DNA of 64,000 nt, from positions 1 through 64,000 of the forward strand of contig DUPY01000056.1 in assembly GCA_012838065.1 (NCBI GenBank), written 5' to 3'. The position numbers and the translations under genes are program-made. Position 1 is the first letter of the stretch, and the number at the start of each line of letters is the position of its first letter. The DNA comes from Acholeplasma sp. (lineage in GTDB: Bacteria > Bacillota_I > Bacilli_A > Acholeplasmatales > Acholeplasmataceae). Of the stretch, positions 1-64,000 are shown piece after piece. The notes beneath the pieces are model-generated. The model saw nothing but the letters and a program-made list of their open reading frames with translations, did no database searches and had not been told where the DNA came from.

Positions 1-53
1 AAAGCACTAAAGAGAGTTCTAATACTTTAATTCATTTCATTTACACAAACTTC

Positions 54-85
54 TTGACACTACCAAATGTAAGGGCTTTTATAAT
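54..85 (+). promoter_or_regulatory. possible promoter before superoxide reductase-like gene
   Basis: TTGACA at 54-59 and TATAAT at 80-85 are both consensus boxes, but the 20-base spacer is longer than the usual 17. If used, transcription would begin near 92, downstream of the first ATG at 88 and upstream of the ATG at 109. This makes the start of the gene uncertain. Confidence 0.3.
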
Positions 86-87
86 AA

Positions 88-531
88 ATGTATGATTTTT
101 ATTTAATTATGTTAAAATATAAATATGATACTTATGTGGTTTATACTCATAAAATACGCAATTTTTTGGAGGGCCGAACGCATAAAAATATTCAAGATTT
201 AACGTTTGAACAAAAGCGCAATTTACTGCTTAGCGATAACGTTTTTCAGTTTATAGCAAGTCATAACCTATTTAAACTTTCGAAGCATGAAATTTATTTA
301 AGAAAAACAGGCAACATCGTTACGATTACTGCGGGTTTGGATCATCCAATGATTGATGTACACCACATTAAGTTTATAATTATTGAAACAATGCATGGGA
401 CATTTTTACGACGATTTGAATTAAATAGTGAATCATCCGTGACGCTCTTTTTAGCACACGATGATGAAATTGAAAAAGTGTATGTTTATTGTTCTGTACA
501 TGGTTTATTACAATATACTGAATTCAAATGA
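88..531 (+). CDS. superoxide reductase-like (desulfoferrodoxin-type) protein
   Basis: The C-terminal half (about residues 62-145) matches the iron domain of superoxide reductase, which reduces superoxide to peroxide in the cytoplasm. The expected iron ligands are visible: His67 in SKHEI (the EKHxP position), His86 in DHPM, His92/93 in VHHI, and Cys135/His138 in CSVHGL. The usual Glu before the first His is Ser and the following Pro is lost. The first 60 residues contain no cysteine, so the N-terminal rubredoxin-like iron site of two-iron desulfoferrodoxins is absent. The start is uncertain: ATG 88 has a weak AAGGG 12 bases upstream, and ATG 109 fits the possible promoter better. The gene stands alone between a window edge and a hairpin. 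Confidence 0.75.
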   Translation: MYDFYLIMLKYKYDTYVVYTHKIRNFLEGRTHKNIQDLTFEQKRNLLLSDNVFQFIASHNLFKLSKHEIYLRKTGNIVTITAGLDHPMIDVHHIKFIIIETMHGTFLRRFELNSESSVTLFLAHDDEIEKVYVYCSVHGLLQYTEFK

Positions 532-537
532 AAACAA

Positions 538-575
538 GGCTATTTAAACAAAACGCTGTTTAAATAGCCTTATGA
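538..575 (+). terminator. hairpin terminator after superoxide reductase-like gene
   Basis: A perfect 12-bp inverted repeat (538-549 with 558-569) with an 8-base loop starts 6 bases after the stop codon. The T-tract is weak (ttatgattt). The A-rich run before the stem could serve the opposite strand. Confidence 0.6.
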
Positions 576-633
576 TTTCTACATACGTATATCTCGGAAA
601 AAGTCTTAATAACGCAATTATTCATGGAATTAC

Positions 634-662
634 TTGTTATTTTCCCTATTATTATTTATAAT
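634..662 (+). promoter_or_regulatory. promoter for cysS
   Basis: TTGTTA at 634-639, a 17-base spacer and TATAAT at 657-662, 27 bases before the cysS start. The -10 box lies inside a perfect 8+2+8 inverted repeat (648-665, centre TT). I looked for a T-box leader and saw none. Confidence 0.65.
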
Positions 663-688
663 AATACAAAGGGGAAGGAGTTTTTATA

Positions 689-1996
689 GTGATTAAAATA
701 TACAATACCCTTTCAAAAAAAGTAGAAACGTTTGAGCCATTACATAATGGAAAAGTAAATATGTATGTCTGCGGACCTACAGTTTATGGAGATATCCACG
801 TTGGCAACGCCAGACCGGTTATCTTTTTTGACTTTGTCAAACGTTATTTATCACACTTGAATTACGACGTATTTTACGTATCTAATATTACAGATATCGA
901 TGATCGAATTGTTGAAAAGGCAATTGAAGAAAAAACAAGTGAAGATATAATTGCCAATAAATACACGGAAGCATTTATTAATATTACAAAATCCATTGGG
1001 TCTAAATTACCTGACAAAATGCCAAAAGCAACGCACTATATATCTGATATGGTACGTTACATTGAAAAATTACTTAAAGATGGTTATGCATACGTTAAAG
1101 ACAGCGGCGTATATTTCCGTATAAGTAAAGTAAAAGATTACGGAAAACTAAGTGGCCAGATTTTAGAGAATCTTGAAGAAAATATTCGCATTGATAACGA
1201 AGATGATAAAGAAAATAGCAAAGACTTTGCTTTGTGGAAAAAAGTCGATGAAGGTGTCGAATTTGAAAGTCCATTTGGAAAGGGAAGACCTGGCTGGCAT
1301 ACGGAATGTGCGGTTATGAATCATGAAATATTCAATGGAGAAATAGATATTCATGGCGGTGGAGCAGACTTAATATTCCCACATCATGAAAATGAAATTG
1401 CTCAAACTGTTGCACATAGCGACCATCATCTTGCAAAATATTGGATGCATGTAGCACGTCTCAATATCGAAAATGTTAAAATGAGTAAGTCTTTGGGAAA
1501 CACAGTTTTAGTAAAAGACTTAATTAATGAGACAAATCCAAACGTATTTCGCTTACTTATTTTAGGTCATCAATATCGTCAACCAATTAATTACACAAGG
1601 GATTTATTGGACCAATATGAAAAGCAATATCAAAAATTAGAATCAACAGCAAAACGTGTGTTATTACAAATTAAAGATAACTATAAAAAAGAACTTGATA
1701 TAACGATTATTAAAAACGTTGAAGATGTTCTAAATGACGATTTTAACACACCAAATTTAATAACCATTCTCCAAGATTTAACCAAAGAGCTCAATAAAGA
1801 AACCGATTTGGAAAAATTAGGTGTGCTTTATTATACTTTTACCTATATTTTGGATATGATGGGAATTGATTTAAATATAAATTTAACGCATGAAATTTTA
1901 GATACATACGAAAAATGGCAAGTTGCACGCTCAAATAAAGATTTTGCAAGTGCAGACGTGCTCCGTAAAAAACTTATAGATCAAGGATGGCTTTAA
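689..1996 (+). CDS. cysS: cysteinyl-tRNA synthetase
   Basis: Class I aminoacyl-tRNA synthetase that charges tRNA-Cys in the cytoplasm. The HIGH-type motif HVGN follows the zinc cysteine in CGPTVYG near residue 29. Other zinc ligands are in ECAVMNHE and HGGGADLIFPHHENE, and the KMSKS loop reads VKMSKSLGN. Length 435 residues, slightly short of the common 460-470 because the C-terminal anticodon region is compact. The start is GTG at 689, preceded by a strong GGGGAAGGAG at 671-680. It opens the cysS-mrnC operon; mrnC starts two bases after its stop, as in Bacillus. Confidence 0.97.
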   Translation: MIKIYNTLSKKVETFEPLHNGKVNMYVCGPTVYGDIHVGNARPVIFFDFVKRYLSHLNYDVFYVSNITDIDDRIVEKAIEEKTSEDIIANKYTEAFINITKSIGSKLPDKMPKATHYISDMVRYIEKLLKDGYAYVKDSGVYFRISKVKDYGKLSGQILENLEENIRIDNEDDKENSKDFALWKKVDEGVEFESPFGKGRPGWHTECAVMNHEIFNGEIDIHGGGADLIFPHHENEIAQTVAHSDHHLAKYWMHVARLNIENVKMSKSLGNTVLVKDLINETNPNVFRLLILGHQYRQPINYTRDLLDQYEKQYQKLESTAKRVLLQIKDNYKKELDITIIKNVEDVLNDDFNTPNLITILQDLTKELNKETDLEKLGVLYYTFTYILDMMGIDLNINLTHEILDTYEKWQVARSNKDFASADVLRKKLIDQGWL

Positions 1997-1997
1997 T

Positions 1998-2384
1998 TTG
2001 AACGGATTAACACTAGCATATATTGGCGATGCTTATTACGAACTTTATATTAGAGAATACTTAATCGAAAGCGGCATCACGAATGTTGATAAACTCCACC
2101 AAAGAGCCATTCGTTTTACATCAGGTATTGCACAATCTAAAATTATTACACACTTTATAGATAACAACATTATTAATCAAGATGAAATCGATGCATATAA
2201 ACGCGGCCGTAACGCAAGTGGTCCAGGTAGAAAAAATATAGATGCCAAAACGTACCATCAAGCAACTGGTTTCGAATCATTAATAGGTTATTTATACACA
2301 AATAAACAGTTTGACCGATTAACTGAATTGCTAAAACAAGCAATTGAGATCATCGAGAAAGGAGATACACATGGCAAAGGCTAA
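1998..2384 (+). CDS. mrnC: Mini-ribonuclease III, 23S rRNA maturation
   Basis: RNase III-like catalytic domain without a dsRNA-binding domain, 128 residues, the Mini-III length. In Bacillus this enzyme trims 23S rRNA precursor ends. The catalytic helix AYIGDAYYELYIREYL (near residues 7-22) and the region RGRNASGPGRKN are family hallmarks. It starts at TTG 1998, one base after the cysS stop. The short gap to cysS and the conserved cysS-mrnC pairing support the start. Its last 14 bases overlap the start of the P-type ATPase gene, which suggests translational coupling. Confidence 0.93.
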   Translation: MNGLTLAYIGDAYYELYIREYLIESGITNVDKLHQRAIRFTSGIAQSKIITHFIDNNIINQDEIDAYKRGRNASGPGRKNIDAKTYHQATGFESLIGYLYTNKQFDRLTELLKQAIEIIEKGDTHGKG

Positions 2385-5142
2385 AAAGTTAGCAGAAGAA
2401 CTAGAAACTGAATTAACTGAATCTGCAGAAAATAAAGCAATTAAAACTGCACCAAAAAGAAGAAAAAAGCCTGCAACCGATATTAAAGAAATTATCAATG
2501 CTGATGATGTTTTAGTTGTCTCCAACACAAAACCGGTGGAAACAGCTGTTAAAAAACCTGCAAAAAAAGCTCCAGTTAAAAAAGAAAAAGGACCTAAAAC
2601 AGTCTTTATTGAAGAAATTATTGAAGCTAAACATGAAACATTAAATTTTACAGAAGAAAAAGTTGAAGTTAAATCATTTGATATTAAAGACCAAGTAAAG
2701 AAAAAGGAAGAAATCGTTGTTGAGCGATTCAATCCTGACGTTTCTATTGGTTTATCAACAGAACAATACGAAGCTCGTGTTATGGCTGGGCTTGCAAACA
2801 TTGGAAACACAGGAAGTACAAAAACTGTTGGTGGTATCATTTTAAGTAACGTTGTTACATTCTTTAACCTTTTAAACTTCTTGATTGCAGCATGGATTAT
2901 TAGTAGTGGTGCACATATTAAGAACCTTGCGTTTTTATTTGTTGTAACTGCAAATATTACTATTGGTATTATCCAAGAAATTCGTTCAAAACGAACAATT
3001 GACAAATTAAGTTTATTAAGTGCTCCAACAGCCCTTGTAGTCCGTGATGAAATTGAAGTTGAAGTTGCAGTATCAGATGTTGTTATTGATGATATCTTAA
3101 GACTTTCAGCAGGACGCCAAATTCCAACCGATGCAGTTGTAAGAAGTGGCCAAGTTGAAGTGAATGAATCTTTACTTACTGGTGAATCAGATGCAATCGT
3201 TAAAAAAGTGGGAGACCCACTTTATTCAGGTTCATTTGTTATATCGGGTAGTTGTTATGCACAAACAGTTGCAGTAGGTAAAGATATATATATTGAAAAA
3301 TTAAGTGATCAAGCGCGCAAATATCGTAAACCGAAATCCGAATTACTTGGCTCATTAAAATTACTTATTCGTATCATTGGGGTATTAATCTTGCCAATTG
3401 CAGGAGTCTTGTTTTACATGATGGCTCAAAACAATAACATTACTGAAATGAGCGGTGAAGTATACCGTCAAGCAGTTTTAAGTACAACAGGTGCGATGAT
3501 TGGTATGATTCCATCAGGCTTATTCCTGCTTACTAGTATGGCGTTAGCCGTAGGTGTTATTAGACTTGCTCAAAATAATACACTTGTTCAAGAATTATAC
3601 TGTATTGAAATGCTTGCACGCGTTGATATGTTGTGTTTAGACAAAACAGGTACAATTACCGATGGTACAATGAGCGTTCATAGTGTCATCGAATTTAAAA
3701 ATGAAACAGGTCTAACATTAAAAAATATTATTTCAGCTATGTTAAATGCAGAAGATGATCATAACTTAACTTCGAGAGCTTTAATGGAACGCTTTGGTAC
3801 AGCTAAAAAAATTCGTTTTAGTAACCATATTTCATTTTCAAGTCAAAGAAAGTTTAGCGCTGTACAATTTGACCGTTATGGTACATTTGTTCTTGGTGCT
3901 CCTGAATTTGTCATTAAAGATGAAAATTATGATGCTATTTTAGGTGAAGTTAATAAACAAGCAGCAGCAGGATACCGCGTATTAGTTGTTGCCCATTCAA
4001 AAGGCAAGATCGTTGATCAAAGAGTTGATGGCAAACTTAATGCAATTGCACTTATTATGATTGAAGATACAATTCGACCAGATGCGATTGAAACCATTGA
4101 ATACTTTAAACAACATGGTGTTGGTATTAAAGTTATTTCAGGTGACAATCCAATGACTGTATCAAGAATAAGTCAACGTGCTGGTATTCAAGGTGCTGAT
4201 AAGTATATTAGTTTAGAAGGTGCAACAGATAAAGATGTTGTTCGTTATGCAGCACAATATACAGTCTTTGGTAGAGTAAATCCTAACCAAAAGAAAATTT
4301 TAATCCAAGCTCTTAAAAATGAAGGACATACAGTCGCGATGACTGGTGATGGTGTTAACGATATACTAGCCTTAAAGGAAGCAGATACATCAATTGCAAT
4401 GGCTAGCGGTAGTGAAGCTGCAAGAAACGTTGCCCACCTTGTATTACTTGATTCAAACTTCTCATCTATGCCAAAAGTTGTGGCTGAAGGACGTCGCGTT
4501 ATCAATAACGTACAACGTGTATCAACGTTATTCTTAACAAAAACTATTTTTTCATTATTGCTTGCGATTATGGCAATTATTCGAAAAGGCGAATATCCAA
4601 TTCAACCAGTTCAACTCGCACTTATCGACTACTTAGTCATTGGAGTACCATCATTTTTCTTAGCGCTTGAGCCAAACAACAAGCAAGTTAAAGGTAAGTT
4701 CTTGTGGAACATTATTCGTAGTTCACTTCCTGGTGCCCTAGTAGTTCTAATTAACAGCTTAATTATTTTTGCATTAGCACCAGCATTAAATATGGATTCA
4801 GCTGTAACATCAACATTAATTGTTATTACAGCAACCGTCACATGTTTAATGGTACTTTTAAGAGTTTCTTTACCATTTAATACAATGCGTAAAGTTTTAT
4901 TCTTAACGATGTGTACACTCTTTGTTTTAGCTGTATTATTCATACCAAACTATTTAGAGTTTGTACCATTCTTTAAATTATCTATTATGCCAAACTCACC
5001 AATTTTAGATACAGGACAAATTTTACTCATCTTAGTACTTGCCCAAGCAACATATCCAATGATGTATATTGTCGCTAATATCTATGGCTGGATAACATCA
5101 TTCATTAAACATTTAATTAAAAAGATTACCGAATTACAATAA
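2371..5142 (+). CDS. P-type cation-translocating ATPase with Lys-rich N-terminal tail
   Basis: Membrane ion pump. Motifs: LLTGES (actuator), DKTGTITDG with phosphorylated Asp424, MTGDGVND hinge, and about ten membrane segments. The M4 motif is IPSGL, not the PEGL of calcium pumps or the CPC of metal pumps, so the ion cannot be named. The sequence around IPSGLFLLTS and VQELYCIEMLARVD resembles the streptococcal Exp7-type group. The first ~110 residues are a charged extension rich in Lys, Ala and Pro (for example KKPAKKAPVKKEKGPK). ATG 2371 is chosen because AAAGGAG lies 7 bases upstream; the frame is open further 5'. The gene sits between mrnC and rlmB, where Bacillus has no such gene. Confidence 0.88.
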   Translation: MAKAKKLAEELETELTESAENKAIKTAPKRRKKPATDIKEIINADDVLVVSNTKPVETAVKKPAKKAPVKKEKGPKTVFIEEIIEAKHETLNFTEEKVEVKSFDIKDQVKKKEEIVVERFNPDVSIGLSTEQYEARVMAGLANIGNTGSTKTVGGIILSNVVTFFNLLNFLIAAWIISSGAHIKNLAFLFVVTANITIGIIQEIRSKRTIDKLSLLSAPTALVVRDEIEVEVAVSDVVIDDILRLSAGRQIPTDAVVRSGQVEVNESLLTGESDAIVKKVGDPLYSGSFVISGSCYAQTVAVGKDIYIEKLSDQARKYRKPKSELLGSLKLLIRIIGVLILPIAGVLFYMMAQNNNITEMSGEVYRQAVLSTTGAMIGMIPSGLFLLTSMALAVGVIRLAQNNTLVQELYCIEMLARVDMLCLDKTGTITDGTMSVHSVIEFKNETGLTLKNIISAMLNAEDDHNLTSRALMERFGTAKKIRFSNHISFSSQRKFSAVQFDRYGTFVLGAPEFVIKDENYDAILGEVNKQAAAGYRVLVVAHSKGKIVDQRVDGKLNAIALIMIEDTIRPDAIETIEYFKQHGVGIKVISGDNPMTVSRISQRAGIQGADKYISLEGATDKDVVRYAAQYTVFGRVNPNQKKILIQALKNEGHTVAMTGDGVNDILALKEADTSIAMASGSEAARNVAHLVLLDSNFSSMPKVVAEGRRVINNVQRVSTLFLTKTIFSLLLAIMAIIRKGEYPIQPVQLALIDYLVIGVPSFFLALEPNNKQVKGKFLWNIIRSSLPGALVVLINSLIIFALAPALNMDSAVTSTLIVITATVTCLMVLLRVSLPFNTMRKVLFLTMCTLFVLAVLFIPNYLEFVPFFKLSIMPNSPILDTGQILLILVLAQATYPMMYIVANIYGWITSFIKHLIKKITELQ

Positions 5143-5143
5143 T

Positions 5144-5169
5144 AGGCGCGTTTGCGCCTTTGTTGTTTC
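5144..5169 (+). terminator. terminator after P-type ATPase
   Basis: AGGCGC (5144-5149) pairs with GCGCCT (5154-5159) around a 4-base loop and is followed by ttgttgttt. It begins two bases after the stop codon. Confidence 0.6.
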
Positions 5170-5225
5170 AAAAAATAATAGATTTTATAAGTTTTAAGAA
5201 GTAAAATGAAAGTGGGGTGAACAAT

Positions 5226-5921
5226 ATGATTATTTTTGGAAAAAACGTTGTTAAAGAAGCAATATTTGCAAAAAGACCAATCTTTAATCTCTATCTTGAC
5301 AAAAAATTCAATGACGATAAGTTTCTACAATTTTTGACAGATAAAAAGATTAAGTTTGAACAAAAAACAAAAGAAGAACTCAATAAACTTACTGATAATC
5401 AACTACACCAAGGTGTTGTTGCCAACGTTAAAGACTACGAATACCATGAATTAAAAAACATCATGGACACAAGTAAGAAACAACGCTTTATTATTTTAGA
5501 CGGCATTGAAGATCCTCACAATTTAGGTGCGATTTTAAGAACTGCTGAAGCTGTTCAATTAGACGGCATAATTATGAGTAAGAAAAATCAAGTGCCACTT
5601 AATGGAACGGTTGCTAAAGTTTCTAGTGGCGCAATAGAACACGTAAAAGTTATATTAGTAAACAATATTAATCAAGCGATAAAAGATTTGCAAGATAACC
5701 ACATTTTTGTAGTGGGAACAGATGGAAGTGCACAAGCACTTTACACTGAGATCGATAACCAACAATCGCTTGCAGTTATTTTGGGTCACGAAGGTCAAGG
5801 TATGCGTCACCTCGTGAAACAAAATTGTGACATGCTAGTAAAAATACCTATGTATGGAAAAGTCAATTCGTTAAATGTCAGTGTAGCTGCTGCACTTTTA
5901 ATGTATGCGACGCTTAAATGA
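5226..5921 (+). CDS. rlmB: 23S rRNA 2'-O-ribose methyltransferase, RlmB family
   Basis: SpoU-type SPOUT methyltransferase, probably acting on G2251 of 23S rRNA. An N-terminal substrate-binding domain (about residues 1-75) is followed by the knotted domain with motif 1 NLGAILRTA, motif 2 LGHEGQGM and motif 3 IPMYGKVNSLNVSVA. ATG 5226 is preferred over the in-frame GTG 5217 because the GGGGTG ribosome-binding sequence overlaps that GTG and is well spaced from the ATG. The end overlaps the next gene by 17 bases. The Bacillus neighbour rae1/yacP that normally follows is missing here. Confidence 0.92.
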   Translation: MIIFGKNVVKEAIFAKRPIFNLYLDKKFNDDKFLQFLTDKKIKFEQKTKEELNKLTDNQLHQGVVANVKDYEYHELKNIMDTSKKQRFIILDGIEDPHNLGAILRTAEAVQLDGIIMSKKNQVPLNGTVAKVSSGAIEHVKVILVNNINQAIKDLQDNHIFVVGTDGSAQALYTEIDNQQSLAVILGHEGQGMRHLVKQNCDMLVKIPMYGKVNSLNVSVAAALLMYATLK

Positions 5922-6408
5922 TTATGAGATCGTCTACTTGGCACAAACAGAATACGATGAGGCGTTAATTGAACTTTTAATTAACAAATATCGTAACCTC
6001 ATATGGAAAAACATTCACTTACTTAATGTGCCATATATGGATCAAGATGATTTTTTTCAAGAAGGCTGTTTGCTTTTAATCAAAAGCACTAAGTATTTTA
6101 ATGAAAAATATGGCAAGACATTTACGAAATATTTCGAATTAATTTTAAAAAGACATTTTTATTCCTTACTAGCAAAATTACCAAAATATATCATTGATGC
6201 AAACGAAGTTATGTCAAAAAACGATTATTACATTGAAGATTCTAATGATATTCCAGAATTCTTAACACCCCTTGAAGCCTATGTCTTTCAGTATTACTTT
6301 ATAGAAAATGTTCCGATTAAGGAAATAGTTAAGGATAATAAGTATAATCGTAAACAAATTTACAACACAATTTATAGAATTAAAGAAAAATATAAAAACA
6401 TGATATAA
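5905..6408 (+). CDS. sigma-70 family RNA polymerase sigma factor, SigH position
   Basis: A 167-residue sigma-factor-like protein. Region 2 spans about residues 20-85 (YMDQDDFFQEGCLLLIKS, then a KTFTKYFELILKRHFY helix). A region 4-type helix-turn-helix follows at about 120-165 (LTPLEAYVFQYYFIENVPIKEI). It lies exactly where Bacillus has sigH (rlmB-yacP-sigH-rpmG-secE-nusG) but is shorter than the usual 210-220 residues and quite divergent. ATG 5905 lies inside the end of rlmB, so translation is probably coupled. The regulon cannot be read from the sequence; a stress, competence or recombination role as for SigH-like factors is inference. Confidence 0.75.
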   Translation: MRRLNDYEIVYLAQTEYDEALIELLINKYRNLIWKNIHLLNVPYMDQDDFFQEGCLLLIKSTKYFNEKYGKTFTKYFELILKRHFYSLLAKLPKYIIDANEVMSKNDYYIEDSNDIPEFLTPLEAYVFQYYFIENVPIKEIVKDNKYNRKQIYNTIYRIKEKYKNMI

Positions 6409-6422
6409 TATCATAATAAAAG

Positions 6423-6451
6423 TTGACTATGTCATTTGTAAATGTTACAAT
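6423..6451 (+). promoter_or_regulatory. promoter for rpmG-secE-nusG
   Basis: TTGACT at 6423-6428 and TACAAT at 6446-6451 are separated by exactly 17 bases, 14 bases after the sigma factor gene and 34 bases before the rpmG start. Confidence 0.75.
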
Positions 6452-6485
6452 ACATTTGCAATTGACCACAAGGAGTGGTTTTTTA

Positions 6486-6635
6486 ATGCGCGAAAAAGTA
6501 ATATTGGTATGTAGTGACTGTCTCGGTCGAAATTACACAACAACAAAAAATAAACAAGTACAAAAAACAAGACTAGAAGTTGTTAAATTTTGCCCTAGAT
6601 GTAACAAACATACGTTACATAAAGAAAGTAAATAG
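6486..6635 (+). CDS. rpmG: 50S ribosomal protein L33
   Basis: A 49-residue zinc-ribbon L33 with CSDC and CPRC pairs (the four-cysteine zinc-binding form). ATG 6486 is the true start. It is preceded by AAGGAG at 6470-6475, and the predicted transcription start near 6458 excludes the longer in-frame ATG at 6423. The rpmG-secE-nusG order is the standard low-GC Gram-positive arrangement; secE begins 11 bases after its stop. Confidence 0.95.
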
Positions 6636-6646
6636 GAGGCATATCA

Positions 6647-7072
6647 ATGGCTATCAAGGAAAAGAATACACAAAAACAAAGTAAATTATTAGAAGTTTTA
6701 ACGACAGAATATAAATGGGAAAACTTGCTATTAGGTATTTTAGCAACACTATCAGCTGCGTTAGCGCTTATCATTATTATTGGTAAGGGACCACTTACAA
6801 TTAGTCCTGAATTCCCAATTTTAGGAACTGGCAATAACGGTTTAATCTTTGCATGGATTTTATTTATCATTTCAATCTTTGGATTATTCTTAGTTATTTA
6901 TCCATTTTTCTTACCAGCGCTTCCAGAAATCAAAAAAATTACTTGGGCTACTAAAAAACAATTTTTACAAGACGCTGCTCGTGTCATTATCTTTACTTTA
7001 ATAGTTACTGGTTTTATTTTCGCTTTCGACTTAATCGCAACTCAACTTATTGGATTGTTAGGTGCTAACTAA
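6647..7072 (+). CDS. secE: preprotein translocase subunit SecE, with extra N-terminal membrane segments
   Basis: SecE clamps SecY in the plasma-membrane translocon. The conserved amphipathic helix PEIKKITWATKKQFLQD (near residues 93-109) and the following membrane helix (about 113-137) are typical. At 141 residues it is about twice the length of single-helix SecE of Bacillus. Two additional hydrophobic segments (about residues 26-46 and 66-90) give a three-helix form like that of E. coli. An AGGAGGC site precedes ATG 6647. Its stop overlaps the nusG start by one base. Confidence 0.9.
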   Translation: MAIKEKNTQKQSKLLEVLTTEYKWENLLLGILATLSAALALIIIIGKGPLTISPEFPILGTGNNGLIFAWILFIISIFGLFLVIYPFFLPALPEIKKITWATKKQFLQDAARVIIFTLIVTGFIFAFDLIATQLIGLLGAN

Positions 7073-7611
7073 TGAGTCGTAAAGTCAGATGGTACATTAT
7101 TCAAACATACTCTGGCTACGAAAACGCTGTAAAACAAGACTTAGAACGTCGTGTTGAAAGTATGGGTATGTCTGACTACATCTTTAGAATTGTCGTACCA
7201 GAAGAAACAATTATTGAGAAAAAAGCAGACGGAAAAGATAAAGAAAAAGTACGTCAAATTTTTCCAGGTTATGTATTCGTAGAAATGGAAGTTACCGATG
7301 AATCATGGTTCGTTGTACGTAATACACCACGTGTTACAGGTTTCCTAGGATCAAGCGGTGGAGGAACAAAACCGGTACCACTTGCAGATGATGAAATTAA
7401 TGCTATCTTATTAAAAGTTGGTATTATTAGTAAACCAAACTATGATCATTTCTTAAACAAAACAGTTGAAATCGTTAAAGGCCCATATTCAGGTATGAAA
7501 GGTGAAGTTACCTTTGTTGATTCAGACCAAGAGAAAGTGATTGTTGCAATCGATTTCTTTGGTAGATCAACTCCAACCGAAGTTGGTGTCGAAGACATTG
7601 AAGAAAGATAA
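7072..7611 (+). CDS. nusG: transcription termination/antitermination factor NusG
   Basis: NusG binds RNA polymerase and modulates pausing and termination. The N-terminal NGN domain begins RKVRWYIIQTYSGYENAV and contains IFPGYVFVEM. The C-terminal KOW domain contains VEIVKGPYSGMKGEV and ends FFGRSTPTEVGVEDIE. 179 residues, the normal length. It starts at ATG 7072 in a TAATG overlap with secE. A strong terminator begins at the stop codon, so the rpmG-secE-nusG unit ends here and does not run into the ribosomal protein genes. Confidence 0.97.
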   Translation: MSRKVRWYIIQTYSGYENAVKQDLERRVESMGMSDYIFRIVVPEETIIEKKADGKDKEKVRQIFPGYVFVEMEVTDESWFVVRNTPRVTGFLGSSGGGTKPVPLADDEINAILLKVGIISKPNYDHFLNKTVEIVKGPYSGMKGEVTFVDSDQEKVIVAIDFFGRSTPTEVGVEDIEER

Positions 7612-7633
7612 GCCTATTCTTAGGCTTTTTTTT
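7611..7633 (+). terminator. rho-independent terminator after nusG
   Basis: AGCCTA (7611-7616) and TAGGCT (7621-7626) form a stem with a TTCT loop, followed by an uninterrupted T run to about 7633. The stem begins at the last base of the nusG stop. Confidence 0.85.
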
Positions 7634-7675
7634 ACGCTTTATCGTATTTTATAAACATGCTTGTTTTAATTCGCA

Positions 7676-7684
7676 TGATATAAT
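7676..7684 (+). promoter_or_regulatory. extended -10 promoter before ABC transporter
   Basis: TGATATAAT (TG at 7676-7677, TATAAT at 7679-7684) is a consensus extended -10 element with no clear -35 box, 52 bases before the ATG. Confidence 0.5.
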
Positions 7685-7736
7685 AAAAATAATCTTAAGC
7701 ATATTTTTTATAAAGTTGGGCAAAGGAGGCGTTACA

Positions 7737-10094
7737 ATGATTAGATTAAGAAACGTTCGTAAAGTCTACCATACAGGTGATGAAAAGGTTCATGCTTTAA
7801 AAGGTGTTGATTTAACCTTTTCAAAAGCTGAGTTTGTTTCTGTTTTAGGTCCTTCAGGTTGTGGCAAAACAACCCTTTTAAATATTATTGGTGGCCTAGA
7901 TCGTTATACAAGTGGCGACTTTTTTATCAATGGAAACCCAACCAATCAGTTTAAAGATTTAGACTGGGATCACTATCGTAATCATCAAGTCGGGTTTATT
8001 TTTCAAAGTTATAACTTGATTGACCACCTTTCGATACTAGGCAACGTTGAAATCGCATTATCACTAAGTGGTATACATGCACTTGAAAGACGAAAACGAG
8101 CAAAAGAGGTTTTAACGAAAGTTGGGCTGCAGTCAAAGTATAATAAAAAACCGAGCGAACTTTCAAACGGTCAACTTCAACGAGTAGCGATTGCTCGTGC
8201 ATTAGTTAATAACCCACATATCATTTTAGCTGATGAACCGACGGGTGCACTTGATACCGAAAACAGTATTCAAATAATGAAGCTCCTTAAGGAATTATCT
8301 AAAGATAAATTGGTTATTATGGTCACCCATAATGTCGAATTAGCAGAATCATTTAGTGACCGAATCATACACTTATTAGATGGTGAGGTTCAAACAGATG
8401 AGCAAATTGTTGACACATCAAGACCGTTAGTTATTGAAGAAAAAAGACAAAAACATACGTACATGGGTATTTTTACGTCAATGAAATTAAGTTTTTTCAA
8501 CCTTATTAAGAAGTTTGGAAAAACGATAACATCCACGATAGCTGGAGGTATTGGTGTAGTAGGCGTTGGATTAGTATTTGGTATTTCAATCGGTTTTTCA
8601 CAATACGTAAGTGTTGTTCAAGTAACCGCCAATACAACAACGCCAGTTGTTGTTGAAAACAAAACAAGGGTGGAGGCATTTCCAGACCCGGATAATCCTC
8701 CAGTTCCAAGACCAAAACCATTCCCGGCTAATCAGTTTTATATAACGTCTCAACAAACACAGCCACCAGTTATTTATCAAGAGGTCGTTAATTTTATTAA
8801 TACAGAATATCTTCAACACATCGAAAACATGAATAAAAATTGGTATAACGATATTAAATATTACTATGACATGACGTATCCAACGTTTTTATTAAAAGAT
8901 TCAACCGATGCAATTCGTAGTGTGAACTACAGCGCATCAACTACAGCAGATATCGGTGAAATTCCATATGAGGATCATGAGTATTTAGCTCAAATGTTTG
9001 ATCTTTTATATGGAAAACTACCAAGTAACATTGTAAGCCGTGATCGCATTGCAGAGGGCGTTATTGTCATAAGTGATCGTAACCAATTACCAGATGTCGT
9101 CTTAAATAGACTAGGATTTAATGGTAATAATTATGAACAACACATTAGTTTTGATGAACTACTGAATATGGAATTAAAAATAGCTCATAGTGGTGTTGTT
9201 TATGAAGAAAATCCTAATACAAATCTTTTTGTAAGGCGAGCTAATCAAGATATTTATAACGATGAACGCACAATGACCTTAAAAATTGTCGGTATTTTGC
9301 GCCGTAAACAAAACGCAACAATCCCGCAATATCAAGGTATCCGTTACACATCTGCAGTGAATCGCTTTATACTAAATGAAACGAAAGAAGCGCCTGTTGT
9401 TGTTAGACAACAAGAAATATTAAATGATTTTTATGATAATGCAGCACCTTTAAAATCGGTATTAACTGGACAAAGCATTAATGAAAATGACGCGAACCGT
9501 CTACTTCGTCAATTAGGAGTCGAACAAGACCCATCCCGCATTGTTATTTATCATAAAGATAGTCAAGCAAAAGAGCTCATCGTTGAGTATCTTCAAAGTT
9601 ATAATGAAGGGCGCGATCGCTCCGAAAATATTATTGCCAATACAGTTGGTGAAAGTAATTCAAACATTGTTGATACAACGCTTAGGGCTGTTAATGTTGT
9701 TATGGTATTGATTGCTTCAGTAGCGTTATTTGTATCGATTTCTTTAGTGTCCATTTTGTCATATCTATCGGTAGTTGAAAGAACTCCTGAAATCGGAATT
9801 TTGCGAAGTATCGGCGCCCGTAAGTTTGACATATTTAGCGTCTTTAGTGCTGAGTCAATACTAATAGGTATATTTAGTGGTATTTTTGGACTTATATTAT
9901 TATATGCAATAACGCCAAGTATCAATACACTTTTTGAAGCAGGTATGGCGATTAACAATATCATTAAGTTAGGTTTTCCACAGTATCTTTTCATCTTTAG
10001 CATTAATATATTATTATCATTAATTGTTGGTGTTATTCCTGCAATTATCGCATCAAGAAAAGATCCAATTAAGGCATTAAAATCAACAGTATAA
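7737..10094 (+). CDS. ABC transporter, fused ATPase and FtsX-type permease (MacB class)
   Basis: A 785-residue plasma-membrane protein. The N-terminal ATPase domain (about 1-225) has Walker A GPSGCGKTT, a variant signature LSNGQ instead of LSGGQ, Walker B IILADEP and an H-loop VTHN. One membrane helix follows near residues 260-285, then an extracytoplasmic domain (about 290-640) and three C-terminal helices with the FtsX-type sequence TPEIGILRSIGARK. This topology belongs to MacB/Lol-type mechanotransmission exporters that act on extracytoplasmic substrates or lipids. ATG 7737 follows AAAGGAGGC at 7722-7730. It stands as a single gene between two terminators, inserted between nusG and rplK. 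The substrate is unknown. Confidence 0.88.
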   Translation: MIRLRNVRKVYHTGDEKVHALKGVDLTFSKAEFVSVLGPSGCGKTTLLNIIGGLDRYTSGDFFINGNPTNQFKDLDWDHYRNHQVGFIFQSYNLIDHLSILGNVEIALSLSGIHALERRKRAKEVLTKVGLQSKYNKKPSELSNGQLQRVAIARALVNNPHIILADEPTGALDTENSIQIMKLLKELSKDKLVIMVTHNVELAESFSDRIIHLLDGEVQTDEQIVDTSRPLVIEEKRQKHTYMGIFTSMKLSFFNLIKKFGKTITSTIAGGIGVVGVGLVFGISIGFSQYVSVVQVTANTTTPVVVENKTRVEAFPDPDNPPVPRPKPFPANQFYITSQQTQPPVIYQEVVNFINTEYLQHIENMNKNWYNDIKYYYDMTYPTFLLKDSTDAIRSVNYSASTTADIGEIPYEDHEYLAQMFDLLYGKLPSNIVSRDRIAEGVIVISDRNQLPDVVLNRLGFNGNNYEQHISFDELLNMELKIAHSGVVYEENPNTNLFVRRANQDIYNDERTMTLKIVGILRRKQNATIPQYQGIRYTSAVNRFILNETKEAPVVVRQQEILNDFYDNAAPLKSVLTGQSINENDANRLLRQLGVEQDPSRIVIYHKDSQAKELIVEYLQSYNEGRDRSENIIANTVGESNSNIVDTTLRAVNVVMVLIASVALFVSISLVSILSYLSVVERTPEIGILRSIGARKFDIFSVFSAESILIGIFSGIFGLILLYAITPSINTLFEAGMAINNIIKLGFPQYLFIFSINILLSLIVGVIPAIIASRKDPIKALKSTV

Positions 10095-10144
10095 ATCGTT
10101 ATTTACTATGAAAAAAAGCGCGTATTAGTGAATAAATCAATGAT

Positions 10145-10186
10145 AAAACTCTAGTAAAAAGGCAATTACTAGAGTTTTGTTTTTTA
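10145..10186 (+). terminator. rho-independent terminator after ABC transporter
   Basis: A perfect 12-bp inverted repeat (10145-10156 with 10167-10178) with a 10-base loop, ending in a run of Ts to about 10186. The A-run on the left arm could let it work in both directions. Confidence 0.85.
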
Positions 10187-10204
10187 AGTTTTCCTTTTAT
10201 TTGA

Positions 10205-10223
10205 ACTATGTTCATAGTATAAT
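10205..10223 (+). promoter_or_regulatory. -10 box overlapped by operator-like palindrome before yccF
   Basis: ACTATGTTCATAGT (10205-10218) is a perfect 6+2+6 palindrome whose last base is the first base of TATAAT at 10218-10223. A protein bound there would cover the promoter. No good -35 box is visible. The operator role is inference. Confidence 0.35.
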
Positions 10224-10253
10224 AAAAACATATGTAAAAATACGGAGCGAAAC

Positions 10254-10616
10254 ATGAAATTATTAGGCAACATTATTTGGATAGTATTTGGTGGATTCTT
10301 TGTAGCACTTGTTTATTTTATAATGGGACTTTTATATTGTATAACAATTATCGGTATACCTTCTGGTATACAATTATTCAAGTTTTCTCGTCTTGCACTC
10401 TGGCCATTTAGAACAGAGGTTGAAGCTAATTTTGATAAACATCCTGTTTTAAATGCTTTATGGATAATATTCATTGGAGTTGGGATGGCTATTTTTTCAT
10501 TTATTGTTGGTGCCATATTTTGTATAACAATCATCGGTATTCCATTTGGAATGCAATGGTTTAAGCTTGGAAGAGCTCAATTATTCCCATTTGGAGCACA
10601 AATGAGAATGCGTTAA
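10254..10616 (+). CDS. yccF: YccF-family inner membrane protein (DUF307)
   Basis: A 120-residue membrane protein built from two copies of the YccF unit. Each copy has a hydrophobic helix followed by ITIIGIP-G-QxFK and a PF motif: CITIIGIPSGIQLFKFSRLALWPF in the first half and a near copy in the second. Function of the family is not established. CGGAGCG precedes ATG 10254. It is a single-gene unit, lying between the ABC transporter terminator and the rplK promoter. Confidence 0.88.
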   Translation: MKLLGNIIWIVFGGFFVALVYFIMGLLYCITIIGIPSGIQLFKFSRLALWPFRTEVEANFDKHPVLNALWIIFIGVGMAIFSFIVGAIFCITIIGIPFGMQWFKLGRAQLFPFGAQMRMR

Positions 10617-10645
10617 CCCAAAGTTAACAAAAATGCATGAAAAGT

Positions 10646-10674
10646 TTGACAAATAAATAGGTAAAAGGTATAAT
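10646..10674 (+). promoter_or_regulatory. strong promoter for rplK operon
   Basis: Perfect consensus TTGACA (10646-10651), 17-base spacer and TATAAT (10669-10674). The predicted start near 10681 is followed at once by a small hairpin, GTGT (10683-10686) with ACAC (10691-10694), closely resembling the start of the rpsL leader. Confidence 0.9.
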
Positions 10675-10752
10675 GTACTCGCGTGTAAAAACACACCATA
10701 GTGGAAGAAGTTATTCATACCACATACTTATGTTAAAGAAGGAGGTTGTGTC

Positions 10753-11184
10753 ATGGCAAAAAAAGTTGTAAAAGTTGTTAAATTACAAATCCCTGCAGGT
10801 AAAGCAAACCCAGCGCCACCAGTTGGTCCAGCACTTGGTCAAGCGCAAGTTAATATCCCTGCATTTTGTTCACAATTTAACGAAGCAACAAAAGAACAAA
10901 TGAAAGACGGTTTTATTATTCCAGTTATAATTTCAGTATACGATGACCGTACATTTACATTTGTTACAAAAACTCCACCAGCAAGCGACTTGCTTAAAAA
11001 AGCGGCTAATATCAAATCAGGTTCAAATGATTCTAAAAAGAACACTGTTGCGACTATTACTCGTGAAAAATTAAGAGAAATCGCTATGGTGAAAATGCCC
11101 GATTTAAATGCATTTACAGTAGAAGCAGCAATGAACATTGTTGAAGGAACTGCACGCAATATGGGTATCGCAATTGTTGACTAA
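10753..11184 (+). CDS. rplK: 50S ribosomal protein L11
   Basis: L11 forms the base of the GTPase-associated stalk on the large subunit. The N-terminal domain (about 1-70) begins with [24 protein letters not shown], and the RNA-binding C-terminal domain ends [12 protein letters not shown]. 143 residues, near the usual 141. A near-perfect AAGGAGG precedes ATG 10753. It is the first gene of the rplK-rplA-rplJ-rplL cluster, with its own strong promoter. Confidence 0.98.
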
Positions 11185-11223
11185 TTCAGCATTGCAAAAA
11201 ACAAATTAATTTAGATGATTACT

Positions 11224-11254
11224 GTCTAAATTGTGGGAGGATATCCCGCTAGAC
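11224..11254 (+). promoter_or_regulatory. probable L1-binding regulatory RNA site before rplA
   Basis: Two helices, GTCTA/TAGAC (11224-11228 with 11250-11254) and GGGA/TCCC (11235-11238 with 11244-11247), are separated by an asymmetric loop of 6 and 2 bases. GTGGGAGG in this element also occurs in the L1 arm of 23S rRNA. L1 is known to repress its own mRNA through such mimicry. The assignment here is inference from structure and position. Confidence 0.5.
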
Positions 11255-11274
11255 CACATTTTAGGAGGATACTT

Positions 11275-11964
11275 ATGAAAAGAGGAAAGAAATACCTAGA
11301 AGCATCAAAATTAGTTGATAAAACTAAAAAATACGATGCATTAGAAGGTATGGGCTTAGTGAAAAAAACATCAGTGACTAAGTTTGATGCAACTGTTGAA
11401 GTTGCATTCCGTTTAAATCTTGATCCAAGAAAAGCGGAACAAAACTTAAGAGGCGCTATTGTTTTACCTCATGGTACAGGTAAAGTGTCAAGAGTTGTCG
11501 TTATTGCTCAAGGTGAAAAAGCTAAAGAAGCGCAAGCTGCTGGAGCTGATTTCGTTGGTGATCAAGATTTAATTCAAAAAATCGGCGCAGGCTGGTTTGA
11601 ATTCGATGTGATGGTTGCTACACCAGACATGATGGCACAACTTGGTAAATTAGGACGTGTTTTAGGTCCAAAAGGCTTAATGCCAAACCCTAAAACAGGT
11701 ACTGTAACGTTAGACGTTGCAAAAGCTGTACATGAAATTAAAAACGGTAAAATTGAATACCGTGTTGATAAAGTAGGTAATATTCACGCCCCAATCGGAA
11801 AAGTGTCATTTAGTGCAGAACAATTACAAGAAAACATTAAAACACTATATGAACAACTAATCCGTATCAAACCAGCAACTGTTAAAGGTACATATATTAA
11901 AAATATAACTGTATCTTCAAGCATGGGACCTGGCATTCGTCTTAGTGAAGATTCATTAAGATAA
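11275..11964 (+). CDS. rplA: 50S ribosomal protein L1
   Basis: L1 forms the mobile L1 stalk and is a translational repressor of its operon in many bacteria. 229 residues, the normal length. It starts [20 protein letters not shown] and contains the signature [10 protein letters not shown] and the domain II segment [20 protein letters not shown] 11275 follows TAGGAGG; the longer in-frame GTG at 11233 lies inside the RNA structure and is rejected. Confidence 0.98.
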
Positions 11965-11983
11965 TTCAATTAAAAAACTAGAT

Positions 11984-12065
11984 ATCCAAAGACAGTAGAT
12001 GGCTTAGCCTTAATTTTCTACCGAGGAGTATAAAAAAGTATTTATACGCTCTTTTGTCTTTTGGA
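11984..12065 (+). ncRNA. L10 ribosomal protein leader
   Basis: The region between rplA and rplJ matches the L10 leader family. An outer stem pairs ATCCAAAGAC (11984 on) with GTCTTTTGGAT (to 12065). Inside are the conserved ACAGTAGATGGC and TTCTACCGAGGAG segments, including a kink-turn-like loop, as bound by the L10-L12 complex. In low-GC Gram-positives this structure mediates autorepression of rplJ-rplL. Covariance was not tested. Confidence 0.85.
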
Positions 12066-12100
12066 TAAATGGGCGTTTATTTATTATATAAGGAGGACTT

Positions 12101-12592
12101 ATGGAAAGAGCAGTTATTAAACGTAAAATCGAAGCTGTTGAAGTCTTAACAGAGAAATTAAAAAGTGCAAAAACTGTTGTTGCTTTCGATTACCCAGGCT
12201 TAACTGTAGAACAATTCACACAATTAAGAAGTGAATTAAGAAAAGCTGGCGCTGAAGTAACAGTTTATAAAAACAATATTTCTCGTCGTGCATCAATTGC
12301 TGCTGGATACGAAGCATTAGCTGACACATTTGTTGGTGCTAAAGCTTTAGCAATTAGTTATGACGATGTTGTTGCACCTGCAAAAATCATTTACGATTTT
12401 GCAAAAACAAACAAAGCAGTAGTTATTCAATCAGGTGTTATTGAAGGTTCAGTTGTAGGCGTAAAAGAAATTCAAGCATTAGCTACATTACCATCAAGAG
12501 AAACACTACTTACAATGTTGGCTGTTGGCTTATTGACACCAGTCAAAGAATTAGCTGTTGGTCTTAATATGATCAGCGAAAATCAAGAATAA
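12101..12592 (+). CDS. rplJ: 50S ribosomal protein L10
   Basis: L10 anchors the L7/L12 dimers to the ribosomal stalk. 163 residues. The N-terminal rRNA- and L11-binding domain begins ERAVIKRKIEAVEVLTEKLKSAKTVVAFDYPGLTV and contains YKNNISRRA. The C-terminal helix (about 140-163) binds L12. AAGGAGG precedes ATG 12101. The L10 leader directly upstream indicates feedback control by the L10-L12 complex. Confidence 0.98.
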   Translation: MERAVIKRKIEAVEVLTEKLKSAKTVVAFDYPGLTVEQFTQLRSELRKAGAEVTVYKNNISRRASIAAGYEALADTFVGAKALAISYDDVVAPAKIIYDFAKTNKAVVIQSGVIEGSVVGVKEIQALATLPSRETLLTMLAVGLLTPVKELAVGLNMISENQE

Positions 12593-12613
12593 AAAATATA
12601 GGAGGCACATAAA

Positions 12614-12985
12614 ATGGCTAAATTAACAAAAGCAGCTTTTATTGAAGCTTTAAAAGAAATGACTTTATTAGAAATCAAAGAATTAGTAGATGGATTAAAA
12701 GAAGAATTCGGTATTGATCCAACTGCAGTAGCGGTAGCAGGACCAGCAGCTGGCCCAGCTCAAGAAGAAGAAAAAACAGAATTCAACGTAATTCTTAAAA
12801 ACTTCGGTGGAAACAAAATTGCGGTTATTAAAGTTATCCGCGAAATCACTGGTCTTGGCTTAGCAGACGCTAAAACATTAGCTGAAACAGCAGACGCATT
12901 AGTTAAAGAAAAAATCAAAAAAGAAGACGCAGAAGCTATCAAAGCTAAACTTGAAGAAGCTGGCGCTACAGTTGAAGTTAAGTAA
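12614..12985 (+). CDS. rplL: 50S ribosomal protein L7/L12
   Basis: Stalk protein that recruits translational GTPases. 123 residues: N-terminal dimerisation domain (1-35), Ala/Pro/Gly-rich hinge (about 38-52, [15 protein letters not shown]), and C-terminal domain with [32 protein letters not shown] precedes ATG 12614, 21 bases after the rplJ stop. A terminator follows 16 bases after its stop. Confidence 0.98.
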
Positions 12986-13001
12986 TATCTAAATAAGCGA
13001 T

Positions 13002-13026
13002 AACCTGAGGTATCTCAGGTTTTTTC
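13002..13026 (+). terminator. terminator/attenuator after rplL
   Basis: AACCTGAG (13002-13009) pairs with CTCAGGTT (13014-13021) around GTAT and is followed by TTTTT. An outer AGCGA/TCGCT pair may extend it. It separates the stalk genes from the methyltransferase and polymerase genes. Confidence 0.8.
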
Positions 13027-13042
13027 GCTTTCATTTGAACTT

Positions 13043-13636
13043 ATGAGTCATTATTACATTAACGATAAAAATTTAAAAGACAATGAAGCGTTTTTCGATG
13101 TACAAGTTGATGGTACATCTTTTCGCTTTTATACTAATGACGGTGTTTTTAGCAAAAGAGATTTTGATTTTGGTTCGTATTTGCTCATTAAATCTGCACT
13201 TGGATTAGGCACATTTTCAACAGTTATTGATATGGGATGTGGCTATGGTCCAATAGGCATAATATACAGCAAGTTTAATAATGATGCCAAAGTTTATATG
13301 TATGATGTGAATTTAAGAGCACTTGATCTTGCGCGAAAAAATATGATATTAAATAATGTTTCAAATGCCTTTGCTTTTGAAAGTTATTTATTTGAAAAAG
13401 TAGAAGTTAAAGCTGACTTGATTTTAACAAATCCGCCGATCCGTGCAGGTAAAAGTGTTATTTTTAAGTTGTATGAAGATGCCTATAAACATTTGAATGA
13501 AAACGGGGTATTGCTCGTCGTTATTCAAAGAAAGCAAGGGGCGCCATCAACTATGGAAAAACTTAAAAGCATCTACAATAATGTTGAAGTTATCGAGAAA
13601 AAAGGCGGATATTGGATAATTTCAGCTGCGAAATAA
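13043..13636 (+). CDS. class I SAM methyltransferase, RsmC/YbxB-like
   Basis: A 197-residue Rossmann methyltransferase. Motif I reads VIDMGCGYGPIGI (about 62-74), and LTNPPIRAGK (about 131-140) is the NPP[FYI] catalytic motif of N2-guanine rRNA methyltransferases such as RsmC. Bacillus has its homologue YbxB at this same place between rplL and rpoB. The exact rRNA target is inferred, not shown. ATG 13043 has no strong ribosome-binding sequence; the preceding attenuator hairpin may limit its expression. Confidence 0.88.
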   Translation: MSHYYINDKNLKDNEAFFDVQVDGTSFRFYTNDGVFSKRDFDFGSYLLIKSALGLGTFSTVIDMGCGYGPIGIIYSKFNNDAKVYMYDVNLRALDLARKNMILNNVSNAFAFESYLFEKVEVKADLILTNPPIRAGKSVIFKLYEDAYKHLNENGVLLVVIQRKQGAPSTMEKLKSIYNNVEVIEKKGGYWIISAAK

Positions 13637-13646
13637 AAAAATAATA

Positions 13647-13686
13647 TTGACTATTGCATTCATATGTGGTAATATTGTTGAATGCA
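13647..13686 (+). promoter_or_regulatory. rpoBC promoter with flanking inverted repeat
   Basis: TTGACT (13647-13652), 17-base spacer and TAATAT (13670-13675) with an extended -10 TG at 13667-13668. The 8-bp arms TGCATTCA (13655-13662) and TGAATGCA (13679-13686) flank the -10 box. A second perfect palindrome, ATTATACT-TT-AGTATAAT, lies at 13701-13718 in the leader, and AGTATAAT recurs at 13722-13729. Confidence 0.75.
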
Positions 13687-13769
13687 TATTCATTGGATTA
13701 ATTATACTTTAGTATAATATAAGTATAATTACGTGAAAAGCGACATCAAATAACAAGGAGTGTGGATTT

Positions 13770-16700
13770 ATGGGATATCGTACCGTTAAATACGGAAAAA
13801 AATCACAGCGACGCAATTATAGTAACATGCGTTATGACATCGATTTACCAAACTTAATTGCGATTCAAACAGAGTCTTTCAAACAATTTTTAAGTGATGG
13901 TATTCGTGAGTTGTTGGAAGACATTTCACCAATTGAAGGTCATAATGGGGACTTAAAACTATACTTTGTTGATTATCGTTTAGAAGAACCAAAGTATGAT
14001 GTTATCCAGTCGAAAATTCGTGACGTCAACTATTCCCAACAATTATTTGCTAAGGTGAAATTAGAAAACGTTGTTACCGGTGAAGTGCGTGAAAGTGAAG
14101 TTTTAATGTGCGAACTACCAGTTATGACTCCAACAGGAACATTTGTAATAAACGGCGCTGAACGTGTTGTTGTATCACAAATTATTCGTTCTGCTGGTGC
14201 ATATTTTACAGGCGAATATGACAAGAAAACTAATCAATACAAATTTGCTGCTCAAGTTATTCCAACACGCGGTGCGTGGTTAGAATTCGAACTTGGCGCT
14301 AAAGATATTGTTTATGCAAAATTAGATCGTTCTAAAAAAATTCCAATGACAACAATGATGCGTGCGTTAGGACTTTCGAAAAATAAAGATATTACTGAAG
14401 TGTTTGGCAAAAACAAATATCTAACAGAAACATTTACAAAAGATGAAACTAGAAATGCTGATGAGGCTATTGTTGATCTTTATTCAAAATTAAGACAAGA
14501 CGATAAAGTTCCTGCAAATGCAGCTAGAGAATTTATTAGATTACGCTTATTTGAAACAAGAAGATACGACTTAGCTAAAGTTGGTCGTTACAAGTTCAAT
14601 AAAAAGTTAGACGTAACTGCGCGTCTTTTTGGCACGATTGCTGCTGAAGATATCGTGGATCCATTCACAGGAAATGTTCTTATTGCAAAAGGGACAGAAT
14701 TTACTAAGCCAGTCATTGACTTATTGAAAGAAAACCGCGATGCAATTAGAAAAGAAGTTATTGATGCGGAAAATTCACTTCAAAATGAAACTCCAGATGA
14801 AATCTTTGCATATACGCTTCCTGAAGGTGGCGATGGTTTATATGCCAAAGAACCAATTATTAACTTAAAAACTGGTGAGGTGCTTGTTAAGAAAAACGAA
14901 GAAATCACACCAGACACATTGAAATTATTACAAGCTAATCGCTATGCGTTAGATGAAAAATTCATCCGTTACTTCTTAGGTTCTAAGAGTATTTATGAAA
15001 AAGAAGCAGAACGTAAAGGGGTTATTGTTGAAGTTGTTAACGTCTTTACGAAACCTAAAGACGGTAGTAAACCAGTTGAAGTGCGTGTTATTGGTAACGA
15101 CCAAAGAGAAGAACGTATTCACATCACACTATCTGACATCATCGCTTCAATGAACTATTATTTAAACCTTTATGATGGTATCGGTCAAACAGATGATATC
15201 GACCATTTAGGTAATCGTAGATTACGTTTAATTGGCGAATTATTGAAAAACCAGTTTAGAATCGGTTTAGCAAGAACAGAAAAGAATATTAAAGATAAAA
15301 TGTCTACGGTTACATTTGCAGATGCAACGCCATCAAGCGTTATTAACGTAACACCACTTTCAGGGGCAATCAAGACATTCTTTGGTAGTTCACAGTTATC
15401 ACAATTCATGGATCAAATTAATCCACTTGCTGAATTGACTCAAAAACGTCGTGTTTCTGCACTTGGTACGGGTGGTCTTGCAAGAGATCGTGCCGGCGTT
15501 GAAGTTCGTGACGTTCACAACTCTCACTATGGACGTATATGTCCGATTGAAACGCCAGAAGGCCCATCAATCGGGTTGATTTCATCACTTGCAACTTACG
15601 GACGTGTGGATGAATATGGATTTATTCAAACACCATACTTAGTTGTCGACCGTTCAAGTGGAAAACCAATCGTAACTGAAAACATCAAATATTTAACAGC
15701 TGACGAAGAATATGATGAAGTTATCGCATCTGCAGCATCACTGCTTGATGATGAAGGTAGCTTTATGGAAGAAGAAGTTATCGGTAGATACCGTGGCGAA
15801 ACAGCATTCTTCGCATCAAAAGATGTTACATATATGGACGTTAGTCCAAAACAAATTGTATCTGTTGCCTCATCGACAATTCCATTCTTAGAGCACGACG
15901 ATGCGTCTCGTGCATTAATGGGTGCGAACATGCAACGTCAAGCAGTACCTTTATTAAAACCAGAATCACCAATTGTTGGTACTGGTATTGAATACCGAGC
16001 TGCAAAAGACTCAGGAAGTGTCGTTGTATCTAAAACAACAGGTATCGTAACTTATGTAGACGCAAGAAAAATTGTTATTACAAAAGTACCATACGAAAAG
16101 GTTGCATTTGCTGGTAAAGTTCTATACGATCCTGCAAATGGATTTGATTTAGAAGCTGCACAAGCTTTAGTTGACTATGGTATGGATGATTCAGATACAT
16201 ACGATTTAATATTATTCTTTAGATCTAACCAAGATACATGTATTTTACAAAAACCAATCGTTGTTGTAGGTGAAGCTGTTGAGGCTGGTGACGTTATTGC
16301 TGACGGTCCATCAACGGATAAAGGTGAACTTGCTTTAGGACGTAATGTAACAGTAGCGTTCATGACTTGGGAAGGTTATAACTATGAAGACGCGATCATC
16401 ATGAGCGAAGATTTAGTTCGAGATGACGTTTACACATCAATTCACATTGATGAATACAAAATTGAAACACGTGACTTGAAAGTTGGTACAGGTAAAGAAG
16501 AAATTACTCGTGAAGTGCCAAACGCTGGTCCAGATGCAGTAAAATACTTAGATGAACGTGGTATTATTATCGAAGGTTCTGAAGTTAAAGAAAATGATAT
16601 TTTAGTTGGTAAAATTACACCAAAAGGTTCAATGGATCCAACGCCATCAGAAAAATTAATTCAAACAATTATTGGTGAAAAATCACGTGAATATCGCGAC

Positions 16701-17585
16701 ACATCATTACGCGTTCCACACGGTGGTGGCGGGGTTGTCCAAAAAGTTGTTCACTTCTCTAAGAAAAATCACGATACACTTCCATCAGGAATTAATGAAT
16801 CCATTCGTGTTTACGTTGCTAAAAAACGTAAAATTAGCGAAGGTGACAAGATGGCCGGACGTCATGGTAACAAAGGTGTTATTTCAAAAATTTTACCAAG
16901 AGAAGATATGCCATACATGGAAGACGGTACACCAGTTGACATCATGTTAAACCCACTAGGGGTACCAAGTCGTATGAACATTGGGCAAATTTTAGAAATT
17001 CACTTAGGTATTGCTGCGAAAAAATTAAATGTCAAAATTGCTACACCAGTATTTGATGGGGTAGAAGATGATGAATTAAAAGAGATTATGGCTGAAGCTG
17101 GTATCGCTCCAGACGGAAAAACGGTTCTATTTGATGGTCGCACGGGCGAACCATTTAAAAACCGTATTTCAGTAGGCGTTATGTACATGATTAAATTGTC
17201 ACACATGGTTGATGACAAATTACATGCTCGTTCTGTTGGACCATACACATTAGTTACACAACAACCAATGGGTGGTAAAGCACAAAACGGTGGTCAACGT
17301 TTTGGTGAAATGGAAGTTTGGGCATTATATGCATATGGTGCAGCTCATACTCTACAAGAAATGTTAACTGTTAAATCTGACGATATGTTAGGTAGAAACA
17401 AAGTTTATAGTGCAATTACCCATGGTAAAGAAATTCCTCAAGCAAGCATTCCAGAATCATTTAGAGTACTTACAAGAGAGCTTCAAGCTTTAGGTTTATA
17501 TGTTGAGCTTGTTGACTCTAAGACTGGAGAAAATGAGGCTGGTAAATCACTCGTTGATAATTCCAACAAAGGAGGATATCGCTAA
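13770..17585 (+). CDS. rpoB: DNA-directed RNA polymerase beta subunit
   Basis: Catalytic beta subunit of RNA polymerase, 1271 residues. The rifampicin region [10 protein letters not shown]...[16 protein letters not shown] is at about residues 540-567, and the C-terminal [12 protein letters not shown] and [20 protein letters not shown] segments are typical. Two residues stand out. Gln558 (codon 15441-15443) replaces the His equivalent to E. coli His526, and ALGTGG replaces the common ALGPGG. AAGGAG precedes ATG 13770. The stop overlaps rpoC by one base. Confidence 0.98.
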
Positions 17586-20500
17586 TGGCAAAAGAAAAAC
17601 TTACATTAAGGGTTGAAACTTTAAAATTATCAGAAGCAGCTTTACAAAAATTAAAAATATCTGGTATTGATCAGTTAGAAGACTTTAATACATTCAACAT
17701 TAAAGAATTAAAACAATTGTTATCGGATCAATTTGATGAAATATTATCGGTATTAAGAAAATATCACTTACCTCGTCAAGTTGAAAACTTATCACTTTCA
17801 AAAGAAAGCCAAGAAGTTTTACAACACGCTGGTATTCATGATTTAAAAGAATTCTTAAATTTCGATCGTACAACTCTTTATCAACTTTTCAGTGATGATG
17901 AACTTTTATTAGAGGAAATCAATCAATTACTTGTTTTATATGGCGTAGACCAATTAAAACAAGTAGAAAAATCACTTGAAGCAGATGTAGTTGAAGAAAT
18001 TGAAGGGCAAAAAGATGTTAGTGAAATTGACATTGAAAAACGTATTCAAAAACACGTTGAACCTATCCGTAAAGGCTATGGTTCACGCACATTCTCGCAT
18101 TTGAAAATTCGTATTGCATCACCTGATGAAATTCGTCAATGGTCATATGGTGAAGTTAAGACACACGAAACAATTAACTATCGTACATCTAAACCTGAAC
18201 GTGGTGGGTTGTTCTGTGAAGTTATTTTCGGACCTACAAAAGATTATCAATGTGCATGTGGTAAGAAACAAAGTGGGAATAAAGGCCAAATTTGTGCAAA
18301 ATGTGGTATTGAAATTACAGAATCTAAAGTTCGCCGTGAACGTATGGGTCACATTGAACTTGCAGCACCAGTTGTACACACTTGGTATTTAAAAAATGCA
18401 CCTTCACGTTTAGCAATTCTTTTAGGTATTAAAGCGAAAGCACTAGAAGAAGTTGTTTATTATGCTTCATACATTGTTACAAACCCTGGTTCGACAAACT
18501 TAACGAAAAAACAAATTTTAACCGAACAAGAATACAATGTCCTTTGGGAACAATATCGCAACCAATTTGAAGCTTTAACGGGCGCTGAAGCTGTTAAAAA
18601 ATTATTAAAAGAATTAGACTTAGATAAGGAAGTTAAGCAATTACGTCGTAAACTTAAAACAACATCAAGTCAAAAGCGTGATCGAATCATTAAACGCTTA
18701 GAAGTATTAGAAGCATTTAGTGAATCAGATAACAAACCAGAATGGATGGTCCTAGACGTTATTCCTGTTATTCCACCAGATTTAAGACCAATGGTTGCGC
18801 TTGATGGTGGACGTTTCGCGACAACAGACTTAAACGACTTATATCGAAGAATCTTAAATAGAAATAACCGTTTGAAAAAGCAAATTGAACAAGCTGCACC
18901 ACACTTAATCGTTAAAAACGAAAAACGTATGTTACAAGAAGCAGTTGATGCTTTAATTGACAACGCTAAACGTGGTAAAAAAGCAGCAGTTGAACGTAAT
19001 CGTCATTTAAAATCATTATCGGATATGTTGCGCGGTAAACAAGGTCGCTTCCGCCAAAACTTATTAGGTAAACGTGTTGACTATTCAGGTCGTTCAGTTA
19101 TTATCGTTGGTCCCGATTTAGAAATGTACCAATGTGGTATTCCACGTGAAATGGCTGTTACATTATTTAAACCATTTATTTTAAGAGAAATCCAAAAATC
19201 AAGTTCAATTGATAAGAAAAATGCCAACACGATTTATGATCGCATGGGTGATGAAGTTTGGACAGCACTTGAAAAAGTTGTTAAAGAACATCCAGTGTTA
19301 CTTAACCGTGCCCCAACACTTCACCGCTTAGGTATTCAAGCATTTGAACCAAAATTAATCGATGGTAAAGCAATCCGACTACACCCACTTGTTACACCTG
19401 CGTTTAACGCGGACTTTGACGGTGACCAAATGGCGGTGCACGTACCATTATCAAACGAAGCACAAGCAGAAGCTAGATTGTTAATGCTCGCTTCAAACAA
19501 CATCCTTAACCCTAAGGATGGTAAACCAGTCGTTACTCCATCACAAGACATGGTTTTAGGAAACTATTACTTAACAATTGAAGAACGTCGTTTCGGACGT
19601 GTTTTCCAAGGCAAAGATGCAGATGCTAAATTGGAAGCACACTTAGAAAGACATCGTAATGAAGGTCATTTCTATTTTGACTTCAATGAAGCTTATATGG
19701 CTTATGAAAACAAAGAAATTGATTTACATACAAGAATCGTTATTGATCCAAAGTCAATCAACCAAAAATTCACTGATAAACAACAAAATATGTATTTAGT
19801 GACTACTCTTGGTAAATTAATTTTCAACCGAATCTTACCGTCTTCATTCCCATATTTAAATGAACCAACAGCTTACAACTTAGAAAATCAAACACCAGAC
19901 CGCTACTTTATAGCTAAAGGTGTAAATCCAATTGAGGCTTTAAAAGAAATGGACAAGGAAAAACCTGTTGAACCATTCAAAAAATCATTCTTATCTCAAA
20001 TTATTGCGCAAGTCTTCAAACAATTACATATTAGTGAAACATCTAAGATGTTGGACCGCTTAAAAACATTAGGATTTAAGTATTCAACAATCGCTGGTAT
20101 TACGGTATCGTTTGCTGATGTTAACGTATACTCTAAGAAAAAAGAAGAAATTGCTGAAGTAGAAAAAGAAATTGATTATATCAAAGATCAATACGAAATG
20201 GGCTTCTTAACAGATAACGAACGTCGTGAACAAGTCGTTAAACAATGGAAAGCGGTTCGTGAACGTATTGAAAAAGGCTTAATGAAAGAGTTCGATAAAG
20301 ATAACAATATCTTTATGATGAGCGACTCTGGAGCGCGTGGTAACGCATCAAACTTTGCGCAGTTAATGGGTATGCGTGGTCTGATGAATAACCCTAAAGG
20401 GGAAGTTATTGAAGTTCCAGTTAAAGCTTCATTTAGAGAAGGTTTATCGGTTGCTGAGTTCTTTATCTCGACACACGGTGCGCGTAAAGGTTCTACCGAT

Positions 20501-21787
20501 ACGGCGTTAAAAACTGCGGAATCTGGTTACTTAACAAGAAGACTTGTTGACGTTGCTCAAGATGTTATTATTGTTGAAGAAGATTGCGGAAGTGAACGTG
20601 GTACCGTCGTAGGTGCAATCTTACGTGAAGGTGCTGATGGATCAGCTCGCCCAATTGTTGAATTTAAAGATCGTATTATCGGACGCTACTCAGCTCGCAC
20701 AGTAATTAATGAAAAGACAAAAGAAGTTATTGTTGAAAGAAATCAATTAGTAACTGAAGAAATTGCTGACAAATTAGAAAAAGCAGGTTATACATCATTA
20801 TCAATCCGTACAGCATTAACATGCGATTCGGAACACGGTGTTTCTGCAAAATCATACGGCCTCAACCTTGCAACGAACACAAGAGTTGAAGTTGGTGAAG
20901 CTGTCGGTGTTGTTGCAGCACAATCTATTGGTGAACCAGGTACACAGTTAACCATGCGTACGTTCCATACCGGTGGGGTAGCCTCAGCATCAGACATCAC
21001 GCAAGGTTTACCACGTATTCAAGAGTTGTTTGAAGCGCGTAAACCAAAAGGTGAAGCCGTTATTAGTGAAGTTAATGGTAAAGTTAAATCATTTAGTGCA
21101 CCAGCTAACAAACCTAAGAATTCAGATATTATGGAAATTGTTATCGAAGCGGATAGACGCTTTGAATCAGATCCAATTAAAGAATATATTTACTTAGTAG
21201 ACTCAACTGTATTCCCACAATTCAAACGTAAAGGAACAGTTGTTAAAGCTGGTCAAAAACTTACACAAGGTTCAATTAACCCTAAATCATTACTACGCGT
21301 GCTTTCAGCTGAAGCAGCACAAACATACATTTTAGAAGAAGTTCAAAAAGTTTACCGTGCACAAGGGGTAGAAATTAGCGATAAACATATCGAATTAATT
21401 ATTCGACAAATGTTTAGACGTATCTCTGTTGTTCTTGAAGGTGATACTGCGTTATTACCAGGAACAGAAGTAAGCGTTATTGAATTCAAACGTGCTGTTC
21501 GCGAAGCCTTAGAAAATGGTGGCAAGTTGCCTGTAGGACGTCCAATTCTATTAGGAATTACACGCGCATCATTAAGAAGTGATTCCTTCTTATCAGCTGC
21601 ATCGTTCCAAGAAACAACACGTATCTTGACTGATGCTGCAATTAAAGGTAAGACAGATGAACTTCATGGTCTAAAAGAAAACGTCATTATCGGTGGATTA
21701 ATCCCTGCTGGTACAGGTATTTTAAATGAAAAATCATTTGAATACAGATACGATGATGTTTATCAAGAAGAAGATTATTTAGATTAA
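17585..21787 (+). CDS. rpoC: DNA-directed RNA polymerase beta' subunit with N-terminal alpha-CTD-like repeats
   Basis: Catalytic beta' subunit, 1400 residues. The usual protein begins at about residue 165 here ([18 protein letters not shown]). It continues with the zinc ribbon CACG...CAKCG, the [19 protein letters not shown] region and the magnesium site [12 protein letters not shown] (about residue 610). The additional ~165 residues contain two related ~55-residue units (about 9-61 and 62-118). Each resembles the helix-hairpin-helix C-terminal domain of the alpha subunit: [20 protein letters not shown] and [25 protein letters not shown] at 17572-17576 precedes ATG 17585, and no later start is needed, so the extension is probably translated. 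A strong terminator follows. Confidence 0.97.
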
Positions 21788-21802
21788 TTTGAAATAGAAA
21801 AT

Positions 21803-21833
21803 GGGTTATGAGGCTCCTCATAACCCTTTTTTC
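21803..21833 (+). terminator. rho-independent terminator after rpoC
   Basis: GGGTTATGAG (21803-21812) pairs with CTCATAACCC (21817-21826) and is followed by a run of T to 21832. Confidence 0.9.
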
Positions 21834-21911
21834 TTAAAAAATATATGTTCAATAATCGACATTTTGCCTATAAATGTCTATGTTTATCTATCAAAATTCA
21901 TAAAAATAGAT

Positions 21912-21917
21912 TATAAT
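21912..21917 (+). promoter_or_regulatory. possible -10 box of the sphingolipid-type operon
   Basis: TATAAT at 21912-21917, 30 bases before the first gene, with no convincing -35 box 16-18 bases upstream. A separate promoter is expected because the rpoC terminator lies just before. Confidence 0.35.
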
Positions 21918-21947
21918 AGTCTTACGAGATAAAAAAGGAGAACATTT

Positions 21948-23141
21948 ATGGATTTATTTAAAAAATGTTATAACTATGACACTGCAAAAAAAGCAAGAGA
22001 AGGTGGATACTATCCATACTTTCATGAATTAACAACAAAACAAGATATCGTTGTTGAGATGGAAGGTCATGAAGTTATCATGATTGGCTCAAACAACTAT
22101 TTGGGATTAACATCACATCCAGAAGTTATCGCTGCATCACTTGAAGCGACTAAAAAATATGGTACAGGTGTATCAGGTTCAAGATTTTTAAACGGTACAT
22201 TAGACTTACACATTGAATTAGAGCGCGAACTTGCAAGCTTCTTAAACAAAGAAGATGTAACGATATTTTCTACAGGTTTCCAATCAAACTTAGGTATTAT
22301 TTCTGCCATTGCAGGACGAAACGATATTATTTTCTGTGATAAAGAAAACCACGCAAGCATTTACGATGCAGCACGCTTAAGTTATGCACAACTTGTTCGA
22401 TATGAACATAACGATATGGAAGATTTAGAAAGAAAATTAGCTGAAGCAGATCCAAACAAAGGAAAACTTATTGTTACAGATGGCGTTTTTTCAATGGGTG
22501 GCGATATATGTGAATTACCAAAACTTGTGGAATTAAAGAAAAAATATGGCGCAAGACTTATGGTTGATGATGCACACGGTTTAGGTGTTATGGGACCAAA
22601 TGGTCGCGGTACGGCTGAACACTTCGGTTTAGAAAAAGAAGTAGACATTATTATGGGGACTTTTTCTAAATCACTTGCAAGTCTTGGTGGTTATGTAGCA
22701 AGTGAAAAGGATGTTGTTGATTATATTAGACACCATTCACGTCCATACATTTTCTGTGCGGCTATTGCACCTGCGAATACCGCAGCAGCATTACAGGCAC
22801 TTCGAATTTTAAAACGTGAGCCAGAACGCGTTGCAAACTTACGTCAAAACGCAAACTATATGCGCGAAGGCTTAAGAAAACGCGGCATTCAATTTAGAGA
22901 ATCAGAAACACCAATTATCCCAATTTATACATACACACCAATTCGTACAATGGTGGCATGTAATATGTTGTTTAAAGAAGGTGTTTATGTCAACCCAGTC
23001 TTACCGCCAGCAACACCAGTTGGCGAATGTTTAATTCGTACAAGTTATACAGCTACACATACAAAAGAACTTATTGATAAAGCAATCGATAAAATAGCCC
23101 TTGTATTAGAAAACTTACCAAGCGAAGAAGAATTGGTATGA
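21948..23141 (+). CDS. serine palmitoyltransferase-like alpha-oxoamine synthase
   Basis: PLP-dependent alpha-oxoamine synthase of 397 residues. The sequence follows the bacterial serine palmitoyltransferase type closely: MDLFKKCYNY start, YPYFHEL, IMIGSNNYLGLTSHPEV, GTGVSGSRFLNGTLDLH. His135 stacks on PLP, VDDAHG holds Asp207/Asp208 and His210, and the Schiff-base Lys241 is in GTFSK. Serine palmitoyltransferase condenses serine with palmitoyl-CoA to 3-ketosphinganine. The related enzymes KBL and BioF are alternatives, but no threonine-degradation or biotin genes are nearby, and the next gene is a ketone-reductase-type SDR followed by a lipid kinase-like gene. AAGGAG precedes ATG 21948. It overlaps the next gene in ATGA. 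Confidence 0.8.
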   Translation: MDLFKKCYNYDTAKKAREGGYYPYFHELTTKQDIVVEMEGHEVIMIGSNNYLGLTSHPEVIAASLEATKKYGTGVSGSRFLNGTLDLHIELERELASFLNKEDVTIFSTGFQSNLGIISAIAGRNDIIFCDKENHASIYDAARLSYAQLVRYEHNDMEDLERKLAEADPNKGKLIVTDGVFSMGGDICELPKLVELKKKYGARLMVDDAHGLGVMGPNGRGTAEHFGLEKEVDIIMGTFSKSLASLGGYVASEKDVVDYIRHHSRPYIFCAAIAPANTAAALQALRILKREPERVANLRQNANYMREGLRKRGIQFRESETPIIPIYTYTPIRTMVACNMLFKEGVYVNPVLPPATPVGECLIRTSYTATHTKELIDKAIDKIALVLENLPSEEELV

Positions 23142-23935
23142 AAATAGGCATTATTACAGGTGCTAGTCAAGGTATTGGTTATGCACTTGCAAAGTTGTTA
23201 AGTGAAAAGGGCTATACAGTTTATGGTATTTCAAGAAGTGGATTTGAATTAGCCGGTGTAACAAGCATTAAAGCCGATGTTACGGACTTTGAGACACTTA
23301 GTGCAGTATATCAATCGATTTATGAAAAACACGGTAAAATCGACTTTTTAGTCAATAATGCTGGTATGGGTATTTCTGGAAGTATCGAAGATACAAAACT
23401 AGAAGATGTTGAAAAAATCTTTAAAGTAAACTTTAATGGTGTTTTTAACTCAACAAAAGCTGCATTACCGTTTTTACGGAAAAGCAAACCATCAAAAATA
23501 TTAAATATTTCCAGTGTCGCTGCTGAATTTCCAATTCCTTTTCAGGCGTTTTATTCGAGTACTAAAGCTGCTGTTACTGCGTTTTCAGATGCTTTACTAA
23601 ACGAAGTAGAACCGTTTGGTATTTCAGTATGTACAATTTTACCTGGGGATATAAAAACAAATTTCACGAAAAATCGCGAAAAAAATCGCATAGATTCACT
23701 TGAGTATAAAAACCGAGTTGAAAAATCGTTAGCCGTTATGGAACGAGATGAACAAAACGGCATGACGGTTGAATATGCTGCCCGTGTTATTTACAAAGTT
23801 ATTAAGAAAAAACGTACACCTCTTCATAAAACAATTGGTGTGAAATATAAAGTTATGATCTTTTTAAAAAGAATATTACCTCGTAAGTTGGTTAATAAAC
23901 TTATTGGTTCGATTTACGGGTTTAAAAAATTGTAA
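23138..23935 (+). CDS. short-chain dehydrogenase, candidate 3-ketosphinganine reductase
   Basis: Classical SDR of 265 residues. The nucleotide-binding motif is TGASQGIG (7-14), NNAG is present, the catalytic Ser lies in NISSVA, and Tyr139/Lys143 are in YSSTK. The C-terminus is basic, with a hydrophobic stretch (KVMIFLKRILPRK) that could associate with the membrane, as in 3-ketodihydrosphingosine reductases. The four-base ATGA overlap with the preceding synthase gene indicates coupled translation. Reduction of 3-ketosphinganine is inferred from this pairing; SDR substrate specificity cannot be read directly. Confidence 0.75.
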   Translation: MKIGIITGASQGIGYALAKLLSEKGYTVYGISRSGFELAGVTSIKADVTDFETLSAVYQSIYEKHGKIDFLVNNAGMGISGSIEDTKLEDVEKIFKVNFNGVFNSTKAALPFLRKSKPSKILNISSVAAEFPIPFQAFYSSTKAAVTAFSDALLNEVEPFGISVCTILPGDIKTNFTKNREKNRIDSLEYKNRVEKSLAVMERDEQNGMTVEYAARVIYKVIKKKRTPLHKTIGVKYKVMIFLKRILPRKLVNKLIGSIYGFKKL

Positions 23936-23943
23936 GGAGTTAT

Positions 23944-24567
23944 ATGCAACATAGAAATGTAATTGTTAAAGGTATTTTTGCGGGTATCCTAATTGGTTTA
24001 GCGGGAATGATTTATTTAAGTGCTCCTGCTAAAATTATTGGTGCAATCTTTTTTAGTTTCGCGATTATTGTAATCTTATTCCAAGGGTTATACTTATTTA
24101 CAAGTAAAGTTGGTTATGTATTACCATTTTCAAAAGACTATATGAAAGTTATTTTTAAAACGATTTTAGGAAATATTGTTGGTTTAGCAATTGTTGCTGG
24201 GCTTATTCATTTAACATTCCATGCAGCAATTCAAAATGCCAAAGCTTTAGTAGAAGCAAAATTAAGTTATCCATGGTATGCAAGTTTAAGTCTTTCCATA
24301 CTTTGTGGCGCAGTCATGTACATTATTTGTGACTTGTTTCATGACTTTAAAACAGATTTTGTAAAAGTCGTTGTATGTATGTTTGGTATCGTCATTTTTT
24401 TAATGTCCGGTTTTGAACATAGTATTGCGAATATTTTCTACTTTTTCTTAGCTAAATCATTTACATTAAAAACACTCTTATATTTAATTATCATGATGAT
24501 TGGTAATGGTATTGGTGCAGTTGGCCTTAATTACTTAAATCAAGTAATCAAAAAAGGTAAGGAATGA
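23944..24567 (+). CDS. formate/nitrite transporter (FNT) family membrane channel, short form
   Basis: A 207-residue protein with six hydrophobic segments. FNT hallmarks are in order: GILIGLAGMIYL near the start, an LFTSKVGYVL loop, GNIVGLAIVAGL, LSILCGAVMYI, the signature SGFEHSIANIFYF, and IGNGIGAVGLN. FNT proteins are pentameric channels for small anions such as formate, nitrite, hydrosulfide or lactate. It is about 60 residues shorter than FocA, the reductions being in the loops and termini. It sits 8 bases after the reductase and overlaps the kinase-like gene in ATGA. No link between FNT channels and sphingolipids is known to me. Confidence 0.75.
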   Translation: MQHRNVIVKGIFAGILIGLAGMIYLSAPAKIIGAIFFSFAIIVILFQGLYLFTSKVGYVLPFSKDYMKVIFKTILGNIVGLAIVAGLIHLTFHAAIQNAKALVEAKLSYPWYASLSLSILCGAVMYIICDLFHDFKTDFVKVVVCMFGIVIFLMSGFEHSIANIFYFFLAKSFTLKTLLYLIIMMIGNGIGAVGLNYLNQVIKKGKE

Positions 24568-25481
24568 TTCCGTTGAAATATTTATTGCTTTACAATCCAG
24601 TTAGCGGCAAAGGCAAGTTTAAACAAAAAATCGCTAAAATTGAAGCGATTTTTTCTGCATATGGTCAAACACTTGATATTTATGAATCAAAGTTTCAAGG
24701 AGACCTCATTAATGTTTCGTATAACAAAGCGAAAGATTATGATGTATTTTTAGTTGCTGGTGGCGATGGAACATTACATGAAGTGTTAAATGGAGTGATG
24801 CGAGAAGATTTTGATAAGCGTCCTTGTATTTCGATATTACCATATGGTACAGCCAATGACTCTGCTGCAATTTTAGGTATTACAAAAAACTTGAAGAAAA
24901 CCATTGTTCGTACACTAATAGAAAAACCTATTCTGGTAGATATTAATCAAGCAAATGCACATTATTTTATTTACACACTCGCTGCAGGCGTATTAACTAA
25001 AATTAGTTACGATGTATCACGAACAAAAGTTAAAAAATATGGTTATCTTGCTTATTTTATGGCTGGAGTTAAAGATATTTTTAAACGCTATCGCCTACAT
25101 TTAGATATTACGCATGACCATGGTCATGTAAAAGATGAGTATTTGTTGGTGCTTGCCTTAAGTGGTAACCGCGTTGGTGGTATGTTTTTAAATAAATTTT
25201 CCAAATCCAAACTTAACGATGGACTTTTAGAAATGCGTCTTATTAAAACACCAAAACTATTTAGAGTATTTAAAGTACTATATTTCTTTATTTCGTTTGG
25301 TAGAAAGTTTAAACAAGATGTTCATTTACAATCATCGTTTTACAGCATTAAAGCCCCTGAAGATGTTGTTTGGAATACAGATGGCGAAAAAATTGATTGT
25401 GGTGATATCGAAATAAAAGTCCACAAAGAAGCAATTCGCATGTTTGTATCGAACAGAAGAAAGAAAAAATATTTTTACTAA
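24564..25481 (+). CDS. diacylglycerol/sphingosine kinase-family lipid kinase
   Basis: A 305-residue DAGK-catalytic-domain protein. YNPVSGKGK near the start, the nucleotide-binding GGDGTLHEVLNG (about 66-77), PYGTANDSA, and the C-terminal NTDGEK motif are all present. The family phosphorylates diacylglycerol, undecaprenol, sphingosine or ceramide. In this operon a sphingoid base or ceramide is the most likely substrate, which is inference. The start ATG 24564 overlaps the FNT stop in ATGA, and a TTG at 24573 is an alternative. The end overlaps the patatin gene by one base. Confidence 0.8.
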   Translation: MIPLKYLLLYNPVSGKGKFKQKIAKIEAIFSAYGQTLDIYESKFQGDLINVSYNKAKDYDVFLVAGGDGTLHEVLNGVMREDFDKRPCISILPYGTANDSAAILGITKNLKKTIVRTLIEKPILVDINQANAHYFIYTLAAGVLTKISYDVSRTKVKKYGYLAYFMAGVKDIFKRYRLHLDITHDHGHVKDEYLLVLALSGNRVGGMFLNKFSKSKLNDGLLEMRLIKTPKLFRVFKVLYFFISFGRKFKQDVHLQSSFYSIKAPEDVVWNTDGEKIDCGDIEIKVHKEAIRMFVSNRRKKKYFY

Positions 25482-26362
25482 TGCTTAAATATGGCATTGT
25501 TTGTTCAGGAGGTTTAGCTAAAGGGGCATATCAACTTGGATTTTTGGAAAGTTTACATGACTACTTAAGTAAAGAAGAAATTAAAGCATTTGCAGGTTCC
25601 TCTATAGGTATTTTTAATGCCTACTTTTATCTTGCTGATAAAATGGATCTTGGTAGAGAATTATGGCTTAATTTTGATGCCAAAGGATATTTCAAGCTAT
25701 ATCGAGAAATTGTCTTAAAAGGATTTATTAATAAGAGCATTGAGAAAATCATTGAAGAAGAAGATGTTTTACCTTGTCCGTTATATGTATCAGCATCAAG
25801 TATACTACCTTGGCCAGGACATCGTTACTATAAAATTAGTGGACAAAATAAGCCGATATGGAAAAAACTGATGCGCACAGCTATCGGTGTACCGTTTGTT
25901 ACAGGTTTACCAAAAATTTTTGATAAAAAAATATGTGTTGATGGAAGCCTTTTTGATAATGTCCCAATTCTACCATTGCTTGAAGAAGAAGTTGATGTAA
26001 TTATCGTTTTGCACTTTGATTCACGGTATAAATTAGAAAAGCGATGGTTAGAATCTGATAAAGTTATTTTAGAACTTGATTTATCGGTATCAAATAATTT
26101 TTTGAAAAAAGCATTCAATTTTTCTAAGGACAACTTAAATCAAATGTATGAATCAGGCAAAATGTACGGTCATGATATTTTTACTCGTCTTTTTAAAAAT
26201 GGTAAAACACTTGAACAAATCCGCTTGCAAGCCGATAAGATTATGAAAGAAGAACTTATCGTACGTAAAACATACAAAAACATTGATCGTTGGATAACAC
26301 TTCTAAATCGACTTACTAAAAAATTAAGAAAAAATCCAAAGAAAAGAATTATTGAACTTTGA
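25481..26362 (+). CDS. patatin-like phospholipase/acyl hydrolase
   Basis: A 293-residue patatin fold protein. The oxyanion loop is GGLAKGAY (10-17), the nucleophile Ser41 is in GSSIG, and the second dyad residue is the Asp of VDGSLFDNVP (about 150). The family hydrolyses or transfers acyl chains of lipids. There is no signal peptide, so it probably works at the inner face of the membrane. It is the fifth and last gene of the overlapping cluster (TAATG with the kinase-like gene). Acyl supply, remodelling or N-acylation of sphinganine are possible roles; none is demonstrated. Confidence 0.82.
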   Translation: MLKYGIVCSGGLAKGAYQLGFLESLHDYLSKEEIKAFAGSSIGIFNAYFYLADKMDLGRELWLNFDAKGYFKLYREIVLKGFINKSIEKIIEEEDVLPCPLYVSASSILPWPGHRYYKISGQNKPIWKKLMRTAIGVPFVTGLPKIFDKKICVDGSLFDNVPILPLLEEEVDVIIVLHFDSRYKLEKRWLESDKVILELDLSVSNNFLKKAFNFSKDNLNQMYESGKMYGHDIFTRLFKNGKTLEQIRLQADKIMKEELIVRKTYKNIDRWITLLNRLTKKLRKNPKKRIIEL

Positions 26363-26392
26363 ATGAAAAGTTAACAAAATGAATGTTTTTTG

Positions 26393-26421
26393 TTGACTTA
26401 CGAATAAAAAAAAGATATAAT
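26393..26421 (+). promoter_or_regulatory. strong promoter for str operon
   Basis: TTGACT (26393-26398), exact 17-base spacer and TATAAT (26416-26421). Predicted start near 26428. The -35 box lies 31 bases after the patatin stop. Confidence 0.88.
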
Positions 26422-26429
26422 AAAAACGC

Positions 26430-26489
26430 TGTGTAAGACACACAATATTTAAATGCATTTTGGTCTTAATAAGGCCAAAATTAATTTTT
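26430..26489 (+). promoter_or_regulatory. structured leader of rpsL with terminator-like hairpin
   Basis: A 5'-terminal hairpin TGTGT (26430-26434) / ACACA (26438-26442) is followed by a 10-bp stem, 26457-26466 with 26472-26481, including one T-G pair. A TAATTTTT tail then resembles an intrinsic terminator placed 50 bases upstream of the coding start. Attenuation of the str operon is a reasonable inference. Confidence 0.5.
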
Positions 26490-26538
26490 GACTAAAAAAA
26501 TGAAACACTTGGATACGTGTTTAAGAAAGGAGAACAAG

Positions 26539-26973
26539 ATGCCAACAATACAACAACTTGTTAAAAAAGGAAGAACTGATAAAAGCTATAAATCGAAATC
26601 GCCAGCTCTTGGATATGGATTTAATAGTTTAAGAAAAACAGAAAGTAACTATCAATCACCACAAAAACGCGGTGTATGTACTCGTGTTACAACAATGACG
26701 CCAAAAAAACCTAACTCTGCCTTACGTAAGTATGCGCGTGTTCGTTTATCAAACGGTACAGAAGTTACAGCATACATTCCAGGTATTGGTCATTCACTAC
26801 AAGAACACAGTGTGGTACTAATTCGTGGTGGTCGTGTTAAAGACTTGCCAGGGGTACGTTACCATATCGTTCGTGGTACATTAGACACTACTGGTGTAGC
26901 AAATCGTAAACAAGCTCGTTCAAAATACGGTGCTAAACGTCCTAAGCCAGGACAAGCTGCAGGTAAAAAATAA
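26539..26973 (+). CDS. rpsL: 30S ribosomal protein S12
   Basis: S12 sits at the decoding centre. 144 residues beginning [22 protein letters not shown] and [12 protein letters not shown] are intact, so the Lys residues linked to streptomycin sensitivity (E. coli Lys42 and Lys87) are present. ATG 26539 follows AAAGGAG; the in-frame region back to 26488 lies in the leader and is rejected. It is the first gene of rpsL-rpsG-fusA-tuf. The ybxF/rplGB gene that precedes rpsL in Bacillus is absent. Confidence 0.98.
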
Positions 26974-27017
26974 GAAACAATAAACTATTAGAAATCATAT
27001 AAAGGAAGGTGAACGCT

Positions 27018-27488
27018 ATGCCACGTAAAGGACATATTGTAAAACGTGATGTTTTACCAGATCCAATTTATCAATCAAAATTAGTAACACGTGTTGTTAA
27101 TACAATTATGGTTGATGGTAAAAAAGGTACAGCACAAACAATATTATACAATGCATTTAAACGCGTTAAAGAAGCAACTGGTCGTGAACCAATTGAAGTA
27201 TTTAACGAAGCTTTAAATAACATTATGCCAACTATCGAAGTGCGCTCAAGACGTATTGGTGGTCAAAACTACCAAGTACCAGTTGAAGTAAGAGCTGAAA
27301 GAAAAACAACACTTGGATTAAGATGGTTAATTAACTATGCTCGTTTAAGAAACGAAAAAACAATGGAAGAAAAACTAGCGAAAGAAATTATCGATGCATC
27401 ACAAGGTATGGGTGCAGCAGTTAAGAAACGCGAAGACGTACATCGTATGGCTGAAGCAAATAAAGCATTTGCTCACTATCGTTGGTAA
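27018..27488 (+). CDS. rpsG: 30S ribosomal protein S7
   Basis: S7 nucleates assembly of the 30S head and can act as repressor of the str operon. 156 residues beginning [16 protein letters not shown], with the conserved [12 protein letters not shown] and RWLINYAR segments. ATG 27018 is preferred over GTG 27009 because AAGGAAGG ends just before that GTG and is well spaced from the ATG. Confidence 0.98.
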
Positions 27489-27504
27489 GAAGGAGATTTA
27501 ACAT

Positions 27505-29580
27505 ATGCCTCGTACACATTCATTAGATAAAATCCGTAATATCGGTATCATGGCACACATTGATGCTGGTAAAACGACAACAACAGAACGTATTCTTTAC
27601 CATACTGGGAAAATCCATAGAATGGGGGAAACACACGATGGTGCCTCACAAATGGACTGGATGGAACAAGAACAAGAACGCGGCATTACCATCACATCAG
27701 CAGCAACAACAGCTTTCTGGAAGGAATATAGAATTAATATTATTGACACTCCGGGTCACGTTGACTTTACAGTAGAAGTATCTAGATCTTTAAGAGTTTT
27801 AGACGGTGCTGTAACAGTAATCGATGCTCAAGCTGGTGTTGAACCTCAAACAGAAACAGTTTGGAGACAAGCAACAGAGTATAAAGTTCCAAGAATAATC
27901 TATGTTAATAAAATGGATAAAATTGGTGCTGATTTTGAACATGCTATTAAAACAATTCATAATCGATTAGGTGTTAAAGCCAGTGCAGTTCAATGGCCAA
28001 TTGGTGCGGAGTCAGATTTTGACGGCATCATCGACTTAATTGAATTGAAAGCATATCATTATGATGGTAATTCAGAAGAAAAAACAACGGAAATTGAAAT
28101 TCCAGCGCATCTTAAAGATAAAGTTATGCAAAAGCGTAACGAGTTAATTGAAGCAGTAGCTGATTTTGACGAAGAATTAATGATGGCTTACTTAGAAGGT
28201 GAAGAAATTACAAATGACCAAATCTATGCCGCAATTAGAAAAGGTACATTAGCAGTAGAGTTCTTCCCAGTTGTATGTGGTTCATCATTTAAAAACAAAG
28301 GTGTTCGCTTAATGTTAGATGCCGCAGTTAGATACTTACCATCACCAGTTGATATTGACGCTGTTAAAGGTACAAATTCAAATGGTGAAGAAGTTATTAG
28401 ACACGCATCAGACAGTGAACCATTCACTGCATTAGCATTTAAAGTTATGACAGACCCATTCGTTGGTCGTCTAACATTCTTTAGAGTTTATGCAGGTACG
28501 CTACAAAGCGGATCCTACGTATTAAACACAACAAAAGGTAAGAAAGAACGTTTCGGACGTATTCTTCAAATGCACGCTAACCACCGTGAAGAAATCAAAG
28601 ATGTATTTGCTGGTGACATCGCTGCAGTTGTTGGTTTAAAAGATACAACTACAGGTGATACTTTAGCTGGTGAAAAAGATGATGTTATCTTAGAATCAAT
28701 GTTATTCCCTGAACCAGTTATTAACGTTGCTATTGAGCCAAAAACAAAACAAGATCAAGATAAAATGGCGACAGCTTTACAAAAACTTTCTGAAGAAGAC
28801 CCAACATTCAAAACATATACAGACCAAGAAACTGGTCAAACAATTATTGCTGGTATGGGTGAGTTACACTTAGAAATTTTAGTTGATCGTATGAAACGCG
28901 AATTCAAGGTAGAAGCTAATGTTGCAGAACCTCAAGTATCATACCGTGAAACAATTTCAGGTGAAGCTGAGATCGAAGGTAAATTCGTTCGTCAATCTGG
29001 TGGTCGTGGTCAATATGGTCACGTATGGATCAAATTTGAACCAAATCCAGGTAAAGGATTTGAATTCGTTGACAAAATTGTTGGTGGGGTTATTCCAAGA
29101 GAATACATTCCAGCTGTACAAAAAGGTTTAGAGGAAGCATTACCAAACGGTATTATTGCTGGATACCCAGTAATCGATATCAAAGCTACTTTATTCGATG
29201 GATCATACCATGATGTCGACTCAAGTGAAATGGCATTCAAAATTGCTGCTTCAATGGCGTTAAAAGAAACTAAGAATAAAGCTAAACCAGAATTATTAGA
29301 ACCAATTATGGACATCGAAGTTGTTACACCAAACGATTACGTAGGTAACGTTATTGGTGACTTAACATCAAGAAGAGGTCGCTTAAATAGTCAAGAATCA
29401 CGCGGAAACGCTGTTGCTATTAGAGCATATGTACCACTTTCAGAAATGTTTGGTTACACAACTGCACTACGTTCAAACACACAAGGTAGAGCAAGTTCAG
29501 TAATGCAATTTGATCATTATGAACGTTGTCCAAAATCAATTGCAGAAGCGATAATTAAAAAGCGCACAGGTAATATCTAA
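27505..29580 (+). CDS. fusA: elongation factor G
   Basis: Translocase GTPase, 691 residues. G1 [13 protein letters not shown]2 RGITITSA, G3 DTPGHVDF and G4 [10 protein letters not shown] are present, followed by domains II to V (domain IV around [12 protein letters not shown]). AAGGAG precedes ATG 27505, 16 bases after rpsG. Its end is followed by an 82-base leader before tuf. Confidence 0.99.
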
Positions 29581-29628
29581 TATACTTGCAAAAAAAATTA
29601 AACTAATATAAAATAATATAAGGAAACA

Positions 29629-29645
29629 TAAGATTTATAATCTTA
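29629..29645 (+). promoter_or_regulatory. small hairpin in the tuf leader
   Basis: TAAGAT (29629-29634) pairs with ATCTTA (29640-29645) just upstream of the ribosome-binding site. A weak TTGCAA at 29586-29591 with AT-rich -10-like sequence could give tuf its own promoter, but the spacing is poor. Confidence 0.35.
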
Positions 29646-29662
29646 AATAGGAGGAAATTAAA

Positions 29663-30847
29663 ATGGCAAAACAAAAGTTTGAAAGAACTAAACCACATGT
29701 TAACATTGGTACAATTGGCCACGTAGACCATGGTAAAACGACATTAACAGCTGCAATTAGTAACGTGTTATCTAAAAAAGGTTTAGCAAAAGCTCAAAAT
29801 TATGCAGACATCGATAAAGCACCAGAGGAAAAAGAACGTGGTATTACAATTAATACATCACACGTAGAATATGAAACAGCAAATCGTCACTATGCTCACG
29901 TTGACTGTCCAGGTCACGCTGACTACGTTAAAAACATGATTACAGGTGCTGCTCAAATGGATGGCGGTATCTTAGTAGTATCAGCTGCAGACGGCCCAAT
30001 GCCACAAACAAGAGAACACATCTTATTAGCTCGTCAAGTTGGTGTACCTAAATTAGTTGTATTCTTAAACAAAGCAGACATGGTTGATGACGAAGAGTTA
30101 TTAGACTTAGTTGAAATGGAAGTTCGTGAATTATTAAGCGAATACGACTTCCCAGGAGATGACATTCCTGTAATCCGCGGTTCAGCACTTGGTGCATTAA
30201 ATGGCGAACCACAATGGGAAGCAAAAATTCAAGAATTAATGGAAGCTGTTGATAACTACATCGACACTCCAGAACGTCAAACAGACAAACCATTCTTAAT
30301 GCCAGTTGAAGACGTATTCACAATTACAGGTCGTGGTACAGTTGCTACAGGACGTGTTGAACGCGGTACTATCAAAGTGAACGACGAAGTTGAAATCGTT
30401 GGTATTACTGACACTAAAAAAACAGTTGTTACTGGTGTTGAAATGTTCAGAAAATTATTAGATTTTGCAGAAGCTGGAGACAACATTGGTGCGTTATTAC
30501 GTGGTATCTCAAGAGACCAAGTAGAACGTGGTCAAGTTTTAGCTAAACCAAAATCAGTAAACCCACACATGAAGTTCGAAGCTCAAGTGTACGTATTGTC
30601 AAAAGAAGAAGGTGGCCGTCATACTGCATTCTTCTCAAACTACCGTCCACAATTCTACTTCCGTACAACTGACGTTACAGGTGTAATTACTTTACCAGAA
30701 GGTACAGAAATGGTTATGCCTGGTGACAACACAGTAATGATCGTTGACTTAATTCACCCAATCGCTATTGAAGAAGGAACAAAATTCTCAATCCGCGAAG
30801 GTGGACGTACAGTAGGCGCTGGTTCTGTTGTTAAGATTTTAGAATAG
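29663..30847 (+). CDS. tuf: elongation factor Tu
   Basis: GTPase that delivers aminoacyl-tRNA. 394 residues. [29 protein letters not shown] and NKADM are the G motifs, and [13 protein letters not shown] begins domain II. AGGAGG precedes ATG 29663. Last gene of the str operon, followed by a terminator. Confidence 0.99.
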
Positions 30848-30866
30848 TCTTATAAACATTTAATTT

Positions 30867-30895
30867 AAAAGGTGGACAAATTGTCCGCCTTTTTA
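30867..30895 (+). terminator. rho-independent terminator after tuf
   Basis: A 12-bp stem, 30867-30878 with 30882-30893 (one G-T pair), with the T-run forming the right arm end and tail. Confidence 0.85.
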
Positions 30896-30917
30896 TTAAT
30901 ATAAACAGGGAGAATAT

Positions 30918-31634
30918 ATGCTATCAAAGAACTATCTTGAAACTTTTTATATAAATGATGAATCAAAAACAACGATTTTAATCATTCCTGGTGGCGGCTA
31001 CGCCTTCGCATCAAATCGTGAAGGTACACCAGTAGCTAAAATGTTTAATAACTGGGGGTATCATGCGATTGTGTATAGATATCGAAATACATTACTTCTT
31101 TATCCAGAGATTTATACAGAAGCAAAACAATTTATTGATGAAATTATAAGTGACAGCCATGTTAAAGACTTAATCATTATCGGATTTTCTGCTGGCGGAC
31201 ATATGGCAAGTTATTTACTTACACAACACAAGGAATCATTTAAAGCTGGGATTTTAGCTTATCCAGTTATTTCAAGCAATCCTTTAATAAGTCATAAAGG
31301 TAGTTTTGATAATTTATTAGGTTCAAACGATGAGGTATTAAAAGAAAAAGTTTCTACAGAAAACTTAATTACCGAGCATATGCCACCAATTTTTATTTGG
31401 CATACGGCAACAGACAAAAGTGTTCCTGTAGAAAACAGCCTAATTTTCTATCAAAACTTACTTAAAAAGAATAACCGGGCAGAACTTCATATTTATGATG
31501 TAGGCGAACATGGATTATCTATTGTTACAGAGGAAGTCTCGCCAGAACATATTAATCCTAAGGACTTTGTTGTTCAAAATAAACATGTTTCAAATTGGAC
31601 ATGTTTATTAAAAGATTGGCTAAAATCACTTTAA
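30918..31634 (+). CDS. alpha/beta hydrolase, acetyl-esterase type
   Basis: A 238-residue cytoplasmic alpha/beta hydrolase of the BD-FAE/acetyl esterase type. The oxyanion motif is IIPGGGYAF near residue 26, the nucleophile is the Ser of GFSAGGH, the acid is likely the Asp of TATDKSVP, and the base is the His of GEHGLS. Such enzymes remove short acyl or acetyl groups from sugars or small esters. CAGGGAG precedes ATG 30918. It is a single gene after the tuf terminator; no clear promoter was found. Confidence 0.82.
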   Translation: MLSKNYLETFYINDESKTTILIIPGGGYAFASNREGTPVAKMFNNWGYHAIVYRYRNTLLLYPEIYTEAKQFIDEIISDSHVKDLIIIGFSAGGHMASYLLTQHKESFKAGILAYPVISSNPLISHKGSFDNLLGSNDEVLKEKVSTENLITEHMPPIFIWHTATDKSVPVENSLIFYQNLLKKNNRAELHIYDVGEHGLSIVTEEVSPEHINPKDFVVQNKHVSNWTCLLKDWLKSL

Positions 31635-31698
31635 ATATCGCAAAAATGTTTTAAATTATAGAAGATTGTTTCAAATAAATAGGCTAAGCTTAACTTTA

Positions 31699-31707
31699 TG
31701 TTAAAAT
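31699..31707 (+). promoter_or_regulatory. extended -10 promoter before tatD
   Basis: TGTTAAAAT (TG 31699-31700, TAAAAT 31702-31707), 21 bases before the ATG, without a good -35 box. Confidence 0.4.
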
Positions 31708-31728
31708 AACACTAACGAAGGTGATAGG

Positions 31729-32487
31729 ATGATTGACACACATGCACATTTAAATATTGAAGACTTTGACCAAGATATCAATGAAGTTATTGAAAGAGCT
31801 AAACAAGCAAAACTTTCGAAGATTATCGTTATTGGTATGGATGAAGCGTCAAACAAAAAAGCGATTGAACTTGCAGAAACATACGATCTAATTTATGCAA
31901 CTGTGGGCATACATCCTGGATACTTACTTAACAGTAATGTAAGCTCTATTGAAAAGTTTTTAAGTCATCCTAAGGTTGTAGCTATCGGTGAATGTGGTAT
32001 TGATTTGTATTGGGATACAAGTAATGTATTAAATCAAAAAGCTATTTTCAAGCAACAAATTGAATTGTCAGAAAAATATCAACTACCTCTTGTTATTCAC
32101 ACAAGAAACTCATTTACAGAAGCCTATGATCTTATTAAACCATTCAAAGGAAAAGTGACAGGTGTCTTTCATTGTTTTAGTTCAAACTTAGAAGATGCCA
32201 AAAAGGCAATTGACTTAGGGTTTTATATTGGAATTGATGGACCAATCACATTTAAAAAAAACGATGTCTTAAAAGAAATTATTGAAGCGATTGATTTAAA
32301 ACATATATTAATTGAAACAGATAGTCCATATATGGCTCCTACGCCATATCGTGGTAAACGAAACGAGCCGAGTTATTTACCTTTCATTGCGGAAAAAATA
32401 GCTGAGATTAAGCATATTTCCGTCGATGAAGTTATACATATAACAAAAATGAATAGTTACAAGCTATTTAAAAAATTGGAGGGTTAG
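31729..32487 (+). CDS. tatD: TatD-family metal-dependent deoxyribonuclease
   Basis: A 252-residue TIM-barrel hydrolase. Metal-binding motifs: DTHAHL (3-8), GECGID, VIHTRNS, FHCFS and ETDSPYMAPTPYRGK. TatD enzymes are 3'-5' DNases acting in DNA repair or turnover. AAGGTGATAGG precedes ATG 31729. The lipoprotein gene begins 2 bases after its stop, so the two are cotranscribed. Confidence 0.93.
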   Translation: MIDTHAHLNIEDFDQDINEVIERAKQAKLSKIIVIGMDEASNKKAIELAETYDLIYATVGIHPGYLLNSNVSSIEKFLSHPKVVAIGECGIDLYWDTSNVLNQKAIFKQQIELSEKYQLPLVIHTRNSFTEAYDLIKPFKGKVTGVFHCFSSNLEDAKKAIDLGFYIGIDGPITFKKNDVLKEIIEAIDLKHILIETDSPYMAPTPYRGKRNEPSYLPFIAEKIAEIKHISVDEVIHITKMNSYKLFKKLEG

Positions 32488-32489
32488 AT

Positions 32490-35072
32490 ATGAAAAAAAC
32501 ATTGAGAGTATTCATCTTTTTAAGCTTAGCAATTCTACTTACAGCATGTGACTTTCTAAAGGTTATTCCTCCAATAACAAGACCGAAAGTTGAGTTAGAT
32601 ACATATGAAGCAACAACCGAATATGAAGAACGTGTTATGGAAGTTACAGAAGCTCTTTCTAAATACAACTTTATCGTAACAAATGGTACGAGTAAATACG
32701 CTTCAGCAACCATTATCGATAAAACAAGAAAAGATAACTTTTCTCATGTGTATACGTTTGTGACAACAAGTGAACTTGTAAGTAAGCCAAGTGATGTACA
32801 AAATTTAAAAATTGATTACCCACTTAAATTAAAAACTTTTAATGTGGATAGTTATGTTATTGGCACACTTGATAATGTTATGTTTTTAAGAATTGTCACA
32901 ACGGAAGATCTTGAGTTGCCAACATTTGAAAAAGAAAGTTATTATGAGGCTATAAAAGGGCAAACAGTTTTATCAGTTGGCACACCTTACAGCCAGCCCC
33001 GTTACAGTAATTATATAAACGAGGGTATTATTAGTGATTATAGCAAAACAGATGGCATTCAAGTAAAACTTACAAGTGATATTGCAAGTAATTATGGTAA
33101 CGGTGGTAGTGGCGTATATGATTTAAATAACCAACTCATCGGTATTATTACTGCAAGAGGCGCTATTACAAGTTCATTCGGTACAGAATATGCCAGCGAG
33201 GGAACTACGATTATTACAACAATGAACGCTATTTTTCAAAGTTATGCAAAATTAGATGATAATGATTTTGTAAAAACAAATACGTTTGAAGAAAAAGAAT
33301 CGATAACCATTTCAAATATATTAGGTCATATAAAAACATATGAAAGCCAAAGTTTGTATGAACAAAAAGTAATTGAAACAACTGAAGATATTCAAAATCA
33401 TGCAGTTGTTATAAACTATACAACAGGTATCCGAACGGGTGTTATATACAAAAAAGAAACGTTACCGTCAAATAACCATATGTATTATGTTGTTTCTTCA
33501 AACTTTGAAATTGATAATAGTATCGTAAAAAATGCAAAAATTGAGGCGAATGGAAAGCAGTATACCATTCAAGATTATGTAATTTATAAACTGTATAACA
33601 TTATCGTATATCGATTTAAAACAGAAGATATTTTAAATATTACAGAACTAAAAACATCAAGTACTGAAGGTATTGAAATCGTACAAGGGCAAACCGTCTT
33701 AAGTTTAGGTACGCCACTTAATACGCAAAAAGATGCGAATTATGTATCCAAAGGTATCCTAAGTAAACATAATGTTTTAAGTAATCAAAGCTTATGGAGT
33801 CATGATGTGGCTGTTAATCCGTCGATGTATGGTGCACCGCTATTTAATTTAAATGGCGAGTGGATTGGTATAAATTTCTCAAAAGTTAATAACTTAAAAA
33901 CAAGCGTTAATGATTCAAACTTTTATGCAGAGGGCTTGACGTACGCAGTTAGTGCAAATGTGCTGGGTCCTGTCTTAAATTCATTAACGGACTTTGATTT
34001 TTTAAATTTAGATATATTTTTACCAAACATAAAAAATGATGTAGTCGATTTTAATCATGAGACCTATATTCCATATGAAAGTCCTATAGACCATGAAAAA
34101 GCAATTATTGGTGTACTAAGTGATGTCTATGGTGCAACCGTTGCTGTAAGTGCATCCTCAAGTCATGGTTCAGGTGTTATCTACAAAAAAGAGGCACGAG
34201 AAGATGGTGGTTTCTATTATTATGTAGCAACAAACTACCACGTTATCGATAATGCTGTTTCCATATTAGGTGTTGCGAGTTCAATTACTATTTTCTTAGG
34301 TAATGAAATGGGAACGATTGAAGCTATTGGTTATACTGGAGAAAAAACATACGATATCGCATCACTTAAAATTACGACACGTCATGAACTTGATGTATTA
34401 GACATTAAAGAAAATCGTGAAATTAAACAGGGACAAACGATTATCTCACTAGGATCCCCATACGATTACACACTCATGTTTAACCATGCATCTGTTGGTG
34501 TAGTATCACTGGATTCTTACGATTATGATGATATTACAAATCTTACATATATGCAGGATAGTAGCATTAATCCTGGTAATAGTGGGGGCCCATCCTACAA
34601 CTTAAAAGGTGAGTTGATTGGACTAAACGTTGCTAAACTTACTTCAAGTAGAGGCTATTATAACGAAGAAATTCCTGCTTTAGGACTTGGATACACATTA
34701 AATATGCATGTTATAGGACCGAAATTAAACAATTACTTACTGTATAATTCAGTGGAAATTAAACCTAGATTAGGTATTACGGTTCAAAATATTGAAACAT
34801 TTAAAGTGCTTAATACAGGTAAAGATATACCTGAAGATGCTACGGAAGGTGTCGTTGTTATTGATGTGGATATTAATCGTGGTGCTTTTGGGTACTTACA
34901 TGAATATGATTTAATTACCCATATTGATGGAACAAAGATCGTTAATATTGATTCTCTTGGATTGCTTCCACCATTCAAATGGGATCAAGTAGCCAAAGTT
35001 ACAGTCGTTCGAAATGTTAATGGTGAGTTTATTACAATGGAAGTTATGGTGCATGTGACTTGGAGCGATTAA
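32490..35072 (+). CDS. lipoprotein with three trypsin-like domains (only the third catalytic) and a PDZ domain
   Basis: An 860-residue surface lipoprotein: basic N-terminus, hydrophobic core and lipobox LLTAC with lipidated Cys20. Three HtrA-like trypsin folds follow, at about 45-250, 285-500 and 535-745, then a PDZ domain (about 757-855). Domain 3 has an intact triad: His584 (NYHV), Asp622 (YDIASLKI) and Ser698 (GNSGGP). By alignment with it, domain 1 has Leu96, Asn129 and Gly205, and domain 2 has Phe339, Asn370 and Tyr447. Both are therefore inactive protease folds, perhaps for substrate binding or inhibition. A GGAGGG precedes ATG 32490. The end overlaps the CinA-like gene by 13 bases. Confidence 0.85.
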   Translation: MKKTLRVFIFLSLAILLTACDFLKVIPPITRPKVELDTYEATTEYEERVMEVTEALSKYNFIVTNGTSKYASATIIDKTRKDNFSHVYTFVTTSELVSKPSDVQNLKIDYPLKLKTFNVDSYVIGTLDNVMFLRIVTTEDLELPTFEKESYYEAIKGQTVLSVGTPYSQPRYSNYINEGIISDYSKTDGIQVKLTSDIASNYGNGGSGVYDLNNQLIGIITARGAITSSFGTEYASEGTTIITTMNAIFQSYAKLDDNDFVKTNTFEEKESITISNILGHIKTYESQSLYEQKVIETTEDIQNHAVVINYTTGIRTGVIYKKETLPSNNHMYYVVSSNFEIDNSIVKNAKIEANGKQYTIQDYVIYKLYNIIVYRFKTEDILNITELKTSSTEGIEIVQGQTVLSLGTPLNTQKDANYVSKGILSKHNVLSNQSLWSHDVAVNPSMYGAPLFNLNGEWIGINFSKVNNLKTSVNDSNFYAEGLTYAVSANVLGPVLNSLTDFDFLNLDIFLPNIKNDVVDFNHETYIPYESPIDHEKAIIGVLSDVYGATVAVSASSSHGSGVIYKKEAREDGGFYYYVATNYHVIDNAVSILGVASSITIFLGNEMGTIEAIGYTGEKTYDIASLKITTRHELDVLDIKENREIKQGQTIISLGSPYDYTLMFNHASVGVVSLDSYDYDDITNLTYMQDSSINPGNSGGPSYNLKGELIGLNVAKLTSSRGYYNEEIPALGLGYTLNMHVIGPKLNNYLLYNSVEIKPRLGITVQNIETFKVLNTGKDIPEDATEGVVVIDVDINRGAFGYLHEYDLITHIDGTKIVNIDSLGLLPPFKWDQVAKVTVVRNVNGEFITMEVMVHVTWSD

Positions 35073-35518
35073 TTTTAGATAAACTTATTAAAAATAATGA
35101 GAAGATTATGTTTGCTGAAAGCATGACCGGTGGAAGAATTACAGCAAAATTAGTCGAGGTAGAAGGGGCTTCTAAAGCAGTTTTAGGCGGGATTGTATCT
35201 TATAACGAATCTATCAAAAAAGTGTTGTTAGATGTAGATTCGAAAACAATAACAGAAGACTCAGTTGTAAGTAGTTCGGTTGCTTTACAGATGGCTCGTG
35301 GGCTATTCAAATATGGTGCAACCATCGGTGTAGCGATTACTGGAAATGCTTCAAAAAATACGCAAAAAAATAGCGAAAGTTTTGTTGCATATATCGCAAT
35401 AGCGACAAAGGAAAAAGAAGTTGTTCGCTATCTTAAATTTTTAAGTAAAAACCGTAAGAGAAATATTAAGTATGCAACAAAAGTAGTATTTGAAACACTT
35501 TATCAATTTTTAGACTAA
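35060..35518 (+). CDS. CinA C-terminal domain protein, nicotinamide-nucleotide amidase type
   Basis: A stand-alone CinA C-terminal domain (PncC family) of 152 residues. AESMTGG (about 19-25) keeps the active Ser but has Met where most members have Cys, followed by GGIVSYNESIK and VAITGNAS. PncC deamidates NMN to NaMN in pyridine nucleotide recycling. The start is TTG 35060 inside the end of the lipoprotein gene; the next candidate, ATG 35108, would remove the first helix of the domain. The N-terminal molybdopterin-binding-like half of full CinA is absent, as in PncC. Confidence 0.82.
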   Translation: MERLILDKLIKNNEKIMFAESMTGGRITAKLVEVEGASKAVLGGIVSYNESIKKVLLDVDSKTITEDSVVSSSVALQMARGLFKYGATIGVAITGNASKNTQKNSESFVAYIAIATKEKEVVRYLKFLSKNRKRNIKYATKVVFETLYQFLD

Positions 35519-35520
35519 AA

Positions 35521-35555
35521 CATAAGGGGTATTTACGTTTGTAAATATCCTTATG
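35521..35555 (+). terminator. bulged hairpin after the CinA-like gene
   Basis: CATAAGG with CCTTATG and TATTTAC with GTAAATA form a long interrupted stem right after the stop codon. There is no clear T-run, so termination is only probable. Confidence 0.45.
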
Positions 35556-35597
35556 TTATGAAAAATGTTTTAAAAAAAATACTTATAGTGTTTTATG

Positions 35598-35626
35598 TTG
35601 TAATATCGTTATAACTATGTTATAAT
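35598..35626 (+). promoter_or_regulatory. promoter for rpsF-ssb-rpsR
   Basis: TTGTAA (35598-35603), 17-base spacer and an extended -10 TGTTATAAT (35618-35626). Near the start of the transcript TAAGA (35636-35640) can pair with TCTTA (35649-35653). I did not find the CCG-type S6:S18 binding motif. Confidence 0.7.
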
Positions 35627-35686
35627 TGTCTAGCGTAAGATGTCCTTGTCTTATCAAAGACCATAGACCAGAAGGAGGTAGAAAGA

Positions 35687-35974
35687 ATGAAAAAATACGA
35701 AATTATGTATATTGTTCGTCCAACAGTTGAAAGTGAAGATGTTAAAAAAATTGTCGCACAATTCAATGATATCTTTGTTAACCTTAACTCAAAAGTTCTA
35801 GAATTAAAAGAATTAGGGTTAAAAGACTTAGCTTATGAAATCGAACATCATAAAAAAGGTTACTATGTTTGGTTGTTAGTAGAAGCAACACCAGAAGCAG
35901 TAGCTGAATTTAATCGTGTTGTTCGTATCCATGAACAAGTGATTCGATATATCGTTGTGAAAGAAGGCGAGTAA
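35687..35974 (+). CDS. rpsF: 30S ribosomal protein S6
   Basis: S6 pairs with S18 on the 30S platform. 95 residues: [19 protein letters not shown] at the start, a [24 protein letters not shown] core and [11 protein letters not shown] at the end. AGAAGGAGG precedes ATG 35687. It starts the rpsF-ssb-rpsR operon found in most Firmicutes and Mollicutes; ssb begins 4 bases after its stop. Confidence 0.97.
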
Positions 35975-35978
35975 GGTT

Positions 35979-36401
35979 ATGATTAATAGAGTCGTTTTAG
36001 TCGGAAGAATTACAAAAGATCCAGAGTTAAAAATGACGCAATCTAATATTGCTGTTGTTCGATTCACCCTAGCAGTTAATCGTCAGTTTGCTGATCAAAG
36101 TGGCGAAAGACAAGCGGATTTTATTACATGTGTTGCTTGGCGTAAACAAGCAGAAACATTAGCAAAATACATTAATAAGGGTGCGCTTTTAGGCGTTGAA
36201 GGTCGAATTCAAACAGGGCAATATGAAACCGAAACTGGCACTCGTTACACGACAGAAGTTATTTGTGATACAATCCAGTTCTTGGAAAGTAAAACAGATA
36301 CAATTTCACGAAAAGAGACTGATGAAGTCGACGATGATCTGCAAGACGATTTTTATGAAACAAGCAAAAAGATCGCCTCTACAGATGACTTACCATTTTA
36401 A
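35979..36401 (+). CDS. ssb: single-stranded DNA-binding protein
   Basis: A 140-residue SSB with the OB fold in about 1-105 ([40 protein letters not shown]) and a short acidic tail ending DDLPF, the partner-binding tip. It protects single-stranded DNA in replication and repair. Lies between rpsF and rpsR as in Bacillus. Confidence 0.97.
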
Positions 36402-36415
36402 GGAGGAATAAATAC

Positions 36416-36655
36416 ATGCAAAACCAAAAACGCGGCGGCGGCTTTAAAAGACGTCGCAAAGTGTGCTATTTTACACAAAATAAAGTTGAACATATCGATT
36501 TTAAAGATGTAGAATTATTAAAAAAATTCGTTACTGACCGCGGTAAAATTTTACCAAGACGTGTAACTGGCACATCAGCTAAATGGCAAAGACCACTTGC
36601 TGTTGCAATTAAAAGAGCAAGACACATGGCTTTACTACCATTTGTTAAAGACTAA
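36416..36655 (+). CDS. rpsR: 30S ribosomal protein S18
   Basis: A 79-residue S18 with a basic start, the [26 protein letters not shown] core and [12 protein letters not shown] at the end. A single Cys (KVCYF) is retained near residue 18. AAGGAGG precedes ATG 36416, 14 bases after ssb. A terminator follows. Confidence 0.97.
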
Positions 36656-36670
36656 TTTATAAATTAAACG

Positions 36671-36702
36671 AACTGCATTTTATAAAAATGCAGTTTTATT
36701 TT
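36671..36702 (+). terminator. rho-independent terminator after rpsR
   Basis: AACTGCATTT (36671-36680) pairs with AAATGCAGTT (36686-36695), with a T-rich tail (TTTATTTT). Confidence 0.85.
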
Positions 36703-36712
36703 ACGATTTTGC

Positions 36713-36748
36713 CATTTATTGAAATAAATGCCAGATTTTTGATATAAT
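36713..36748 (+). promoter_or_regulatory. gdpP promoter with palindrome over the -35 box
   Basis: TTGAAA (36719-36724), 18-base spacer and an extended -10 TGATATAAT (36740-36748). CATTTATT (36713-36720) and AATAAATG (36723-36730) form a perfect 8+2+8 palindrome covering the -35 box, which could be an operator. Confidence 0.6.
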
Positions 36749-36820
36749 AATTACATATAAACTTAAAGTTTATAAACGATGACTCAAAGGAGTTAAACAA
36801 TTTATTGTTTATAGAAAACT

Positions 36821-39259
36821 ATGAAACGATTAATACCATTTTTTACAGCTTTGATCATTTTAGCCTTGGCTGTTTATTTTAATTATGAATATTTAACAAA
36901 TTTAATTAACAATAGTGAGACGTTCATTCGTACAGCTATTGTTTTTGGTGCTTTAATCTTATTTGTTACAAGTTTCTTTTATATTTTCACATACAACCAA
37001 GCAAAAAGAATTAGGACTTTAAACAACCGTTTGTCCATGTGGACGGAACTTTCATACCATGTGAACCAAGTAGGTGATGAAGTATTTAACGAACTTCCAA
37101 TTGGTATTGTTGCATTTGATGAACATAAAGAAATTAAATGGGTAAACCCACATGCGAAAGTTATTTTTAACGATCAAAAATTAGTCGACAAATATTTAAG
37201 TGACATTAATGAAGAGTTGTATCAAGTTGTTCTAAATAAAAATGAGAACGCAATGGTTGAAATTGAATCAAACATCTATGACGTCATTATTAAAGAAGAA
37301 TACAACTTCATGTACTTATTTAATGTAACCGACCGTGAACTTGTTCGTAGAAAAGCAACAGAACAAACAATTTCACTTGGTATTGTTTATCTAGATAATT
37401 TAGACGAATCACTATCCAGCATGGACGTCAGTGATCAGTCGAGTTTAAAAGGTGAGTATTTAGGTGCGATTAACGACTGGATTGATAAATATGAAGGTTA
37501 TCTAAAACCATTTAGCGAGGGCCGCTTAATTTTTATTACAACACGCAAAAATTTAGCGAAAATGATTGCGGATAAGTTTGATATTTTAGATACGATTCGT
37601 AACATATCACAACTACACGAAGTTCGTGTAAGTTTGTCCATTGGTGTTGCTTGTTGGGATGTACCAATGATTGAACTTGGCGTTTACGCACAAAATGCTG
37701 TTGAACTCGCAGAAAAACGTGGTGGTGACCAAGTTGTCGTAAATATCCAAAATGAAAAAATAGCGTATTTTGGTGCGCGTTCAGATGCAAGTGAAAAGAG
37801 TTCTCGTGTAAGTGCGCGTATCAATGCACAAACGATTAAACAATTAATTGAACAGTCATCAAATGTCTTTGTTATGGGGCATAACAACGCCGATATGGAT
37901 GCATTTGGTTCAATGCTTGCAATGTATCATATGGCACAAAGTTATAAAAATCATGTGTACATGGTTTATGATAAAGAGCGTCTAGATACAACGGTTTCAA
38001 AAGTTGAAGCACTTGTTTTAAAAGAAAATCCCGAAATTTTAGAAGATGCAATCAATAGCGAAGAAGCATTAAAGCGAATGAATGACGACAGCTTACTTAT
38101 CGTTGTTGATACACAATCACCAAAGATTGTTATGAGTCCAAAAGTTTTGGAAAAATCAAAACGTACGATTGTTATCGACCATCATCGAATTGGTGACGAA
38201 GTCTTTAATGCGATTTTTACTTACATCGAACCATACGCATCATCGGCAATTGAACTTGTCGTAGAACTTTTAAACTTTATTGAAAAAACAACAGATATTA
38301 CGCCACTTGAAGCATCCATCATGTATGGTGGTTTAGTCTTAGACACAAATTCATTTACAACACGAACAGGGACAAGAACATTTGAGACAGCTTATAAACT
38401 TAGAGAACTTGGTGCAGATCCAAGCTTAGTGAAAACATGGCTAAGACGTGATTTGCTTCGTACATTAGAAATAAATAAATTACTTAGCCAAATTGAAATA
38501 TACAACGATAAATACGCATTTATCTTAGCAAAAGATATTTATGATGACCGTGTATTACTTGCACAAGTCAGTGATGAAGCCTTGCTTATTAGTGGTATAG
38601 ATGCAGCATTTACAATCGCTCAAATGGCAAACGGAGTTATTGGTGTGAGCGCAAGATCATACAACAAAGTAAATGTCCAAGTACTTATGGAAGCAATCGG
38701 CGGCGGTGGACATTTAAGTAGTGCCGCAGCCCAAGTGACTAACGACACAATTGAAGGTGTTTTTGAAAAAATTAAACATTTTATAGATTTAGAATACGGC
38801 GAAGGAGATAGCACTATGAAAGTTATATTATTAGAAGATGTTAAAGGTAGAGGTTCAAAAGACCAAGTTATTGAAGTAGCAAGTGGCTATGGTCAATTTT
38901 TAATTACACAAAAGAAAGCCTTACCAGCTACAGATGAAAATCTAGAAGTTTTAAGAAAAGCTAAAGCTGAAGAAGAATTACAAATTCAAAAGCATTTAGA
39001 GTTAATGAAAAAGTTAAAATCAGAAATTGATGGAAAAACAGTAACATTAACAATTCAAACAGGCCAAGATGGAAAAGCATTTGGTTCAATTACTACGAAA
39101 AAAGTTGTAGAAGCATTTGAAGAACAAAACAACATTTTATTAGACAAGAAAAAAGTAGAATTATCAAGTGAAATTAACTCCGTTGGTATTTATACGGCAA
39201 ACGTTTATTTACATAAGGATGTAAAAGCTCAATTCGAAGTACATATCATTGAAAAGTAG
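36821..39259 (+). CDS. gdpP: GdpP-type cyclic-di-AMP phosphodiesterase fused to ribosomal protein L9
   Basis: One uninterrupted 812-codon frame. Residues 1-665 are GdpP: two membrane helices (about 5-25 and 36-60), a PAS-like segment (80-165), a degenerate GGDEF domain (RGGDQVV near 308) and the DHH-DHHA1 phosphodiesterase. The DHH part has GHNNADMDAFGS, VDTQSP, IDHHRIG and GGGGHLSSAA. It degrades c-di-AMP at the membrane. From Met666 the frame continues as complete L9 with no stop codon between. Bacillus has the same genes as separate neighbours (gdpP-rplI-dnaC). The weak GGAGTT is 33 bases before ATG 36821, so the start is less secure than the frame. Confidence 0.9.
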   Translation: MKRLIPFFTALIILALAVYFNYEYLTNLINNSETFIRTAIVFGALILFVTSFFYIFTYNQAKRIRTLNNRLSMWTELSYHVNQVGDEVFNELPIGIVAFDEHKEIKWVNPHAKVIFNDQKLVDKYLSDINEELYQVVLNKNENAMVEIESNIYDVIIKEEYNFMYLFNVTDRELVRRKATEQTISLGIVYLDNLDESLSSMDVSDQSSLKGEYLGAINDWIDKYEGYLKPFSEGRLIFITTRKNLAKMIADKFDILDTIRNISQLHEVRVSLSIGVACWDVPMIELGVYAQNAVELAEKRGGDQVVVNIQNEKIAYFGARSDASEKSSRVSARINAQTIKQLIEQSSNVFVMGHNNADMDAFGSMLAMYHMAQSYKNHVYMVYDKERLDTTVSKVEALVLKENPEILEDAINSEEALKRMNDDSLLIVVDTQSPKIVMSPKVLEKSKRTIVIDHHRIGDEVFNAIFTYIEPYASSAIELVVELLNFIEKTTDITPLEASIMYGGLVLDTNSFTTRTGTRTFETAYKLRELGADPSLVKTWLRRDLLRTLEINKLLSQIEIYNDKYAFILAKDIYDDRVLLAQVSDEALLISGIDAAFTIAQMANGVIGVSARSYNKVNVQVLMEAIGGGGHLSSAAAQVTNDTIEGVFEKIKHFIDLEYGEGDSTMKVILLEDVKGRGSKDQVIEVASGYGQFLITQKKALPATDENLEVLRKAKAEEELQIQKHLELMKKLKSEIDGKTVTLTIQTGQDGKAFGSITTKKVVEAFEEQNNILLDKKKVELSSEINSVGIYTANVYLHKDVKAQFEVHIIEK
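38816..39259 (+). CDS. rplI: 50S ribosomal protein L9 (C-terminal part of the GdpP frame, probable internal start)
   Basis: Residues 666-812 of the fused frame are a full-length 147-residue L9: MKVILLEDVKGRGSKDQVIEV, the GYGQFLITQKKAL segment, the long helix, and the C-terminal domain ending QFEVHIIEK. GAAGGAGA at 38801-38808 lies 7 bases before ATG 38816, a strong ribosome-binding site inside the coding sequence. L9 can therefore be made separately as well as in fusion. L9 binds 23S rRNA and helps keep the reading frame. dnaB begins 9 bases after its stop. Confidence 0.85.
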   Translation: MKVILLEDVKGRGSKDQVIEVASGYGQFLITQKKALPATDENLEVLRKAKAEEELQIQKHLELMKKLKSEIDGKTVTLTIQTGQDGKAFGSITTKKVVEAFEEQNNILLDKKKVELSSEINSVGIYTANVYLHKDVKAQFEVHIIEK

Positions 39260-39268
39260 GGGTTATAT

Positions 39269-40624
39269 ATGGCCAAAAAATTACCATATCATTTGGAATC
39301 TGAACAATCTGTTTTAGGTATTATCTTTTTAGATAACCGAATGATTAGAACGGTTGCTGATATACTTGATGTTGAAGATTTTTATGAATTAAGACATCAA
39401 CACATTTATAAAGCAATGTTAGAATTAGACGAAAATAAAATGTCCATAGACTACACAAGTGTTGGTGCGATGTTAGAACGTAGCCAACAACTTGCAGAAG
39501 TTGGCGGGTATCCGTATTTAATCTCTTTATTTGAAAGTATAGGATCTACAGGTCACCTTGAAACATATATGGACTTAGTCAAAGACAGTTCTTTAAAACG
39601 GCAAGTTATTGAAACGACAAGTCGAATTCTTGAAATGGGCTATACCGAAGATATCGACGCTGTTGATTATTTACTTGAAGCTGAAGAGAAAATTTTTGCG
39701 CTTGCACAAAAACGTAAGTCAAGCGAGTTTACAACACTTAAAGCTGTTATTGAAGAAGTTAAAGAAAAAATCGAGTTTAACCGAACAAACAAAGGTGGTT
39801 TAACTGGACTAGCTACGGGTTATCATGGATTAGACCGTGCAACACTTGGTTTCAAACCAGAAGAATTAATTATTGTTGCCGCACGTCCAGGTATGGGTAA
39901 GAGTGCTTTTGCGATGAATATCGCACTTAATGTTGCAAAGCACAATAAACAAGGTAGCGCAGCTGTTGCAATTTTCAGTTTGGAAATGAGTAATGAACAA
40001 TTAGGTTCAAGAATGCTTTCTAACATTGCAAACGTCGATAGTACAAAAATGAAATCTGGTGCACTTAACGCAACCGAATGGAATTATTTAAATATTGGTG
40101 AACAAACGCTTTCTAAATACAATATTTTATTTGATGATTCTGCAGCAGTTACAGTTTTCGACATTCGAGCAAAATGTCGTAAACTTAAACAAGAAGATAA
40201 ACTAGACTTTGTCATTATTGACTACTTACAATTAATTGATGGGGATAAACGTGCAGGATCAAATAGACAAGAAGAAGTTGCACGAATATCACGTAGTTTA
40301 AAACAAATGGGTCGTGAACTTAAAGTTCCAATTATGGCACTTTCACAATTATCACGTGATGTTGATAAACGACCTGATAAGCGTCCAGTACTTGCCGACC
40401 TAAGAGAATCAGGAAGTATTGAACAAGATGCGGATATCGTATTATTCCTATACAGCGATGATTACTATAATAAAGATTCTGGTGATAGTAAAGTTAGAAA
40501 TATTGGATTGGATATCGCGAAAAACCGTCAAGGTATGTCCGGTATTACTATCGACTTTAAGTTCGATTTACCAGTTTCAAGATTTTCTGCATTAGATACA
40601 GAACATAAAGAAAGAACCGATTAA
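39269..40624 (+). CDS. dnaB: replicative DNA helicase DnaB
   Basis: Hexameric replication-fork helicase (called DnaC in Bacillus), 451 residues. The N-terminal domain (1-105) starts LPYHLESEQSVLGIIFLD. The RecA-like domain has Walker A AARPGMGKSAF, Walker B VIIDYLQLI and LADLRESGSIEQDAD. AGGGG precedes ATG 39269. It follows the L9 frame by 9 bases, an arrangement conserved in low-GC Gram-positives. Confidence 0.97.
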   Translation: MAKKLPYHLESEQSVLGIIFLDNRMIRTVADILDVEDFYELRHQHIYKAMLELDENKMSIDYTSVGAMLERSQQLAEVGGYPYLISLFESIGSTGHLETYMDLVKDSSLKRQVIETTSRILEMGYTEDIDAVDYLLEAEEKIFALAQKRKSSEFTTLKAVIEEVKEKIEFNRTNKGGLTGLATGYHGLDRATLGFKPEELIIVAARPGMGKSAFAMNIALNVAKHNKQGSAAVAIFSLEMSNEQLGSRMLSNIANVDSTKMKSGALNATEWNYLNIGEQTLSKYNILFDDSAAVTVFDIRAKCRKLKQEDKLDFVIIDYLQLIDGDKRAGSNRQEEVARISRSLKQMGRELKVPIMALSQLSRDVDKRPDKRPVLADLRESGSIEQDADIVLFLYSDDYYNKDSGDSKVRNIGLDIAKNRQGMSGITIDFKFDLPVSRFSALDTEHKERTD

Positions 40625-40633
40625 TTCGTAGAC

Positions 40634-42007
40634 ATGTCAAAGAAAATACTAAGTATGTATAAAAACAACCCGTTATATGTTATTTTGCCGATATTATCCA
40701 TAATAACTTTTAGTTTATGGCTTTTTTCGGTTGATGGCTATATTGTAACGGGAATTTTTATTTTGTTGTTCTTTGTATTTTTAAAATTGAAGCTTCCAAA
40801 AGTCTACTTGCTAATGTTGCTTATTTTTAGTTTACCTTCGTATCATGGCAATTTTAAAATACTTGATTATGAGTTCAAATTTGTTTTACCATTCCATACA
40901 TTAAGTGTTTTTGTTGGTAGTGTATACATTCGTGATATGATTATGCGAAAAAATTTTTATAAAGGTAAACTTTTTTATCCGTTACTAGCAATTTTTATCT
41001 ATAGTCTTATTTCCGTTTTATGGAGTCCTCAAAAGCTAGTATCACTTAATGCAGTACTGTTAATAGGTGTTTCCTATATGAGTTACTTCATCATTATCAA
41101 CTTTAATGATGATGAACATATAAAATTAGCTGAACTTTCTGTAATACTTATGACATTTGGTTTGGTATTAAGTTTGGAAATATTTACGATTTATCTTAGA
41201 ATGGCTACGAAAAATTCAAATAATATTGATTTTTTCTTACATCAAATATGGGATAATCCAAATTTATTTGCTGCGTTATACGCATTTATCATTCCGATTA
41301 GTTTATATAAATACCGAAACTTTAAATGGAATTTAAAATATATGATATTTATAGTCTTAGACTTGTTGATTATTTATGGTATGTACTTAACGCGTTCTAG
41401 AGGTATATACTTAGGTGCTGCAGTAGCGATAGTATTAAGTTTCTTTATATATAAATTTAAACCTAAGATAACGTTTATTATATTTACTTTAGCTGGGGTA
41501 GCATTTTTCTTTGTAACAATTTTTACAATTGTGTTAAAAGATGCATATCCAGGGCTTTACCAACTGTATTATAATGTGTCAACATATCGTATTTTATGGT
41601 ATGAAGTAGCTTATAATAATTTTATAGAAACACCGTTTAATGCCATTTTTGGTACGGGTGTTAAATCTTCCGTTTATTATATAAGCCAAATCAATCACCC
41701 CCATGCCTATTACCATAGTTTCATCTTCCAAATTATGGGAACACTTGGAGTCATCGGTCTGATTTTATATTTATGGTCTTATATTAAAATGTATGGAATA
41801 TTTAAAGATATACCAAAACAATATTCACTTATTTTAGTGGCTGTATTCATGCATCTTGGTCATGAAATTGTAGATATTGGTTTTGAGTATCAGTACTTAG
41901 GCATGTTTTTCTATATATTGGTTGCCTATGTTGAAAGAAGTTGTATGTTTGATAAAAATCATAATTTAATTGAAAATAATCTCGAAATAGAAAAGAGCAT
42001 ATCCTAG
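40634..42007 (+). CDS. O-antigen ligase/polymerase-like membrane protein
   Basis: A 457-residue protein with about 11-12 hydrophobic segments. It matches the Wzy_C/WaaL type by TRSRGIYLGAAV (about 257-268) and HPHAYYHSFIFQIMGTLGVIGL (about 355-376), the His-containing extracytoplasmic loop before a membrane helix. Family members join or polymerise lipid-linked glycans outside the membrane. It starts 9 bases after dnaB and lacks a good ribosome-binding sequence. No sugar transferase genes are adjacent, so its substrate is unknown; capsule or glycolipid assembly is inference. Confidence 0.75.
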   Translation: MSKKILSMYKNNPLYVILPILSIITFSLWLFSVDGYIVTGIFILLFFVFLKLKLPKVYLLMLLIFSLPSYHGNFKILDYEFKFVLPFHTLSVFVGSVYIRDMIMRKNFYKGKLFYPLLAIFIYSLISVLWSPQKLVSLNAVLLIGVSYMSYFIIINFNDDEHIKLAELSVILMTFGLVLSLEIFTIYLRMATKNSNNIDFFLHQIWDNPNLFAALYAFIIPISLYKYRNFKWNLKYMIFIVLDLLIIYGMYLTRSRGIYLGAAVAIVLSFFIYKFKPKITFIIFTLAGVAFFFVTIFTIVLKDAYPGLYQLYYNVSTYRILWYEVAYNNFIETPFNAIFGTGVKSSVYYISQINHPHAYYHSFIFQIMGTLGVIGLILYLWSYIKMYGIFKDIPKQYSLILVAVFMHLGHEIVDIGFEYQYLGMFFYILVAYVERSCMFDKNHNLIENNLEIEKSIS

Positions 42008-42032
42008 TTTTGGATATGCTCTTATTATTTTT
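41994..42032. terminator. bidirectional terminator between convergent genes
   Basis: GAGCATATCC (41995-42004) pairs with GGATATGCTC (42012-42021). It is T-rich on the plus side (TTATTATTTTT) and has A-rich sequence on the other. It contains the stop codon of the plus-strand gene and faces the end of gcvPB. Confidence 0.85.
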
Positions 42033-42035
42033 GTA

Positions 42036-43478
42036 TTATAAATCTTTAAAACTTACCTTAGGAGAACGCGCAGCAGTAACTTCGTCGAGTCTACGAACAG
42101 GTGTCGTATGTGGTGCATGTTTTACCTTTTCTGGCTCTAGAATTGCTTCTTCAGCAATAACTTTAAGTGCATGAATGAAAGCATCTAATGTTTCTTTAGA
42201 TTCGACTTCTGTTGGTTCAATCATCATTGATTGACTAAAAATGAGTGGGAAGTAAATTGTAGGTGCGTGGAATCCATAGTCTAACAGACGTTTTGCAATA
42301 TCAAGTGTTTTAACATGTGTACTTTGATCGATTAAGCCATCAAAGACAAACTCGTGCATGCAGTAGTCTTTAATTGGTAATTGGTATAAGTGTTTGAGAG
42401 ATGCTTGAATGTAGTTTGCGTTTAAGACTGCATAGGGTCCAATTTTACCAATATTTTCTTTGCCTAAAGAAAGAATATAAATATAGGCTCTTAAGTAAAC
42501 ACTAAAGTTTCCATAGAAGCTACCTACCATCCCAATGGAATCTTCAAAGTTTTTAAATGTATAACCGTTATCTGTTTTAATGACATGCGGGTTTGGTAAG
42601 AATTCGACTAATTTTTCACTAACACCAACTGGACCGCTACCCGGACCGCCACCACCATGCGGTGTTGAGAATGTTTTATGTAAGTTTAAGTGAGTTATGT
42701 CAAAGCCCATGTCTCCTGGCTTTGCTTTACCTAATAATGCATTTAGATTCGCACCATCATAGTAAACTAATCCACCAGCTTCATGCACTAAATCAGCAAC
42801 TAATTTAATATCTTTTTCAAAAACACCTGCAGTATTTGGGTTTGTTAACATTAAACCAGCGACAGTGTCATTCAATGCCGCTTTTAACGCTTCAATATTA
42901 ACCGTGCCATCATCGTTTGATTTAATTTCAACGACATTAAATCCAGCAACAGAAGCACTTGCAGGGTTTGTACCATGTGCACTATCAGGAACAATAATCG
43001 TTTGTCGATTGAAGTCTTTGTTTTTATCGTGGTATGCACGCATAATCATTAAGCCAGCAAGTTCACCATGTGCTCCAGCAAAAGTATTAAGAGAGTATGC
43101 ATACATACCGGTAAGTTCACTTAACATACGATTTGTCTCGTAAATGACATGTAATGCACCTTGTGCAGTTGATGTTGGTTGAAGTGGATGAATCGCTTGA
43201 AAACCTCTTAAACTTGCTAATTGATCGTTTATTTTAGGGTTATACTTCATTGTACAAGAACCAAGTGGATAGAAGTTTGAGTCAATACCAAAGTTCTTTT
43301 TAGAAACGTTTGTGTAATGTCTTACAACATCTAATTCACTAACTTCAGGTAAGTCTAGTGGTTCCATGCGTAATAAGTTACTTGGTAGGGTTACAGTCTT
43401 GAAATCATCGGATTTAAAGTGGTAGCCAATACGTTCGTTTTTCGATAGTTCAAAAATTAATTTGTCGTAATAAATCAT
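42036..43478 (-). CDS. gcvPB: glycine dehydrogenase (decarboxylating) subunit 2
   Basis: C-terminal half of the P-protein, 480 residues, PLP-dependent. The PLP-binding Lys is in HLNLHKTFSTPHGGGGPGSGP, and DSAHGTNPASA is typical. With GcvPA it decarboxylates glycine and loads the aminomethyl group onto lipoyl-GcvH. Its start overlaps the gcvPA stop by 4 bases. Last gene of gcvT-gcvH-gcvPA-gcvPB on the minus strand. Confidence 0.96.
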   Translation of the reverse strand: MIYYDKLIFELSKNERIGYHFKSDDFKTVTLPSNLLRMEPLDLPEVSELDVVRHYTNVSKKNFGIDSNFYPLGSCTMKYNPKINDQLASLRGFQAIHPLQPTSTAQGALHVIYETNRMLSELTGMYAYSLNTFAGAHGELAGLMIMRAYHDKNKDFNRQTIIVPDSAHGTNPASASVAGFNVVEIKSNDDGTVNIEALKAALNDTVAGLMLTNPNTAGVFEKDIKLVADLVHEAGGLVYYDGANLNALLGKAKPGDMGFDITHLNLHKTFSTPHGGGGPGSGPVGVSEKLVEFLPNPHVIKTDNGYTFKNFEDSIGMVGSFYGNFSVYLRAYIYILSLGKENIGKIGPYAVLNANYIQASLKHLYQLPIKDYCMHEFVFDGLIDQSTHVKTLDIAKRLLDYGFHAPTIYFPLIFSQSMMIEPTEVESKETLDAFIHALKVIAEEAILEPEKVKHAPHTTPVRRLDEVTAARSPKVSFKDL

Positions 43479-44785
43479 TTGAATGCCACCACCTTTTCGA
43501 TAAAGTTGTTTATATCTTTTAATGTTGTTTTTTCAGTTACTGCAAACAAACCAACATTGTTTTCAATTTCAAGCGGTCCTAAAATATTATGTGTCAATAA
43601 ATAATTATTCAAAGCTTTTAGATCAACACGAGCTTTTAATGCAAACTCACGATAGAATGGTTGATTAAATACAGGTTCAAATAAACCTGTATGAATTAAT
43701 TTAGTGTATAAATCATGAGAAGCATTTAAAACGTGTTGAGTCATTTCTTTAAGTCCATTTTTTCCAATTAACGATAGATAGATTGTTACACTTAATGCCA
43801 TAAGTGATTGGTTCGAACAAATATTTGAGTTCGCTTTAGCACGTCGTATGTGTTGTTCACGAGCTTGGAGTGTTAAGACAAACGCACGTTTTCCATCAAC
43901 ATCTGTTGTAACACCGCAAATACGACCGGGCATTTTGCGCATAAGGGCATTAGTAGTAGCAAGATAGCCGACATAAGCACCACCAAAGCTTAGTGGCACG
44001 CCAAGCGATTGAAGTTCACCTGCAGCAATATCAGCTTTAAATGAAGCTGGACTTCTTAGTATACCAAGAGACTGACCATCTTGGTTTATAATAAGTAATC
44101 CTCCTTGTTCATGAATCCAATTTGAAATATTTGTATAATCTTCAACGATACCATAGTAGTTTGGGTTTTGAACGATAACACCCATATAATCGTTTGATTG
44201 ATCAAGGGAATGAATATCGGTAATGCCATCTTTCATTGGTATCATTTTTACATTGATTTTTTTATAACGAGCATATGTTTTAATGACTTCGAGAATACTA
44301 GGGTTTATTGTTTCAGACACTAAAATTGTATTTTTCTTTGTATGTGCATTTGCCATAAACATCGCTTCAGCAGTAGACGTAGCACCATCATACATTGAGG
44401 CGTTTGCGACATTTAAACCAGTTAACATAGTAATCATCGATTGAAATTCAAAAATATACTGTAAAGTTCCTTGAGAAACTTCCGGTTGATAAGGTGTATA
44501 AGATGTTAAAAATTCTTGGCGGCTAGATAATGCAGATACAACACTTGGCGTGTACGTATCATAAGCACCAGCACCTCTAAAGATTTTTAAGATTTGGTTT
44601 TTTCCTGCAAGCTCATTTAAGTGATGGTCAAGTTCAATATCACTTAGTGCTAATGGAATATTATAATCTTTTTTTATTTGTAAATCTTTAGGGATAGCTT
44701 TAAATAAATCATCAATGTTTTTCGCTCCAATAACTTTTAACATTTCCTCTACATCATGTTGTGTATGGGGAAAGTATTTATGCAT
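43475..44785 (-). CDS. gcvPA: glycine dehydrogenase (decarboxylating) subunit 1
   Basis: N-terminal half of the P-protein, 436 residues. YFPHTQHDVEEMLKVIGA near the start, GAGAYDTYTPSVV, and TPYQPEVSQGTLQ are characteristic. The split P-protein is the usual form in Firmicutes. GGGGGCC-type sequence precedes the ATG, 11 bases after gcvH. Partner of GcvPB, with which it overlaps. Confidence 0.96.
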   Translation of the reverse strand: MHKYFPHTQHDVEEMLKVIGAKNIDDLFKAIPKDLQIKKDYNIPLALSDIELDHHLNELAGKNQILKIFRGAGAYDTYTPSVVSALSSRQEFLTSYTPYQPEVSQGTLQYIFEFQSMITMLTGLNVANASMYDGATSTAEAMFMANAHTKKNTILVSETINPSILEVIKTYARYKKINVKMIPMKDGITDIHSLDQSNDYMGVIVQNPNYYGIVEDYTNISNWIHEQGGLLIINQDGQSLGILRSPASFKADIAAGELQSLGVPLSFGGAYVGYLATTNALMRKMPGRICGVTTDVDGKRAFVLTLQAREQHIRRAKANSNICSNQSLMALSVTIYLSLIGKNGLKEMTQHVLNASHDLYTKLIHTGLFEPVFNQPFYREFALKARVDLKALNNYLLTHNILGPLEIENNVGLFAVTEKTTLKDINNFIEKVVAFK

Positions 44786-44796
44786 GTTAGGCCCCC

Positions 44797-45162
44797 TTAT
44801 AACGTTTTCTTGTATGACTCTTCATCGATAAGTGTTTTTAGTTCACTTTCATCAAAAACTTCAATTTCAATAAAGAAATTTTTGTAAGGGTCTTCGTTAA
44901 CAAGTTCAGGACTATTTGTAAGTTCTTCGTTAACAGCGATTACTTTACCACTTACTGGCATATAAAGGTCAGACGCAGATTTAACACTTTCAACAGCGCC
45001 AAATGTTTCGCCTTTATCAAATGTTTCGCCAACACTTGGTAATTCAATATAAACAATCGCACCGAGTGCATCTTGAGCATAATCGGTGATACCGATTCTC
45101 GCTTTGTTTCCGTTAAATTCTAACCATTCGTGCGTTTCTTGAAATAATAAATTTTTATTCAT
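44797..45162 (-). CDS. gcvH: glycine cleavage system H protein
   Basis: A 121-residue lipoyl carrier. The lipoylation Lys is in AVESVKSASDLYMP; ETHEWLEFNGNKARIGITDYAQDALG begins the fold. ATG 45162 (minus strand) is preceded by AGAGGAG; the longer in-frame stretch overlaps gcvT and is rejected. It shuttles the aminomethyl group between P-protein and GcvT. Starts one base after the gcvT stop. Confidence 0.96.
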   Translation of the reverse strand: MNKNLLFQETHEWLEFNGNKARIGITDYAQDALGAIVYIELPSVGETFDKGETFGAVESVKSASDLYMPVSGKVIAVNEELTNSPELVNEDPYKNFFIEIEVFDESELKTLIDEESYKKTL

Positions 45163-45163
45163 A

Positions 45164-46249
45164 TTAATTTTTCTCCTCTGTTTGATATTTTTTGGTATAG
45201 AAAGGATTTTGAATAACTTCAGCCAAGACTTGGTTTTTTCGAATGGATACATAAAATTGGTCACCGATATTGCTGTAGTTTTTGTCAACTAATGCAAGAC
45301 CTAAGGCGCTACCTAGTGTTGGAGATAAGTAGCCTGTCGTGACATAACCAATTTCTTTGTCATTTTTCATAATAGGGTAGGATTCTCTAGCAATACCTTT
45401 GTCGAGCAATTTAAATCCGACAAGTTTTCTTGTTTGATTTTGCTTATGTAGTAAAAGTTTTTCTTTGCCGATAAAGGATGGTTTCTTCAATTTTACAGCA
45501 AAGCCTAAACCTGCTTCAAAAGGTGTAATTTCATCAGATATTTCGTGACCATATAGCGGAAGACAAGCTTCAAACCTTAGGGTATCACGACATCCAAGAC
45601 CACAAGGTTTGGCAAAGTTTAAACTTTCATTAAATAAATCAACAATTAAATGTGTTCTTCCATATATTTCAAATCCATCTTCTCCGGTATATCCTGTTCT
45701 CGATACAATAACGAAGAGGTCTTTGTAAGGTATTATTTTAAATTGCATGAAGTTAAGGTCTGTGACAACATGTTCTAACAATTGATTCACGTTATTTTTT
45801 GATTCAGGTCCTTGTAAGGCAATAAGTCCATATTCATCACTTAGGTTGCGGATATTTAAATTAAATGTGCCTTTATTTTGCAGTAACCATGCAAAATCTT
45901 TTTCGATGTTTGATGCATTGACAACTAACAGTATTTTTTGTGGTGTAATGACATAAACTAATAAATCATCAATGACATAACCGTCTTCATTTATAAGAAG
46001 TGTATAAGTCACTTTATTAATTTCATCACTTATTAAATTTGACCCAATGTAGTTAATAAATTTTAATGCATCTTGTCCTTCAACAATAATTTCACCCATA
46101 TGCGATACATCAAAAACGCCGACATTGTTTCTAACCGCTTCATGTTCTTGGGTAATACCTTCATATGAAACAGGCATTAAAAAACCACCAAACTCAACCA
46201 TTTTGGCATTGAGTTCAAGGTGCTTTTCGTAAAGAATTGTCTTTTTCAA
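45164..46249 (-). CDS. gcvT: glycine cleavage system aminomethyltransferase (T protein)
   Basis: Folate-binding T protein, 361 residues, transferring the methylene group from H-protein to tetrahydrofolate. LNAKMVEFGGFLMPVSYEGI, NNVGVFDVSHMGEI, YTGEDGFEIYG and RDTLRFEACLPLYGHEI are family signatures. Start is TTG 46249 with GGAGG 8 bases upstream on the minus strand. TATAAT sits about 30 bases upstream. No glycine riboswitch was seen in the 100-base gap to the divergent lipase gene. The fourth component, dihydrolipoamide dehydrogenase, is not in this window. Confidence 0.96.
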   Translation of the reverse strand: MKKTILYEKHLELNAKMVEFGGFLMPVSYEGITQEHEAVRNNVGVFDVSHMGEIIVEGQDALKFINYIGSNLISDEINKVTYTLLINEDGYVIDDLLVYVITPQKILLVVNASNIEKDFAWLLQNKGTFNLNIRNLSDEYGLIALQGPESKNNVNQLLEHVVTDLNFMQFKIIPYKDLFVIVSRTGYTGEDGFEIYGRTHLIVDLFNESLNFAKPCGLGCRDTLRFEACLPLYGHEISDEITPFEAGLGFAVKLKKPSFIGKEKLLLHKQNQTRKLVGFKLLDKGIARESYPIMKNDKEIGYVTTGYLSPTLGSALGLALVDKNYSNIGDQFYVSIRKNQVLAEVIQNPFYTKKYQTEEKN

Positions 46250-46353
46250 TTAAATTCCTCCCTAGTCTTTATGTTTATTATACAATAAACGCCAACCATA
46301 TAGCATGCATAAACCTTAAAAATTAGTGTATAATATAACTCAAGGTGATGAAT

Positions 46354-47130
46354 ATGTTAGTAAACAAAATTTTAATTAATTTTGAGCATCAAAAAGTTGA
46401 TAACACCAAAGGTGTTGTTTTTATCATACACGGGATAGCTGAGCACTTAGAATATTACCGTGATTTAAGTCATACGCTAAACGAAGCTGGATATGATACG
46501 ATTACTTATGATCTTCGTGGTCACGGACAGTCAGGTGGCAAAAGAGGCTATGTAAAAAAATATAGTGATTTTGTTGATGATTTGCACATATTGATAAGAG
46601 AACTTACAAATAAAGAAGATAAGATTTTTTTAGTTGGTATAAGTTTAGGCGGTTTAATTGCTCAATTATATCGTATACGTTACGGACACTTAAGTGGTGT
46701 AGTAACGGTTGGTTCACCATTAACGGGTATTAAGGTTAATTTCATTCAAAGAATTGGATTAAGATTATTTGGTTTTTTAAAAATGAAAACAAACTTTTTA
46801 GATCCTAAATTGTCAAATAACTTTGATGATGTAATCGAAGACCCCTTAGCACTTCCATACTTTCATTTAAGAATGGGTTATCAAATGTTAATTAGAGGTG
46901 CGAAACATTTAGAAAAAAATCAAAATAAAAATCTCACACCGATGTTACTCATGCATGGTGGAGATGATAAAATTGTCTTACCAGAAGTATCAAAAACATT
47001 TATGGAAAGAAGTAATGCCACAGATATCGAAATGATTGAATATGATGGTGTAAAACATATGGTTTTTAAAGATATTTTAAAGGAAGAGGCAGCGAACGAT
47101 TTAATTCGTTGGCTAGATAAACGTATATGA
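46354..47130 (+). CDS. monoacylglycerol lipase-like alpha/beta hydrolase
   Basis: A 258-residue serine hydrolase of the lysophospholipase/monoacylglycerol lipase type. HGIAEHLEYY (oxyanion region), YDLRGHGQSGGKRG, nucleophile Ser in GISLGG, acid Asp in HGGDDKIV, and base His in GVKHMVF are visible. AAGGTG at 46342-46347 selects ATG 46354 over GTG 46345 and ATG 46348. GTGTATAAT lies just upstream as a -10. Its stop overlaps glpK in ATGA. The pairing suggests release of glycerol from lipids and its immediate phosphorylation, which is inference. Confidence 0.85.
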   Translation: MLVNKILINFEHQKVDNTKGVVFIIHGIAEHLEYYRDLSHTLNEAGYDTITYDLRGHGQSGGKRGYVKKYSDFVDDLHILIRELTNKEDKIFLVGISLGGLIAQLYRIRYGHLSGVVTVGSPLTGIKVNFIQRIGLRLFGFLKMKTNFLDPKLSNNFDDVIEDPLALPYFHLRMGYQMLIRGAKHLEKNQNKNLTPMLLMHGGDDKIVLPEVSKTFMERSNATDIEMIEYDGVKHMVFKDILKEEAANDLIRWLDKRI

Positions 47131-48590
47131 AAAAGTATGTACTAGCAATCGACCAAGGAACGACATCTTCTAGAGTCGTATTAGTAGATAGATTTGGTGA
47201 TGTCAAACATATTGAACAAATGACAATTGGTCAAAGTTTCCCGTTTGATGGCGCAGTGCTTCAAAACGCAGAAGAAATCTATGATTCTGTTGTTTTGCTT
47301 ATTGATCGCATGTTTAAGCGTCACGATGTTGACCCAAAAGATATTATCGCAATGGGAATAACAAATCAACGCGAGACGACAATTTTATTTGATAAAACAA
47401 CAGGAAAGTCTCTATACCATGCAATCTCCTGGCAAAGCCGTCAAACAGAAGAGATTACAAATAAATGGATTAAAAAAGGGTATGATGATATCGTACTAAG
47501 GAAGACAGGATTAAAAATAAACCCTTACTTTTCAGCAAGCAAAATACGTTATATATTAGATCGTATTAATGCAGATGTTGAAAATGTTCGTTTTGGTACT
47601 GTTGATACATATTTACTATATCGACTAACGAACAATAAAGTTCATAAAACAGATGTGACAAATGCATCACGCACAATGATTTTTAATATTGAAACATTAA
47701 TTTGGGATGAAGAACTTTTACAAATGTTTAATATTCCAAAATCAATACTTCCAGAAGTTTGTGCAAACGATGAGCTTTATGGATATTACAATTATAATGG
47801 TATTGATATTCCGATTTACGGGATGATTGGTGACCAACAATCTGCATTATTTGGTCACCAATGTTTCGAGCCTGGAGAGGCTAAAGTTACCTATGGTACG
47901 GGCTGTTTCATGCTGATGAATACGGGGGCAGACATTTATTATTCGGATAACGGATTAATTTCAACCATTGGTTGGCGAATGAAAAACAAAACAACATACG
48001 CACTTGAAGGTTCTGTTTTTATGGGCGGTGCCGCAGTAAAATGGATTAGAGACCGCTTGGGTATTATAAAAAACGCAAGTGAAACAGAAAAACTAGCAGC
48101 ATCTTCAAATGATGACACACTTTATGTCGTTCCTGCATTTGTTGGCCTTGGAGCACCATATTGGGATAATCAAGTTCGCGGCTCAATTCTTGGGTTAAAG
48201 AGTCATACAACAAAAGCTGATATCGCTAAGGCCACATTGAATAGTATCGCATATCAAGTGAACGATTTGCTTGAAGTTATGGATAAAGATGCTAAAGTAA
48301 ATATTCAGTCAATTTCCGTTGATGGCGGCGCATCAGAAAATCGATATTTAATGCAATTCCAATCATCGATTTCACAAGTAAAACTTATTCAAACAGCGGA
48401 ATCGGAAGTTACAGCATTAGGAGCAGCTTACTTAGCAGGGCTTGCCTCAGGATATTGGAACTCTTTTGAGGAACTAAAGAAAAATCGTAAAATCAAACAA
48501 ATTTTCCATCCATTATTATCAAAGGATGAAGCAAAGAAACGATATGAAAAATGGTTGCTTGCAGTTAAAGCAACACAAAGTTTTAGGTGA
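47127..48590 (+). CDS. glpK: glycerol kinase
   Basis: FGGY-family kinase, 487 residues, making glycerol-3-phosphate. AIDQGTTSSRVVLVD is the phosphate-binding start, and ITNQRETT, GMIGDQQSALFG and YGTGCFMLMNTG are conserved. In many Firmicutes a His in a HFYG loop is phosphorylated by HPr for activation. Here the equivalent stretch before DIPIYGMIGDQQ reads YYNYNG, so that control site appears absent. No GlpF or GlpO gene is next to it. The ATGA overlap with the lipase gene points to coupled expression. Confidence 0.95.
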   Translation: MKKYVLAIDQGTTSSRVVLVDRFGDVKHIEQMTIGQSFPFDGAVLQNAEEIYDSVVLLIDRMFKRHDVDPKDIIAMGITNQRETTILFDKTTGKSLYHAISWQSRQTEEITNKWIKKGYDDIVLRKTGLKINPYFSASKIRYILDRINADVENVRFGTVDTYLLYRLTNNKVHKTDVTNASRTMIFNIETLIWDEELLQMFNIPKSILPEVCANDELYGYYNYNGIDIPIYGMIGDQQSALFGHQCFEPGEAKVTYGTGCFMLMNTGADIYYSDNGLISTIGWRMKNKTTYALEGSVFMGGAAVKWIRDRLGIIKNASETEKLAASSNDDTLYVVPAFVGLGAPYWDNQVRGSILGLKSHTTKADIAKATLNSIAYQVNDLLEVMDKDAKVNIQSISVDGGASENRYLMQFQSSISQVKLIQTAESEVTALGAAYLAGLASGYWNSFEELKKNRKIKQIFHPLLSKDEAKKRYEKWLLAVKATQSFR

Positions 48591-48594
48591 TTAA

Positions 48595-49041
48595 ATGATT
48601 AAAGTAGTATTTGTCTGTCTTGGCAACATATGTAGGTCACCAATGGCAGAAGGCATGTTTAAAAGAATGATTGAAGAGAAAGGACTTTCTCGTCAATTCA
48701 TTATTGAATCTAGAGCAACATCCAGTTATGAAATCGGTAATCCACCTCATCATGGAACCGAGCGTATATTAAGAAGAATTGGTGTAAGTACAAAAGGTAT
48801 GTATAGTAAAAAAATCACGCAAGGTGATTTTGAGTTTTTTGATTATATCGTCGCGATGGATAGTTCCAATGTCCGAAATCTTATGGCGATGAGCAATTCT
48901 AAATATCACAGTAAAATTCAAAAAATCTTAGATATCGATGTACCAGACCCTTACTACACCTTAGATTTTGATGAAACATTTGAGTTGTTGAGCAAAGGAC
49001 TTAATCAACTATGGAAGAAAGTAAAGGAAGAAAAACTATGA
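48595..49041 (+). CDS. low-molecular-weight protein tyrosine phosphatase
   Basis: A 148-residue LMW-PTP. The P-loop CLGNICRSP (8-16) holds the catalytic Cys8 and Arg14, and VPDPYYT provides the general acid Asp near residue 121. It removes phosphate from tyrosine or arginine residues of proteins in the cytoplasm. AGGTGA precedes ATG 48595, 4 bases after glpK. The end overlaps pepF in ATGA, forming a lipase-glpK-phosphatase-peptidase unit. Confidence 0.9.
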   Translation: MIKVVFVCLGNICRSPMAEGMFKRMIEEKGLSRQFIIESRATSSYEIGNPPHHGTERILRRIGVSTKGMYSKKITQGDFEFFDYIVAMDSSNVRNLMAMSNSKYHSKIQKILDIDVPDPYYTLDFDETFELLSKGLNQLWKKVKEEKL

Positions 49042-50843
49042 AAACAATAAAAAGAAGACATGAATTGAAACAAGAACATACATGGGACTTGACGCGCTTG
49101 TTTAAAACAGAAGCGGACTACGAAAAAGCATTAAATGAAGTTTTAGAAAAAATTAATAACTTTAAACAAACGTATGAAAATAACTTAACAAGTCCACAAG
49201 TTATTAGCGAATCAATTAAAGATTATGATGATATTTCAAGAAACTTAAGTTATGTATCAAGCTATGCTAGCTTAAATATCAGTGTTGACCAAACAAATGA
49301 ACAAAACGTTATGCGTTCAGGAGTTCTAGGGAGTAACTTTGGTAAAATTAGTAAAGATTTAGCGTTTTATGGTTCATCACTTGAAATGTTAGATGAAGAA
49401 ACACTATTAAAGGTTCGCGACTTAAGTCCACTTAATGTTGGCTTTATTAACAAGGTTTTAAAACAAAAAAAACATGCGCTAAAACCAGAAATTAATCAAG
49501 CATTAAGTGAATTTTCTCAAGTGTTTAGTGCACCATATAGAAATTATGATAAGTTTAAGTTTGCCGATATGACATTTAATGAGTTTACAGTTCATAACGA
49601 AAAACACCCATTATCATTTACGTTATTTGAGAATGAGTGGGAATATGATGTAAATCATGATGTACGAAGAAAAGCATATGAATCATTTTATGATACCTTA
49701 AAGCTTTATGAAAATGGTTTAGCAAATAATTACCAAACACACGTATTAACAGAAAAAGCATATGCAAATTTAAAAGGGTTTGACTCGGTCATTGATTATC
49801 TATTGTATGATCAAGATGTAACACGTGATATGTATGATAGACAAATTGATGTTATTATGGATAAGTTATCTGAACCAATGCGTAAGTATGCAAGATTACT
49901 TAAACGTATACACGGATTAGAAGAAATGACATATGCCGATTTAAAAATTGCAATAGACCATGAATTTGAACCAACCATTACGATAGAAGAATCTGAAAAG
50001 TACATGATGGAAGGATTAAAAGTATTGGGCGATGATTATTTAGAAATGGTTGAAAAGTCATTTAAAGAACGTTGGATTGATTTCCCACAAAATTTAGGTA
50101 AATCAACTGGTGGTTTTTGTTCAAGTCCATACCAAAAAGGTTCTTATATTTTATTGAACTGGAATAACAAAATGGATGAAACCTTTGTACTAGCTCACGA
50201 GTTAGGACATGCTGGTCATTTCTATTTTGCTGGTAAACACCAAAACTATTTTGATAATCGACCATCGCTATACTTTATTGAAGCACCATCAACAATGAAT
50301 GAACTTTTAATGGGTGAATACTTAAAATCGCAATCTAATGATTTAAGATTTAAGCGTTGGGTATTATCAAGTTTAGTCGCTAGAACGTATTATCATAACA
50401 TGGTAACGCACCTTTTAGAAGCAACCTATCAAAGAGAAGTATATCGCTATGTTGATGAAAAGAAACCATTGAGTGCATCCGTTTTAAAATCACTAAAACT
50501 TAAAGCGCTCAAGGACTTTTGGAAAGATGATGTTGTCATACCGGACTATGCTGGATTAACATGGATGCGTCAACCACATTATTTTATGGGATTATATCCA
50601 TACACATATAGTGCAGGATTAACAATCGCTACTGCTGTAGTTAAAAAAGTAAATGAAGGAAAATTAGACATCGAACGTTGGAAAGACGTCTTACGTGCCG
50701 GTGGAACAAAAAATCCACTTGAACTTGCTAAAATGGTTGATGTTGATTTAAGTACAAAGCAGCCATTGTTGGACACTATATCCTATGTATCAGATATGGT
50801 TGATGAAATCGAAAGAATTACAAATATTTTAGAAGGCAAATGA
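49038..50843 (+). CDS. pepF: oligoendopeptidase F (M3 metallopeptidase)
   Basis: A 601-residue zinc peptidase of the PepF branch. The active-site helix AHELGHAGH (about residue 385) gives HExxH, with the third ligand Glu in the following IEAPSTMNELLM. N-terminal HTWDLTRLF is typical. It degrades cytoplasmic oligopeptides. ATG 49038 is chosen because AAAGGAAG lies 8 bases upstream and the ATGA overlap is with the phosphatase stop; the frame is open nine codons further. It converges with gpmI over a shared terminator. Confidence 0.94.
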   Translation: MKTIKRRHELKQEHTWDLTRLFKTEADYEKALNEVLEKINNFKQTYENNLTSPQVISESIKDYDDISRNLSYVSSYASLNISVDQTNEQNVMRSGVLGSNFGKISKDLAFYGSSLEMLDEETLLKVRDLSPLNVGFINKVLKQKKHALKPEINQALSEFSQVFSAPYRNYDKFKFADMTFNEFTVHNEKHPLSFTLFENEWEYDVNHDVRRKAYESFYDTLKLYENGLANNYQTHVLTEKAYANLKGFDSVIDYLLYDQDVTRDMYDRQIDVIMDKLSEPMRKYARLLKRIHGLEEMTYADLKIAIDHEFEPTITIEESEKYMMEGLKVLGDDYLEMVEKSFKERWIDFPQNLGKSTGGFCSSPYQKGSYILLNWNNKMDETFVLAHELGHAGHFYFAGKHQNYFDNRPSLYFIEAPSTMNELLMGEYLKSQSNDLRFKRWVLSSLVARTYYHNMVTHLLEATYQREVYRYVDEKKPLSASVLKSLKLKALKDFWKDDVVIPDYAGLTWMRQPHYFMGLYPYTYSAGLTIATAVVKKVNEGKLDIERWKDVLRAGGTKNPLELAKMVDVDLSTKQPLLDTISYVSDMVDEIERITNILEGK

Positions 50844-50845
50844 AA

Positions 50846-50880
50846 AAAATCCCACCGATTAAAGGTGGGATTTTATCTTA
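50846..50880. terminator. bidirectional terminator between pepF and gpmI
   Basis: AAAATCCCACC (50846-50856) pairs with GGTGGGATTTT (50864-50874), giving a T-run on both strands. It lies between convergent genes. Confidence 0.9.
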
Positions 50881-50888
50881 TTAATAAA

Positions 50889-52424
50889 TTATTTACGAAT
50901 AATTAAACTCTTACCTGTCATTGCTTCAGGTTGTTTAACACCTAGTAAATCTAACATTGTTGGTGCAACATCACAAAGTGCTCCACCAGATGCAACTTCA
51001 ATAGAAGGATCCGTAATAACAATTGGCACTAAATTTGTTGTATGCGCCGTATGTGGTTGACCAAATTCATCGCGCATTTTTTCAGCATTACCATGGTCAG
51101 CTAAAACGATAGCTACACCACCAATTTTTTGAATAGCTTCAACAACATCTTTTGTACATGCATCAACTGTTTCAACAGCCTTTGTTGTTGCTTCAATAGA
51201 GCCTGTATGACCAACCATATCTGGGTTCGCAAAGTTTAAAATCATTGTGTCAAATTGACCACTTGAAATTGCTTCTACCGCTTTATCACGAACTTCGTAT
51301 GCACTCATTTCTGGTTTTAAATCATAAGTTGATACTTTTGGTGATTCAACTAAAATGCGTGTTGCCCCTTCATAAGTTTTTTCAGAACCGCCATCAAAGA
51401 AGAAGGTTACGTGTGCATATTTTTCAGTTTCAGCAATTCTTAATTGTTTTAGTCCGTTTTTAGCAATCACTTCACCATAAATATCATCAAGTGTTTGAAG
51501 TGGGAAAGCAATTAAGCCTTTAACTGTTTCATTGTAATGCATCATTGAAACAAATAAAATATCATCTAAAACATGTTTTTTATTGAAAACAGCTTTACCA
51601 GCAGTTACATATTTATCTGTAGCTTCTGGATTTGAAATTGCGGTTGCAATACGAATGGCGCGGTCTGGACGGAAATTTGCAAAAATAACAGCGTCATGAT
51701 CTTCAATTAAACCAGCTTTATCGACTAAGAATGGAACGATGAACTCATCAGTTATACCAGCATCATAAGATTCTTGGATACCCTTTAATGCGTCTGGTTT
51801 CATTTCGCCAGATCCTAAAGTCATGTTATCGTAAGCTTTTTGAATACGGTCCCAGTTGTTATCTCTATCCATTGCATAATAACGACCAGATACAGTCGCA
51901 ACTTTAATATCGTGTTTTGTTAAGGATTCTAAGTAACCTAAACCACTTGTTTGAGCAGTATCACGACCATCCATAAATGCATGTAAGTATGCACGATCTT
52001 TTAGTCCATGTTCATTCATTAAATCAAACAATGCTTTAATATGGGTTGTATAAGAGTGTACGCCACCTTCAGATACTAAACCAAGAACATGAATTTTACC
52101 GTTATTTTTCTTAGCATGGTTAATTGCGGCTAAGAACGCTTCATTTTTATAGAATGAACCATCTTTTATAGCAACATTTATTCTTGTTAAAGATTGGTAT
52201 ACAATACGACCAGCACCTAAATTTAAGTGTCCGACTTCACTGTTACCCATTTGGCCATCAGGTAATCCTACAGCTTCTCCACTAGTAGTTAATGTGCTGT
52301 TTGGATAATTTACAAATAAACTATCCAAAAATGGTTTTTTTGCAAGTGAAACAGAATTTGAGTCACTTGCTGGGGCTAAACCATAGCCATCCATAATAAT
52401 AAGTCCTACAAATTTTTTATTCAT
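50889..52424 (-). CDS. gpmI: 2,3-bisphosphoglycerate-independent phosphoglycerate mutase
   Basis: Manganese-dependent glycolytic mutase interconverting 3- and 2-phosphoglycerate, 511 residues. IIMDGYGLAPASDSNS at the N-terminus, the catalytic Ser in QMGNSEVGHLNLGAGR, HAFMDGRDT and ADHGNAEKM are diagnostic. ATG 52424 (minus strand) is preceded by TGGAGG 10 bases upstream; the longer in-frame extension is rejected. It lies near enolase, the next step of glycolysis, but on the opposite strand. Confidence 0.97.
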   Translation of the reverse strand: MNKKFVGLIIMDGYGLAPASDSNSVSLAKKPFLDSLFVNYPNSTLTTSGEAVGLPDGQMGNSEVGHLNLGAGRIVYQSLTRINVAIKDGSFYKNEAFLAAINHAKKNNGKIHVLGLVSEGGVHSYTTHIKALFDLMNEHGLKDRAYLHAFMDGRDTAQTSGLGYLESLTKHDIKVATVSGRYYAMDRDNNWDRIQKAYDNMTLGSGEMKPDALKGIQESYDAGITDEFIVPFLVDKAGLIEDHDAVIFANFRPDRAIRIATAISNPEATDKYVTAGKAVFNKKHVLDDILFVSMMHYNETVKGLIAFPLQTLDDIYGEVIAKNGLKQLRIAETEKYAHVTFFFDGGSEKTYEGATRILVESPKVSTYDLKPEMSAYEVRDKAVEAISSGQFDTMILNFANPDMVGHTGSIEATTKAVETVDACTKDVVEAIQKIGGVAIVLADHGNAEKMRDEFGQPHTAHTTNLVPIVITDPSIEVASGGALCDVAPTMLDLLGVKQPEAMTGKSLIIRK

Positions 52425-52516
52425 AAGTAATAATCCTCCAAACGAATATTCACTAGTATTATACAAGAATTATTAGAAGAACGTATGTATAAAACGTTTT
52501 CAATAAGGGTGATGAC

Positions 52517-52544
52517 TTGTAATATGTTATTTTGATGGTAAAAT
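52517..52544 (+). promoter_or_regulatory. promoter for the FMN riboswitch-ribU unit
   Basis: TTGTAA (52517-52522), 16-base spacer and TAAAAT (52539-52544) with extended -10 TG at 52536-52537. Located about 15 bases before the riboswitch. Confidence 0.6.
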
Positions 52545-52557
52545 AAAGGTACATTTA

Positions 52558-52670
52558 AATACTTCAGGGCGGAGTGAAAGTCTCCACCGGCGGTAAAGTC
52601 CGCGAGCCTACGGGTTGATTTGGTGTAATTCCAAAACCGACAGTTATAGTCTGGATGGGAGAAGTTATAT
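52558..52670 (+). ncRNA. FMN riboswitch (RFN element)
   Basis: The RFN consensus is readable in order: CAGGGCGGAGTGAAAGTCTCC, ACCGGCGGTAAAGTCCGCGAGCC, GTAATTCCAAAACCGACAG, TATAGTCTGGATGGGAGAAG. It senses flavin mononucleotide. It is followed by an intrinsic terminator and the riboflavin transporter gene, so FMN should switch transcription off. Confidence 0.97.
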
Positions 52671-52696
52671 CTTTTTACGGATATTATTTTTTGTCT

Positions 52697-52729
52697 GATG
52701 CCTTGAAGTAGGGCATCTTTTTGTTTTTC
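52697..52729 (+). terminator. riboswitch-controlled terminator
   Basis: GATGCC (52697-52702) pairs with GGCATC (52712-52717), followed by TTTTTGTTTTT. It lies between the FMN aptamer and ribU and is the likely expression platform. Confidence 0.88.
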
Positions 52730-52763
52730 TAAGATAAATAACCTATTCAAAAGGAGGATATAT

Positions 52764-53498
52764 ATGAATCGAATCGTCGATTTTATGAAGGCTAATCAAA
52801 ACGCAATTGAACTTATATTAGCCATCGTTTTAGTGTTAGCACTTGTGCTATTGTTTGTTGTTGGTCTAAAGTACGAAAAGAAAGATTTAACCAATTCAGA
52901 ACGTATAAAGAAAATGACAGCCATTACCGTTTTATCGGCAATGAGTGTGGTATTGTACTATTTTATTAAGTTTCCATTAGGTGCAATTCCGATATTCTCA
53001 TTTATTCCTGGTTTCTTAGATATACATTTTTCTGCAGTACCTATTTATATTGGTGGCTTTTTATTTGGACCTATCACCGGTAGTATTATTGTAATTATTC
53101 GTATGTTAGTAAAACTTCCAGCATCATCAACCTTAGGTGTTGGCGAGTTTTCAGATTTACTTATTGGTTTAGTCACTGTATTGATTTCATCAATTATGTA
53201 TCATAAAAACAAGAGTAAAAAGACAGCAATCCGTGCAATCGTATCAATTATTGTAACATGGACCATTTTCTCGATTTTCTCAAACTGGCTCTTTGTTTTA
53301 CCATTTTATATGGGTTTATACGGCGAACAAGCAGTTTTAGGAATGCTTATGGTTGTACCAAAAGTTACAGCAGAAAACTATATGTTACCTTATTTGTTAA
53401 TTGCTGTGTTACCATTTAACTTAATTTTGTCATCACTTGTAAGCTACATAACATTTATAACGTATAAGCGACTTTCAAGAATATATAATAATCTCTAA
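52764..53498 (+). CDS. ribU: riboflavin ECF transporter substrate-binding subunit RibU, with extra N-terminal helix
   Basis: S-component of an energy-coupling factor transporter for riboflavin, 244 residues. ALSAMSVVLYYFIKFPLGAIP-type entry, FLDIHFSAVPIYIGGFLFGPITG and SNWLFVLPFY are characteristic. It is about 50 residues longer than typical RibU because of an additional N-terminal hydrophobic helix (about 15-37) and charged linker. AAGGAGG precedes ATG 52764. The FMN riboswitch upstream confirms the substrate class. The shared ECF ATPases are not in this window. Confidence 0.94.
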   Translation: MNRIVDFMKANQNAIELILAIVLVLALVLLFVVGLKYEKKDLTNSERIKKMTAITVLSAMSVVLYYFIKFPLGAIPIFSFIPGFLDIHFSAVPIYIGGFLFGPITGSIIVIIRMLVKLPASSTLGVGEFSDLLIGLVTVLISSIMYHKNKSKKTAIRAIVSIIVTWTIFSIFSNWLFVLPFYMGLYGEQAVLGMLMVVPKVTAENYMLPYLLIAVLPFNLILSSLVSYITFITYKRLSRIYNNL

Positions 53499-53528
53499 CT
53501 TATGTTATACTTAAAACTAGGTGATAAC

Positions 53529-53981
53529 ATGAATAAAACAGTATTAAACAACATCAAATTATCTTTATTATCTGGTCTAAAACTTGTATTGATTGGGTCT
53601 GTGTTTGTTGCTGCATTAGAAGTAGCAACCAGTGTATTTAATATACCCATTTCACTACATTGGATTGCACTATTTTACCTTGCAAGAGAAATTGCTATAA
53701 GAATAAGAAGTCATATATTTTATGAACATAAGATATTCCCGTGGTTATCTGTTATATGTATGATTTTATTATTTTATATTTCTGGTGTATGGAGTATCTT
53801 GATTATTAATATTTCGATTGCTCCTACGATTAATTTTGAACTTGTAAAGATTGCGCTAAATCCAGTTTTTAGATTTTACTTTTTATTACCTTTAGGTAGC
53901 TATTTTTACCAAATAGGTAACATTATTGAAGTTTTATTCTTTCTTGCGGTTTTAATTCTTTCATATCGCTACACCAAGTAA
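53529..53981 (+). CDS. small membrane protein of unknown function
   Basis: A 150-residue hydrophobic protein with about four membrane segments (near 15-35, 42-60, 78-100 and 120-145) and a central basic RxIRSH stretch. No family was recognised; it resembles phosphate-starvation PsiE-type proteins only in size and topology. ATG 53529 is chosen because AGGTGA lies 4 bases upstream. TGTTATACT at 53503-53511 could be a -10, which would also exclude the longer start at 53502. It lies between ribU and eno. Confidence 0.6.
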   Translation: MNKTVLNNIKLSLLSGLKLVLIGSVFVAALEVATSVFNIPISLHWIALFYLAREIAIRIRSHIFYEHKIFPWLSVICMILLFYISGVWSILIINISIAPTINFELVKIALNPVFRFYFLLPLGSYFYQIGNIIEVLFFLAVLILSYRYTK

Positions 53982-54002
53982 GCGTTTTTATGATTTATCC
54001 GC

Positions 54003-54031
54003 TTTAATAATTGAATTATTTTGTGTATAAT
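54003..54031 (+). promoter_or_regulatory. promoter for eno
   Basis: TTTAAT (54003-54008), 17-base spacer and TATAAT (54026-54031) in the context GTGTATAAT, 52 bases before the start codon. Confidence 0.55.
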
Positions 54032-54068
54032 AGTGTCGTATAACAATAGGCGAATTTAAATTAAATAA

Positions 54069-55379
<1,311 letters not shown>

Positions 55380-55391
55380 GTTAAATACAAT

Positions 55392-55433
55392 AAAAAAGCA
55401 CTCAAGTTACTCATAACTTTAAGTGCTTTTTTT
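55392..55433 (+). terminator. rho-independent terminator after eno
   Basis: AAAAAGCACT and AGTGCTTTTT arms with a second short AAGTT/AACTT helix inside, followed by TTTTTTT. Confidence 0.85.
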
Positions 55434-55471
55434 ATGCGTTTTTTCAACATGAATAATTGTTCATAAAACAC

Positions 55472-55500
55472 TTTACTTTTGTATATAAAACATGTAAACT
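55472..55500 (+). promoter_or_regulatory. promoter for the acetate-type transporter
   Basis: TTTACT (55472-55477), 17-base spacer and TAAACT (55495-55500), 36 bases before the ATG. Confidence 0.4.
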
Positions 55501-55536
55501 AATACATGGAATTAAAGAATAGAAAGGGAAGATTAC

Positions 55537-56079
55537 ATGACAAAAAAACTAAATCCAGCACCGCTTGGCTTATTAGGATTCGGCCTAACAACGATTTTAT
55601 TAAACATTCATAATGCTGGTATCATTTCATTAAACATTACAATTATCGCAATGGGCATTGCATTAGGTGGTTTGGCACAAATCATCGCAGGTATTTTAGA
55701 ATTTAAATTAAACAACAACTTTGGTGGTACAGCGTTTACAGCTTACGGACTATTTTGGATTTCACTTGTCTTAATTTGGACAAATGAATATGAAATGGTT
55801 GCTGCAGACAAAACGAGCATGGGCTTTTACTTACTCTTATGGGGGATATTTACAGCATTTATGTTTATTGGTACATTAAAACACAACACCAATTCAAAAA
55901 TTACTTTTGGAACATTAATGGTTTTATTTTTCTTACTTGCAATTGGCGATTTTGCAAATAGTGCAGTCGTTACACAAATTGCAGGATATGTTGGCATCTT
56001 TGGTGGCGCTTCGGCTTTATATGGTGCAGTTGCTCAAATTTTAAATGAAGAATACGGTAAAGTTGTTTTACCATTATAG
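55537..56079 (+). CDS. acetate uptake transporter, GPR1/FUN34/YaaH (SatP) family
   Basis: A 180-residue protein with six hydrophobic helices. The family signature NPAPLGLLGFG is at residues 6-16, with GGLAQIIAGILEF in the second helix and a mid-protein TAYGLFWIS motif. SatP-type proteins move acetate or succinate across the membrane. AAGGGAAG precedes ATG 55537. It is a single gene with its own promoter and terminator. Acetate as substrate is taken from the family. Confidence 0.9.
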   Translation: MTKKLNPAPLGLLGFGLTTILLNIHNAGIISLNITIIAMGIALGGLAQIIAGILEFKLNNNFGGTAFTAYGLFWISLVLIWTNEYEMVAADKTSMGFYLLLWGIFTAFMFIGTLKHNTNSKITFGTLMVLFFLLAIGDFANSAVVTQIAGYVGIFGGASALYGAVAQILNEEYGKVVLPL

Positions 56080-56102
56080 TTTAATATATCGATCAAATGA
56101 TG

Positions 56103-56128
56103 AAAGCACGATAAGGTGCTTTTTTGTT
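56103..56128 (+). terminator. rho-independent terminator after the acetate-type transporter
   Basis: AAAGCAC (56103-56109) pairs with GTGCTTT (56116-56122), continuing into TTTT. Confidence 0.85.
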
Positions 56129-56209
56129 TGGATAATTTCGTTAATAAACTTGTCTTATTAGGTGAAAGAAACATAAGTACAAAAACAACTTATAAATACT
56201 GACATTTCA

Positions 56210-56218
56210 TGGTATACT
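56210..56218 (+). promoter_or_regulatory. extended -10 promoter for the ABC-hydrolase operon
   Basis: TGGTATACT (TG 56210-56211, TATACT 56213-56218), with a poor TTATAA 17 bases further upstream. About 48 bases before the ATG. Confidence 0.45.
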
Positions 56219-56265
56219 ATGAGCAAAATAGGCGATGAAATTTTATAGACAAGGAGATTGAGAAG

Positions 56266-58557
56266 ATGCATTTGATTGAATTAAAAAATGTCTCAAAATA
56301 TTATAAATCCGAGGATAACGTATCCGTTGGTATGAAAAATATATCTGTTGGGTTTGACTACAATGAGTTTGTAGCTATTACAGGCTCTTCAGGTAGTGGT
56401 AAAACAACGATGCTAAACGTTATTAGTGGTTTAGATGGCTATGAAGATGGTGAAGTTTTACTCAATGGTGAGGAAACTTCACACTATACAATTGCAGATT
56501 GGGAAAAATATAGAGCAGCATATGTTGGTTTTGTCTTTCAAAACTATAACATCATTGATTCTTATACTGTATTAGAAAACGTGATGCTTGCTTTAGATAT
56601 TCAAAATTATCCAAGAAAGCTTAGAAAAAAACGCGCACTTGAATTAATTGAAAAAGTCGGATTACTCAGTCACAAAAATCATAAAGCATCTAAACTTTCT
56701 GGTGGACAAAAACAACGCACAGTTATTGCTCGTGCGTTAGCGAAAGACTGTCCAATTATTGTAGCCGATGAACCTACAGGAAACTTAGATAGTGAATCAG
56801 GCAACCAAATTATGTCTTTACTTCATGAAATTAGTAAGGACAAATTGGTAATCGTCGTTACGCATAACTACACACAAGTAGAGCCTTATGCAACGCGAAG
56901 AATTAAAATGCATGATGGCGTTATTGTTGAAGACAAAGTAATTAAAAAGACGCACGATTCAAATACTATCCACGAAGCCAAACAAAGTAAAATGGGTTTT
57001 TTATCGATACTTAATTTTGCAGTAAAAAACTTATTTGCACAACCAAAACGATTCATATTTATTTTATTACTACAATTTATTGTGGTAGCTGCATTGACGT
57101 TTGTATATACCTCACAAATTCAGCGAATTAGAGAAGCAGGACTTGCTAATTCATCATTATTTCAGATGGTTCCAGATAATCGTTTAATTGTTATTAGACG
57201 CGATGGCTTAGAGATGAGTGAGTCTGACATTGAATATTTAGAAAAACTGCCGGATGTAAAAAAAGTTTACAAGCATGGTGAAAACTTTAAATCGTTCCAA
57301 AATCAATATATTCGTCGCGATTTAAATTGGACAACACGCATACAATATATTGATGCAGCAAAAACTGTTAGTAAACGTCATATTGAGGGGCGAATGCCTG
57401 TTGCAGAAAACGAGGTTTTAGTTTCACGAGGTCTAGGTGGCTACATTGGTGAAACAATTTATATTACAGGATATCCTGCATATTATATGTCTAATAAAGA
57501 ATCAGTTCATATTTTTGAAGATGAGCAATTTTATGTAACAGGAATTGTTGATACCGTCGATAGTGTCTTATATTTATCGGATGAATATTTAGCGAATCCA
57601 AACAAAAATAAAACATATCTTGATGCAGAACTTTACGCATCAATGTATGATCAAATTACGTACGGTGATGAAAAGGAAGCACATATTGGCGATAATCGTT
57701 TTGATATTTTAGATTACGATTTTAACGATGAAATGATTATTGATGAAATTTATGGAAATGATGATATCTACGGCGGTGTAATACAAAATCATCATGAAGA
57801 TGCTGTAGAAGTAGACATTGAATGGACATTTGATTATTATGATTACAAGGCTTATCCAATCGCACGTCAAGACTTTAAGATTACGACAACAGAAAAAATT
57901 ATCATCAATCCTAATTTAAATGAAGAAAGGTTATTTAAAGCAATCATTATAAGTGCAAAACGCTTTGAAGACATAAAAACTGAAGTACTTGATCAAGTTT
58001 ATGAATATGCAAAACGCGAGTCACCAAAAACGACTGCTTTAATTGTTGGTGGCAGAGCAAGTGGCAATCGTCTACTAAAAAATATTGATACGGATACATA
58101 CCGAATCTTTTATCCAGCAAATGTCAAAGATCCGTTAAGACCCGTTTATGTATTCTTATTTACGCTTCTGGCAATTGTTACGATTGGATTGGTTGGAAGT
58201 TTCTTATACACAATCTTGCATGCAGTAACGAAAAACGTTATGGCGGCACGTCAAAAAGACTTTGCGATATATCGTTCGATTGGTGCAAACAAAAAAGACT
58301 TAGGACGACTTGTTATTATCGAGCAAGTAATCTTATCGATTTTTGCACTCATACTTGTAATAATCGCATTTAACATCTTGTCATACTATGTGCTTTCAAT
58401 TGCTCGGATTGTTGATTATCTCATTTGGTCAGACTACATTGCTCTATTTATTATCTTTGCAATATTTGGTGCACTATTAGGCATGCGATTTAATCGTAAA
58501 GTATTTAATCAAACGGTTGTTGAAACATTATCGCTTGCTAAGGAGGATATCCTATGA
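56266..58557 (+). CDS. ABC transporter, fused ATPase and FtsX-type permease (first of a pair)
   Basis: A 763-residue MacB-class protein. The ATPase (about 1-230) has Walker [10 protein letters not shown], signature LSGGQ, Walker [13 protein letters not shown] and VTHN. A membrane helix near 263-283, a large extracytoplasmic domain (about 290-625) and three C-terminal helices with [15 protein letters not shown] follow. The outer domain holds a very acidic, Tyr-rich stretch (about 465-535). CAAGGAGATTG precedes ATG 56266. It overlaps the second ABC gene in ATGA, so the two probably form a heterodimer. Substrate unknown. Confidence 0.87.
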
Positions 58558-60803
58558 TTGAACTTAGAAGTTTAAATAAATTTTTTAATAAGGGTAAGAA
58601 AAATGAAATTCATGTTTTAAATGATGTTTCGTTATCTCTTCCTGAAAAAGGTTTAGTTGTCATCCTGGGTAGCAGCGGTTCAGGTAAAACGACATTACTT
58701 AACGTAATAGGTGGACTCGATAAAGTAGGTAGTGGTTCAATTACTTATAAAAATCAAGAAATTAGCCGCTTTAATGTAACAAAATGGGATGAACTTAGAA
58801 ATGAGACCATCGGCTATATTTTCCAAAATTATTACTTACAACCACAATTATCGGTCTATGATAATATCGCTTTTGTCTTAAAAATGATTGGAATTAAAGA
58901 CGATGAAGAAATTGATAAGCGCGTTACATACGTACTTAAAGCGCTTGGTATGTATGAATACAGAAAGAAAAAAGCACTACAACTTTCTGGCGGTCAACAA
59001 CAACGCGTTGCCATTGCACGTGCACTTGTAAAAAATCCAGATATCATTATTGCTGATGAACCCACTGGAAACTTAGATAGTAAAAATACAACCGAGATAA
59101 TGAATATTATTCAAAAAATATCTAAAGAAAAATTGGTTGTCCTTGTTACACATGAAAAAGAACTTGCTGATTTCTATGCAAATAGAATCATTCAAATCGT
59201 TGATGGGAAAATTGTTAACGACTATGAAAATATTCAATCTGAACATCATGGCTTACAAGACGATCAAATCATTTACTTAAAGGACTTAGAAAACAATACA
59301 AGCGTCTCTAGTGAACATCTTGAAACGAATCTCTATAGTGATCAGCCAATTAAAGATAAAATTAAAGTTGATTTAGTATATAAAAATAATACATTATACT
59401 TAAAAGTTGATAGTTCTATCAAAAACATTAAATTAACAAATGAAAACGAAAGTATTAAACTTGTTAAAGAACACTATGTTAAAAAAACAAGAGAAGAATT
59501 ATCAAAAACAAGTTATGATGTAAATATTCTTGACCATAGTCACTTACCAAAGGAAAATAAAATTAAAATTTCTGCAAAACGAAACATAAAACTTGCTTTA
59601 TCACGAGTCTTAAGTTTCGGTAGAAAAGGAAAACTTATGCTGGCAAGTTTTATCTTAGCCGGAAGTGTAATAGCCTTTTCATTAGCGATATTATTTTCCG
59701 GATTAATTATTAATCCAGCGACAAGCTATCCAAAAGACACAATAGAAGTTTATGTTGAAGATAGTTATTTGATACAACATTCACTGGATACATATTACAC
59801 ATATGGTCAATTTATGGAACGTATTGATAGTAATCGATTCCTTATAAAACAAGGCAAAAACGGTACATTCCATTTGGCTACAGTAAGTTTTATTATTCCA
59901 GGTTTTGAAAGTACTAAAAGTGTGGCTCCTGAAGGAAATATTATGTTTAAAGAAAACTTTAATGATAAAGATTTAAAGCATGGTACGATGACACAGAGTA
60001 AAGACGAAGTTATTATTTCGCTTACAATTGCTCAGCAATTACTTAATATCGAATCGGGCTTTTTTGGACAAATTAATTATAGTGGTAATGACTTAGGTGT
60101 TTGGACAATTAATGATTTATTCAAGGAAAAATTCACATTAGATATAAATGGTAAATCGGTTGAAGTAAAAGTATCAGGTGTTTCTAAAGAAGAAACAATG
60201 GCGATTTACATCAATGAAGAACTTTACAATGATGTTTTAAAACTTCATGGATTAAATAGTAGAGAACAAGCGTATACTGGTGCGCACTCTATTATAGTTT
60301 TTGCAAACAACGGACAAACACTTATTGATCGTTTTAATGACAATGTTAAAATTAAAGACATTTACCAAGATGCCTATGATTCAGCTAAACGAAATAATGA
60401 AATGATGTTACCGACAATACTTCCAATTGTCATTATTTTCTTAAGTTTTACATTCTTAGGATTCTATTTTGTTATTCGTTCATCGATGATTTCACGTATC
60501 CAAGAAATTGGTATATATCGTGCGCTTGGCGTAAAACGATTAGAAATTATATCAATGTTTTTCTTTGAAATTATTGTTTTAACAACGGTTTCAACATTAA
60601 TTGGATACTTATTAGGTTTCCGTCTTGTAAAACTCCTATCTAGTGGTATACTAGGGTTGCTCAATGTGTTTGGTATAAATGCGTTTAGTTTCATGTTAGG
60701 TTTAATCGCAGTCTATGCCTTTAATTTATTTGCAGGATTATTACCAGTATTTGGATTGCTTAGAAAAACACCAGCTCAAATATTAACTCAATATGATATT
60801 TAG
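58554..60803 (+). CDS. ABC transporter, fused ATPase and FtsX-type permease (second of a pair)
   Basis: A 749-residue partner of the preceding protein with the same layout. Walker [30 protein letters not shown] and VTHE lie in about 1-225. A charged cytoplasmic linker of about 130 residues follows, then helix 1 near 362-382, an extracytoplasmic domain (about 390-615) and three helices with IGIYRALGVKRLE. GGAGG at 58542-58546 in the first gene precedes ATG 58554. The long linker is unlike its partner. The hydrolase gene follows after 9 bases. Confidence 0.87.
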   Translation: MIELRSLNKFFNKGKKNEIHVLNDVSLSLPEKGLVVILGSSGSGKTTLLNVIGGLDKVGSGSITYKNQEISRFNVTKWDELRNETIGYIFQNYYLQPQLSVYDNIAFVLKMIGIKDDEEIDKRVTYVLKALGMYEYRKKKALQLSGGQQQRVAIARALVKNPDIIIADEPTGNLDSKNTTEIMNIIQKISKEKLVVLVTHEKELADFYANRIIQIVDGKIVNDYENIQSEHHGLQDDQIIYLKDLENNTSVSSEHLETNLYSDQPIKDKIKVDLVYKNNTLYLKVDSSIKNIKLTNENESIKLVKEHYVKKTREELSKTSYDVNILDHSHLPKENKIKISAKRNIKLALSRVLSFGRKGKLMLASFILAGSVIAFSLAILFSGLIINPATSYPKDTIEVYVEDSYLIQHSLDTYYTYGQFMERIDSNRFLIKQGKNGTFHLATVSFIIPGFESTKSVAPEGNIMFKENFNDKDLKHGTMTQSKDEVIISLTIAQQLLNIESGFFGQINYSGNDLGVWTINDLFKEKFTLDINGKSVEVKVSGVSKEETMAIYINEELYNDVLKLHGLNSREQAYTGAHSIIVFANNGQTLIDRFNDNVKIKDIYQDAYDSAKRNNEMMLPTILPIVIIFLSFTFLGFYFVIRSSMISRIQEIGIYRALGVKRLEIISMFFFEIIVLTTVSTLIGYLLGFRLVKLLSSGILGLLNVFGINAFSFMLGLIAVYAFNLFAGLLPVFGLLRKTPAQILTQYDI

Positions 60804-60812
60804 GAGTAGAAT

Positions 60813-61862
60813 ATGTTTAAAAAACTAATAAATAAAATAACAAGTTTATCAAATACAAAAAAGGTTTTGTTACTAACGATTCTAATCATCATTGTTCAAA
60901 TTCTTTTCTTAAATGTTCAAAGTGCATTTAAACCGCTCGATATATTTCTTATCTTAATTAAAGCAGCACTACTTGTTTTAATTTTTAGAATTTGGATTAA
61001 GGTTTCAAAAGAAAAAGGTAATGAAAAGTTTTTGTATAGCAATATATTTATATCAGTAGTTATTATGTTTACAAGTTTATTCTTTATTGTATATCACGTA
61101 CAAAATGACTTCTTATTTCACCCAGGCAATAGTCGCGTAAATGAACAAAATCATGAGAATCTAGATGCTAGCGTCTATGAAGTTATTCAATTTAATGATT
61201 ATACGGGATACTATAAAAAAGGTGTAGAAGGTAGCAACCACTTAATTTTATATTTTGGTGGTAACTCTGAATATGGTGCAACAACCATTCGCAAATTTGG
61301 TGACTTAGAAGATTTGACAATAACGGAAGATGATATGCTAAATAATTATAACGTCCTCATGTTTGATTATCCGGGTTATGGTAAATCTAAAGGACAGCCA
61401 AAGGAACAAACAATTTTTAAAATGGCACTTGACGTTTACGATTTCGTAATTTCAGATGCAAGATTTAAAGATTTTGAGTTAACAGTCGTAGGATTTAGTA
61501 TTGGGACAGGACCTGCAAGTTATCTTGCAAAAGAGCGCGACGTTAAAAAGTTGATTTTAGTTGCGCCATATACTAATGGTTATGATTTGTTTAATCAGTT
61601 TGTGCCAATATTTTATGGTCCAACAACATGGATTCTAACGAATCAATTACGTAACGATCAACATTTAAAAGACTATAAAGGTAAGTTGTTAATACTTGCG
61701 ACAACAGACGACGAACTTGTAAAATATGAATTAACTAAAAAGTTGGTATTAAATTTAGATAATGTTGATTTAACGTTTAAGACAAGAGAAGGGTTTACAC
61801 ACAATTATTTCTTTGTTGATCAAGCATCTGTGCAGATTATGTCAGATTTTATCGAAAGTTAG
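60813..61862 (+). CDS. membrane-anchored alpha/beta hydrolase (ABHD/BEM46-like)
   Basis: A 349-residue protein with three N-terminal hydrophobic segments (about 17-35, 40-60 and 70-92), then an alpha/beta hydrolase. FHPGNSR and YFGGNSEYG (oxyanion side), FDYPGYGKSKG, nucleophile Ser in GFSIGTGPA, a late Asp in TTDDELV and His in GFTHNYFF are visible. The catalytic domain is probably outside the membrane. Its place after two FtsX-type ABC genes suggests a role in handling the same exported lipid or peptide, which is inference. GGAG precedes ATG 60813. Confidence 0.8.
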   Translation: MFKKLINKITSLSNTKKVLLLTILIIIVQILFLNVQSAFKPLDIFLILIKAALLVLIFRIWIKVSKEKGNEKFLYSNIFISVVIMFTSLFFIVYHVQNDFLFHPGNSRVNEQNHENLDASVYEVIQFNDYTGYYKKGVEGSNHLILYFGGNSEYGATTIRKFGDLEDLTITEDDMLNNYNVLMFDYPGYGKSKGQPKEQTIFKMALDVYDFVISDARFKDFELTVVGFSIGTGPASYLAKERDVKKLILVAPYTNGYDLFNQFVPIFYGPTTWILTNQLRNDQHLKDYKGKLLILATTDDELVKYELTKKLVLNLDNVDLTFKTREGFTHNYFFVDQASVQIMSDFIES

Positions 61863-61877
61863 TTATTTCTATGTTTT

Positions 61878-61909
61878 AGGAGAAAACTTCGGTTTTCTCC
61901 TTTTATTTT
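61878..61909 (+). terminator. rho-independent terminator with UUCG tetraloop
   Basis: AGGAGAAAAC (61878-61887) and GTTTTCTCCT (61892-61901) flank a TTCG tetraloop, followed by TTTATTTT. Confidence 0.93.
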
Positions 61910-61942
61910 AGGGACGAAATCAAAGTAGTTATGCTGTTTTTA

Positions 61943-61951
61943 TGATAAAAT
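61943..61951 (+). promoter_or_regulatory. extended -10 promoter for rnr-smpB
   Basis: TGATAAAAT (TG 61943-61944, TAAAAT 61946-61951), 20 bases before the rnr ATG, with no good -35 box. Confidence 0.4.
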
Positions 61952-61970
61952 AAATTAAGTGAGGAATAAC

Positions 61971-63983
61971 ATGGAAAATATCTATTTAAAATTTTATGAA
62001 GAGGATAAGGATCTCATCCATAAAGATGAGTTTGGTGAAATTGATTTAGCCCAATACCCGTTTTTAACATTTGAAGATCCTTTTTATAAGTTAAGAAAAA
62101 ACATTTATATAGGCAAACTTGACCGAAAGAGTACGTTCGGTTTTTTACGCCAAAAAGAAAGTGACATTTATATTGATGGTCCTGAGTTAATGGACGCTAT
62201 GGATAATGACATTGTCTTAGTTGAAGTCCCTAATTTTGAAGCGCGCATTGTGGCGATATTAAAACGAGCGTTAGAGCATATTGTCGTAACGGTTAAAACG
62301 ACGAAGAAAGGCAAGCTTCGATTATATACAGATGTTGATTTGGGCAGAAGAATTGAAGTTGAGCATTTAGAACATGTGGTTAGTGGACATGTACTTTTAT
62401 TAAACGTTGAGCATATTTCAAAAAATACGATTTTCTGTTCACTAAATAAAATCATTGGTCATGTTAACGATCCAGACATTGAAACACTTAAAATAGTTAG
62501 TAATTTTATGTGGCCAAGCGTCTTTAGTGACGAATTAATCGATAGTATTTCTACTATCAAGATTGACATGGACTTCGAAAAGAAAACACGTGAAACTGTT
62601 GATGAACTTATTGTTACAATCGATGGTAAAGATGCCAAGGACTTGGATGATGCTATTAGTTTAAAAATGGTTGATGGTAACTATCATTTAGGTGTTCATA
62701 TAGCAGATGTAAGTTATTATGTAGAAGAAGATACATTATTAGACAAAGAAGCGTATAAACGTGCAACAAGTGCATACTTGGCTGATCGAGTTATTCCGAT
62801 GCTTCCACATAAATTATCAAACGATTGGTGTTCATTAAATCCAAATGAACTAAAACTTACACTTTCATGTTTCATGGTATTAAATAGTGAAGCTAAAGTT
62901 ATTGACTATGAAATTAAAAAAACGATTATTAAATCAAACATGCGTTTAACGTATGATGCAGTAAACCAATTGTTTAAACAAAATGAAACGATTGGTGATA
63001 AACAAATCGATGATATGTTGTTTCGTATGTTAGAACTTTCACAAAAGCTAGCTAAATTACGTCGTCAACGTGGGGAAATTGAGTTTAAATCGAGTGAACT
63101 TGGATTTAAGGTTAATGAACAGGGTAAAGTTTTAGATGTCTATGAACGTAAGACGGATCAAGCGGAAGCGTTGATTGAATCGCTCATGCTTATCGCAAAT
63201 GAGACAGTAGCAAGCCACATGTATCACGCAAGCATACCTTCAATTTATCGTACACATGCCAAACCTGATGCAGACAAATTAAGAAAAGCGGTAGATTTAA
63301 TTAGTTTATTAGGTGTAACAAAAGATGTGAAGCATGTTGATAACCCTAAAGTTTTACAAAAAATTGTTGATAAAACTATAGGCTCACCATATGAATATAT
63401 CGTTCATATGACGTTGCTTCGTGCTATGCAGAAAGCAAAATACAACCATCATCAAGATATCCATTATGGCTTAGGTGCACAGTTTTATGCACACTTCACT
63501 TCGCCTATTCGTAGATATCCAGATTTAATACTACATCGTTTAATTCATAAATTCGTTTTAAATGAAACAAACGATTTCAAAAAAGACTACGAATATTATG
63601 AATCAAACATGCATGAAATTGCTGAACACACATCGCTTCAAGAACGAACAGCTGTACAAATGGAACGCGAAGTAGCGAAACTTAAGAGTTGTGAGTATAT
63701 GCAAGACAAGCTCTTTATGAAATTCAAAGGTACCATTACACAATTGATGAAATCCGGTATGTTTGTTAAACTTGATAATGGAATTGAAGGTTTTTTAGCT
63801 CTTAGAAGTTTAAGAGATTATTACAGTTTTGACGAGTCACAAATGCTTTACGTAACTGCCTATGGTAAGAAATTACGCTTAGGTGATCGTATTGATGTTG
63901 TTGTAACGGATGTTAACATTGTTGAAAGACATATCGATTTTGGTTTATATGAGGAAAATAAGAAATGGAAAAAACGAAGTTAA
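61971..63983 (+). CDS. rnr: ribonuclease R
   Basis: 3'-5' exoribonuclease of the RNase II/R family, 670 residues. The RNB domain contains DAKDLDDAIS (about 220) with the magnesium-binding aspartates, HIADVSYYV and HFTSPIRRYPDLILHRLI. An S1 domain near 585-660 begins KGTITQLMKSGMFVKL. It degrades structured RNA and works with SmpB-tmRNA. ATG 61971 follows GTGAGGA; the in-frame upstream GTG overlaps it. The last 19 bases overlap smpB, the conserved rnr-smpB pairing. Confidence 0.96.
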   Translation: MENIYLKFYEEDKDLIHKDEFGEIDLAQYPFLTFEDPFYKLRKNIYIGKLDRKSTFGFLRQKESDIYIDGPELMDAMDNDIVLVEVPNFEARIVAILKRALEHIVVTVKTTKKGKLRLYTDVDLGRRIEVEHLEHVVSGHVLLLNVEHISKNTIFCSLNKIIGHVNDPDIETLKIVSNFMWPSVFSDELIDSISTIKIDMDFEKKTRETVDELIVTIDGKDAKDLDDAISLKMVDGNYHLGVHIADVSYYVEEDTLLDKEAYKRATSAYLADRVIPMLPHKLSNDWCSLNPNELKLTLSCFMVLNSEAKVIDYEIKKTIIKSNMRLTYDAVNQLFKQNETIGDKQIDDMLFRMLELSQKLAKLRRQRGEIEFKSSELGFKVNEQGKVLDVYERKTDQAEALIESLMLIANETVASHMYHASIPSIYRTHAKPDADKLRKAVDLISLLGVTKDVKHVDNPKVLQKIVDKTIGSPYEYIVHMTLLRAMQKAKYNHHQDIHYGLGAQFYAHFTSPIRRYPDLILHRLIHKFVLNETNDFKKDYEYYESNMHEIAEHTSLQERTAVQMEREVAKLKSCEYMQDKLFMKFKGTITQLMKSGMFVKLDNGIEGFLALRSLRDYYSFDESQMLYVTAYGKKLRLGDRIDVVVTDVNIVERHIDFGLYEENKKWKKRS

Positions 63984-64000
63984 TTGCACAAAATAAAAAA
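63965..64000 (+). CDS. smpB: SsrA-binding protein SmpB, first 12 codons (cut by window end)
   Basis: ATG 63965 opens a frame reading MEKTKLIAQNKK up to the window edge. KLIAQNKK matches the conserved SmpB N-terminus (xxKxxxQNKKAxHDY), and the gene follows rnr as in many low-GC Gram-positives. GAGGAAA lies about 10 bases upstream. SmpB delivers tmRNA to stalled ribosomes. Only the start is visible. Confidence 0.75.
   Translation, partial: MEKTKLIAQNKK

Follow-up and report, generated by a model that had tools for sequence, protein, structure and literature searches.

HtrA/Deg proteases, such as DegP, DegQ, DegS and HtrA1–4, make up MEROPS family S1C. Their classical members have a single protease domain in each polypeptide and form trimers from separate chains, the trimer being the functional unit (PMC3640471). 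The 64,000-nucleotide stretch of DNA analysed here, from a wall-less Acholeplasma sp. (contig DUPY01000056.1), hereafter the window, encodes a lipoprotein that has three such domains instead, two of them inactive. The question raised by this locus is what two dead protease domains do in a chain of a trimeric family, and in particular whether the trimer may have been moved into one polypeptide. The locus comprises the following features:

31729-32487 (+), tatD-type nuclease gene, 2 bases upstream of the window htrA and part of the slot tuf-tatD-[HtrA]-cinA
32490-32549 (+), lipoprotein signal peptide, residues 1-20, lipobox LTAC, lipidated Cys20 predicted from sequence
32604-33263 (+), domain 1, dead trypsin-like, about residues 39-258; E95 (or L96)/N129/G205, with Asp197 and Asn201 kept; from Trypsin_2 and alignment
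33264-33332 (+), linker 1 between the domain limits, about residues 259-281; low pLDDT near mature residues 241-259
33333-33989 (+), domain 2, dead trypsin-like, about residues 282-500; F339/N370/Y447, with Asp439 and Asn443 kept; from Trypsin_2 and alignment
33990-34073 (+), linker 2 between the domain limits, about residues 501-528; low pLDDT at mature residues 486-498
34074-34757 (+), domain 3, intact HtrA protease domain, about residues 529-756; H584/D622/S698, NPGNSGGP; interface residues Asp690 and Asn694
34758-35069 (+), single C-terminal PDZ domain, about residues 757-860; PDZ_2
35060-35518 (+), cinA-C-type gene, overlapping the 3' end of the window htrA and forming the other flank of the slot

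Gene, domains and family membership

The window protein is encoded by an open reading frame of 860 codons for amino acids (32490-35072, +) that starts with ATG behind the Shine-Dalgarno sequence GGAGGG. Its signal peptide, MKKTLRVFIFLSLAILLTAC, ends in the lipobox LTAC with Cys20, and the genome encodes both LspA and Lgt, as is characteristic of bacterial lipoproteins; the lipobox Cys is also present in the single-domain homologues that we inspected. The gene lies in an operon-like run of tuf, an esterase-like gene, tatD, htrA and cinA, with rpsF and ssb further on in conserved order. The second gene of this run, between tuf and tatD, encodes an esterase/Peptidase_S9-like alpha/beta hydrolase (30918-31634, +); in two relatives (G021 and G022) the tuf-tatD interval holds a different gene, and in several others it holds none.

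Searching the window genome, which is 98% complete and consists of 67 contigs, with the Pfam model Trypsin_2 gave three matches. All three fall within the window htrA, so that within the reach of this model the organism has no other HtrA-type protein. One other PDZ-containing protein was found in the genome, a 510-residue frame with two adjacent PDZ matches (G000:C65:468-911, −), whose size and PDZ pair would suit an RseP-type site-2 protease.

On the full chain, Pfam finds three Trypsin_2 stretches (8.6e-35 in total). Each third also exceeds the family cut-off when cut out alone (6.9e-7 for domain 1, 6.8e-10 for domain 2 and 3.1e-15 for domain 3), so that the repeats are not due to chance, and the three trypsin-like domains that the original prediction described are borne out. 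The repeated QGQTVLSxGxP segments, one of the signs of common origin named there, are located at residues 156, 399 and 647. Triad positions were read from an alignment of 40 domains. Domain 2 carries F339, N370 and Y447 exactly as claimed, and His584, Asp622 and Ser698 of domain 3 form the only intact triad, followed by the PDZ domain. In domain 1, Asn129 and Gly205 stand, but the His position aligns to E95 rather than to L96 as first read; the difference of one residue is within alignment uncertainty, and neither residue is a His.

Domain 3 combines the triad with the GNSGG loop (NPGNSGGP) typical of the S1C family, and matches DegQ, MucD and HtrA2 in the PDB by sequence and HtrA proteases by fold in Foldseek. 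The C-terminal PDZ domain completes the likeness: its PDZ_2 match is weak (E 1.6e-4, under the Pfam cut-off), although the same region is over the cut-off in both full-length Haploplasma-group orthologues and, in the window model, has the expected strands and helices. A single protease domain per chain is usual in HtrA/Deg proteins but not required by their definition, because Deg7 has two. None of the HtrA types named in NCBIfam (DegP, DegS, DegQ, HhoA and others) was reached; the best, degP_htrA_DO, scores 143.8 bits where its cut-off demands 416. Judged by its sequence, the window protein is thus a divergent member of the HtrA/Deg family that belongs to none of the NCBIfam named types.

Conservation of the dead domains among relatives

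Within 88 genomes of the family Acholeplasmataceae, members of many genera were examined at this slot. A query with the window protein alone recovered no related loci, and one with an alignment yielded named relatives. Its commonest content is one active HtrA lipoprotein with a PDZ domain, of about 360-400 residues. These single-domain Acholeplasmataceae proteins share the slot and the lipobox with the window protein and are 34-40% identical to its domain 3 plus PDZ over the mature chain, but have just the one active protease domain. Three-domain homologues, a search for which the original prediction had proposed, exist with the same dead-dead-active-PDZ order. The form occupies the same slot in three Haploplasma-group genomes: G014 (812-residue frame, single-contig genome), Haploplasma modicum ATCC 29102 (825-residue frame) and the Acholeplasma sp. 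MAG AS08, where a contig edge cuts the gene and domain 2, domain 3, PDZ and the end of a domain 1 are visible. The window protein is 28-31% identical to those of G014 and H. modicum, with 19-21% in domain 1, 27-31% in domain 2 and 31-35% in domain 3.

Other arrangements occur in the same slot. Strain zrk7 has a two-domain fusion, dead then active. In the genus coded g2, each of the seven genomes examined at this slot (7/7) has two adjacent lipoprotein genes, one for a dead protein of 230-268 residues without PDZ and one for an active partner with PDZ. The dead proteins have Trp, Asp or Tyr at the His position and Leu or Ile at the Ser position. Their genes are:

L034:5347-6141, L070:3413-4183, L071:2575-3342, L072:5361-6050, L073:3338-4138, L074:3094-3894 and L075:5638-6441, g2 dead pseudoprotease genes, each directly before the active HtrA gene

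A fourth three-domain protein, of 1204 residues, comes from a second family of the order (G147, L118:3960-7571). Its triad positions read E/G/L, R/K/I and H/D/S, and its order is dead-dead-active followed by PDZ, as in the window protein. This lipoprotein carries Listeria-Bacteroides repeats ahead of the three HtrA domains and lies in a different gene neighbourhood. Single-domain HtrAs of the same family occupy the tuf-tatD-X-cinA slot too, and the slot is therefore older than both families. Two overlapping samples, one of 395 genomes from the class and one of 392 from the phylum, contained no further three-domain case among the best matches listed. Long open reading frames in G181 and G241, considered as multi-domain candidates, each hold just one protease domain. 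Tandem HtrA pairs also occur in other families (L127-L131), and every copy read there looked active by eye from its GNSGG and His motifs.

These comparisons bear on whether domains 1 and 2 are simply functionless, decaying copies left by a degenerating tandem duplication. Both have lost their triads, and domain 1 is the most divergent domain, as decay would have it. Against this, open frames of about 800 residues are conserved across widely diverged genera, and every homologue shares the layout of inactive and active parts: in all those read in the slot, the extra domain or extra protein lacks both His and Ser and the triad of the partner is complete. Homologues with intact triads in the extra domains, which the original prediction had named as the sign of decay, were looked for, and none was present among the homologues read. 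In one close species pair of g2 (G005/G006), where the genes are separate, dN/dS is 0.119 for the dead gene and 0.112 for its active partner, an equal constraint. For fusions of the window type, the case against decay is the conservation of frame and residue pattern over deep divergence. Together, these observations support conservation of the two dead domains by evolution, and we regard decay as very improbable. An assembly artefact or chimera, which the fragmentation of the window genome might suggest, is hardly credible at all given the same architecture in the single-contig genome G014 and in H. modicum ATCC 29102.

Interface residues, predicted structure and assembly

To see what has been conserved, we counted residue retention over the nine fused dead domains at columns that are conserved in single-domain enzymes. 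Several glycines are kept in 9/9, and so are just two other residues, those at the positions of Asp690 and Asn694, at −8 and −4 relative to the catalytic Ser. The Ser673 position is Ser or Thr and the hydrophobic position of beta9 is hydrophobic in all nine. The catalytic residues, by comparison, are gone: His is found in 0/9, Asp at the Asp622 position in 1/9 and Ser in 0/9. In crystals, the −8 residues Asp258 of Deg5 (catalytic Ser266) and Asp284 of Deg8 (catalytic Ser292) form hydrogen bonds with beta9 of the adjacent protomer; the trimer contacts given for Deg8 also include Asn288, at −4, and the beta9 contacts are Ser237 and Leu231 in Deg5 and Ser263 and Leu257 in Deg8 (PMC3640471). Residues were matched to those of Deg5 and Deg8 through their fixed spacing from the catalytic Ser of GNSGG and through the GxxS motif, without structural superposition. 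The pattern supports the view that the dead domains lost the triad yet kept residues matching the Deg5/Deg8 trimer interface. All three domains of the window protein retain these residues.

The mature window chain was modelled with AlphaFold2 from 22 aligned mature sequences, three of which have three domains, one of those truncated by a contig. The model has a pLDDT of 80.1 and a pTM of 0.84, a value that with three comparable domains means a confident prediction of how they are placed relative to one another. For the H. modicum orthologue, the same sequences gave a pLDDT of 76.2 and a pTM of only 0.45, with the domains folded individually; this is the value expected for well-folded modelled domains whose arrangement is unsure. 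Foldseek, comparing chain with chain, matched HtrA proteases, with a high rmsd over the protease-plus-PDZ stretch. Full-chain prediction, proposed originally as a check, thus yielded a fixed arrangement for the window chain but not for its orthologue. Trimer-like packing of the three domains of the window protein is supported as a likely arrangement.

We think it rather likely that the window protein is a single-chain HtrA pseudo-trimer, lipid-anchored and surface-exposed, with one active site, as was originally predicted. Conservation, the interface residues, the pTM of 0.84 and the presence of lgt and lspA speak for this reading, and the orthologue's pTM speaks against it. The obligate trimer of a lipid-anchored, surface-exposed S1C protease would have been moved into one polypeptide, in which domains 1 and 2 would be pseudoprotease subunits filling both neighbour positions and domain 3, followed by the sole PDZ domain, would be the sole catalytic subunit. 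Misfolded envelope and secreted proteins would be degraded or processed outside the membrane by one active site per assembly. The dead neighbours would hold domain 3 in place and possibly activate it allosterically; in HtrA1, activation passes between neighbouring subunits via loops L3 and LD (PMC5666011). The L3 Arg of cross-subunit activation in DegP and HtrA1 was not evident when the alignment of the window protein's family was read. Trimer-like packing within the chain, proteolysis by domain 3 and a role in quality control are what we infer for the window protein.

The main rival is an intermolecular assembly like that of plant Deg7, in which the dead domains would oligomerise separate chains, for example three chains in stacked trimeric rings with three active sites. 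In Deg7, an active protease domain is joined to a degenerate one that is reported to mediate trimerisation (PMC3473262). Retention of interface residues in domain 3 and in both dead domains would be just as natural if the dead domains of different chains formed trimers, the low pTM of the H. modicum orthologue fits such an assembly, and the two-domain form of zrk7 is at odds with a strict rule of three domains per chain. On the other hand, the fusion of three domains is spread over three genera from two families, the matches listed in the genomes searched include no chain with a fourth HtrA domain, and a single window chain reaches a pTM of 0.84. We consider this assembly unlikely, if still the most serious competitor. 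Less likely again is that the dead domains are independent modules, strung like beads outside any trimer, that bind a substrate, ligand or metal or serve adhesion. HtrA-type pseudoproteases have gained binding roles, as MamO has for metal (PMC4794232), and the dead domains vary more than domain 3, as the identities for domains 1 and 3 given above show. Glycines aside, however, the residues under the strongest constraint in the dead domains are the trimer-contact Asp and Asn, and the overall arrangement of the window model is confident.

Origins of the fusion and known systems

In the domain trees, the fused domains 1 and 2 group together, weakly (89/75), and the g2 dead proteins form a clade of their own (100/99) beside their active partners. 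Domain 1 of zrk7 falls near zrk7 domain 2 and single-domain enzymes, also weakly. Because of these groupings, the trees suggest that dead domains were recruited repeatedly; AU tests do not reject one origin of the dead domains, and long branches are involved. In the species tree, the window genome may or may not be sister to the Haploplasma group, one clade not being rejected (p-AU 0.30 against it). The chances seem to us about even that the HtrA trimer was internalised into one chain in the Acholeplasmatales, possibly more than once, by way of homotrimer, separate dead and active pair, two-domain and finally three-domain fusion. The outcome would be an HtrA with a single active site and its subunits locked in order, the neighbours serving only as scaffold and allosteric partners.

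Parts of this picture have precedents. In plant Deg7, too, a protease domain was duplicated and fused, and one copy then lost its triad (PMC3473262), but the protein has two protease domains, active first and degenerate second, and four PDZ domains, whereas the window protein, a lipoprotein, has three, the active one C-terminal, and one PDZ. MamE/MamO and the duplicated MamE pairs of magnetotactic bacteria, in which separate genes for active HtrA and pseudoprotease evolved repeatedly (PMC4794232), resemble the g2 pairs; they differ as separate proteins with metal binding and a TauE-type domain and without fusion. Animal polyserase-2 also has three serine protease domains per chain of which only one is active (PMC1435904), but is a relative of matriptase and prostasin rather than an HtrA, has its first domain active instead of the last, and has no PDZ described. 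Double domains, separate pairs and triple chains of other proteases are thus known already; in the part of the literature that we searched, no description of a three-domain single-chain HtrA or of Acholeplasma HtrA architecture was found, and within that scope the three-domain single-chain HtrA is apparently new.

Work on HtrA activation deals with signals passed among the identical subunits of a trimer, so that the contribution required of any one neighbour is difficult to isolate. If the window protein is a natural trimer in one chain with a single active site, its two inactive neighbours could be mutated separately, and each position could be tested alone. Together with relatives that have separate dead genes or two-domain fusions, it would illustrate how a homo-oligomer can become a hetero-oligomer with its subunits ordered in one chain.

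A different fusion lies further along the window. A single open reading frame of 812 residues (36821-39259, +) encodes a GdpP-type cyclic-di-AMP phosphodiesterase (PAS, GGDEF, DHH and DHHA1) together with a complete ribosomal protein L9. The same GdpP-L9 fusion is present in strain MO-XQ (L038, 814-residue frame), and the corresponding neighbouring frames in other relatives are similar in size.
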